Made by a program: the position numbers and the translations under genes. Positions 1 through 35,991 of a stretch of 35,991 nucleotides of DNA are shown here, piece by piece (the first letter of the stretch is position 1; every line of letters begins with the position of its first letter). The stretch comes from Bacteroidota bacterium (GTDB taxonomy: Bacteria > Bacteroidota > Bacteroidia > Flavobacteriales_F > PHOS-HE28). The stretch covers positions 1 to 35,991 of the forward strand of contig JAFEAI010000143.1 of the NCBI GenBank assembly GCA_018266475.1. Direction: 5' to 3'. Below the pieces are notes generated by a model. It ran no database searches. It was not told the origin of the DNA and was given only the letters and a program-made list of their open reading frames with translations.

Positions 1-615
1 CTGAAGACGTTGAACAGGCTCTATCCGCACCCTGCGATCCCCTTGGACCACAGCGACGCGTACACCCTGCTGGTGGCCGTGGTGCTCAGCGCCCAATGCA
101 CGGACAAGAAGGTGAACGAGATCACCTCGCTGCTCTTTGCCAAGGCGAGAACGCCCAAGCAGATGGCCGCCATGGAGGTGGAGGAGATCCGCGAAATCAT
201 CAAGCCTTGCGGCCTCTCACCAGCGAAAAGCAAGGCGCTGCACGGGCTGTCGGAGATCATCCTGGCCAAGCACGGCGGAAAGGTGCCGCACACGTTTGAA
301 GAACTGGAAGCCTTGCCCGGCGTGGGCCACAAGACCGCCAGCGTGGTGATGTCGCAAGCCTTCGGCGTGCCCGCCTTCCCCGTGGACACCCACATCCACC
401 GCTTGGCTTGGCGCTGGGGCCTCAGCACCGGCAAAAACGTGGAGCAGACCGAAAAGGACCTCAAGCGCCTCTTCCCCGAGGACACCTGGAACGCGCTGCA
501 CCTGCAAATCATCTACTTCGGGCGGGAGCACTGCCCGGCGAAGCAGCACGATCCGCGGAAGTGCCCGATCTGCAGCGTGATCGGGAGAAAGGAGCTGTTC
601 TCACCGTTGAAGTAA
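1..615 (+). CDS. nth: Endonuclease III, 5'-truncated by the window edge
   Basis: Base-excision-repair DNA glycosylase/AP lyase acting on oxidised pyrimidines. The reading frame is open back to base 1, and a TTG at 10 is only an internal codon; E. coli Nth has roughly 15-20 more N-terminal residues, so the true start lies outside the window. The helix-hairpin-helix LPGVGHKTASVV carries the catalytic lysine (GHKT), and VDTHIHR supplies the catalytic aspartate. The C-terminal iron-sulfur loop is degenerate: HCPA and CPIC give three cysteines with altered spacing, and the fourth is absent before the stop. I recall that many Bacteroidota Nth proteins have lost this cluster, so the enzyme is probably active without it. 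Identification is firm; only the missing start and the cluster status are open. Confidence 0.95.
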   Translation: MKTLNRLYPHPAIPLDHSDAYTLLVAVVLSAQCTDKKVNEITSLLFAKARTPKQMAAMEVEEIREIIKPCGLSPAKSKALHGLSEIILAKHGGKVPHTFEELEALPGVGHKTASVVMSQAFGVPAFPVDTHIHRLAWRWGLSTGKNVEQTEKDLKRLFPEDTWNALHLQIIYFGREHCPAKQHDPRKCPICSVIGRKELFSPLK

Positions 616-682
616 TCGGCAGGGGCTGCACTGCGGGGCTTCAACAATGATCACGGAACTGCTTGGTTGCCGAAGGGAAGTT

Positions 683-717
683 GGCAGGTGGCAGGTGGCA
701 GGTGGCAGGTGGCAGGT
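683..717. repeat. Tandem repeat, five copies of GGCAGGT
   Basis: Five perfect head-to-tail copies of the heptamer GGCAGGT lie in the gap after nth. Complementary runs (GCCACC-type) follow at about 726-758, so the stretch could fold back on itself. No coding potential was recognised between 616 and 774. It may be a simple repeat expansion or one arm of a dispersed intergenic repeat of this lineage. Confidence 0.85.
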
Positions 718-774
718 GTGCGGTGTTGCCACCGCCAAGCCACTGGCCACCAGCCACCCCTAGAAGGGCACCGA

Positions 775-936
775 TCAGTTCAGTACCACATGCACCTCCC
801 CCACCGGCGGCAGGTGAACCACCTTCAGGGCTTTGCTGTAGTTGAGGATGGCCTGCACAGTGGAAGGTTTAGGCCCTTGGATAACGGGCATCCGGGAACG
901 GTTACGGGAAGATTTCCGAAGCGTAGCGTGTGCCAT
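775..936 (-). CDS. Small hypothetical protein, 53 aa
   Basis: A short frame runs from ATG at 936 to TGA at 775 and encodes 53 residues. It has a basic N-terminus rich in Arg and Ser, then a Pro/Thr/Val stretch followed by ILNYSKAL and a valine-rich tail ending VVLN. The segment around ILNYSKAL resembles short uncharacterised proteins I recall from other Bacteroidota genomes, where a similar core sits near the C-terminus. No function is known to me. The gene lies downstream of the ECF sigma gene on the same strand but beyond that gene's terminator, so it probably has its own promoter. The main doubt is the short length; an alternative is that this is non-coding. Confidence 0.55.
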   Translation of the reverse strand: MAHATLRKSSRNRSRMPVIQGPKPSTVQAILNYSKALKVVHLPPVGEVHVVLN

Positions 937-1002
937 GTAGTGGAGTTTGGTTGATGAACGCCACCCCCGCCCCGCTTATTGCATGGCCCGCCGCCACCCC
1001 AC

Positions 1003-1037
1003 AAAAAGGGCACCCCGGCCCGCAGGCCGGGGTGCCC
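1003..1037 (-). terminator. Rho-independent terminator of the ECF sigma gene
   Basis: A perfect 13-bp inverted repeat (GGGCACCCCGGCC at 1008-1020 and its complement at 1025-1037) encloses a 4-nt loop. On the minus strand it is followed by five T residues. It begins 18 nt past the stop of the sigma factor gene, in the orientation expected for that transcript. Confidence 0.9.
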
Positions 1038-1054
1038 CCAAACTGCCCGCACGG

Positions 1055-1642
1055 CTATGCCCGCTCCAGCACCATGCCGTGCTCCTTGATCAGCTTGCGC
1101 ATGTTGATCAGCGCATAGCGCATCCGTCCCAAGGCCGTGTTGATGCTCACGTCCGTGTGCTCGGCGATCTCCTTGAAGCTCATGCCCAAGTACGTCCGCA
1201 TCACCACCACCTCGCGCTGCTCCCCCGGCAGGCGGTCGATCAGCTTGCGCACATCATCGTCGATCTGCATGTTCACCATGCGTTCCTCCACGTTCTTGTC
1301 CGGCTGCGCATGCGTGGCAAAGACATCGTAGTCATCATTGCTCCGCACCATCGGCATTTTCTTGTTCCGCCGGAAGTGGTCGATCACCAGGTTGTGCGCA
1401 ATGCGCATCACCCACGGCAGGAACTTGCCCTCCTCGTTGTACTTGCCCGCCTTCAGGTGGTGTACCACCTTTATGAAAGCCTCCTGAAAGAGGTCTTCCG
1501 TAAGCACCCGGTCGCGCACCATCAAAAAGATGTGGCTCCACACTTTCCGCTTGTGGCGGTGCAGCAGGACCTCAAATGCGCCCTCGTCACCGGCGGTGTA
1601 CAGGCGTACGAGCTCTACGTCACTAAGCGATTTTGACAGCAT
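1055..1642 (-). CDS. ECF-type RNA polymerase sigma factor
   Basis: A 195-residue sigma-70 family protein with only regions 2 and 4, the ECF layout. Region 2 spans roughly residues 20-95 and includes DLFQEAFIKVVHHL and the core-binding/-10 recognition stretch ending DHFRRN. Region 4 spans about 135-185 and contains LPGEQREVVVM and the helix-turn-helix MSFKEIAEHTDVSINTALGR. No anti-sigma factor is adjacent; the gene is divergent from uvrA and followed by a strong terminator, so it is probably monocistronic. Lone ECF factors of this type are common in Bacteroidota, and the target regulon cannot be read from the sequence. The start is the ATG at 1642, which gives the normal ECF length. Confidence 0.93.
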   Translation of the reverse strand: MLSKSLSDVELVRLYTAGDEGAFEVLLHRHKRKVWSHIFLMVRDRVLTEDLFQEAFIKVVHHLKAGKYNEEGKFLPWVMRIAHNLVIDHFRRNKKMPMVRSNDDYDVFATHAQPDKNVEERMVNMQIDDDVRKLIDRLPGEQREVVVMRTYLGMSFKEIAEHTDVSINTALGRMRYALINMRKLIKEHGMVLERA

Positions 1643-1861
1643 GACCTTTCCGTTTAGGCCCGAAGGGGGTAAAAGGCTCTTCGGCGTAGAGGTCTATGCG
1701 ATGCGCTGTCCTTTGGGTGGTTGGTGGCCGGTTCTACCGGTTATCAGAGGGAAGACGTTCGGTACAAGCAAAACGTTGCCCGGGGGGCGTTTATTGTGCA
1801 AGGGGCCAAAAGCCTTCGGCACCAAATATACTAAACCGATCCGACAGGCTTGCACAAGCGG

Positions 1862-1869
1862 TACCTTTG
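1862..1869 (+). promoter_or_regulatory. Bacteroidota-type -7 element (TACCTTTG) before uvrA
   Basis: TACCTTTG matches the Bacteroidota -7 consensus TAnnTTTG exactly and lies 34 nt before the uvrA ATG at 1904. No clear -33 TTG was found at the ideal spacing. The position favours the ATG at 1904 over an in-frame TTG at 1850, which would lie upstream of the predicted transcript start. No LexA-type operator was recognised. Confidence 0.55.
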
Positions 1870-1903
1870 CCGCCCCTTGGCCAAGACCCCACATAAAGCC
1901 GCA

Positions 1904-4756
1904 ATGCCGGCCCCGGCGGCCCCGCAGACGTTGAACGGGCATCCTCCGCTGCGGCGGCATGGAAGCCCGGGCACCATCCGCGTGGAAGGCGCCCGCGTAC
2001 ACAACCTGAAGAACATCAGCGTGGACATTCCGCGCGGCAAGCTGGTGGTGATCACCGGCCTCAGCGGCAGCGGAAAAAGCTCACTGGCCTTCGACACGCT
2101 GTACGCCGAGGGCCAGCGCCGCTACGTGGTGAGCCTCAGCAGCTACGCGCGCCAGTTCCTCGGCCGCCTGGAAAAGCCCGACGTGGACCGCATCACCGGC
2201 ATCAGCCCGGCTATCGCCATCGAGCAGAAGGTGATGACCAGCAACCCGCGCAGCACCGTGGGCACCAGCACCGAGGTGTACGACCACCTCAAATTGCTCT
2301 TCGCCCGCGTGGGGCGCACCTATAGCCCCATCTCCGGGCACGAGGTGAAAAGGCACACGGTGGAAGATGTGGTGGACGCCGCAGGCACCTTTCCCGAGGG
2401 AAGCACCGTGCTGGTGATGAGCCCGGTGAACCTGCCTGCCGGGCGCAGCCTGCGCGAACACTTGGACGTGCTGCAGCAACAAGGCTTCGCCCGCATACAC
2501 GATGGCAAGGAGGTGCTGCGCATCGAGGACCTGCTGCTTGCCAAGGCCCTGCCGCAGGGGCCGTGGCACCTCGTGCTGGACCGCATCACCGTGGAACCCG
2601 CCAGCGAGGAAATGAAAAGCCGCGTGGCCGACAGCGCCGAGGCCGCCTTCTTTGAAGGACAAGGAACCTGCCTCCTGCTGGGCCAAAACAGCAGCGGCAA
2701 GGGTGTGCTGCGCGAATTCAGCGACCGCTTTGAACTCGACGGCATCACCTTTGAGGAACCCATCCCGAACCTCTTCAGCTTCAACGACCCCGTGGGCGCC
2801 TGCCCCAAGTGCGAAGGCTACGGCAGCATCATCGGCATAGACCCCGACCTGGTGGTGCCCGACAAAAGCCGCTCGGTGTATGATGACTGCGTGGCCCCTT
2901 GGCGCGGCGAAAAGCTCAGCGAATGGAAAGATGATTTCATCCGCGGCGCAAAGGCCTACAACTTCCCCATCCACCGCCCCTACCGCGACCTTGCCGAGGA
3001 AGAGCGCAACCTGCTGTGGAAGGGCGGCCACGCCCTGCACGGCATCGATTCCTTCTTTGCCTACTGCGAGCAGAAAAGCTACAAGATCCAGTACCGCGTG
3101 CTGGCCAGCCGCTACCGCGGCAAAACCACCTGCACCCTGTGCAACGGCACACGCCTGAAGGCCGAGGCCCGCTATGTGAAGGTGGCCGGCCGCGACATCA
3201 GCGAACTCGTGCGTCTGCCCATCGCCGAATGCCTCGCCTTCTTCAGGCAGCTGCAACTACCTCCCGCCGACCACAAGGTGGCCGAGCGCCTGCTGAAGGA
3301 GATCACCAACCGCCTCCGCTACCTGGAAGAGGTGGGCGTGGGCTACCTTACCCTGGACCGCCGCAGCAACACCCTCAGCGGAGGCGAAACGCAGCGCATC
3401 GACCTGGCCACCTCATTGGGCAGCAGCTTGGTGGGCAGCATGTACATCCTTGATGAACCCAGCATCGGCCTGCACCCGCGCGACACCCACCGCCTCATCG
3501 ACGTGCTGAAGCAGCTGCGCGACCTCGGAAACACCGTGATCGTGGTGGAGCACGACGAGGAGATCATGCGCGCGGCGGACCACATCATCGACATGGGGCC
3601 GGAGGCGGGCACCCTTGGCGGCCAGGTGGTCTTCAGCGGAACCCACAAGCAACTTGCGCACAGCGACAGCCTCACCGCCCGCTACCTCACCGGCCGCGAG
3701 CGCATCGCACGCCCCAAGCACCGGCGCACCGTGCGCGACAAGCTGGTGGTAACCGGCGCGCATGAAAACAACCTCAAGGGCATCACCGCGGAATTCCCGC
3801 TGAACATGCTCACCGTGGTCACCGGCGTAAGCGGCAGCGGCAAGACCACCTTGGTAAAGCGCATCCTCTACCCTGCCCTGCGGCGCGAGCTCGAAGGCGG
3901 CGGCGGTGACCGACCCGGCGAGTTCAAGGAACTCTCCGGAGACCTGCACCGCCTGAAGGCCGTGGAGATGGTGGACCAAAACCCCATCGGCCGCTCCTCC
4001 CGCAGCAACCCGGTCACCTATGTAAAGGCGTGGGACGACATCCGCCAGCTGTACAGTGAACTGGACCTCTCCAAGGTGCGCGGCTACAAGCCCGCCTACT
4101 TCAGCTTCAATGTGGACGGCGGCCGCTGCGAGGTGTGCCAGGGCGAGGGCGAAGTACACATCGAGATGCAGTTCATGGCGGACATCACCCTGCCCTGCGA
4201 GGCCTGCCACGGCAAGCGCTTCAAGGAGGAGATCCTCGATGCCAAGTTCCATGGCCAGGATGTGGCCGACGTGCTGGACATGACCGTGGATGATGCCATC
4301 GGCTTCTTCCGCACCCACCAGGATAAGCACCATGCGGTGAAGCGCATCCTGGAAAAACTTCTTCCCTTGCAGGAAACCGGCTTAGGCTACGTGAAGCTGG
4401 GCCAAAGCAGCAGCACGCTCAGCGGCGGCGAGGCGCAACGCATCAAATTGGCCAGCTTCCTGGTGAAGGGCCATGAGGTGCAGCCCACGCTCTTCATCTT
4501 CGACGAACCCACCACCGGGCTGCACTTCCACGACATTGCCAAGTTGCTGAAGGCACTGAACGCCCTGATCGAGAAAGGCCACAGCGTGCTGGTGATCGAG
4601 CACAACCTGGATGTGATCGCCTGCGCCGACCACGTGATCGACCTGGGGCCGGAAGCCGGCGATGCCGGCGGAAACATCGTCTTTGAAGGCACGCCGGAGG
4701 AACTGGTGGCCAGCGGCAAGGGGTACACGGCCGGGTTCCTGAAAGGTGCCCTCTGA
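1904..4756 (+). CDS. uvrA: Excinuclease ABC subunit A
   Basis: The damage-recognition ATPase of nucleotide excision repair, working with UvrB and UvrC. It has two ABC modules. The first Walker [10 protein letters not shown], is at about residues 52-60 and its signature is LSGGETQRI; the second has GVSGSGKTT and [11 protein letters not shown]. Zinc-binding cysteine pairs are visible as CPKC, CTLC, CEVC and CEAC, the last two flanking the C-terminal zinc finger. The 950-residue length from the ATG at 1904 fits the family; starting at the TTG at 1850 would add an unconserved tail and ignore the -7 element at 1862. The gene stands alone, divergent from the sigma factor. Confidence 0.97.
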
Positions 4757-4817
4757 GCCAACTGCGGCGATCCGTTGCACCGCTTGCCAACCATCCCGCT
4801 GGTGGCAACAAGCACCG

Positions 4818-5057
4818 TCAGCGCTTGGCTTTTCCGGCCACGATGACCATGCCGCCCACATCCTCCACCGAGATCCCGGAGCCTTTCAGGCCTGAGACTT
4901 GCACCACCCAATCCCCTTCCGCCTCCCGCTTCAGCAGGCACACGCGGATGGAGGTATCACTGTCCAAATAAAACTCCACCCCTGCCGTAGGGTCCAAGTG
5001 GTCGGACGGGCCGGTGGGATGCGTAAGGCGCACTTGAGGGAAACGTGGATGGGACAT
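4818..5057 (-). CDS. Small hypothetical protein, 79 aa
   Basis: A 79-residue protein read from ATG at 5057, beginning MSHPRFPQVRLTHPTG. No signal peptide, membrane segment or known domain is recognised. The composition is that of a small soluble beta-rich protein, with alternating hydrophobic residues near GDWVVQVSGLKG and VGGMVIVAGKAKR. It converges on uvrA, with about 60 bp between the two stops. A longer frame runs upstream to 5264, but its extra residues are low-complexity and cross an inverted repeat, so the internal ATG is preferred. It is judged coding from its protein-like composition; homologues could not be checked. Confidence 0.55.
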   Translation of the reverse strand: MSHPRFPQVRLTHPTGPSDHLDPTAGVEFYLDSDTSIRVCLLKREAEGDWVVQVSGLKGSGISVEDVGGMVIVAGKAKR

Positions 5058-5178
5058 AAGCTCGGGATATTGATTACCGGGTAACAAGATAGGACCGCGA
5101 TGAGACCAACGCCCCGCACGCCCATGGCTATCGCCTCCCAACACTGCGCCTGGCGGCGCATTTCCAATACTTGTACGA

Positions 5179-5295
5179 ACCACGGACCCCCACGGATCGG
5201 CAGGGATCGCGGACCTCTCCGGGCATCGGGCGCAAAGCTGTGGCCCACCTCCCGCATCGCGCACTTATCCGTGTTTATCCGCGTCCATCCGTGGT
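5179..5295. repeat. Dispersed inverted-repeat element (ACCACGGA ends)
   Basis: The segment begins ACCACGGA (5179-5186) and ends with the complementary TCCGTGGT (5288-5295). Inside, ACGGAT on the left faces tandem ATCCG motifs on the right (around 5268-5290). I recall similar ATCCGTG-rich intergenic repeats in many unrelated bacterial genomes. It fills most of the 320-bp gap between 5057 and 5379; nothing else was recognised there. Confidence 0.6.
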
Positions 5296-5378
5296 AGGGA
5301 AATCGGAAAAGCCGCGACCGCAGGGCGCGCAAAGGGCGATAGCCCAGTTGCACCGGCCTGGTCCAAAGGCAATGCGCA

Positions 5379-7241
5379 CTACTCCCTCCGCATCACCTTC
5401 CGGAAGAGCTGCTTGCCCTGCACCATCACCTTCAGCCTGCGGCGGTGCAGCAAAATGCTCGCGTCATGCTCGGTATGGTCCTCCATGCGGTCGCCGTAGG
5501 TTTTCAGCACTGCAGCCAAGCTTAGCAGGCCCACCACCGTGCCGTCTTCCACCACTACCACCGGGTCGTGCGCGGGCGTTCGGGCAATCTCACCCGCAGC
5601 CGTCCGCAGGTCATCATGGCCGCGTACCACGTTGGGCACCTTGGTCCAGTTGGCAATGGCGGAATCCTTCGGCACATTCCGCAGTGCAGCCACGCTCACC
5701 ACGCCTTTGAAGGATTCATCCGCGTCCGTGACAAAGAGGTGCTCCACCTTGGGATCCAATGTGGACAGCAACTCCCCCGCCACCATGCTGCCCGGGGCAA
5801 CGGGCACGCGGCGGTCCATCACCTGCTCCACGGAAACCAGTTCCAGCGCGTCCGGTTCGTAGGAATCCGGCGCACGCACGCCGCGCCGGGCGATCTTCTC
5901 CGTCATGATGGTGTTCGTCATCAGGAAGTATGAAACCAGATAGGATGCCGCACAGGCGCCCAGCAGCGGCAGCAGCGCTTCAATGCGGCCGGTGGTTTCC
6001 AACGCGAACACCACGCTGGTGAGGAATGCCCGCGAGGCACCGGCGAACATGGACGACATGCCCACCAGCACGGCCAACGGCAACACTACGCCCACGGCGG
6101 GGAACATGGCCTGCGCCGCCATGCCCAACAGGCATCCAATGGCGCCGCCGATGGTCATCATGGGCGCCAGTGTTCCTCCGGAAGTGCCGCTCCCCAGGGC
6201 AATGCCCCAGGAGAGCAGCTTGAGGGTGGCCATGCCTATGACCAAGGCCATGGGGGCATTTCCGCTGAGCAGCTCCGAAATGTTCTCGTAGCCCACGCCC
6301 AGCGTACGTGGCGCGAAATAGCCGATCACACCCACGAAAACGCCTCCAATGGCGGGCCACCACATCCAATGCACGGGCAGCTTCGCGAACGTGTCCTCCA
6401 CCCAGTACACGGCCTTGGTGATCACCAGCGACAACAGGCCGATCAGCACGCCCATCACACTGTACGCGAACAGCGCATGGTTGCCGGGAGGGCCGATGGC
6501 GGGCATGGCGAACATGGGCGCACTGCCAAAAAGCAGGTGGTGCATGGCCCCGCCCGTGATGCAGCCCATGGCCACGGGGAGCAGCGAACGCGGGGAGAAC
6601 TCGAAGAGCAGCAGCTCAATGGCCAGAAAGATCGCGGCGATGGGACTGCCGAAAATGGCGCTCATGCCCGCCGTAGCCCCCGCCGCCAGCAGCACCTTGC
6701 GCTCATTGGGCGAGATCCGCAGCAGCTGGCCCACCATGGAGCCCAGCGCGCCGCCCGTGGCTATGATGGGCCCTTCGGCGCCAAACGGCCCGCCCGAGCC
6801 GATGGTGATGGCCGAGGAAACCGGCTTCAACCAAGTGATCGCAGGCTTGATCTTGCTCTGGTTCGTCAGGATCATTTCCATGGCCTCCGGGATGCCGTGC
6901 CCGCGGATCGCCTTGGAACCGTACAACGCCATGAGGCCCACCACCACCCCGCCCATGGTGGGCACCAGCACCACCCACCAGCCTAATTGGTTGTGGCCGG
7001 GCGGCACATATTCAAGCGTGAAGCTGCCGTGAAAACAGAGGTTGGTGATCAGATCGATCAGCATCAACATGCCCTTGGCAAGAAAGCCGATGACCACGGC
7101 GGAGGCCACGGCCAGCACGGTGATCCAGAGCAGTCGCTTTTTGTCCGTGCCGGACTGAGGCTTGGTGCGGGCTTGCCGCAAAGCCAAGTCCAAGTTGGGG
7201 GATACCGGAATGCCGCCTTCCAAATTGGCCTGTTCCTTCAT
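5379..7241 (-). CDS. ClC-family chloride channel/transporter with CBS domains
   Basis: A 620-residue voltage-gated chloride-channel family membrane protein. After a short cytoplasmic N-terminus, many hydrophobic helices carry the selectivity motifs: GHGIPE (variant of GSGIP), GAEGP with the gating/proton glutamate, and GTSGGTLAP (variant of GxFxP). A cytoplasmic tail from about residue 475 onward has a CBS pair, beginning near VEQVMDRRVPVAPG. The gating glutamate suggests either a H+/Cl- exchanger or a gated channel; the sequence does not separate these. The start is the ATG at 7241. The frame stays open upstream to 7316, but a TACATTTG promoter element at 7250-7257 lies between, so the longer form is unlikely. 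Confidence 0.93.
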   Translation of the reverse strand: MKEQANLEGGIPVSPNLDLALRQARTKPQSGTDKKRLLWITVLAVASAVVIGFLAKGMLMLIDLITNLCFHGSFTLEYVPPGHNQLGWWVVLVPTMGGVVVGLMALYGSKAIRGHGIPEAMEMILTNQSKIKPAITWLKPVSSAITIGSGGPFGAEGPIIATGGALGSMVGQLLRISPNERKVLLAAGATAGMSAIFGSPIAAIFLAIELLLFEFSPRSLLPVAMGCITGGAMHHLLFGSAPMFAMPAIGPPGNHALFAYSVMGVLIGLLSLVITKAVYWVEDTFAKLPVHWMWWPAIGGVFVGVIGYFAPRTLGVGYENISELLSGNAPMALVIGMATLKLLSWGIALGSGTSGGTLAPMMTIGGAIGCLLGMAAQAMFPAVGVVLPLAVLVGMSSMFAGASRAFLTSVVFALETTGRIEALLPLLGACAASYLVSYFLMTNTIMTEKIARRGVRAPDSYEPDALELVSVEQVMDRRVPVAPGSMVAGELLSTLDPKVEHLFVTDADESFKGVVSVAALRNVPKDSAIANWTKVPNVVRGHDDLRTAAGEIARTPAHDPVVVVEDGTVVGLLSLAAVLKTYGDRMEDHTEHDASILLHRRRLKVMVQGKQLFRKVMRRE

Positions 7242-7249
7242 GGGGCGGG

Positions 7250-7257
7250 CAAATGTA
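7250..7257 (-). promoter_or_regulatory. -7 element (TACATTTG) just before the ClC gene
   Basis: On the minus strand TACATTTG matches TAnnTTTG exactly and ends only 8 nt before the ATG at 7241. If used, transcription would start at or within a few bases of the start codon, giving a leaderless or nearly leaderless mRNA. Confidence 0.45.
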
Positions 7258-7323
7258 CCGGTTGCGGAAAAAGCCCTGTGGACACCCGTTCCCAAGGATT
7301 CTCGCCTTGCGCACATCCCCGCG

Positions 7324-8832
7324 CTACTCCTTCACGAACCGCGCTGACATGCCAGCCCCCGTACCCTGGATGTGCAGCACGTAGATCCCCCGTGGCAGGT
7401 CCTGCACAACCACCCCACCCTGCGCCAACGTGCCGCGCTGCACCATGCGCCCAAACGCATCCAGGATGATATACCGCGAACCGCCAAGCCCGGCATTTGT
7501 CAGGAAGAGCCGGTCTGATGCGGGGTTGGGGTGGATGGCGACCTCAGGTTCGGCCGGTTCCGCAATGCCTGTCCCGAACGAAATGTCACCGTACTCCACG
7601 CCACCAATGCGCGATGCAATGACATTGGAGGAATACGTTGATGGATTGGACCACTCCGAGGTCCCCACCAGCCCTTCCCTTGTGTTGAAGCGCAATCCAT
7701 GGCGCAGGTCGGGCGATCCAGCGAGCATGCACTCGTTGTCTAAAAAGAATTCCTCCGAACTGAAATTACAGGTGGTGAGCGTGTCCAAGCCGTCCGGTGA
7801 AATGGCCATGCCGAACGGCGAACTTCCCCAGATGTACTGGTACAGGGTATCCAACAAGCCGCCCTTGGCGATATCGTTCGGCGCGGCCTTGAAAAAACCG
7901 TCGCAGTTGAACTTGTAGTACCGCCTTGTGATCCCCGGATGCAGCGTGACGCTTTGATCGGCATGCGTATACACACGGTAGCAGGTGTATACCACGGAAT
8001 CCGCGGTTATCAGGGCATTGGTGATGCTGTCCCGGATGTACTCGTAGTAAGGCGGGCCTTGCACGATATAGCCCGGGTCAATGTAGTTCTCCCACAGCAA
8101 CACGTCGCCGGCCGCCAAGTGGAAATACTCCGTAAAACCCGGTTGCTTGTAGCCATGGGAGATGCCATCGCTTTCCATGCCGATCAGCCGGAAGGATCGC
8201 GGTTCCCATGAAGGCGGATGAATGAGGAAGTGAATGAAGGGCACATACTCCACCAAGCCATGGGCTTTGCTCAGCCGGAACTGGAGGTCGTCGATCGGAT
8301 CATTGGTCCCGACCGCTTCCAACGAGTAGGTCTTCACACTATCGGACACGCCTAAAAACTTCTCTTCGGAAATGCCGGTACAGCTGACCTGGATGTCGCT
8401 GAAGGCATTCCCCGGGTACGTGGAGGATATGATCCAGCTCTGGCCTACCGCGGCGTTCGGAAGGAAGTAAAAAGGCGTGTTGCTGTACCCGGACCGGAAA
8501 TACAACGTGTCCCCGCGCTCGAATATGGAATCCATTACGAGGGTCATGTCCAACGTGCCTTCCATGGGGTAGTACGTTGCCATGTGCTCCAATCCATACG
8601 CCGCGCAGTTCCCGGCCTGGGCGCGGCGGAAACTCCGTTTGTTGAACAAATACCTTCCTCCTTGGGGATCCTCCCAAACCGAATCCATCAACACCATTTC
8701 GACCTGGAGCGTGTTCTGTGCGGCGTATTGGAAAAAACTGCGCTGCCCCAACGGAAACAGCTCCCACTGCGCCACCAACGGCAATGCGCCCGAACAAGCC
8801 AAGCCAAGTAGAAGCTGTTTCAAGTTGTTCAT
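7324..8832 (-). CDS. Secreted protein with T9SS type A C-terminal sorting domain
   Basis: A 502-residue exported protein. The N-terminus MNNLKQLLLGLACSGALPLVAQ is a typical Sec signal peptide cleaved near VAQ. The last 80 or so residues form a Por secretion tail: IHPNPASDRLFL, then IILDAFGRMVQRG, and a C-terminal LPRGIYVLHIQG strand, which directs export by the type IX secretion system. The central 400 residues resemble no domain I know; they are rich in Tyr, Ser and Asp and contain few Cys. It is transcribed on the minus strand toward the ClC gene. A TAATTTAA motif at 8840-8847, one mismatch from the -7 consensus, precedes the ATG at 8832. Confidence 0.88.
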   Translation of the reverse strand: MNNLKQLLLGLACSGALPLVAQWELFPLGQRSFFQYAAQNTLQVEMVLMDSVWEDPQGGRYLFNKRSFRRAQAGNCAAYGLEHMATYYPMEGTLDMTLVMDSIFERGDTLYFRSGYSNTPFYFLPNAAVGQSWIISSTYPGNAFSDIQVSCTGISEEKFLGVSDSVKTYSLEAVGTNDPIDDLQFRLSKAHGLVEYVPFIHFLIHPPSWEPRSFRLIGMESDGISHGYKQPGFTEYFHLAAGDVLLWENYIDPGYIVQGPPYYEYIRDSITNALITADSVVYTCYRVYTHADQSVTLHPGITRRYYKFNCDGFFKAAPNDIAKGGLLDTLYQYIWGSSPFGMAISPDGLDTLTTCNFSSEEFFLDNECMLAGSPDLRHGLRFNTREGLVGTSEWSNPSTYSSNVIASRIGGVEYGDISFGTGIAEPAEPEVAIHPNPASDRLFLTNAGLGGSRYIILDAFGRMVQRGTLAQGGVVVQDLPRGIYVLHIQGTGAGMSARFVKE

Positions 8833-8939
8833 TTCCGCGTTAAATTAACCTCACCCGAACAGGAAGACACTCTTCCACCGTGGAACGCTGCCCCGCTCTT
8901 TCCCCTTGGCCAGGGCTATCGCTTCTTATCGACTTGAAT

Positions 8940-9115
8940 TTCAACCACAGAGGCACAGAGGGCACGGAGAATACGGACGGCAGAGTACTATTGGGCTGGA
9001 AAGAGGCCACGGAGGCGGCCTTCGGCCGTGAAATTGACAGTTTCTATTCCCCGCGCAAGGAGGACCTCTGTGTTCTCTCCCGCAAGCGGGATGAAACATG
9101 TGCCTCTGTGGTGAA
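8940..9115. repeat. MITE-like inverted repeat element (CCACAGAGGCAC ends)
   Basis: The left end TTCAACCACAGAGGCAC (8940-8956) is matched by the inverted GTGCCTCTGTGGTGAA (9100-9115), differing by one inserted A. Further inside, CACAGAG faces CTCTGTG (9065-9072). The 176-bp unit has no convincing ORF. I recall CACAGAGGCACAGAG-type repeats as widely dispersed intergenic sequences in diverse bacteria. It occupies most of the gap between the T9SS gene and the DUF58 gene. Confidence 0.75.
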
Positions 9116-9225
9116 GGATTAAGAGGCGATGGCCCTGTCCCCTTGGCCGACCATAGCTCCAACTCCCCCACCTTTGCACACCCGCCAGCCGGCAGATCAG
9201 CCCTTTGGCAAAGTACCCGCGCACC

Positions 9226-10155
9226 ATGCCCATTGAGCAGCAGCACCTGCAAGCCCTCAGCCAACTGGAATTCCACGCCCGCCAGGTGGTGGAAGGCTTC
9301 TTGGCCGGGCTGCACAAAAGCCCCTTCCACGGCTTCAGCGTGGAGTTTGCCGAGCACCGCGCCTACAACCAGGGCGAAAGCACCCGCCACATCGACTGGA
9401 AGCTCTTTGCCCGCACCGACAAGCTCTTCACCAAACGCTATGAGGAAGAGACCAACCTGCGCTGCCAATTGGTGATCGATGCCAGCAGCAGCATGTATTA
9501 CCCCGCCGCCAAGGACCGCAAGCCCGGGCAGTTCAACAAGATCGAATTTGCCGTGCATGCCGCCGCCGCACTGATCGCCCTGCTGCGCAAACAGCGTGAT
9601 GCCGCGGGCCTCACCGTGTTCACCGACCGGGTGCTGCTCAGCGAGCAGGCCCGCAGCAATGCCGTACACCTGCGCCACCTGATGGCGGAGCTGGAGCAAC
9701 TGTTGCGCGCAGAGACCCCGCCCCAACAGCAAAAGACAAGTGCAGTGGATGCCCTGAACGACATCGCCCGCCGCACCCACCGCCGCTCGCTGGTGGTGAT
9801 CTTAAGCGACATGATGGACAACAGCGCACGCAGCGCCGAGCTCTTCGATGCCCTCCAGCACCTGCGCTACAACAAGCACGATGTGATCCTCTTCCACACC
9901 GTGGACCGCAAGCATGAACTGGAACTGGCGCTGGAGGACCGCCCCTACACCTTTGTGGACATGGAGAGCGGCGCCCAGGTGAAGGCCCACGCCGCAGAAG
10001 TGCGCGATGCGTACAAAACCGCCATGGCCGCCTACTGGCACGAACTGAAGCTGAAGTGCGGCCAGTACCGCATCGAGCTGGTGGAGGCCGACATCAACGC
10101 GGGCTTTGAGAACGTGCTGCTGCAGTTTTTGCTGAAGAGGAGCAGGTTGTATTGA
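9226..10155 (+). CDS. DUF58 domain protein (VWA-like)
   Basis: A 309-residue soluble protein of the DUF58 family. The family signature lies in the first third (RAYNQGESTRHIDWKLFARTD region), followed by a von Willebrand A-like fold whose MIDAS-type motif DASSSM (D85, S87, S89) would bind a divalent metal. A second strand ends LVVILSDMMDN. In Bacteroidota such genes usually sit between a MoxR ATPase and BatA/BatB genes; here none are next to it, so it is an isolated copy. The function of the family is unclear, with links to MoxR-dependent assembly. The ATG at 9226 is preferred to an in-frame TTG at 9205. A CACCTTTG motif at 9169-9176 may be its -7 element. Confidence 0.9.
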   Translation: MPIEQQHLQALSQLEFHARQVVEGFLAGLHKSPFHGFSVEFAEHRAYNQGESTRHIDWKLFARTDKLFTKRYEEETNLRCQLVIDASSSMYYPAAKDRKPGQFNKIEFAVHAAAALIALLRKQRDAAGLTVFTDRVLLSEQARSNAVHLRHLMAELEQLLRAETPPQQQKTSAVDALNDIARRTHRRSLVVILSDMMDNSARSAELFDALQHLRYNKHDVILFHTVDRKHELELALEDRPYTFVDMESGAQVKAHAAEVRDAYKTAMAAYWHELKLKCGQYRIELVEADINAGFENVLLQFLLKRSRLY

Positions 10156-10259
10156 GGGGGGGGATGCCGGTCGTTCGGTGTCAGTTGATAGTTTCCAGTT
10201 GTCCGTTGTCCGTGCCCCCTGACAACCAACCACTGGCAACGGCATACTTTCCTATCCAC

Positions 10260-10289
10260 TTGCAGGGATCATAATTCAGCTTACCTTCG
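10260..10289 (+). promoter_or_regulatory. Promoter of tRNA-Asp (TTG-N19-TACCTTCG)
   Basis: TTG at 10260-10262 and TACCTTCG at 10282-10289 are separated by 19 nt, the layout of Bacteroidota housekeeping promoters (-33 TTG, -7 TAnnTTTG) with one mismatch in the -7. Transcription would begin near 10296, about 24 nt before the tRNA. The same TACCTTCG octamer occurs at 17524, before the lipoprotein gene. Confidence 0.65.
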
Positions 10290-10319
10290 CAGCCGCTTCG
10301 GCGAAAAGTTGAAGCCAAC

Positions 10320-10393
10320 GGTTCGGTAGTTCAGCTGGTTAGAATGCCGCCCTGTCACGGCGGAGGTCGCGGGTTCGAGTCCCGTCCGGACCG
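10320..10393 (+). tRNA. tRNA-Asp (GTC)
   Basis: All cloverleaf parts are present. The acceptor arm pairs GGTTCGG (10320-10326) with CCGGACC (10386-10392), including one T-G wobble. The anticodon stem CCGCC/GGCGG holds loop CTGTCAC with anticodon GTC (10354-10356). The T arm is GCGGG-TTCGAGT-CCCGT. The discriminator base is G (10393), as expected for tRNA-Asp, and CCA is not encoded. Its 3' end is the left attachment site of the integrated element, and integration leaves the gene complete. Confidence 0.97.
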
Positions 10394-10395
10394 CA
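10373..10395 (+). repeat. attL: 3' end of tRNA-Asp
   Basis: This 23-nt stretch, GTTCGAGTCCCGTCCGGACC plus GCA, comprises the T loop, T stem and 3' acceptor strand of tRNA-Asp. It matches 17426-17448 at 22 of 23 positions, with the last 18 nt identical. The single difference is G10377 against A17430. Confidence 0.9.
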
Positions 10396-10400
10396 ACGGT

Positions 10401-10438
10401 ATCGCCGCATCCCTTTAGTACCAAGGGAATGCGGCGAT
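10401..10438. terminator. Hairpin immediately after tRNA-Asp/attL
   Basis: ATCGCCGCATCCCTT (10401-10415) pairs with 10423-10438 through 15 bp with one bulged A, closing a 7-nt loop. It begins 8 nt after the tRNA and lies inside the element. No T-run follows, so it is a weak match to a rho-independent terminator, but it could act as a replacement 3' processing signal for the tRNA or as a barrier to antisense transcription from the element. A role in recombination is also possible. Confidence 0.55.
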
Positions 10439-10449
10439 CCTCATTTCTT

Positions 10450-10471
10450 GGTTGTCGGTACGGTTGTCGGT
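10450..10471 (+). promoter_or_regulatory. Putative integrase arm sites, left end (2 copies)
   Basis: Two identical decamers GGTTGTCGGT (10450-10459 and 10462-10471), 12 nt apart start to start, lie about 55-75 nt inside the left boundary. The same decamer occurs three times near the right boundary. This arrangement is that of arm-type binding sites for the N-terminal domain of a tyrosine integrase. The role is inferred from position and repetition. Confidence 0.6.
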
Positions 10472-10502
10472 CAGGGTCGTTTCTCCGTCCGCTGCGGTGG
10501 CC

Positions 10503-10865
10503 TCAGCCTTCGCCGGTCCAGTGGCCGGGGGTAATCACCTTGCCACCCCGCCGGAAGGTGATGACGTGCCTTACTTCGGTATCCGCTTCGGCCTTCACCT
10601 CCTGCCTGCTCAACTTCGGCAGGGCGAACTCAGCCAGTGCCGCGTAGACCTGCAACGCTCCCTTGGGATCGTCCTTGCCCAACCGCCGGATCCACTTCAC
10701 CACGTCCGGGGCCGTTTCGTCAAGGGCCGCGTGGATCGTTTCGCGGATGCGCTCGTTGATCTTGTTCGGTGTGCCCTTGGGCCTACCCGTGGGGTTGCCG
10801 CTCGTTCCTTTTAGGAACTGCCCTGCTTTTGTCCTGCTTTTTACAGGTGTGCTTTCGTTGCTCAT
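10503..10865 (-). CDS. DUF5681-like protein
   Basis: A 120-residue basic protein. Residues about 15-35 form the recognisable motif GQFLKGTSGNPTGRPKG, the core of the DUF5681 family found in phages and integrated elements. The rest is helical with many charged residues (INERIRETIHAALDE, WIRRLGKDDPKGAL), a composition resembling small DNA-binding or small-terminase-like proteins. Family members often occur near packaging genes, but no large terminase is present here, so a packaging role cannot be claimed. It is the last gene of the leftward operon; its ATG at 10865 is 18 nt after the stop of the preceding gene. Confidence 0.7.
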   Translation of the reverse strand: MSNESTPVKSRTKAGQFLKGTSGNPTGRPKGTPNKINERIRETIHAALDETAPDVVKWIRRLGKDDPKGALQVYAALAEFALPKLSRQEVKAEADTEVRHVITFRRGGKVITPGHWTGEG

Positions 10866-10883
10866 GTCGTTGTCAGTTGCGGG

Positions 10884-11597
10884 TTATGGAAGATGCAGCA
10901 GGCTGGACGGATGGACCTTCACAATCCCAGCCCGTAGTGCTTCCAGCAGGCTGCCCACCACGGCGCGGGGGGTGGTGCCAGCGGCTTGTGCCAGCAGGGG
11001 GTTGAACTCATGCTGCCCTATCCGGGGGCGGGCCGTGGTGAACAGTGACCGGACCAATGCCGCCCGCTCTTGGGCCGTGCCTCGCTTCAGCCATGCGCCC
11101 AGCTCATCGGGCCGCGGTGGTGGTGGTGGTGCTGGTGCGGGCTGCGGTGCCGCTTCGATGGGGGCGGGCGGTGCTGCGGTGGCCCCGACCTCGGCGGCGG
11201 GCTGCGGTTCCATGTCCCACGGCTTCCACGCATAGCGGGCGCTTAACCCTTCGGCCAGCCTATCCTCCACGGCCTTTGCTTGTGCCGGGGTCAACCTCGG
11301 CGTGTAGGCAGGGCGTGGGGCGGGGGCACCACCACCGCGCCCCCTCCATTGCTTGGATCCATGCGCTGCGGTGTTGCGGTATGCCGACCGCACCAAACCC
11401 CGGACCTCGGCGGCGGTGAAGTCCTGCTCCACGTACCGCAGCAGCACGGCCAGCGTTTTCGGCTGCGGTATGCCATAGTCGTTACATGCTGCGGCCAAAT
11501 TGAAAGCGTGGGGGTTGCGGCACCCTTTACCCATCGGGAAGCGGCGGTGCCACCACTTCAACAGGCCGTCCACGATCATGTCAGTATCGGGGTGCAT
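10884..11597 (-). CDS. PriCT-like replication accessory protein
   Basis: A 237-residue protein not recognised with certainty. The N-terminal third (about residues 8-75) reads like the C-terminal primase-associated segment found in Bacteroidota phage and element primases: KWWHRRFPMGKGCRN, then NDYGIPQPKTLAVLL and a DFTAAEVRGLVRSAYRN helix pair. A central Pro/Ala-rich linker, including a run of prolines, leads to a small helical C-terminal part (about 175-237). It follows the DUF3987 gene on the same strand, separated by a repeat-rich gap. The simplest reading is that primase modules normally joined in one chain are encoded here by two genes. A DNA-binding or helicase-loading role is equally possible. 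Confidence 0.55.
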   Translation of the reverse strand: MHPDTDMIVDGLLKWWHRRFPMGKGCRNPHAFNLAAACNDYGIPQPKTLAVLLRYVEQDFTAAEVRGLVRSAYRNTAAHGSKQWRGRGGGAPAPRPAYTPRLTPAQAKAVEDRLAEGLSARYAWKPWDMEPQPAAEVGATAAPPAPIEAAPQPAPAPPPPPRPDELGAWLKRGTAQERAALVRSLFTTARPRIGQHEFNPLLAQAAGTTPRAVVGSLLEALRAGIVKVHPSSLLHLP

Positions 11598-11624
11598 GGG
11601 ACTTGTATTTTTTCATTTACCTAA

Positions 11625-11846
11625 TGGCGGAATGGCGGTTGGCGGTTCGTCTCATTTTGCCCAACGGTGACGGGGTGTTGCTGCGTTTTTGCGTGTGGCG
11701 GAAAGGGTGGCGGTTCCGCCATTTCGTGGCGGTTCCACCAAACGAACCGCCATTTTATGGCGGTTGAACCGCCATGGGGGTAAACGCCGGAAACGCAACA
11801 GGGGCAAGGGGATCCGGCCGCGAACCGCCAACCGCCACTTCCGCCA
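11625..11846. repeat. TGGCGGTT repeat array, possible iterons/origin
   Basis: About ten perfect or near-perfect copies of TGGCGGTT (or its complement AACCGCCA) are packed into 222 bp between two replication genes. They include 11633-11640, 11640-11647, 11708-11715, 11727-11734, 11745-11752, 11758-11765, 11767-11774, 11823-11830 and 11830-11837. Both orientations occur, some forming palindromes such as 11758-11774. Short frames cross the array, but their products are repeat-driven. A cluster of this kind beside a replication protein gene suggests iterons of an origin or an autoregulatory operator. Confidence 0.65.
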
Positions 11847-11865
11847 CGGGGTACCACGTGCATTT

Positions 11866-13941
11866 TCATCCGCGCTTCGCGTATTGCCCCCGTTGCTTGC
11901 TCCGGGAATAGCTCTTGCGGTCCCGCAGTGCCCTTTCGACCGTGCGGCGTGATATGCCCAGTTTTTGCCCCTCAAGGATCGCCTGGGCCGCGCTGAACTC
12001 TTCGGGCATCGCTTGGAACAAGCGCAAGGCATGTCCTTTCAAAGCATCGGAGGGGGCAGCCTCATGCAGATCGAACTGGACCCGGTAGGCCATCTTCGTG
12101 AAGTAGCGGGATAGATCAATGCCACCTTGCATCGCAGCAGCGCCAATGGTCACCGGTGTGGTTGGCTCCCCACTTTCAGCCCATGCCGCCATTTCAAGCA
12201 CGAGCGCCAGCCGCAGCGCGTAGGACTTTTGCTTGGCCAATTTTTCAGCGCGGGCATGGTCACCGTTCGCGTTCAGCGTGGTGATGCGCTCCGATGCGTC
12301 CCCAAAGAACACAACCCACGCGGTTTTTGCATCCGGTGAAAGTGGGAGTGCAACAGGGTCACCCTCCAAGGAAAGCAAGCGCCCCACGATCTCCGCCCAC
12401 CGCTGCGGTGCGGTGTCCGCTAGCTCATGCTCCGTCCAAGGCGGGACCACTGGGTTTTCGGGCTGGATGAACAGGAGCCGGTCCATGAAACCGTTCGCGT
12501 TGCGGCCATCCGCTCCCAGCTTGTGCAATACCCCCGGCTGGATCGTGCCCGCTACGGAGAAAAAGACCGACTTGGGCAAGCTGCCACCCTTCTTTCCCTT
12601 CCGATCAGTCCGTTTGGGAACCCCGCTCCACAAGGAAAGATACCCTTCCGCCTCTCCGCTCTTCGTGTAGCGCCCGTAGTCCCCGACCCATCCGGCCAGT
12701 TCATCGCGGCATAGGCCCACCCCTTTGGGGTTCGCGGCCAAGATGCCTTCCAGTGCTTCCGGCGTTGCGTCGTTCACCAGGTGTTGGCGGCATTCCGGCT
12801 CGGTGGGCTTCACGGGGTGTTCACCGCCTTGGGCTTGGCCTTTTTTGGTCCTTCGCGCCCTCACCTGCATGGCGTAATCCTCCAGCTCGTTTTCATGGAA
12901 CGCCATCGCGGTTGTGAAGTCCTGAAAATGTCCCCGGTCCCGGTCCCGCAGGGGTTCACACATACCTTCCAGCGGATGCGTCTTTCCTACTCCGGGCGGC
13001 CCCACCAGGACCAGCCACAACGCCCCCTTTTCCTGCCAACCGCGCTTGGGCTGGATGCGGCGCGTGTCACCCATGGCCACGGACAAAGCGAAAAGCATGG
13101 ATCCAGCCGTGTAGTCCGGATGCCATCCCAACGCTTCATGGTATTGCTCCACGATCCACCGAAGGGTGTGGGGCAGCACATGCAGCGGAAAAGGATCAAC
13201 CGTTGGGCGGTCACTATCCCCCAGCGGTATTTCAGCCGCAACCCGCTCCATGGCCCGTTGCGCGATCGCGTCCAGTTCAGCGCCCTGGATGCCGTTCAAG
13301 GTGGGCATTGCAGGCTTTTGCGCGGTCGGGATCGCCAACGGCGCGGCCCCCTCGTTGATGTACACCTCCGGGTCAAAGGACAGGAAGCAAACCCGCTCCA
13401 CGTTCTTGCCGCTTGCGTCGGGGTCGTTGCCAAAGTGATCGGCCACTACCTGCCATGCGTGGGCGTGTTCCTCGTTGGAAGTCGGGCGCGGTTCTATGCG
13501 CACCACCACCTTCAGGCCGTTGCCGCTTGGTGAAGTGAAAGCCCCGAAGGTGTGCGGGTCCGCCACCACCTTGGCGCGTAGTGCGGCCAATGTGTCCGGC
13601 TCCAGCTTATCGAAGTCCAGCACCAGCAGGCCAGCGTGGGCGGTCAGGTTGGCGTTGCCGCGCTTGCTGAACTTCCCGGCCCATACCACGATGGGCAGGG
13701 CATCCTTTAGCTCCTTACGCTTTGCAGGGTCCACCTCGGCACGTAGCGCGGTGATGCTTTTCTCCAAGTCGGGGTCCGTGCCGATCAGTTCCAGGACGTT
13801 TTCGGCCTTGTGGTACTTCGCGGGGTGGGTGCCCTGCATCTTCTTGAACGTTGTAACCAACCCCACCTCGGCGTTGATCGTGCCGCTTGTCGCGGTTTCC
13901 GCTCCGTCTACTACGGTCGCGGTCTGCGTGGCGGCGTTCAT
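11866..13941 (-). CDS. Primase-helicase-like replication protein (BT4734-like + DUF3987)
   Basis: A 691-residue multidomain protein. Residues about 25-200 match the BT4734/VirE-N-like primase domain, with VLDFD (acidic pair, about 108-111) and SPSGNGLKVVV (about 137-147). Residues about 250-620 form a DUF3987 P-loop ATPase: Walker A GPPGVGKT at 314-321 and an acidic DELAGWVGDYGRY segment. The last 60 residues contain a helix-turn-helix-like LGISRRTVERALRDRK and a very basic tail. Such proteins occur in Bacteroidota phages and integrative elements and are thought to start replication. The ATG at 13941 overlaps the previous stop (ATGA), which fixes the start. A longer upstream reading lies inside the preceding gene and is rejected. 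Confidence 0.85.
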   Translation of the reverse strand: MNAATQTATVVDGAETATSGTINAEVGLVTTFKKMQGTHPAKYHKAENVLELIGTDPDLEKSITALRAEVDPAKRKELKDALPIVVWAGKFSKRGNANLTAHAGLLVLDFDKLEPDTLAALRAKVVADPHTFGAFTSPSGNGLKVVVRIEPRPTSNEEHAHAWQVVADHFGNDPDASGKNVERVCFLSFDPEVYINEGAAPLAIPTAQKPAMPTLNGIQGAELDAIAQRAMERVAAEIPLGDSDRPTVDPFPLHVLPHTLRWIVEQYHEALGWHPDYTAGSMLFALSVAMGDTRRIQPKRGWQEKGALWLVLVGPPGVGKTHPLEGMCEPLRDRDRGHFQDFTTAMAFHENELEDYAMQVRARRTKKGQAQGGEHPVKPTEPECRQHLVNDATPEALEGILAANPKGVGLCRDELAGWVGDYGRYTKSGEAEGYLSLWSGVPKRTDRKGKKGGSLPKSVFFSVAGTIQPGVLHKLGADGRNANGFMDRLLFIQPENPVVPPWTEHELADTAPQRWAEIVGRLLSLEGDPVALPLSPDAKTAWVVFFGDASERITTLNANGDHARAEKLAKQKSYALRLALVLEMAAWAESGEPTTPVTIGAAAMQGGIDLSRYFTKMAYRVQFDLHEAAPSDALKGHALRLFQAMPEEFSAAQAILEGQKLGISRRTVERALRDRKSYSRSKQRGQYAKRG

Positions 13942-14339
13942 TTCAGGCCGGGGTATTTGGTGGCCAGCACGTGCTCGGCTGCCAGTTGCTCGAACAGGTC
14001 CGCCCATTCGTCAAAGCCCAAGGGGTGCAGGTACCGGCAATGAAGTTTCATCCCTGTTTCGACGATCCGCCACGGTGCGAAACGCATCTCATGCAGCAAG
14101 TCCTTCCATTCCCTTTGCGTCAGCGTTTTTCCATGGTACCGGCGTTCGGCACACAAGGCCATCAGCAGGGATCCGGGGGTGGTGAAGCGGCCCGGTTGGG
14201 CGGTGTAACCGTCGGGGACGGATGCCCGGAACGGGCGGTTGGTCCTTACCTTCGCGCCATCGGCCACATGGGCAACCGTGGGCGCGATACTGGATAGGTG
14301 GCGGGGGTCTTTGGCCCCCGTTGCCGTTTTCTGCTTCAT
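13938..14339 (-). CDS. Hypothetical element protein, 133 aa
   Basis: A 133-residue basic protein of unknown function, beginning MKQKTATGAKDPRHLSS. The C-terminal half is helical and amphipathic (TLTQREWKDLLHEMRFAPW, then FDEWADLFEQLAAEHVL). No domain is recognised. It is translationally coupled on both sides by 4-nt ATGA overlaps, to the HTH gene upstream and the replication gene downstream, which fixes the start at 14339 and implies co-production with the replication protein. A role as a replication partner or regulator is plausible but rests only on position. Confidence 0.7.
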   Translation of the reverse strand: MKQKTATGAKDPRHLSSIAPTVAHVADGAKVRTNRPFRASVPDGYTAQPGRFTTPGSLLMALCAERRYHGKTLTQREWKDLLHEMRFAPWRIVETGMKLHCRYLHPLGFDEWADLFEQLAAEHVLATKYPGLK

Positions 14340-14620
14340 CCCCGTGCCTGCTTTGCGGTGCGGATGCGCTTCAGGCCGTCCAGCACCTCGTTGCGCTTGT
14401 ACAGGACGCGGTTGCCAATGCGATAGCCTTGCACGTAACCGTGTCGCCTCCATGCCCGAAGTGTCGGCATGGAGCAGTGCAGCAACTTTGCAATTTCCTC
14501 TCCAGGCAACAACTCTTCAGGTTGCGGGACAGTTGCGGTATCCATGTCCGCACGCACGGCGCGGACGATCTCGCTCACCAAGTCGGGCAGCGGGATCGGG
14601 CTTAGGACTACGTTTTCCAT
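14336..14620 (-). CDS. AlpA/excisionase-type helix-turn-helix protein
   Basis: A 94-residue DNA-binding protein of the HTH_17/MerR-like group. The fold spans about residues 37-85: LLPGEEIAKLLHCSMPTLRAW is the helix-turn-helix, and GYVQGYRIGNRVLYKRNEVL is the following wing. This group includes recombination directionality factors and activators of integrative elements. It is the first gene of a five-gene leftward operon. Repeated GAATTC-containing palindromes 47-66 nt upstream could be its operator. The start may be the ATG at 14620 or one at 14635. Whether it acts as excisionase for the integrase or as operon regulator is not decidable from sequence. Confidence 0.8.
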   Translation of the reverse strand: MENVVLSPIPLPDLVSEIVRAVRADMDTATVPQPEELLPGEEIAKLLHCSMPTLRAWRRHGYVQGYRIGNRVLYKRNEVLDGLKRIRTAKQARG

Positions 14621-14665
14621 TTGCGGGGCCGCCAATTGTTCAGCGGTGCCGCAATCCTACCGGGT

Positions 14666-14848
14666 CGAATTCCGCCGAATTCCGCGCGGCTTTTTTCCGC
14701 CCTCGGACTCAATGAAAAGGCAATGCAGGGTGCGCTAAACAATGCCCCAAACGACGGGGCTTGAAGGCTCCACTTTGCGCCTTTTTGCCTTAGCCTACAC
14801 TATCAAACCCATCATGCGGGAATTCGGCGGAATTTGCGGGAATTCGGC
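14666..14848. promoter_or_regulatory. GAATTC-centred repeat cluster, possible operator
   Basis: The gap between the two element operons holds related repeats: CGAATTCCGCCGAATTCCGCG (14666-14686) near the HTH gene, and two copies of GCGGGAATTCGGC (14816-14828 and 14836-14848) just after the 358-residue gene. The two clusters are roughly inverted to each other about 130 nt apart, with four GAATTC sites in all. A homodimeric regulator could bind here. The rest of the gap shows nothing recognisable. Confidence 0.5.
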
Positions 14849-15924
14849 TACCCGCGCACATTGTCAAGGATAGCTCTCGCCTCTTCAAGCTCCAGCTTAT
14901 ACCTCGAAAGTTTCCCTGCCCGAGTCTTGAAGTTTCGCCAATCTCGGCAACGTGTTGCATTCAATCCCGTGACGTACTTGTTCAGCGGTATATGAAGCCC
15001 GTTCGTTGGAACTTCCGTGCGCCCGTATGAAATACAGGCGGCATCTAAGCACGCAAGCACCAAGGCCCGTTCGTTATGGGCACGGATGTAGTTGCCATCG
15101 TCGTTGGTGATGCGCCGCTCTTTCAATAATCGACCGAATGCCGTCAGGATGCGCTCATCGCCTCCGACGATATTTAGTAGGTCGGCCTCTTCCTTGTTGT
15201 TGGTGTCGGTGGCACTACTAACAACAGAACCAACACGCTCCACCAAGCGGCCCCTCCATGTTTTGAAGCCTTTGATATGCCCTTGGAACATGGCCGCAAT
15301 ATCTCCGGGTGCGGCGTACTGGCCCCTATTCGACAGGTCTTGCCTTGCCAGTTCCAGCCGCTCCTCGTATGCCGTGCGTTCGGCGTTGCCGATGGATAGC
15401 TGGGCAATGCCGGAAGCCAAACGCCCGACCTCCTTCGCGGCTTGTTCGCCTTGGCCATGTGCGACAAACGCGGCCCGAACTTCCTCTGCAAAGCCTTCGG
15501 CCCAACGCTCCCACCGTTGCGTCAAAGGGCCGGACTTCGCGCCGAGGTTCGTCAGCGTCAACCCGTAATGCGGTGATCCACCAGCGTGGTACCACTGGCC
15601 AGCAAGTTCACGGCGTTGGTTGCCCAAGGTACTCATGTAGTCATTCAATTCCGGGCGATAGCCTTTCAGCCTGCGATACTGTTTCCGGCGATACCCTTCG
15701 ACCTCGGCGGCGCTATCAATGAGGAACGAAAGAAGGCAGTAATGGGCTTCGTGTTCCAGTTGCTCGAAGGCACCCGCAACGGTCCGGCCTTGCCAAATGG
15801 ATGAAGCAAGAGGGAGTACTTGGGGTAACGGAGGCAATCCCATGTCGCCGCGTATGTCATTCACAAGGCCGCGCATTGCCTCGGCAGCATCCTTCATTTT
15901 GCCCTTCCTTGGTTGTTTCGCCAT
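14848..15924 (-). CDS. Hypothetical element protein, 358 aa
   Basis: A 358-residue mostly helical, basic protein with no signal peptide or membrane segment. The N-terminal 170 residues contain long helices (QLEHEAHYCLLSFLIDS, YRRKQYRRLKGYRPELNDYM). The C-terminal 100 residues have the layout of modules I recall in Bacteroidota mobile-element proteins: RLLKERRITNDDGNYIRA, a helix around ERALVLACLDAACISYG, then TRCRDWRNFKTR before a basic tail. This could be a winged-helix DNA-binding unit. It starts 3 nt after the integrase stop, so the two are almost certainly co-transcribed and coupled. A role in element maintenance or recombination is inferred from position only. Confidence 0.7.
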   Translation of the reverse strand: MAKQPRKGKMKDAAEAMRGLVNDIRGDMGLPPLPQVLPLASSIWQGRTVAGAFEQLEHEAHYCLLSFLIDSAAEVEGYRRKQYRRLKGYRPELNDYMSTLGNQRRELAGQWYHAGGSPHYGLTLTNLGAKSGPLTQRWERWAEGFAEEVRAAFVAHGQGEQAAKEVGRLASGIAQLSIGNAERTAYEERLELARQDLSNRGQYAAPGDIAAMFQGHIKGFKTWRGRLVERVGSVVSSATDTNNKEEADLLNIVGGDERILTAFGRLLKERRITNDDGNYIRAHNERALVLACLDAACISYGRTEVPTNGLHIPLNKYVTGLNATRCRDWRNFKTRAGKLSRYKLELEEARAILDNVRG

Positions 15925-15927
15925 CGC

Positions 15928-17229
15928 TCAAACCGCTTTCATTACCGGCATATCGTTCAGCTTGGACTTGCCCAGCACGTCCGCATGGGCCTTGCCGTCC
16001 AGCACCACGTACCGCAGGAATACCGCGTCCGTGCGGTGCCCGGTAATGGCCCGGATGGTCCGGATGGGCTGGCCGTCCAAATAGTAGTTGGTGGCGAAGG
16101 ACCGGCGGGCGGTATGCGTGGCCACAAGCTCCCACTTTGCCTTTGCCTCTTCCTGGCGCTGGCCCCCCACGGTGCGCCCCACCATGATCCGTTTTTGCAG
16201 TTGCGGCACCATGGCAGCGACCTTTTTGATGTCCTTGTTCTGCCCTTGGTTGGACTTCGCCGGGGGCATCTTGCCACCGTACTTGGCCAGCACATAGCGC
16301 ACGTGCGAATGAAGCGGGATCGTTACCTCTTCCCCCGTCTTGCCGGTGTGGATGTGGATGTAGTCGCCGTCAATGTGTTCAGGCCGGATGCGGACAAGAT
16401 CCCCGAACCGTAGGCCGGTCCATGCCCCCACGATAAATAGGTCACGGGTGCGGTCCAAGCGGGGGTTGTCGGACAAGTCAAGGGCCAGCATCGCGGCCAG
16501 CTCATGCGGGGACAGGGCGATCTTCGTGATATTGGTATCCTCCGGGATGCCAATGCCGCCACGCTTCACCACGGCGGGCGATACCTCATGCCCAGCATCC
16601 ACGGCGGCACCGATGAACTCCCGCAGTGCCCGCATGTACTTCCCCACCGTGTTGGTGGCCAGCTTCTTTTTTGTGGTAAGGTACTTGGCGAAGCCATCCA
16701 CGAAAGCCTTGTCCACCTTGGCAAAGGGTATGCGGCCACCTCGGCGGGACTTGACAGCATAGCCCGTCAGTAGTTCCAGCGTCAAACGGTTGCGCCCATG
16801 ATAGGTTGGATGCAATGCCCTTCCGTCTTTCTTGTTCACCGCGCCCTCCCGGTCCTTGTTGTACTTGGCAATGAACCTCAGCAGGTCGGTTTCCTGCTGC
16901 TCCACCTTGCCGGTGGCCTTGTCCATGGCCAGCCGCATTTCGTCCGGCTCCGGTTCGCGGCCTTCGTCCGTCTTGAAGTTCCGGAATGCGGTGCTGGCCT
17001 TCAACAGCAGGTCGTTCAGGCGGTCGTTGAACTCCGGGTGTTCAGGGAAGGACTTCGTTTCCTTCGCCCGTTGAAAGTTCCGTTGTCCGGGCTTGTCGCA
17101 CCAGTAACAAGGTGGGATCTTTTCGCCGGTGGGATACACAAGCCGCCGGTTCCCCCAGCGGATGACCAAGTTGATGGGGGTCGGTCCTTCAGCGGATGCG
17201 TTCCGCAGGTTGAAGTTGTATTTGGGCAT
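15928..17229 (-). CDS. Tyrosine recombinase/integrase
   Basis: A 433-residue site-specific recombinase that should integrate and excise this element at tRNA-Asp. The N-terminal 110 residues form an arm-binding domain, residues about 115-215 a SAM-like core-binding domain, and the remainder the catalytic domain. All catalytic residues are present: R274 (TGLRFGDL), K297 (HTGKTGEEV), H372 and R375 (THTARRS), H398 (ITGHRTD) and nucleophile Y407 (FLRYVVL). The enzyme therefore appears intact. It lies about 200 bp inside the right boundary, next to three candidate arm sites, and reads away from attR. The ATG at 17229 gives a complete N-terminal domain. Confidence 0.95.
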   Translation of the reverse strand: MPKYNFNLRNASAEGPTPINLVIRWGNRRLVYPTGEKIPPCYWCDKPGQRNFQRAKETKSFPEHPEFNDRLNDLLLKASTAFRNFKTDEGREPEPDEMRLAMDKATGKVEQQETDLLRFIAKYNKDREGAVNKKDGRALHPTYHGRNRLTLELLTGYAVKSRRGGRIPFAKVDKAFVDGFAKYLTTKKKLATNTVGKYMRALREFIGAAVDAGHEVSPAVVKRGGIGIPEDTNITKIALSPHELAAMLALDLSDNPRLDRTRDLFIVGAWTGLRFGDLVRIRPEHIDGDYIHIHTGKTGEEVTIPLHSHVRYVLAKYGGKMPPAKSNQGQNKDIKKVAAMVPQLQKRIMVGRTVGGQRQEEAKAKWELVATHTARRSFATNYYLDGQPIRTIRAITGHRTDAVFLRYVVLDGKAHADVLGKSKLNDMPVMKAV

Positions 17230-17280
17230 GGCCGTTCATGGGTTGATACTGGATGCCCCAAATGTACCCCGAAAAAGGTC

Positions 17281-17313
17281 GGTTGTCGGTCGGTTGTCGG
17301 TTTGGTTGTCGGT
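17281..17313 (+). promoter_or_regulatory. Putative integrase arm sites, right end (3 copies)
   Basis: Three copies of GGTTGTCGGT lie at 17281-17290, 17292-17301 and 17304-17313, identical to the two near the left end and in the same orientation on the plus strand. They sit between the integrase start and attR, where they could also let the integrase repress its own promoter. The remaining 17314-17425 shows nothing recognisable. Confidence 0.6.
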
Positions 17314-17425
17314 TTTCCTTTCTTTCAACCGATATTGGCTTTCCCTCTCTTTACCCCGCCGGGCAAGGGTTTACCCAATAGTAGCACGGCTTTCAGGCGG
17401 TTTCGGGAGGGGTGAAAGAAAGGTC

Positions 17426-17448
17426 GTTCAAGTCCCGTCCGGACCGCA
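17426..17448 (+). repeat. attR: duplicate of tRNA-Asp 3' end
   Basis: GTTCAAGTCCCGTCCGGACC plus GCA repeats the T arm and acceptor strand of tRNA-Asp with one mismatch to 10373-10395. No tRNA precedes it, so it is the recombinant right junction. It is followed immediately by a strong terminator, as expected for the original tRNA 3' flank. Confidence 0.9.
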
Positions 17449-17450
17449 TA

Positions 17451-17478
17451 AAAAGCCCCTCTCCCGAGGGGCTTTTTT
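17451..17478 (+). terminator. Rho-independent terminator, ancestral for tRNA-Asp
   Basis: AAAAGCCCCT (17451-17460) pairs perfectly with AGGGGCTTTT (17467-17476) around a 6-nt loop, giving six T residues at the 3' end. It lies 3 nt beyond attR. Before integration it would have directly followed tRNA-Asp; it is now about 7 kb away. It could also stop minus-strand transcription, since the stem is flanked by A-runs. Confidence 0.9.
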
Positions 17479-17523
17479 CGTTGTCGGCCTGCGCATCGGA
17501 ACTCATCCCCGTTCCTGGTGCAT

Positions 17524-17531
17524 TACCTTCG
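17524..17531 (+). promoter_or_regulatory. -7 element (TACCTTCG) of the lipoprotein gene
   Basis: TACCTTCG is identical to the tRNA-Asp -7 element and lies 20 nt before the ATG at 17552. Transcription would start near 17538, which excludes the in-frame ATG at 17534 as the start codon. Confidence 0.5.
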
Positions 17532-17551
17532 GTATGCCAAACCAACCAAAA

Positions 17552-17959
17552 ATGAAAACGCGATCCGTTCTTGCGGCGGGCCTTGTGGCTACCGTAGTTG
17601 TTGCGGGCTGCTCCTCGGCGGAGCAGAAACCCGTGGCGCAAACCACGCCTTTTGAGGAACAGTTGGCGGCGGTGTTGCCGATCATCAAGGGCAACAACAC
17701 CCTGAAGGTGATGCAAAAGACAGGTGCCGACGGCACGGCCAACGTATGCTTCGCCTTTACCACGCGCGCCAACAACGAAACCGACCCGGCCGCAAGGGCT
17801 GCCGAGGTGCCCACCATGGAGGAGCAATTGGCACGGGTGCTGCCCATTGTGGGTGATAAGTACGACCTGTTGACGCGCTATGACAAGGAGGAGGACCAAC
17901 TGCTGTTCTGCCTGTCCATGCGCCACCAGGATAAGGCCGGCGTGAACGATCCGGGATAA
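17552..17959 (+). CDS. Predicted lipoprotein, 135 aa
   Basis: A small exported lipoprotein. MKTRSVLAAGLVATVVVAGC is a signal peptide with lipobox VAGC and lipidated cysteine at residue 20. Two similar segments follow: FEEQLAAVLPIIKGNNTLKV (about 32-51) and MEEQLARVLPIVGDKYDLLT (about 88-107), each followed by a stretch containing FAF or LFCL, so the mature protein is an internal duplication. Function is unknown. The first gene beyond the right end of the element, it is host rather than element DNA. The start is set by the lipoprotein signal and the promoter position. Confidence 0.8.
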   Translation: MKTRSVLAAGLVATVVVAGCSSAEQKPVAQTTPFEEQLAAVLPIIKGNNTLKVMQKTGADGTANVCFAFTTRANNETDPAARAAEVPTMEEQLARVLPIVGDKYDLLTRYDKEEDQLLFCLSMRHQDKAGVNDPG

Positions 17960-18068
17960 CTGGAGCGAGGGCCGCGCTGCATACGGCCTGCCCTGTCGCT
18001 TGCATGGTTCCCAATGGGGGCCAATGCTTCTTTCTTGCCCGCTGCGGATTCAACCCACACACCCACAA

Positions 18069-18515
18069 ATGCTGACCCAAGCCCTGCGCACCTTGTATCT
18101 GCGCGACCTGCACACGTTGCACCGGGAGATTGCCGCATTCCGCCAGGAGGCCGACCTGTGGCGCACGCTGCCCGGCATCAGCAACAGCGCCGGAAACCTG
18201 TGCCTCCACCTGTGCGGCAACCTGCGCCACTACATCGGCCATGTGCTGGGCGGCGAGGAATACGTGCGTGATCGCCCGCTGGAATTCTCCGCCAAAGACC
18301 TGCCCAAGGCACACCTCCTGCAGGAAGTGGACCACACCATTCGTTCCGTGGAGCTTGGGCTGGGCGCGCTGGACCCGGCGCAGCTGGAAACGCCATTCCC
18401 CGCGCCTTTGCCCATGGATACCAGCAATACCGGGCATTTTCTGCTGCACCTGTACGGCCACCTCAGCTGGCACCTGGGACAGATCAACTACTTGAGAAGG
18501 CTTTTGGAACCCTGA
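18069..18515 (+). CDS. DinB/YfiT-like metal-binding protein
   Basis: A 148-residue four-helix-bundle protein of the DinB superfamily. The likely metal-binding histidines are in helix 2 (LCLHLCGNLRHYIGHV) and near the C-terminus (GHFLLHLYGHLSWHLGQINY), the usual three-histidine arrangement of these enzymes. Members use thiols such as bacillithiol or act as stress-linked hydrolases/transferases; the substrate here is not evident. The ATG at 18069 gives the standard family length. It lies about 110 bp after the lipoprotein gene on the same strand and may be independently transcribed. Confidence 0.82.
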   Translation: MLTQALRTLYLRDLHTLHREIAAFRQEADLWRTLPGISNSAGNLCLHLCGNLRHYIGHVLGGEEYVRDRPLEFSAKDLPKAHLLQEVDHTIRSVELGLGALDPAQLETPFPAPLPMDTSNTGHFLLHLYGHLSWHLGQINYLRRLLEP

Positions 18516-18566
18516 TCCCGCAAGGAAGGCCGTGGACCCGTACCACGCCCGCCCCTGCCCCGTTGT

Positions 18567-18574
18567 TAAATTTG
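18567..18574 (+). promoter_or_regulatory. -7 element (TAAATTTG) of the YwqK-mnmA operon
   Basis: TAAATTTG matches TAnnTTTG exactly and lies 25 nt before the ATG at 18600. It would drive the six-gene run that follows. No clear -33 TTG was found at standard spacing. Confidence 0.55.
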
Positions 18575-18599
18575 CGCTCCGCCATTGGCGCCGTACTCC

Positions 18600-19619
18600 A
18601 TGCCCATCCGCCCCCTCTTCATGCTTCTGCCAGGTCTGTTCACTACCGCCTTGGTTGCCCAACCTGCCGCGCCCGCCAACCAAGTGGATGCCCAAGGACG
18701 CAAGCAAGGGCCATGGGTGCGCATGTGGGCGGGCAGCGACAAGGTCCGGTACGAAGGCCAGTTCAAGGACAACAAGCCCGTGGGCACCTTCACCTACTAC
18801 AGCACCGAGGGTGCCGTGGAAAGCCGCATCGACAACTATCCCGGCGGCAAGGCCGCGCACGGCAGGCATTTCCACCCCAACGGCAAATTGATGGCCGAAG
18901 GAAGGTACCTGGGCCAGGACAAGGACAGCACGTGGAACTACTATGACGACAAAGGCGTGCTGCGCAGCACCGAACAATGGAAGGCCGGCAAGCTGGACGG
19001 CACAATGACCAGCTTCTATGCCAACGGCACCGCGGCGGAAACACGCACCTTCAAGAACGGAAAGGCCCAAGGGCCGGCCGCGCAGTTCTTCGAGGATGGA
19101 AAGCCGCGCTACAAGGCCAACTACGTGAACGGCGAGCCCGACGGCACCGAGACCTACTTCTTTCCCAACGGCCAAAAGGAGATCGAGGGACGGTACGTGA
19201 ACGGCGACCGCGATGGCGGCTGGTCGTACTACAACGACAACGGCTCGGTGAAGATGCAGGCCCTGTACGCCCAGGGCAAACTGGTGCGCACCAAATACGA
19301 GAACGGCACCTTCACCGAATACTGGGAGGACGGGCAGCCCCAGAGCGAGGCCACCTACAGGAACGGGAAGCGGGAAGGCCCGTTCACCGAGTGGTACGAC
19401 AACGGGAAGTGGGCGAACGAACCCGCCAAGTTGGGCCCCGCCGGAAACGAAAAAGCGGACGTGGAGCGCAAGCTCACCGGGCAGACGAAAAAGCGCGAAG
19501 GCACCTACAGGAACGACGTGCTGCAAGGCCCGGTAAAGGAATATGATGAAAAGGGCAAGCTGACCTCCACCATCGTGTACGAAAATGGCGCCCCTGCCAC
19601 GGGCGGCGCAAAGCCATGA
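18600..19619 (+). CDS. YwqK/MORN-like repeat protein, exported
   Basis: A 339-residue protein with a signal peptide (MPIRPLFMLLPGLFTTALVAQ, cleaved after VAQ) and about ten tandem 20-25 residue repeats. Each repeat has a G-(K/R/E)-x-x-G turn and aromatic residues, such as YEGQFKDNKPVGTFTYY, YVNGEPDGTETYFFPNGQKE and YRNGKREGPFTEWYDNGK. These are MORN-2/YwqK-type repeats, often annotated as an antitoxin component, although evidence for that name is weak; in Bacteroidota such proteins are usually envelope proteins of unknown role. Its TGA overlaps the mnmA ATG (ATGA), so it is translationally coupled to mnmA. Confidence 0.87.
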   Translation: MPIRPLFMLLPGLFTTALVAQPAAPANQVDAQGRKQGPWVRMWAGSDKVRYEGQFKDNKPVGTFTYYSTEGAVESRIDNYPGGKAAHGRHFHPNGKLMAEGRYLGQDKDSTWNYYDDKGVLRSTEQWKAGKLDGTMTSFYANGTAAETRTFKNGKAQGPAAQFFEDGKPRYKANYVNGEPDGTETYFFPNGQKEIEGRYVNGDRDGGWSYYNDNGSVKMQALYAQGKLVRTKYENGTFTEYWEDGQPQSEATYRNGKREGPFTEWYDNGKWANEPAKLGPAGNEKADVERKLTGQTKKREGTYRNDVLQGPVKEYDEKGKLTSTIVYENGAPATGGAKP

Positions 19620-20719
19620 GCAAGCACGGCAGGATACTGGTGGCCATGAGCGGCGGCGTGGACAGTTCGGTGACCGCGCTGATGCTCCACGAGCAGGGCT
19701 ATGAGGTGATCGGCGTTACCATGAAGACCTGGGACTATGCCGCCGGCGGCACCGGCAAGCGCGTTACCGGCTGCTGCGACCTGGACAGCATCAACGATGC
19801 CCGGGAGATGGCCGTGCGCCTGGGGTTCCACCACATGATCATCGACCTGCGGGAGGAGTTCGGCGATGCCATCATCGGCAACTTCACCCGGGAATACATG
19901 GCCGGGCGCACGCCCAACCCCTGCGTGCTCTGCAACACCTTCATCAAGTGGGAAGCCCTGCTGAAACGCGCGGACATGCTGGACTGCGAGCTGATCGCCA
20001 CCGGACACTATGCCAAGGTGCGCGAAGAAAACGGGCGCTACCTGGTGAGCAAGGGCCTGGATGAAAGCAAGGACCAGAGCTATGTGCTGTGGGGCCTTGC
20101 GCAGGAAAACCTGGCCCGCACCCGCTTTCCCATCGGCGGCTTCCGCAAAAGCGAGATCCGCGGAATGGCCGAAAAAAGCGGATTCCCCGAGCTGGCGCAC
20201 AAAAGCGAGAGCTACGAGATCTGCTTCATCCCGGACAATGACTACCGGGGCTTCCTGAAACGGAAAGACCCGGCCGCCTTTGAAAAGCTCGCGCACGGCA
20301 AGCTGGTGGGCACCGACGGGGCCGCCCTCGGCGAGCACGACGGATACCCCTTCTTCACCATCGGCCAGCGCAAAGGGCTGGGCATTGCAACGGGCACGCC
20401 GATGTACGTTACGCAGATCATCCCGGAAACAAACACCGTGGTGCTGGGCGCCAAGGAGGAGCTGGACAAGCAGAGCGCGTGGGTGCGCCAACCGAACTTC
20501 GTGAAAGTGCCGGCCTTGCAGGGCGAAATGGAAACGGTGACCAAGGTGCGCTACAAGGACAAGGGCACCCCGGCCACCATCCGCATGGACGGTACACATG
20601 TGCGTGTGGATTTCCACGCCAAGGTGGCAGGCATCGCACCAGGGCAAAGTGCCGTCTTTTACGATGGAGACGACCTGGTCGGAGGAGGATTCATCGACCG
20701 CCAACCCCAACACCCATGA
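19616..20719 (+). CDS. mnmA: tRNA-specific 2-thiouridylase
   Basis: Puts the 2-thio group on U34 of tRNA-Lys, -Glu and -Gln, using ATP and a persulfide sulfur carrier. The PP-loop SGGVDSS is at residues 12-18. The catalytic cysteines are C103 in NPCVLCN and C203 in YEICFIPD. Full family motifs KDQSYVLW and IGQRKGLGI are present, and the 367-residue length is normal. It overlaps its neighbours by ATGA at both ends, linking a core tRNA modification enzyme with envelope-protein genes, a mixed operon typical of Bacteroidota. Confidence 0.97.
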   Translation: MSKHGRILVAMSGGVDSSVTALMLHEQGYEVIGVTMKTWDYAAGGTGKRVTGCCDLDSINDAREMAVRLGFHHMIIDLREEFGDAIIGNFTREYMAGRTPNPCVLCNTFIKWEALLKRADMLDCELIATGHYAKVREENGRYLVSKGLDESKDQSYVLWGLAQENLARTRFPIGGFRKSEIRGMAEKSGFPELAHKSESYEICFIPDNDYRGFLKRKDPAAFEKLAHGKLVGTDGAALGEHDGYPFFTIGQRKGLGIATGTPMYVTQIIPETNTVVLGAKEELDKQSAWVRQPNFVKVPALQGEMETVTKVRYKDKGTPATIRMDGTHVRVDFHAKVAGIAPGQSAVFYDGDDLVGGGFIDRQPQHP

Positions 20720-21393
20720 ACAAGCTGCTGACCGCCCTGCCGCTGCTGCTTGCCGTTGCCACAGGCTGCGGCAAGGATGAACCGGCACCCCGCCCGGACC
20801 TCGGATACGCCTATTTCCCCACCGACAGCGGACGCTGGGTACACTATACGGTGGACACCCTCTGGCGCAGCGACAGAACCGGCGTTACCGGCAGTGCGCG
20901 CTATGCGCTCCGCGAGCAGATCACCAATTCCTTCACCGATCCCGAAGGACGAAACGCGCAACGCCTGCTGCGGTCCACCTTAGACAGCGCCAGCGGCGAA
21001 TGGGTGCCCAAGGACGTGTGGTGGCAGGTGCGCACCGCCCTCAATGCCGAGCGGGCCGAGGAAAACCAGCGCCGCATCAAGCTGGTGTTCCCGCCGCGCA
21101 CAGGCCAGTACTGGAACACCAATGCCCTGAACACCGGCCGCCCCTACGAACTCACCTACGCCGAGGTGGACGTGCCCTGGAGCGTCAACGGCATGAACTT
21201 CGACAGCACCATCCTGGTGAAGACCACCTACTTCAACAACGCCGTGGTGACCAATACCTACTGGGAACGCTACGCCAAGCACGTGGGCCTGGTGTACCGC
21301 CAAGTGGACAGCACCAACACGCAGTACGTGAACGGCGTGCAGAAGGTGGACGGCACCTGGTACAAGCAAGTGGCCACCGGCTACGGCCATTGA
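20716..21393 (+). CDS. Predicted lipoprotein, 225 aa
   Basis: A 225-residue lipoprotein. MNKLLTALPLLLAVATGC is the signal, with the lipidated cysteine at residue 18. The mature part contains beta-rich segments beginning LGYAYFPTDSGRWVHYTVDT and ending YGH, with conserved-looking Trp and Tyr residues. Proteins of this appearance are common in Bacteroidota and have no assigned function. The ATG overlaps the mnmA stop, and the next gene begins 7 nt after its own stop. Confidence 0.8.
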   Translation: MNKLLTALPLLLAVATGCGKDEPAPRPDLGYAYFPTDSGRWVHYTVDTLWRSDRTGVTGSARYALREQITNSFTDPEGRNAQRLLRSTLDSASGEWVPKDVWWQVRTALNAERAEENQRRIKLVFPPRTGQYWNTNALNTGRPYELTYAEVDVPWSVNGMNFDSTILVKTTYFNNAVVTNTYWERYAKHVGLVYRQVDSTNTQYVNGVQKVDGTWYKQVATGYGH

Positions 21394-21400
21394 ACCGGCC

Positions 21401-23071
21401 ATGCAACGGACCATGCGCTGGTTGGCCCTTCCGCTGCTCGCTGCACTGGCCACGCCGGCGGCACTACATGCGCAAACAGCACCGGCCACCTACTGGGTGC
21501 AGTTCACCGGCAAGGGCCATACACCATACAGCCTGGCACAGCCTGAAGCCTACCTGGGGCCGCGTGCGCTGGAGCGCCGCGCGCGCCAGCACATCCCCAT
21601 CGACTCGTTGGACCTGCCCGTGGACCCGGCCTACATCGCCCAACTGCACGCCGCCGTGCAAATGCAGGTGCTCAATGTGAGCAAGTGGCTGAACGCCGTC
21701 ACCATCCGCAGCACGGACACCCTCGGACTCGACAGCCTGGGCCTGCTCCCCTTTGTACACGTGGTAAAGCTGACGCAAGATGGCCGTGGGCGGCCAACCG
21801 CCATGGCCAACAAATTCCCGCAGGAAAGGGCCACCTACCAGCAGCTCTACGGATGGTCGCTGCGGCAGATCGAAATGATGAACGGCCACCTGCTGCAGCA
21901 AGTGGGCAATGCCCTGGGCCAGGGCATGCTCATCGGCGTGCTCGATGCCGGCTTCCTGGATGCCGACATCCTTCCGGGCCTGGCCAGCCTGCGCGCACGC
22001 AACGGCATCGTACTTGCCAGCGACCTGGTGGACCATGGGGCGGATGTGTTCCGTGCGCACTACCACGGCCGCAGCGTGCTCTCCGTGATGGCCGGTGAGG
22101 TGCCCGGCAAGCTGGCCGGCACCGCGCCCTTGGCAAACTACGCACTGGTGCGCACCGAGAACGCCGCCACCGAATACATCGTGGAGGAGGACAACTGGGT
22201 AAGCGGCGCCGAGCTTTGCGACAGCATCGGCTGCGACGTGCTGAACACCTCCCTGGGCTACACCACCTTCGACGACAGCACGCAGAACCACACCTACGCC
22301 GACCTCAACGGCCACACCGCGCGCATGTCCATCGCCGCAGGCATCGCCGCGAAAAAGGGCATGATCCCCGTGAACAGCGCGGGCAACAGCGGCGCGCTGC
22401 CGTGGCACTACATCAGCGTGCCCGCCGATGCGTTCGACATCCTGGCCGTGGGCGCGGTGGACGCCGACCGCATGGTGGCCAACTTCAGCTCGCGCGGGCC
22501 CAGCGCCGACGGGCGCGTGAAGCCCGACGTGGCCGCCATGGGCCTGCACACCATCGGGCTTGATGGCGGCGGCTGGAACACCGGGCCCATCAATGGCACC
22601 TCCTTCGCCAGCCCGCTGGTGGCCGGCCTAAGCGCATGCCTGTGGCAACTGCACCAGGACCGCACCGCCCACGAGGTGATGGCCGCCATCCGCGCCAGCG
22701 CCTCCATCCACGACTCCCCCAATGACGACATCGGATACGGCATCCCCGATTTCTGGCGCGCGCACCTGCTGCTTGGCGGTCGCGACATCACCGGATTGTC
22801 CGCACCAACGGCCCTGGGCGTGATGCCCGTGCCGTTCACCAACTTCCTGGACATCGAGGTGTACGCCGGAACCGCCAATACCATGGACCTCCGCATCTGC
22901 GACATGCTCGGCAAGCAGGTGTGGGGCACATGCACCGGGCTGGAGCCGGAAACCTACGCCAGGGTGCGCATCCAGGACGACCTGCTCAACCGGATCCGCC
23001 CGGGGGCCTATGTGATCACCGTGCAGGTCGGTGATTCCAGGATCACCCGGCACATCGTGAAGGCCGAGTGA
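21401..23071 (+). CDS. Subtilisin-like S8 serine protease with T9SS tail
   Basis: A 556-residue exported peptidase. A signal peptide (residues 1-25, ending LHAQ) is followed by a prodomain-like segment and the S8 catalytic domain: Asp182 in GVLDAGFLD, His222 in HYHGRSVLSVMAG and Ser401 in NGTSFASPLVAG, with the oxyanion-hole Asn329 in NSAGNS. All catalytic residues are present. The C-terminal 80 residues form a type IX sorting domain (PVPFTNFLDIEV, LRICDMLGKQVW, GAYVITVQ), so the enzyme should be exported across the outer membrane. It is probably a nutritional or processing protease. It is coupled within the mnmA operon by gaps of 7 and 3 nt. Confidence 0.93.
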   Translation: MQRTMRWLALPLLAALATPAALHAQTAPATYWVQFTGKGHTPYSLAQPEAYLGPRALERRARQHIPIDSLDLPVDPAYIAQLHAAVQMQVLNVSKWLNAVTIRSTDTLGLDSLGLLPFVHVVKLTQDGRGRPTAMANKFPQERATYQQLYGWSLRQIEMMNGHLLQQVGNALGQGMLIGVLDAGFLDADILPGLASLRARNGIVLASDLVDHGADVFRAHYHGRSVLSVMAGEVPGKLAGTAPLANYALVRTENAATEYIVEEDNWVSGAELCDSIGCDVLNTSLGYTTFDDSTQNHTYADLNGHTARMSIAAGIAAKKGMIPVNSAGNSGALPWHYISVPADAFDILAVGAVDADRMVANFSSRGPSADGRVKPDVAAMGLHTIGLDGGGWNTGPINGTSFASPLVAGLSACLWQLHQDRTAHEVMAAIRASASIHDSPNDDIGYGIPDFWRAHLLLGGRDITGLSAPTALGVMPVPFTNFLDIEVYAGTANTMDLRICDMLGKQVWGTCTGLEPETYARVRIQDDLLNRIRPGAYVITVQVGDSRITRHIVKAE

Positions 23072-23074
23072 ACC

Positions 23075-23668
23075 ATGCTGTGCTCCGACGGTATGCCGGT
23101 GCTCTCCCCGCCCCTGCTCCTGTCCGCTTATGGCAAGGGCTTTTTTCCCATGGCGGATGAGGATGGGCGCATCCAGTGGCACCACCCCGATCCGCGCGCG
23201 GTATTTCCCCTGGAGCGCATCCGCCCCAACCAGCGCCTGAAGCGCTTCCTGCGCAGCGCAGGCTTCACAATGCGCATCGACACCGCGTTCCACGCGGTGA
23301 TGGAATGCTGCGCCACCGCGCATGGCGAAAGCTGGATCAGCCCCGCCATGGTGGAAGCCTACACCGGGCTGCACCGTGCCGGGCATGCCCACTGTGTGGA
23401 AACTTGGCTGGGCGAACGCCTGGTCGGCGGCATCTATGGGGTAAGCATCGGTGCGGCATTCTTCGGTGAAAGCATGTTCAGCCTGCATGCAAACGCAAGC
23501 AAGGCGGCCTTCCACCACCTGGCGGACCATCTTCGGCAACGCGGGTTCCAGCTCTTCGACACGCAATATGCCAACGCGCACACCACCAGCCTGGGCGCGG
23601 TGGAAATACCCCGGCAGGAGTTCCTGGCGGCTTTGGCCAAGGCCGCGGCTGCACCCGTCACCTTCTGA
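23075..23668 (+). CDS. aat: Leucyl/phenylalanyl-tRNA-protein transferase
   Basis: Attaches Leu or Phe to proteins with N-terminal Arg or Lys, marking them for ClpS-ClpAP degradation (N-end rule). Family hallmarks are YGKGFFPMAD, IQWHHPDPRAVFPL, the central ETWLGERLVGGIYGVSIG and AAFFGESMFS, and the late FDTQYANAHTTSLGA. At 197 residues it is slightly shorter than the E. coli enzyme but complete. It starts 3 nt after the protease stop and is followed 4 nt later by the next gene. Confidence 0.95.
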   Translation: MLCSDGMPVLSPPLLLSAYGKGFFPMADEDGRIQWHHPDPRAVFPLERIRPNQRLKRFLRSAGFTMRIDTAFHAVMECCATAHGESWISPAMVEAYTGLHRAGHAHCVETWLGERLVGGIYGVSIGAAFFGESMFSLHANASKAAFHHLADHLRQRGFQLFDTQYANAHTTSLGAVEIPRQEFLAALAKAAAAPVTF

Positions 23669-23672
23669 ACAC

Positions 23673-24089
23673 ATGCTGCGGGCAATGATCATTCTCTTGG
23701 CGGCACTACCGCTGCCGGCCGCCGCCCAACAGGCCATGCTGCGCGTGGCGATGGTGGTGGAAAAGCCCCGGCTCGGCGGCACGCTCCACGTGGCGGTGTG
23801 CCCCGACCGCAAGGCCTACAACACGGGAGTTGGCTGCATCATCCGCACGGTGCCGGTGGAAGGCGGCACGGCCGCTTGTGATTTCGACAGCTTGAAGCCC
23901 GGGCCCTGGGCGGTGAGGGTGTTCCAGGACACGAATGCCGACGGCAGGCTGAACACCAGCTGGCTGGGCTGGCCCAAGGAACCGGTGGGCTACGGCAATG
24001 ATGCACCGGCAAGCACGGGGCCACCCTTCAATTTGGCTGCGGTGCTGCTGGAGCCTGGAAGGAACACGGCGCGAGTGGCGGTGCGCTGA
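23673..24089 (+). CDS. DUF2141 family exported protein
   Basis: A 138-residue protein with a signal peptide (MLRAMIILLAALPLPAAAQQ) and a single DUF2141 domain. The signature is FQDTNADGRLNTSWLGWPKEPVGYGNDAP, a calcium-like Asp-rich loop typical of the family, followed by PFNLAAVLLEPG. Function is unknown; members are exported beta-rich proteins common in Bacteroidota. The last gene of the operon, its stop at 24089 lies only 10 nt from the convergent stop of the KdsC-like gene, with no obvious terminator between. A later in-frame ATG (codon 5) would also give a valid signal. Confidence 0.85.
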   Translation: MLRAMIILLAALPLPAAAQQAMLRVAMVVEKPRLGGTLHVAVCPDRKAYNTGVGCIIRTVPVEGGTAACDFDSLKPGPWAVRVFQDTNADGRLNTSWLGWPKEPVGYGNDAPASTGPPFNLAAVLLEPGRNTARVAVR

Positions 24090-24099
24090 TCCGCTCCGC

Positions 24100-24753
24100 T
24101 CAACGCGCCCCGTTGCGCACGATGGGCACCGTGGTGTTGCGCTCGCGCAAATAGTGCTGGTACGTTTCGCTGTATGCGGCGCGGTGATCGAACACCTCCG
24201 CGAAGTTGCCCAGCAGGTCGATCACGGCTTCGCACCCTTCCCGGAGGCCGTTCTCACCACCGCTGCAAGCCGTCACCATATCCGCATCGCCGCGCTGCAC
24301 CACGTGATCGGTGAAGCGCTCACCGCCCCTGCGGCCTATCAGGATGCGCAATCCGCATTGCCGGGCCACGGAAAGATCGATGGCATCATCAAAGAAGAAG
24401 GCCACCTCCCGGGGCTGCAAGGCGTTTGCCCGCAGGAAATCCGCGAAGGCATCGGGCTTGTTGATGTAGCCCATGTACATGGCCTGAAACCGCTCGCGCC
24501 GCACGAATTTCCCAGCGATCGGATTGACCTGCCCGGTAAGTATTGCCGCCGGTGGGTTGGCCCTGTGCCGCAGCCATAGCGCGAAGCGCAACATGTTCAC
24601 GCCCATGCTGCCCACCTCACTGAACGGGCTGCCGCCGTCGAGGTCCTTCCAACCGTCGTTGAACACGCCGTCCCAGTCGAAGAGCACGGCCTTGATGCCG
24701 CGGGCGCGGTCTTTCAGGGCTTCAGGATCGTGCAGGTATCTGGTTGAGGGCAT
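24100..24753 (-). CDS. KdsC-like HAD phosphatase
   Basis: A 217-residue C0-type HAD hydrolase. Catalytic residues are Asp26 and Asp28 (FDWDGVFNDG), Thr73 (ILTGQ), Lys99 (NKPDAF) and Asp122-Asp123 (FFDDAIDL). The overall pattern, DWDGVFNDG then SMGVNMLRFA, ILTGQ and GGENGLREGCE, follows KdsC, which hydrolyses Kdo-8-phosphate, but the protein is longer (KdsC is about 170-190) and the sequence is divergent. It lies downstream of kdsA and the transaldolase-CBS gene on the same strand. It is called KdsC-like, not kdsC, because a phosphatase for a related sugar phosphate cannot be excluded. Confidence 0.72.
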   Translation of the reverse strand: MPSTRYLHDPEALKDRARGIKAVLFDWDGVFNDGWKDLDGGSPFSEVGSMGVNMLRFALWLRHRANPPAAILTGQVNPIAGKFVRRERFQAMYMGYINKPDAFADFLRANALQPREVAFFFDDAIDLSVARQCGLRILIGRRGGERFTDHVVQRGDADMVTACSGGENGLREGCEAVIDLLGNFAEVFDHRAAYSETYQHYLRERNTTVPIVRNGAR

Positions 24754-24758
24754 TCGTA

Positions 24759-24863
24759 GTCAGTTGTCAGTGTGCAGAAGGCATCACGCCCGTTTCCTGT
24801 GGTTACGGTCCACGATCGCAGTGCTGGTCGGCAGCCGTACAACTGACAACTGACAACTGACAA
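24759..24863. repeat. Intergenic inverted repeat (GTCAGTTGTCAGT)
   Basis: GTCAGTTGTCAGT (24759-24771) is matched by its exact complement ACTGACAACTGAC twice (24842-24854 and 24849-24861), so the 70-nt middle would be looped out of a long hairpin. It lies between the KdsC-like gene and the transaldolase-CBS gene, whose transcripts run through it. Similar simple GTTGTC-type motifs occur near 10180-10235. It is probably a dispersed repeat of the lineage; an attenuator role is possible. Confidence 0.7.
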
Positions 24864-24881
24864 TGGGCCACGGGCAACCTG

Positions 24882-25904
24882 CTACCCTGCGATCGCCTTC
24901 ATCAGGTCCTGGATGTCCAGCATGCCGAGCTGCTTCCCGTTCTCGCTTACGCTCAGCGTGTCCACCTTGTGCTCCTTGAATGCTTTCTGGGCCTCGTCCA
25001 GCAAGGCTTCGGGGCTGATGGTGAAGGGCGCGTTGAATTTCAGCGTGCTGAGCTTCTTCGCCAGGAATTTGTTGCCTTCCTTTTCGATGCCGCGGCGCAG
25101 CCCGCCGTCAGTGAACACGCCCACGTTCTTGCCCTTGGCATCCGCCACCATCACGGCACCGAAGCCATGCTTGGTCATTTCCACCAGGGCCTCGCTGACG
25201 GTGGCGCTGTCCTTCACCACAGGGTTGCTGCGCGAGAGCACGTCCTTCACCTTCATTGTGATCAGGCGCGTGTCCACATAGAACTGCTTGGTGCCGATGG
25301 CGGTGAAGTGGTTGTCGGTAAGCTGTTTCATCAGCTTCCAGGGCACGGTGATGGTGTGTACGCCCAGCTCCACCGCGTTGCGCACATGCTCCACGGTGCG
25401 CACGCTGCTGAACATGATCTTGGTGTCGTAGCCGTAGTAGTTCACGGCACGCACGCATTGCTCCACCAGTGCCAAGGCATCATGGCCCTGGTCCTGCAGG
25501 CGGCCTACCAGCGGGCACACGTAGCTTGCCCCGGCCTGCATGGCCATGTAGGCCTGCTGCAGCGTGTACACCAGGTGTACGTTCACCATGATGCCCTCAT
25601 TGCGCAGCATCTTGCAGGCACGCAGCCCTTCCAGGCTCACGGGGATCTTGAAGACGGTGGTCTCCTTCTTCAGGCCCATCTTCAGCTGGCGCTTGGCCTC
25701 CTTCACCACTTCTTCGGCGGTTTCACCCAAGGCTTCCACCTGCAGGATGGGCACCTTCTTGGCCAGGTCCAGGATCATCTTGTCGATGTCCTTCACGCCG
25801 CCGCGGTGCATGAAGGTGGGCGTGGTGGTGAGGCCGGTGAGGAAGCCGAGCTTGAAGGCTTCGTCGATCTCCTTGATGTCTGCGCTGTCCAAGTAGAGTT
25901 CCAT
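24882..25904 (-). CDS. Transaldolase/F6P-aldolase-type protein fused to CBS domains
   Basis: A 340-residue fusion. Residues 1 to about 207 are a TalC/FSA-type small transaldolase: MELYLDSAD, TTTPTF (TNPS equivalent), the Schiff-base lysine K86 in TVFKIPVSLEGL and LVGRLQDQG. Residues about 218-340 are a CBS pair resembling the C-terminal half of KdsD/KpsF arabinose-5-phosphate isomerases (KVKDVLSRSNPVV, VGVFTDGGLRRGI, LGMLDIQDLMKAI). FSA-type enzymes are about 215-220 residues and lack CBS domains. It lies between kdsA and the KdsC-like gene, the place expected for KdsD. Known FSA chemistry includes aldol additions to glyceraldehyde-3-phosphate; the physiological reaction here is not determined. 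Confidence 0.88.
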   Translation of the reverse strand: MELYLDSADIKEIDEAFKLGFLTGLTTTPTFMHRGGVKDIDKMILDLAKKVPILQVEALGETAEEVVKEAKRQLKMGLKKETTVFKIPVSLEGLRACKMLRNEGIMVNVHLVYTLQQAYMAMQAGASYVCPLVGRLQDQGHDALALVEQCVRAVNYYGYDTKIMFSSVRTVEHVRNAVELGVHTITVPWKLMKQLTDNHFTAIGTKQFYVDTRLITMKVKDVLSRSNPVVKDSATVSEALVEMTKHGFGAVMVADAKGKNVGVFTDGGLRRGIEKEGNKFLAKKLSTLKFNAPFTISPEALLDEAQKAFKEHKVDTLSVSENGKQLGMLDIQDLMKAIAG

Positions 25905-25959
25905 GTTGGGGATAATGCGTTGGGCTGTGAGTGGTCTTGTTGGGGCTTCTGTTGCTGAT

Positions 25960-26046
25960 CTGTTGCGTCGAACTGTTGCGTCGACCCAGTGGGTCGACTG
26001 TACAGCTCGACTGTACAGCTCGACTGTACAGCTCCGCTGTACAGCG
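25960..26046. repeat. Tandem and palindromic repeats (GACTGTACAGCTC)
   Basis: Two copies of CTGTTGCGTCGA (25960-25971, 25973-25984) lead into the palindrome TCGACCC-AGT-GGGTCGA (25981-25997), then three perfect copies of the 13-mer GACTGTACAGCTC (25996-26034) and a degenerate fourth (26035-26046). Each unit contains the palindrome CTGTACAG. The array ends exactly at the kdsA stop and lies upstream of the transaldolase-CBS start. Confidence 0.85.
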
Positions 26047-26892
26047 TCAGGCGGTCACGGGGTTTTCACGGTATTTCGCTTCCACGGCGTGCAGGTCCAA
26101 GAGGGGCTTGATGAATTCCTCGAGGTCGTATACGCAGAGCTGGCTGGCGGCATCGCACAGCGCGGTGCCGGGGTCGGGATGTGTTTCGATGAAGATGCCG
26201 TCCACGCCTGCGGCCACGCCGGCCCGTGCGATTGTGGGCAGGAACTCGCGGTTGCCGCCGCGCGGGTCGGCGCTGGGGATGCCGTACTTGCGGATGCTGT
26301 GCGTGATGTCGAACACCACGGGATAGCCCGTTTGGCGCAAGTGGTAGAAGGCACGGGGGTCCACCACGAGGTCGTTATAGCCCAGCACGAAGCCGCGCTC
26401 GGTGAGGATGATCTTGTGGTTGCCGGTGCTCTCGATCTTCTTCACCGGCTTGGCCATGTTGTCCGGGGCCAGGAACTGCCCGTGCTTCAGGTTGATCACC
26501 GCACCGGTCTTGGCGGCCTCGGTAACCAGCGTGGTTTGCATGCAGAGGTAGGCCGGGATCTGCACTACGTCGCACACTTCCGCCGTGGCCTTCACTTGGC
26601 TTGGGTAATGCACGTCGGTCAGCAGCGGGAACCCGAATTCCTTCTTCACCTTCTCCAGCATCTTCAATCCCTCGTCCAAGCCGGGCCCCATATAGAACTC
26701 CACGCTGCTGCGGTTGTCCTTCATGAAGCTGCTCTTATAGATCACGGGCACCTTGGTGCGTTCGCTCACTTCGCGCAGCTTCTCCGCCGTGCGCATCATG
26801 ATGCTTTCCTGCTCGATCACGCACGGGCCGGAGATCAGGAACAGCTGGTCACTGCCACAAGCGATGTTGCCTACATTGACGATCTTGGCCAT
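26047..26892 (-). CDS. kdsA: 3-deoxy-8-phosphooctulonate synthase
   Basis: Condenses arabinose-5-phosphate and PEP to Kdo-8-phosphate, the committed step of Kdo synthesis for LPS. The 281-residue protein has SGPCVIE with the metal-binding Cys24, KSSFMKDNRSS, the LLTDVHYPSQ segment, INLKHGQF and the late metal ligands around FIETHPDPG. Cys24, where metal-independent enzymes have Asn, suggests the metal-dependent class II form. It has its own -7 element (TAGCTTTG) that begins at the stop of the FAH gene. Downstream lie the transaldolase-CBS and KdsC-like genes. Confidence 0.96.
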   Translation of the reverse strand: MAKIVNVGNIACGSDQLFLISGPCVIEQESIMMRTAEKLREVSERTKVPVIYKSSFMKDNRSSVEFYMGPGLDEGLKMLEKVKKEFGFPLLTDVHYPSQVKATAEVCDVVQIPAYLCMQTTLVTEAAKTGAVINLKHGQFLAPDNMAKPVKKIESTGNHKIILTERGFVLGYNDLVVDPRAFYHLRQTGYPVVFDITHSIRKYGIPSADPRGGNREFLPTIARAGVAAGVDGIFIETHPDPGTALCDAASQLCVYDLEEFIKPLLDLHAVEAKYRENPVTA

Positions 26893-26920
26893 GGGTCGGG
26901 TGGTGCTGGAAATAAGGGTG

Positions 26921-26928
26921 CAAAGCTA
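26921..26928 (-). promoter_or_regulatory. -7 element (TAGCTTTG) of kdsA
   Basis: TAGCTTTG matches TAnnTTTG exactly and lies 28 nt before the kdsA ATG. Its first three bases are the TAG stop codon of the upstream FAH gene, so the promoter overlaps the end of that gene. It would drive kdsA and the following two genes. Confidence 0.6.
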
Positions 26929-27546
26929 CCGTTTCCCCACGGTTGCGTGCAGCAGGCGTTTACCGTTGAGGAAGCCTTCGAGCACATCGCCTTCCGCGAT
27001 GGGCCCGATGCCGGCGGGAGTGCCTGTGAACAGCAGGTCCCCCGGCTCCAAGGTGATGAACCGGGACACGTAGGCGATCAGGTCCGCCACGGGAAAGATC
27101 ATGTTGGCGGTGGTGTCCTTCTGCACGGTTTGCCCGTTCTTTTTCAGTTCCATGGTGAATGCCTGAAGGTCGGTGGAGGCGGTCATGGGCAGTTCCACTT
27201 CGCCCAGCACGGCCGAGCCGTCCCATGCCTTGGCCTTTTCCCAGGGCAGGCCCTTTGCCTTCAGCTGGTTTTGCAGGGTGCGCGCCGTAAGGTCCAGCCC
27301 CAGGGTGAATGAGGCAACAAGGCCCAGGGCCATGCTGGCGGGCACATCCTTGGCGTAGCTGTCGATCATGAGCACCAGTTCCAGCTCATGTTCGATCTCG
27401 CCGGGGATGTCCGGCAGGCGGATGGGCTGGCCTGGATAAAGGCATGCCGTGGTGGGCTTGAGGAAGAAGATGGGCTCGGTGGGCGTCTCCGTGCCCAGTT
27501 CCTTGGCGTGGTCGGCGTAGTTGCGCCCGATGCAGATGACCTTCAT
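26926..27546 (-). CDS. Fumarylacetoacetate hydrolase family protein
   Basis: A 206-residue FAH-family enzyme, the size of acylpyruvase/oxaloacetate decarboxylase-type members (FAHD1, YcgM). It begins MKVICIGRNYADHAKELG. The metal-binding acidic residues lie in GEIEHELELVLMI, with further conserved segments around FTLGLDLTAR, WDGSAVLG, FPVADLIAYVS and GDLLFTGTPAGIG. It probably hydrolyses a C-C bond in a beta-diketo acid; the exact substrate cannot be told. It follows the exonuclease gene by 75 nt and its stop forms part of the kdsA promoter. Confidence 0.9.
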   Translation of the reverse strand: MKVICIGRNYADHAKELGTETPTEPIFFLKPTTACLYPGQPIRLPDIPGEIEHELELVLMIDSYAKDVPASMALGLVASFTLGLDLTARTLQNQLKAKGLPWEKAKAWDGSAVLGEVELPMTASTDLQAFTMELKKNGQTVQKDTTANMIFPVADLIAYVSRFITLEPGDLLFTGTPAGIGPIAEGDVLEGFLNGKRLLHATVGKR

Positions 27547-27621
27547 GGCTGTAGTTCTATGTGGACGGTGTGGTGGTTGGCGGTTCTGCCCCAGTGGCGT
27601 GGTGGGCTGGCGGAAAGGTGC

Positions 27622-28395
27622 TTACCCATGTATTTCGGCCAGTACGCCGCGCATGATGGCCAGCGTGCTGCCCGGCAGTTCCGCTTTGCCCAGCAGCCAC
27701 TGCATATAGCCGGGGTCGGTGTTGCCAATGTTCTCCAGGCGCCATCCCCTGTACTTTCCAAAGGTCAGGCAGATGTGGCCTTGTTCGTCGTAGGCCAGCT
27801 TGCCTGCGGCATCGGGGCTGCGCTTTCTGTCGCCACTCAGCTCGCCGAGGAAATCCACGGTTCCCTGTAGCTGGTCCGGGTAGCGCTCCAGCTGGGCGAG
27901 CAGCACATCGGCGGTGGCTTCCACGTCGCCCAAGGCATCGTGGGCGCCGGCGTGTTCCTTGCCGCAGTAGAACTTGAGCGCGGCGCTGAGGTTCCGGGGC
28001 TCCATCTGGTGGTAGATGCGCTGCACGTCCACCACGCGCACCTGGCTGCTGTCCCAATCCTTGCCTGCGCGGAAGAGGTCCTCGGCGAGGAAGGGCAGGT
28101 CGAAGCGGAGCACGTTGAACCCGCACAGGTCGCAGCCGGCAAGGTGGCGGATAAGCTCATCGGCCACTTGCGCCAGCGTGGGCGCATCGGCCACGTCCGC
28201 ATCGGAAATGCCATGCACCGCAGTGGCTTCGGCGGGTATGTGCATTTCGGGGTTCACCAGGGTTTGCCAGCGCTCACGGCTGCCATCGGGGTTCAGGCGC
28301 ACCACGGCCGCTTGCACAATGCGGTCGTGCCCGATGCGGGTGCCCGTGGTCTCCAGGTCAAACACGGCCAGGGGCCGTTGAAGGTGAAGGTTCAT
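27622..28395 (-). CDS. DEDDh 3'-5' exonuclease with ExoX-like C-terminal region
   Basis: A 257-residue exonuclease of the DnaQ/DEDDh class. Catalytic residues are D13 and E15 (VFDLETTG), the Asp in GFNVLRFDLPFL, and the His and Asp of HAGAHDALGD. The C-terminal part, LTFGKYRGWRLENIG then DPGYMQWLLGK, resembles the C-terminal domain of exonuclease X and DUF3820-like proteins. It is a DNA (or RNA) 3'-end trimming enzyme, repair-associated rather than the Pol III proofreader, since no polymerase gene is near. The ATG at 28395 gives the DEDD motif at the normal distance from the start. The frame runs far upstream but through the terminator of the next gene, so longer forms are rejected. Confidence 0.9.
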   Translation of the reverse strand: MNLHLQRPLAVFDLETTGTRIGHDRIVQAAVVRLNPDGSRERWQTLVNPEMHIPAEATAVHGISDADVADAPTLAQVADELIRHLAGCDLCGFNVLRFDLPFLAEDLFRAGKDWDSSQVRVVDVQRIYHQMEPRNLSAALKFYCGKEHAGAHDALGDVEATADVLLAQLERYPDQLQGTVDFLGELSGDRKRSPDAAGKLAYDEQGHICLTFGKYRGWRLENIGNTDPGYMQWLLGKAELPGSTLAIMRGVLAEIHG

Positions 28396-28412
28396 GCCCG
28401 CAAGTTGGGCAA

Positions 28413-28439
28413 GAAAAAGCCCCCGTTGGTGCGGGGGCT
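28413..28439 (-). terminator. Rho-independent terminator of the OmpA/PD40 gene
   Basis: AGCCCCCG (28418-28425) pairs with CGGGGGCT (28432-28439) around a 6-nt loop. On the minus strand the stem is followed by TTTTTC. It lies 25 nt beyond the OmpA/PD40 gene stop and before the exonuclease start, so the two are separate transcription units. Confidence 0.88.
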
Positions 28440-28463
28440 CTTCCGTTTTTTGAACAATCGCGA

Positions 28464-30788
28464 TCAGCGGGCCTTCAGTTTCACGTACTGGAACTTGCCG
28501 TACTTGGCCGTGTCCTTGTAGTCGCCTTGGTATTTGGGCCCTTGCACTAGGTGGTTCACCGAGCCCAGCAGCAGGTTTTTGGGGTCCTTGCCGGCGGCCT
28601 TCACAGCCTCCACCAGCTGCTTGCTGGCCTCTTCCATGCGGCTGTTGCTCAGGTTGTCGTTGGTGCCGTAGGTCTTGGTGGGCACATGCGAGGCACTGGC
28701 CTCGATGATGATGTTCACCGTGGCCTGCTTGTCCAGCAAGGCCACCACCTTGCTGACGAATTCCTGCCACTTGGGGTCGTTGGTGTCGATCGCCTTCTCG
28801 TTGTAGCCGTGGAATTTCACGAATTCCGCGCTGTAGGTGGCATCGGGGGTAACGTGCTTCTCCCCTTCCTGCTTGCGTTCCGCATCGGTTTTCGGGTTGG
28901 CCGCAGGCACCTTGCCCTTTACCGGAGCCTCCTTTTCCGTGGTTTCCTTGGTTACGGGCGTTTTCACGGAGGGTTCCTTGGCTCCCGTCTGGGCAGCACC
29001 TTTCGTTTCAGCCGGCATCACGGTGGTCAGTACATCCTCCTTCACGCCGCCTTCCACCTGCTTTTCTTTGCCCTTCACAGGCAGGCCCTTCTCCTTGCTT
29101 CCCGGAGGCGAACCCTTGGGCAGCTCCACCACACCGGCCGCACCGGCAATGGAGACCGGATTGAGGTATACCTCCTTATTGATCTCCTGGTAGGCGCTTT
29201 CGCATTCCACGAAGATGTCCTCCGTGTGGATGGTCTTGTCGTTGATGCGGTAATCGAGGTTGTAGTTCTTGCAGGGGGCCAGGATAGCCACGTACACCCC
29301 ATCGCGCTGGCGGGGCTTGTAGCTTTTCACTTCGCCGGTGGCCTTGTCGGTAACGTACAGGATGGCGCTGGCCGGCAGCTGTTCGCCGGGCGCGGGGATC
29401 ACAAAGCCCTTGAGCACGGCCAGGCCCTCGGTTTCCATCTCTTGGGGGAAATCCACGAAGTAGATGTCCTTCTCGCCGTAGCCGCCCATCTTGTCGGAGC
29501 TGAAATAGCCCCTGCGCCCGTCGGCGGTGGTTACGAAGAACACGTCGTCATCCACGGTGTTCAAGGGATAGCCGATGTTTACCGGTGTGCTCCAAGTGCC
29601 GTCGGCCTGCAGCTCGGTGCTGAAGATGTCGAACCCGCCCATGCTGTTGTGGCCGGTGCTGGAGAAATACATGGTGTGGCCGTTGGGGTGGATGAACACG
29701 CCGTCCTCCTCGTAGGGCGTGTTCACGGTGCGGCCCAGATTCTGCGCCTTGCTCCATTCGCCGTTGGGCAGCTTCACCACTCGGTAGATGTCGCGGCCGC
29801 CGTATCCGCCCGGGCGGTTGCTGATAAAGTAGAAGGTGTTTCCGTCCGCGCTGAGGGCACCGTGGGTTTCCCAGGACTTGGAATTGATGTCGCTGCCCAT
29901 TTTCACAGGGTCGCTCCACACCTCGCCCACCAGCTTGCTTTCGTAAAGGTTGCCGTCGCCCGTGTCATCGCGGTAGATGATCAGTGTTTGGCCATCGGCG
30001 GATACGTTGGAAGTGGCCAGGTGGCCGAATGGCGGGTTGATGTTCAGGGGCTCGGGCGCCTGCCACTTTCCATTGCGGTCCTTGTAGCTCACATAGATGT
30101 TCTCGAAGGGCAGGCCGGTCAGGGGGTCGATCACGTCCTGGTTGGAACTGTCCGGGCGGATGCGGCGGGAGGTGAAGAACAAGGCGTTTCCGTCCACGCT
30201 GATCACGGGGCTGAAATCTGGGAATGGCGAATTGACCACGGGCCCGATGTTGCTGATCTGGTATTGCTTGGGATCGGCCATCAGGGTGCGGGCATTGGCG
30301 GTTTGCACCAGGCCCTGCTGCGCAAGCGCCTTGAAGTCGTTGCGGTCGCCGGCCTCCGCGATGAATTTTTGGTAATAGGTGTCGGCCAGGTCGAACTGGT
30401 TGTTCAGGTGGTAGGCCTTTGCCAGCCAGTAATCCACCTCGATGGGGGCGTTGCGCTCCTTGGGGTCGAAGGGGTCGTAGCCGGAGGTGTTGAGCCCCCC
30501 GTAGCGGTTGGTGCGATTGGCTGCGGCAGCCACCAGGAACGGCATGGCCTTCTGCTTTTCATTGTACGAAAGCATGTAGGCCTGGCCCGCCTTCCAGTTG
30601 AGGTTGGCGTTGTTCGGGTCCTTGTCGATAAGCGTTCTCCACACCTCGGCGGCGGGGCCGTAGAAACGTTCCTCCATCAAGCGGCTGCCCTCCTCGAAGG
30701 TGGCGGTGCTTTTTTGCGCCATCACCCCTGCGGAGCCCAGGAGGTACAGGGCGAAGGTGGATGCGGCTGCGTACAAGGATCTCGTCAT
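28464..30788 (-). CDS. OmpA-family envelope protein with TPR and PD40 repeats (PorE-like)
   Basis: A 774-residue exported protein. A signal peptide (about 1-24, ending GVMAQ) is followed by a TPR-like region (about 25-170), PD40/WD40-like propeller repeats (about 180-460) such as FPDFSPVISVDGNALFF and GGYGGRDIYRV, a carboxypeptidase-regulatory-like beta domain, a Lys/Pro/Thr-rich linker and a C-terminal OmpA-like domain. This is the domain order of PorE, which anchors the type IX secretion machinery to peptidoglycan. The OmpA domain is divergent, keeping NDNLSNSRMEEASKQL but without the usual RAxxV form. Bacteroidota encode several paralogues, so PorE function is probable but not certain. Confidence 0.85.
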   Translation of the reverse strand: MTRSLYAAASTFALYLLGSAGVMAQKSTATFEEGSRLMEERFYGPAAEVWRTLIDKDPNNANLNWKAGQAYMLSYNEKQKAMPFLVAAAANRTNRYGGLNTSGYDPFDPKERNAPIEVDYWLAKAYHLNNQFDLADTYYQKFIAEAGDRNDFKALAQQGLVQTANARTLMADPKQYQISNIGPVVNSPFPDFSPVISVDGNALFFTSRRIRPDSSNQDVIDPLTGLPFENIYVSYKDRNGKWQAPEPLNINPPFGHLATSNVSADGQTLIIYRDDTGDGNLYESKLVGEVWSDPVKMGSDINSKSWETHGALSADGNTFYFISNRPGGYGGRDIYRVVKLPNGEWSKAQNLGRTVNTPYEEDGVFIHPNGHTMYFSSTGHNSMGGFDIFSTELQADGTWSTPVNIGYPLNTVDDDVFFVTTADGRRGYFSSDKMGGYGEKDIYFVDFPQEMETEGLAVLKGFVIPAPGEQLPASAILYVTDKATGEVKSYKPRQRDGVYVAILAPCKNYNLDYRINDKTIHTEDIFVECESAYQEINKEVYLNPVSIAGAAGVVELPKGSPPGSKEKGLPVKGKEKQVEGGVKEDVLTTVMPAETKGAAQTGAKEPSVKTPVTKETTEKEAPVKGKVPAANPKTDAERKQEGEKHVTPDATYSAEFVKFHGYNEKAIDTNDPKWQEFVSKVVALLDKQATVNIIIEASASHVPTKTYGTNDNLSNSRMEEASKQLVEAVKAAGKDPKNLLLGSVNHLVQGPKYQGDYKDTAKYGKFQYVKLKAR

Positions 30789-30835
30789 CGCTTTTGGATT
30801 CGGTGGCCCCGTTATGGGAGCCCAATGGTGGGTGG

Positions 30836-30843
30836 CTAATGTA
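30836..30843 (-). promoter_or_regulatory. -7-like element (TACATTAG) before the OmpA/PD40 gene
   Basis: TACATTAG differs from TAnnTTTG at one position and lies 47 nt before the ATG at 30788, after the stop of the E2 gene. The support is weak beyond position and match. Confidence 0.35.
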
Positions 30844-30874
30844 TGTTTTTTCCGCAATGCCCGGAATTATACGC

Positions 30875-32221
30875 TCAGATCTCGGTATCCATGGACCAGG
30901 CCTCGAGGATGTCGGCCACGCGGCGGACGAACCTTCCCCCGAGTGCGCCGTCCACCACGCGATGGTCGTAGCTGTGGCTCAGGTACATCATGTGGCGGAT
31001 GGCGATCACGTCGCCCGACGGGGTTTCCAGCACCGCCGGCTTTTTGCGGATGGCGCCCGCCGCCATGATGGCCACCTGCGGCTGGTTGATGATGGGGGTG
31101 CCCAGCACGTTGCCGAAGGTGCCCACATTGGTGAGGGTGTAGGTGCCCCCGCTGATCTCGTCCGGGGAGAGCTTGTTCTGGCGCGCGCGGTTGGCCAGGT
31201 CGTTCACCGTTTTGGTGAGGCCCACCAGGTTGTACCTGTCGGCGTTGCGCACCACCGGCACAATGAGGTTGCCGCTGGGCAGGGCGGCAGCCATGCCGAT
31301 GTTGATATCTTTCTTCTTGATGATCTTGTCGCCGCTGACCTGCACGTTGATCAGGGGCATTTCCTTGATGGCCTGGGCAAGGGCCATGATGAAGATGGGC
31401 GTGAAGGTGATCTTCTCGCCTTCACGCTTCTCGAAGGCGGCCTTCACCTTGTTGCGCCACAGCACCAGGTTGGTCACGTCGGCCTCCACGAAGCTGGTGA
31501 CGTGCGGGCTGGTGCGCTTGCTCATCACCATGTGGTCGGCGATCATCTTGCGCATGCGGTCCATCTCGATCAGTTCGTCGCCGGGCGCCAGCTTGATCTC
31601 CGCTGGTGCGGCCGCTGCAGCCTGTACGGCAGGGGCCGGTGCAGCGGGCGCGGCAGGCGCGGCGGCAACCGGAGCCGCCACCGGGGCCTGGGCCGGTGCT
31701 ACCGCAGGCATTCCGCCCCGCTTGGGCAGGTATTCCAGCACGTCCTGCTTGGTCACGCGGCCACCTTGGCCACTGCCGGCAAGCGCTTCCAGCTCGGCCA
31801 TGGACACCCCTTCCTGCTGCGCAATGTTGCGCACCAGCGGGCTGTAGAACTTGCCGCTGGGCCCGGTGCGGCCAACGGGCCCGGAGTGGTCTGCCTGCGG
31901 CACCGGTGCGGCGGCAGGCCTGGCAACAGGCGCCGCGTGCTGCACCGGCGGCGCGGCCGCAGCAGGCTTTGCCGTAGCGCCTTCAGCGCCCAGCATGGCG
32001 ATGGGCTGCCCCACCTGCACCACGTCATGCTCGCTTACGAGCCGCTTCACCAGTATGCCGTCCTGCGGGGCGGGCACCTCGCTGTCCACCTTGTCCGTGG
32101 CGATCTCCACGATGGGCTCGTCGGCGGCCACCCGGTCACCTTCGTTCTTCAACCACTTGATGATGGTGGCCTCGGCCACGCTCTCGCCCATCTTGGGCAG
32201 CAGGATCTCGATTTGTGACAT
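30875..32221 (-). CDS. 2-oxoacid dehydrogenase E2 (dihydrolipoamide acyltransferase)
   Basis: A 448-residue E2 component of a 2-oxoacid dehydrogenase complex. Domains in order are one lipoyl domain with the lipoylated Lys44 (EIATDKVDSE), an Ala/Pro linker, an E3/E1-binding domain (KFYSPLVRNIAQQEG to GGRVTKQDVLEYL), a second Ala/Pro-rich linker and the catalytic domain ending SYDHRVVDG, with His420 and Asp424 as catalytic residues. The single lipoyl domain and sequence style suggest a branched-chain or 2-oxoglutarate-type E2 rather than pyruvate, but this is not decisive. No E1 or E3 gene is adjacent. Confidence 0.92.
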   Translation of the reverse strand: MSQIEILLPKMGESVAEATIIKWLKNEGDRVAADEPIVEIATDKVDSEVPAPQDGILVKRLVSEHDVVQVGQPIAMLGAEGATAKPAAAAPPVQHAAPVARPAAAPVPQADHSGPVGRTGPSGKFYSPLVRNIAQQEGVSMAELEALAGSGQGGRVTKQDVLEYLPKRGGMPAVAPAQAPVAAPVAAAPAAPAAPAPAVQAAAAAPAEIKLAPGDELIEMDRMRKMIADHMVMSKRTSPHVTSFVEADVTNLVLWRNKVKAAFEKREGEKITFTPIFIMALAQAIKEMPLINVQVSGDKIIKKKDINIGMAAALPSGNLIVPVVRNADRYNLVGLTKTVNDLANRARQNKLSPDEISGGTYTLTNVGTFGNVLGTPIINQPQVAIMAAGAIRKKPAVLETPSGDVIAIRHMMYLSHSYDHRVVDGALGGRFVRRVADILEAWSMDTEI

Positions 32222-32254
32222 TCTGTTCGCTTGGGGCGGAATAGCCCTCGGCGG

Positions 32255-32262
32255 CGAAGTTA
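32255..32262 (-). promoter_or_regulatory. -7-like element (TAACTTCG) before the E2 gene
   Basis: TAACTTCG lies 33 nt before the ATG at 32221 and follows the TAnnTTCG variant seen at the tRNA-Asp promoter. No matching -33 element was found. Confidence 0.4.
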
Positions 32263-32311
32263 TCCCTGCCTTGCAAACCGGCTGCGCATACTTTGCCGGG
32301 CCTGCCCGCGC

Positions 32312-34213
32312 TCAGGCCGGCCTGCCCAGGAAACGGTAGTTGCCGATCACCCGCCGCAGGTCCTGCAAGGCCCGGTAATCCTTGGCATATTCCAGGTCGG
32401 CGCGTATTAAGGTCAAGGGCGACGGGCGCAGGTGGTCGGCCATCACGGGGTTCAGGATCCCGGGCATCACCCAGGGGATGCGCTTGTCGGCTACGGGTGA
32501 GGCATACCCCACCCAGGAGCGCTTGCCCAAAAGCACGTTTGTGCAATTGCGGACGAATCCGGCACGGTGGTCCACAAACCAGAGGCCCACGGGCAAGGTG
32601 GCCAGGAAGAAGAGGGCAAGGGAGACATCGAGCATGCGGCGGTGCCGCAAGGCGGATGAGCTGTTCGCTGCATGGTCCCGCAGGATCAACAGGTCGTTCA
32701 AGCTCTCGGTGGTGCCAGGGCCTATGATGAACTTGCTTGCAGGCTGGGCGATCTTGAAGACCACCCCGTCGGCCTTCAGCTGCTCCATCAGGGCGATCAC
32801 CCTGCCCATGGGCAGGTCCGGCGCGCAGAACACCACTTCATGGATGCGTTCCCGCCGCGCCAATTGGCGTATTTGATGTGCATCATCCCCCTTTCCCAAG
32901 GCGCGGATGTCAAGCGTAACTTCCTTTCCCAGCCCGTAATGCGTTTGCCAGAGCAGCGCCAGTGCGCGTTTGGCCTCATCCGGAGACCCGATGGCCAGGA
33001 TGCGGGCACTTTCCGCAGGTGAGGTTGCATTACCTCCTTCGCGGCCGGCCCTGAAAAGGATGCGCGCCCCTGCCATGAGCCCGCCCATGGCGGCCAGCAG
33101 GGCCATGGGCCACCAGAACGCGCCCTGGGGCCAGTGCCCCGCTGCCAGGCTGGCCAGGGCAATTACCGCCAGGCCCTTCCACACGCCGGCCGCCCGCCGG
33201 GGCAGGTCATAGGCGCCCATGGCCGCCAGGATGACCGCTCCCCCGGCCGCCCATGCCGCACGCTCCCACAGCGGGGGCATGGCGCCCTGCCCAAGGCCGT
33301 GCAGCACGGTGAGGCCCGTCATCAGCAGGGCCATGTCGAGCAGCGGCAGCAGGGCCCTGTTGAGGAAGCGCATGGCAATGGCGCCTGCCGCACTGAGGTA
33401 GATGGCGCCCCGGATGATCGCCGAGAACAATTGGGGGCCGCGCCGCGTGAAGTGCTTGCGGGCGAAGATCACCATGGCGTTGTAGAAGACGAACACGTAG
33501 TTCACGCTGCTCTTCTTGGTGCTCTCCCCCTTGTAGTGGATGATCCGCGCCTGGGGGAAGTACCAGTTCTCATGGCCGCCGAGGAGGATGCGGTAGCTGA
33601 GGTCGATGTCCTCCCCGTACATGAAGAAGCTCTCGTCCAGCAGGCCCACCTGGTCCAGCACCTTTCGGCGCAGGAACATGCAGGCCCCAGAGAGGATCTC
33701 GATGGAAGCGGCTTCATTCTCCGGCAAGTGGCCGAGGTGATAGCGGCCGAAATGGCGGCTGCGCGGAAAAAGCCGCGACAATCCGATGATCTTGTAGAAG
33801 GCCACCGTAGGGGTGGGCAGGCCCCGCTTGCTTTCGGGCAGGAACCGGCCCGTGCCGTCGATCATTTTTACGCCAAGCCCGCCGGACCGCGGGTTGGCAT
33901 CCATGAAGGCCACCGCCTTGCGGAACACGTCCTCGCCCACCACGGTGTCCGGATTGAGCAGCAGGATGTATTCGCCGCTGCATGCGCGGATGGCCTGATT
34001 GTTGGCGCGGCTAAAGCCGATGTTCTCCTTGTTGGCCAGCAGCTTCACTGCGGGAAACTCGTGCCGAACCATGTCCACGCTGCCGTCCGTGCTCTGGTTG
34101 TCCACCACGAACACCTCGCCCTCCAAGCCTTTGAGCGCTTCCTGCACCGTGCGCAGGCACTGCTCCAAATAGGCCTTTACGTTGTAGTTGACGATGACCA
34201 CGCTGAGCTTCAT
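32312..34213 (-). CDS. Two-domain glycosyltransferase (GT2 + CoA_binding_3-like)
   Basis: A 633-residue membrane protein. Residues 1 to about 260 are a GT2 glycosyltransferase of the rhamnosyltransferase-like group: VIVNYNV, DNQSTDGS, NPDTVV, GACMFLRR and GEDIDLSYR. Several hydrophobic segments follow (about 290-400). The region from about 420 to 550 resembles the Rossmann-like CoA_binding_3 domain of polyprenyl glycosylphosphotransferases (RILAIGSPDEA, EVVFCAPDLPMG, FKIAQPASKFIIGP), followed by a shorter hydrophobic segment and KDYRALQDLRRVIGNYRF. The catalytic part of a glycosylphosphotransferase is not evident, so this may be a non-catalytic remnant. A role in surface polysaccharide assembly is likely. 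The ATG at 34213 is placed directly before MKLSVVIVNYN. Confidence 0.85.
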   Translation of the reverse strand: MKLSVVIVNYNVKAYLEQCLRTVQEALKGLEGEVFVVDNQSTDGSVDMVRHEFPAVKLLANKENIGFSRANNQAIRACSGEYILLLNPDTVVGEDVFRKAVAFMDANPRSGGLGVKMIDGTGRFLPESKRGLPTPTVAFYKIIGLSRLFPRSRHFGRYHLGHLPENEAASIEILSGACMFLRRKVLDQVGLLDESFFMYGEDIDLSYRILLGGHENWYFPQARIIHYKGESTKKSSVNYVFVFYNAMVIFARKHFTRRGPQLFSAIIRGAIYLSAAGAIAMRFLNRALLPLLDMALLMTGLTVLHGLGQGAMPPLWERAAWAAGGAVILAAMGAYDLPRRAAGVWKGLAVIALASLAAGHWPQGAFWWPMALLAAMGGLMAGARILFRAGREGGNATSPAESARILAIGSPDEAKRALALLWQTHYGLGKEVTLDIRALGKGDDAHQIRQLARRERIHEVVFCAPDLPMGRVIALMEQLKADGVVFKIAQPASKFIIGPGTTESLNDLLILRDHAANSSSALRHRRMLDVSLALFFLATLPVGLWFVDHRAGFVRNCTNVLLGKRSWVGYASPVADKRIPWVMPGILNPVMADHLRPSPLTLIRADLEYAKDYRALQDLRRVIGNYRFLGRPA

Positions 34214-34289
34214 GGCATGCTGGGCCCGGGGGACCGCAGCCCCAACGAATGGCTTGCCTCCCTGTTGCGGGTCGGCATGCGGTGCGCCT

Positions 34290-34910
34290 TCATCCCGCAT
34301 GGGCGTGCTGCTGGTAGGGCTTTCTGTCGGCGATGCTGCGCCCCAAGGTCATTTCGTCCACCTGGTCAAGGTCGCCGCCCACGCTGATGCCGCGCGCGAT
34401 CATGCTTACCTGCAGCCCGGCGCCGGCCAGCTTGCGGTGCAGGAAGAAGCTGGTGGTGTCGCCTTCCAGGGTGGCTCCCAGCGCAAGCACCACTTCCTGT
34501 ATGCCGCCACGTGCGGTGCGTTCCAGCAGCTCCTTCACGTGCAGGTCGTCCGGCCCCACGCCGTCCATGGGACTGATCACGCCGCCCAGCACGTGGTAAA
34601 GGCCCTTGTACTGGTGGGTGTTCTCTATGGCGATCACATCGCGGATGTCCTCCACCACGCAGATCAGGGTGCGGTCCCGGCGGGGGTCGGCGCAGATGGC
34701 GCACAGGGGCTGGTCGCTGATGTTGCAGCATTCACTGCAATAGACCACCTCTTCGCGCAGCCGCCTCACGGCCTCGCTGAAGCGGACCACCTCGGGCACT
34801 TCGCGCCGCAGCAGATCAAGGGCCATGCGCATGGCCGTGCGCCTGCCAATGCCGGGCAGCGTGGCCAATTGGTCCACGGCCGCCTCCAAAAGTGCGGAGC
34901 TAAGCGCCAT
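34290..34910 (-). CDS. recR: Recombination protein RecR
   Basis: A 206-residue RecR that works with RecF and RecO in loading RecA on gapped DNA. Features in order are an HhH motif (LATLPGIGRRTAMRMA, about 15-30), a C4 zinc finger (C58, C61, C70, C73), a TOPRIM domain (ICVVEDIRDVIAIE, then GGVISPMDGVGPDDL) and a C-terminal EGDTTSFFLHRKLAG segment. The ATG at 34910 gives the usual length. It lies between the MBL hydrolase and the glycosyltransferase on the same strand, with gaps of 65 and 76 nt. Confidence 0.97.
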   Translation of the reverse strand: MALSSALLEAAVDQLATLPGIGRRTAMRMALDLLRREVPEVVRFSEAVRRLREEVVYCSECCNISDQPLCAICADPRRDRTLICVVEDIRDVIAIENTHQYKGLYHVLGGVISPMDGVGPDDLHVKELLERTARGGIQEVVLALGATLEGDTTSFFLHRKLAGAGLQVSMIARGISVGGDLDQVDEMTLGRSIADRKPYQQHAHAG

Positions 34911-34975
34911 GCGGCAAAGATGCAACCGCCGCAGGCAAATGCCCTGGCCGATGCCCCGGGCGGCACACCGGGGTG

Positions 34976-35737
34976 CTAAAGGTCCACCTGCAACCCGTCG
35001 TAGGCGAGCTGCACACGGGCGGGCAGGCCCACGGAGGCGTGCCTGCCCATGTAATGGCTGATGTGCGTGAGGAAGGCCCGGGCGGGGGCCAACTCCTCGA
35101 TCAGTGCCAGCGCCTCCTCCACATTGAAGTGCGAAATGTGGGGCGCCAGGCGCAGGGCGTTCACCACCAGTACGTCCAATCCGCGCAATTTCTCCTTCTC
35201 CCCCTGCGCAATGGTCTTGGCATCGGTGATGTAGGCCAAGTTGCCGATACGGAAACCGCGCACGGGCAGGTGGTGGTGCATCACCTCCACGGGCAGTATG
35301 GAAACGCCGCCCGCGCTGAACGGCTGGTCCGCTATGGCGTGCAGGTTGAACTGCGGCACGCCCGGATAGCCGCTTCCTGCGAAGGCGTATGCATATACGC
35401 GCTGCACGGCCGCCAGCGTCCTGGCATCCGCATATACCTCCACGGGGCGGGGCGGCTCGTGCGCAAAGCTGAACGCGCGCAGGTCGTCCATGCCGGCAAT
35501 GTGGTCCATGTGTTCATGGGTGAGCAGCACGGCCGCCAGGTCCTGCACGCCTTCGCGCAGCAGCTGCTGCCGCAGGTCCGGGCCGGCATCGATCAGCAGG
35601 TTGGCCTCCCCGCAGCGCACCAGTACCGAAGACCGCATGCGCCGGTCGCGCGGGTCGCTGCTGCGGCACACTTCGCACCGGCACCCGATCACGGGAATGC
35701 CCTGGCTGGTGCCGGTTCCTAAAAAGGTGAGCTGCAC
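34976..35737 (-). CDS. MBL-fold metallohydrolase, PhnP-like
   Basis: A 253-residue metallo-beta-lactamase fold hydrolase of the PhnP/phosphoribosyl cyclic phosphodiesterase type. The metal-binding motif THEHMDH gives H74, H76, D78 and H79. Cysteines at C19, C21 and C24 (GCRCEVC) match the extra zinc site typical of PhnP-like proteins. A late His (ISHY) and Asp in AYITDAK complete the active site. In Bacteroidota such proteins occur without a phn operon, and the substrate is unknown. Translation appears to start at GTG 35737, directly before QLTFLGTG. Confidence 0.9.
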   Translation of the reverse strand: MQLTFLGTGTSQGIPVIGCRCEVCRSSDPRDRRMRSSVLVRCGEANLLIDAGPDLRQQLLREGVQDLAAVLLTHEHMDHIAGMDDLRAFSFAHEPPRPVEVYADARTLAAVQRVYAYAFAGSGYPGVPQFNLHAIADQPFSAGGVSILPVEVMHHHLPVRGFRIGNLAYITDAKTIAQGEKEKLRGLDVLVVNALRLAPHISHFNVEEALALIEELAPARAFLTHISHYMGRHASVGLPARVQLAYDGLQVDL

Positions 35738-35756
35738 GGTGCTGCGTGTTGTGCGG

Positions 35757-35764
35757 CGAAATTA
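35757..35764 (-). promoter_or_regulatory. -7-like element (TAATTTCG) before the MBL gene
   Basis: TAATTTCG is one base from TAnnTTTG and lies 19 nt before the GTG start at 35737. It fits the TAnnTT(T/C)G pattern seen repeatedly in this window. Confidence 0.4.
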
Positions 35765-35881
35765 CAGCTCCTTCCGGCGGACCGCCCGTTGCTGGGCAGG
35801 TGCATGGCAAGCGGCCCGTTCAAGGCACCAAGGTGAATGCCGCACCCACCACACTTATCATACAGGGCTAGTAGCGTCCGG

Positions 35882-35991
35882 TTAATAATCGAACAATACC
35901 AACTGATTGCGGAGGTCGAGGTCTCCGGTTGTGTTGGCATCTCGCGCAAAGGCTTGCTGAATGGGCATTTTCTCGAAGAGGGAAAGGGACA
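35882..35991 (-). CDS. Transposase C-terminus, IS4-like (partial)
   Basis: The last 35 codons of a minus-strand gene whose start lies beyond the window. The sequence SLSLFEKMPIQQAF and the ending NQLVLFDY resemble the C-terminus of IS4-family transposases of Bacteroidota. The TAA stop is at 35882-35884. Sequence beyond it (35765-35881) would include the insertion sequence end, but no terminal repeat partner is visible because the other end is outside. The call rests on a short match and should be confirmed with flanking sequence. Confidence 0.55.
   Translation of the reverse strand, partial: SLSLFEKMPIQQAFARDANTTGDLDLRNQLVLFDY

Follow-up and report, generated by a model that had tools for sequence, protein, structure and literature searches.

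How does a bacterium that makes Kdo obtain D-arabinose 5-phosphate (A5P) when no A5P isomerase can be found in its genome? Most Gram-negative bacteria cannot do without Kdo, and the first enzyme dedicated to its synthesis is A5P isomerase (KdsD). The window, by which we mean the whole 35,991-nucleotide stretch of DNA that was analysed, holds a collinear three-gene set on the minus strand, kdsA followed by a transaldolase-CBS fusion and a HAD phosphatase gene (24100-26892, Table 1). An earlier note had read these as KdsA, a transaldolase with a KdsD/KpsF-like CBS pair and a KdsC-like phosphatase on one strand, a description that held in full, coordinates included. The reading that we consider likely is that the fusion has taken over from KdsD as a non-orthologous replacement and is a class I aldolase-type enzyme with A5P as its product; both that product and the reaction are inferred, and there is no enzyme assay.

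Table 1. Features of the kdsA-fusion-HAD cassette (positions in the window)
Feature	Position	Strand	Remarks
kdsA, fusion-associated KDO8P synthase clade	26047..26892	(-)	metal-type Cys24; signature D59, Y115, M118, H137, R201, Y203
Transaldolase-CBS fusion, 340 aa	24882..25904	(-)	proposed A5P-forming enzyme in place of KdsD
TAL/FSA (beta/alpha)8 barrel of the fusion, residues 1-212	25269..25904	(-)	domain match and fold
CBS pair of the fusion, residues 213-340, KdsD/KpsF-like	24885..25268	(-)	profile match
Schiff-base lysine K86 codon of the fusion	25647..25649	(-)	K in 94/94 main-family fusions
H110 codon of the fusion (Thr in TAL/FSA)	25575..25577	(-)	invariant donor-site change
C130 codon of the fusion (Ser/Ala in TAL/FSA)	25515..25517	(-)	invariant donor-site change
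Divergent KdsC-like HAD phosphatase	24100..24753	(-)	profile relation; catalytic motifs intact, substrate unknown
Four 13-bp tandem repeats, GAGCTGTACAGTC-type, in the kdsA-fusion gap	25994..26045	(-)	role unknown

The fusion joins two recognizable parts. Residues 3-201 match PF00923 (TAL_FSA) at 131 bits, against a gathering score of 27, and the C-terminal part contains two CBS stretches (58 bits). An AlphaFold2 model built from 27 sequences has a mean pLDDT of 91.6, and its barrel superimposes on transaldolases with a Z of about 29 (rmsd 1.7 for the T. acidophilum transaldolase). In a profile comparison, KpsF/KdsD fits the CBS half better than other CBS families do, and the closest PDB relative of this half is 4o9k, the CBS pair of an A5P isomerase, so the claim that it is the part normally joined to the KdsD SIS domain held as well. 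The KpsF/KdsD profile TIGR00393 aligns with the fusion solely at profile positions 153-267, which is the CBS half, and with the match so confined the SIS isomerase domain is absent from the protein. The fusion thus resembles KdsD/KpsF/GutQ (SIS plus CBS pair) in having the same kind of C-terminal CBS pair, with a TDGDLRR-like motif, and, judged by distribution, in its position in the Kdo pathway, with kdsA as a neighbor in some genomes, but the SIS domain is missing and the catalytic half is instead a Schiff-base (beta/alpha)8 barrel, unrelated to it. An assembly artefact as the origin of the fusion is ruled out by relatives encoded in 173 other DNA stretches. Across these relatives, kdsA lies directly upstream at 65/87 loci and the HAD gene downstream at 78/90. 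Chryseolinea serpens is one isolate that bears the fusion.

The catalytic residues of the barrel are kept. In an alignment of 94 main-family fusions, Asp6, Glu57, Lys86, Asn108, Arg135 and Ser167 are invariant; Lys86, whose retention the earlier note had already claimed correctly, we take to be the Schiff-base lysine, and Arg135 and Ser167 to be the phosphate-binding residues of transaldolases. The proposal of an FSA-type aldolase is refined here, since residue 57 is the transaldolase-type Glu and not the Gln59 of FSA. The donor side of the pocket is remodelled. Five changes are fixed in 94/94 fusions and differ from every transaldolase and FSA compared: Asn28 to Thr28, Thr109 to His110, Ala/Ser129 to Cys130, Phe/Tyr131 to Leu132, and Ala165 to Ser166 (first residue in FSA numbering). 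Three of these, T28, H110 and L132, replace the donor-site residues Asn28, Thr109 and Phe/Tyr131 of the fsa_talC_mipB equivalog (TIGR00875), for which the fusion scores 165 bits, under the cut-off of 246. The roles of the donor-side positions are known from FSA and TalB. For the residue alignment, the E. coli FSA sequence was entered by hand without a database record, and that of T. maritima was taken from a search result. The fusion therefore shares with TalC/MipB transaldolases and FSA the fold, the Schiff-base lysine, Asp6 and the phosphate-binding Arg and Ser, and with transaldolases also Glu57, but it differs from them in the five donor-side residues (T28, H110, C130, L132, S166), in carrying a CBS pair, in missing the TIGR00875 cut-off and in being tied to Kdo genes. 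As inferred from sequence alone, it still seems able to hold a phosphorylated partner (glyceraldehyde-3-phosphate, G3P, or a pentose phosphate) in a site whose donor pocket has been rebuilt.

The genome to which the window belongs, 3.57 Mb in size and 97.9% complete, encodes KdsA, KdsB and WaaA, and its Kdo pathway is complete apart from the first step. Searches with KpsF and SIS profiles did not find a SIS-type A5P isomerase (KpsF/KdsD) there, nor any unassigned SIS protein; the top KpsF match is the CBS half of the fusion itself, and the five SIS matches are two GlmS halves (assigned from a 615-aa frame with two SIS domains), a phosphoglucose/phosphomannose isomerase, GmhA and MurQ. The presence of GmhA, a SIS aldose-ketose isomerase, leaves room for the idea that A5P comes from an unrecognized enzyme, for instance by moonlighting of GmhA, with the fusion as a regulator. 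This is very unlikely: GmhA scores as a normal heptose isomerase, and a regulatory role does not need the Schiff-base lysine and phosphate site that are conserved in 94/94 fusions.

The genome also encodes a stand-alone ordinary transaldolase (293 bits with TIGR00875), and the fusion is therefore not needed as an enzyme of the pentose phosphate pathway; that it might be the sole transaldolase of the genome is ruled out. A related proposal, that the fusion is merely a CBS-regulated pentose-phosphate-pathway transaldolase that lies beside kdsA by chance, has in its favor the transaldolase-like fold and catalytic lysine. Against it stand the separate ordinary transaldolase and two patterns set out below that it leaves unexplained, namely the strict alternation with KdsD and the disappearance of the lysine in just those fusions that have no KdsA in their genome, and we regard it as very improbable.

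The distribution of the two proteins gives strong support to the earlier note's proposal that the fusion stands in for KdsD. The fusion, KpsF and KdsA were each used to search a sample of 197 Bacteroidia genomes with a completeness of at least 90%; this sample took the place of an earlier phylum-wide sample that was too thin for this class. As detected, the 147 KdsA-positive genomes comprise 118 with KdsD only and 29 with the fusion only, with none having both and none having neither. Two further genomes (G217 and G160) appeared to have the fusion without KdsA and were rejected as exceptions, as their kdsA genes are broken at contig ends; with these resolved, the counts become 118 KdsD, 31 fusion, 0 both and 0 neither. 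About a fifth of the sampled Kdo-making Bacteroidia thus have the fusion instead of KdsD. Fisher's test gives 1e-32 for this alternation, a value that is not tree-corrected and overstates independence, as the genomes are related. Nevertheless, the fusion is found together with KdsA in 12 families, and both states occur within four of them (f38, f43, f9 and f65), as well as in f3 when the phylum-wide sample is added.

A referee might object that kdsD was simply overlooked. The strong SIS matches in 32 fusion genomes are the two GlmS halves only, whereas each of four KdsD control genomes from the same families has a third strong SIS match of KdsD size; an overlooked kdsD is ruled out by the KpsF and SIS searches of the window's own genome and of these 32, with the KdsD-positive controls. 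The earlier note had held that a normal kdsD elsewhere in the genome, together with ordinary transaldolase-only activity, would count against it, and no such kdsD was found, leaving that claim unrefuted. Nor do the fusion genomes lack the Kdo pathway, a possibility ruled out by the presence of KdsB (over its cut-off in 36/37) and WaaA (34/37) in the genomes searched, a set of 35 fusion genomes together with G149 and G312. The one-to-one alternation is likely a non-orthologous gene displacement of KdsD by the fusion, and the distribution supports this strongly.

Frequent occurrence of the fusion in genomes without Kdo genes had been named as a second possible refutation, and it was not seen. 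Every genome with a catalytic fusion has KdsA, and the fusion occurs without KdsA in a single divergent family only, f36, with five genomes (G189, G219, G244, G268 and G289; L089-L093). These fusions are divergent (37-42% identity); their catalytic lysine is replaced by Arg or Ser and the phosphate-binding Arg is lost, with the CBS pair intact. The gene adjoins not Kdo genes but a conserved gene whose product has about 570-620 residues, and the genomes have KdsB and WaaA without KdsA. Since the lysine is lost where KdsA is absent, the catalytic lysine is retained only alongside KdsA. The f36 homologue is a pseudoenzyme of unknown role. Two other genomes, G149 and G312, both reported to be 100% complete, have KdsB and WaaA without KdsA, KdsD or the fusion, which could reflect gaps or possibly another route to the sugar. 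A locus of G312 (L142, G312:C2:301000-320000), from the same genus, has MnmA, an S8 protease, Aat and the HAD gene in order, without the fusion and kdsA; its surroundings diverge past the HAD gene, perhaps through rearrangement or misassembly.

The partner KdsA is distinct in its turn. It scores 331 bits with the KDO8P-synthase profile NCBIfam TIGR01362 (cut-off 314), and the PEP-side and catalytic residues K53, K58, N60, R61, K136, R166 and H198 are common to both KdsA types, so that by family cut-off and catalytic residues it is like a KDO8P synthase. It differs in that the KdsA proteins of fusion genomes form one separate clade (support 100/100), apart from the KdsA of KdsD genomes even within families, and in that six positions are fixed in 75/75 of them as D59, Y115, M118, H137, R201 and Y203, where KdsD-type KdsA and solved structures have, with few exceptions, A, F, R, K, Q and P, respectively. 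The KANRSS, PAFLxRQT and KKGQF motifs are consequently not kept, being altered by D59, Y115/M118 and H137 in all 75. Because the partner forms a clade apart and has invariant active-site changes peculiar to it, the fusion and KdsA are likely to be a co-adapted cassette, an inference drawn from sequence alone. The A5P pocket of KdsA includes Phe112 and loop L7 (PMC6650799), and the changes may point to a re-tuned A5P site or to a different aldose.

The latter possibility is one point against the A5P reading, as the invariant changes lie round the aldose pocket of the partner. In its full form, the rival holds that the cassette makes a different ulosonate, the fusion yielding another aldose phosphate, such as a stereoisomer of A5P, to which the altered KdsA adds PEP, and the product taking the place of Kdo in the lipid A core. 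The earlier note had allowed for such a related octulosonate, and we keep it as a rival, although an unlikely one. It is favored by the separate 100/100 clade, by the fixed changes (A to D59, F to Y115, R to M118, K to H137, Q to R201 and P to Y203) and by the location of Phe112 and loop L7 within the A5P pocket. Against it, the PEP-side and catalytic residues are shared with KdsD-type KdsA, KdsB and WaaA are retained, and the loss of an Arg at 118 could be made up for by the one gained at 201. In addition, in two fusion genomes, G242 and G272 (L156/L168 and L157/L167), the fusion-type KdsA is accompanied by an ordinary KdsA whose gene lies in housekeeping surroundings, and KdsD is lacking all the same. 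This coexistence may favor A5P as the product of the fusion, but contamination is not excluded.

Returning to A5P as the inferred product, Lys86 of the transaldolase-type barrel would form a Schiff base and yield A5P for the adjacent co-evolved KdsA. In the favored reaction, whose substrate pair the earlier note had suggested, a glycolaldehyde-derived enamine on Lys86 would attack G3P. This has chemical precedent, as E. coli FSA produces A5P from glycolaldehyde and G3P as side chemistry (PMC9947464, PMC6298115), but the reaction itself is inferred for the fusion. The transaldolase structure 3upb is, by its entry title, a covalent complex with A5P; together with the FSA chemistry, this indicates that this type of barrel can hold A5P as a Schiff base. 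The simple aldol version is weakened by the unknown source of free glycolaldehyde. The KdsD-like CBS pair would probably sense an end product such as CMP-Kdo and throttle flux, by analogy with KdsD; there are no ligand-binding data.

A close second is that the fusion is a Schiff-base pentose-phosphate epimerase, a possible sub-case of the same explanation with a different reaction, in which the Schiff base would turn ribose-5-phosphate (R5P) into its C2 epimer, A5P. Lys86 would bind C1 of R5P, followed by retro-aldol/aldol steps or by exchange of the C2 proton, in which H110 and C130 would serve as new acid/base groups. In its favor, H110 and C130 never vary among the main-family fusions and occur in none of the transaldolases compared, and free glycolaldehyde is not required. 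L-ribulose-5-phosphate 4-epimerase carries out epimerization on an aldolase framework, and in PLP synthase R5P is bound as a lysine imine, both of which lend the idea plausibility. Against it, to our knowledge the TAL/FSA family has no known isomerase or epimerase, and Schiff-base R5P epimerase activity is not known for any transaldolase-type barrel. The bolder readings taken jointly, that the cassette makes a non-Kdo octulosonate or makes A5P through such an epimerase, fall a little short of an even chance in our estimate.

If the fusion does make A5P, it would be a second natural origin of this sugar phosphate, in Bacteroidia that make Kdo without A5P isomerase, and would close the gap that this pathway shows in many genomes. 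It would also offer a naturally evolved catalyst for the aldol step to A5P, for which synthetic pathways now borrow E. coli FSA, and inhibitors of A5P isomerase would miss the bacteria that bear it. A report of a transaldolase-CBS fusion was not found in the partial literature searched; the parts belong to known fold families, and the papers found describe neither their combination nor the pathway role nor the co-adapted KdsA. With the relatives that have lost the lysine and with the re-tooled KdsA, the question is open to direct tests.

The third gene is KdsC-like by profile, as had been claimed, but it may not be the KdsC of the pathway. Used as a profile, the HAD protein matches E. coli KdsC (E=3e-19), a relation that extends across most of its length, and the HAD motif residues D26, D28, K99, D122 and D123 are invariant in its relatives. 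It differs from KdsC (YrbI) in being longer, in scoring 52 bits with the KdsC equivalog, far under the cut-off of 208, and in coexisting with a second, ordinary KdsC-type gene elsewhere in the genome (G000:C184). Because of that second gene, it is likely an extra KdsC relative of unknown substrate. Counting strong matches only (>260 bits), it is present in 27/30 catalytic-fusion genomes detected by the fusion search and in 0/118 KdsD genomes; as it is missing from three fusion genomes (G181, G214 and G240), it is not strictly needed.

A promoter-like site was looked for near the cassette genes and none was found. The 13-bp unit of the repeat array in the kdsA-fusion gap includes the palindrome CTGTACAG, and a second tandem array in the same gap has a different 13-bp unit in three copies (25948-25984). 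Close to the cassette are two genes typical of Bacteroidota, one for a subtilase with a type IX secretion sorting tail (21401-23071, plus strand) and one for a PorE/OmpA-like protein (28464-30857, minus strand).
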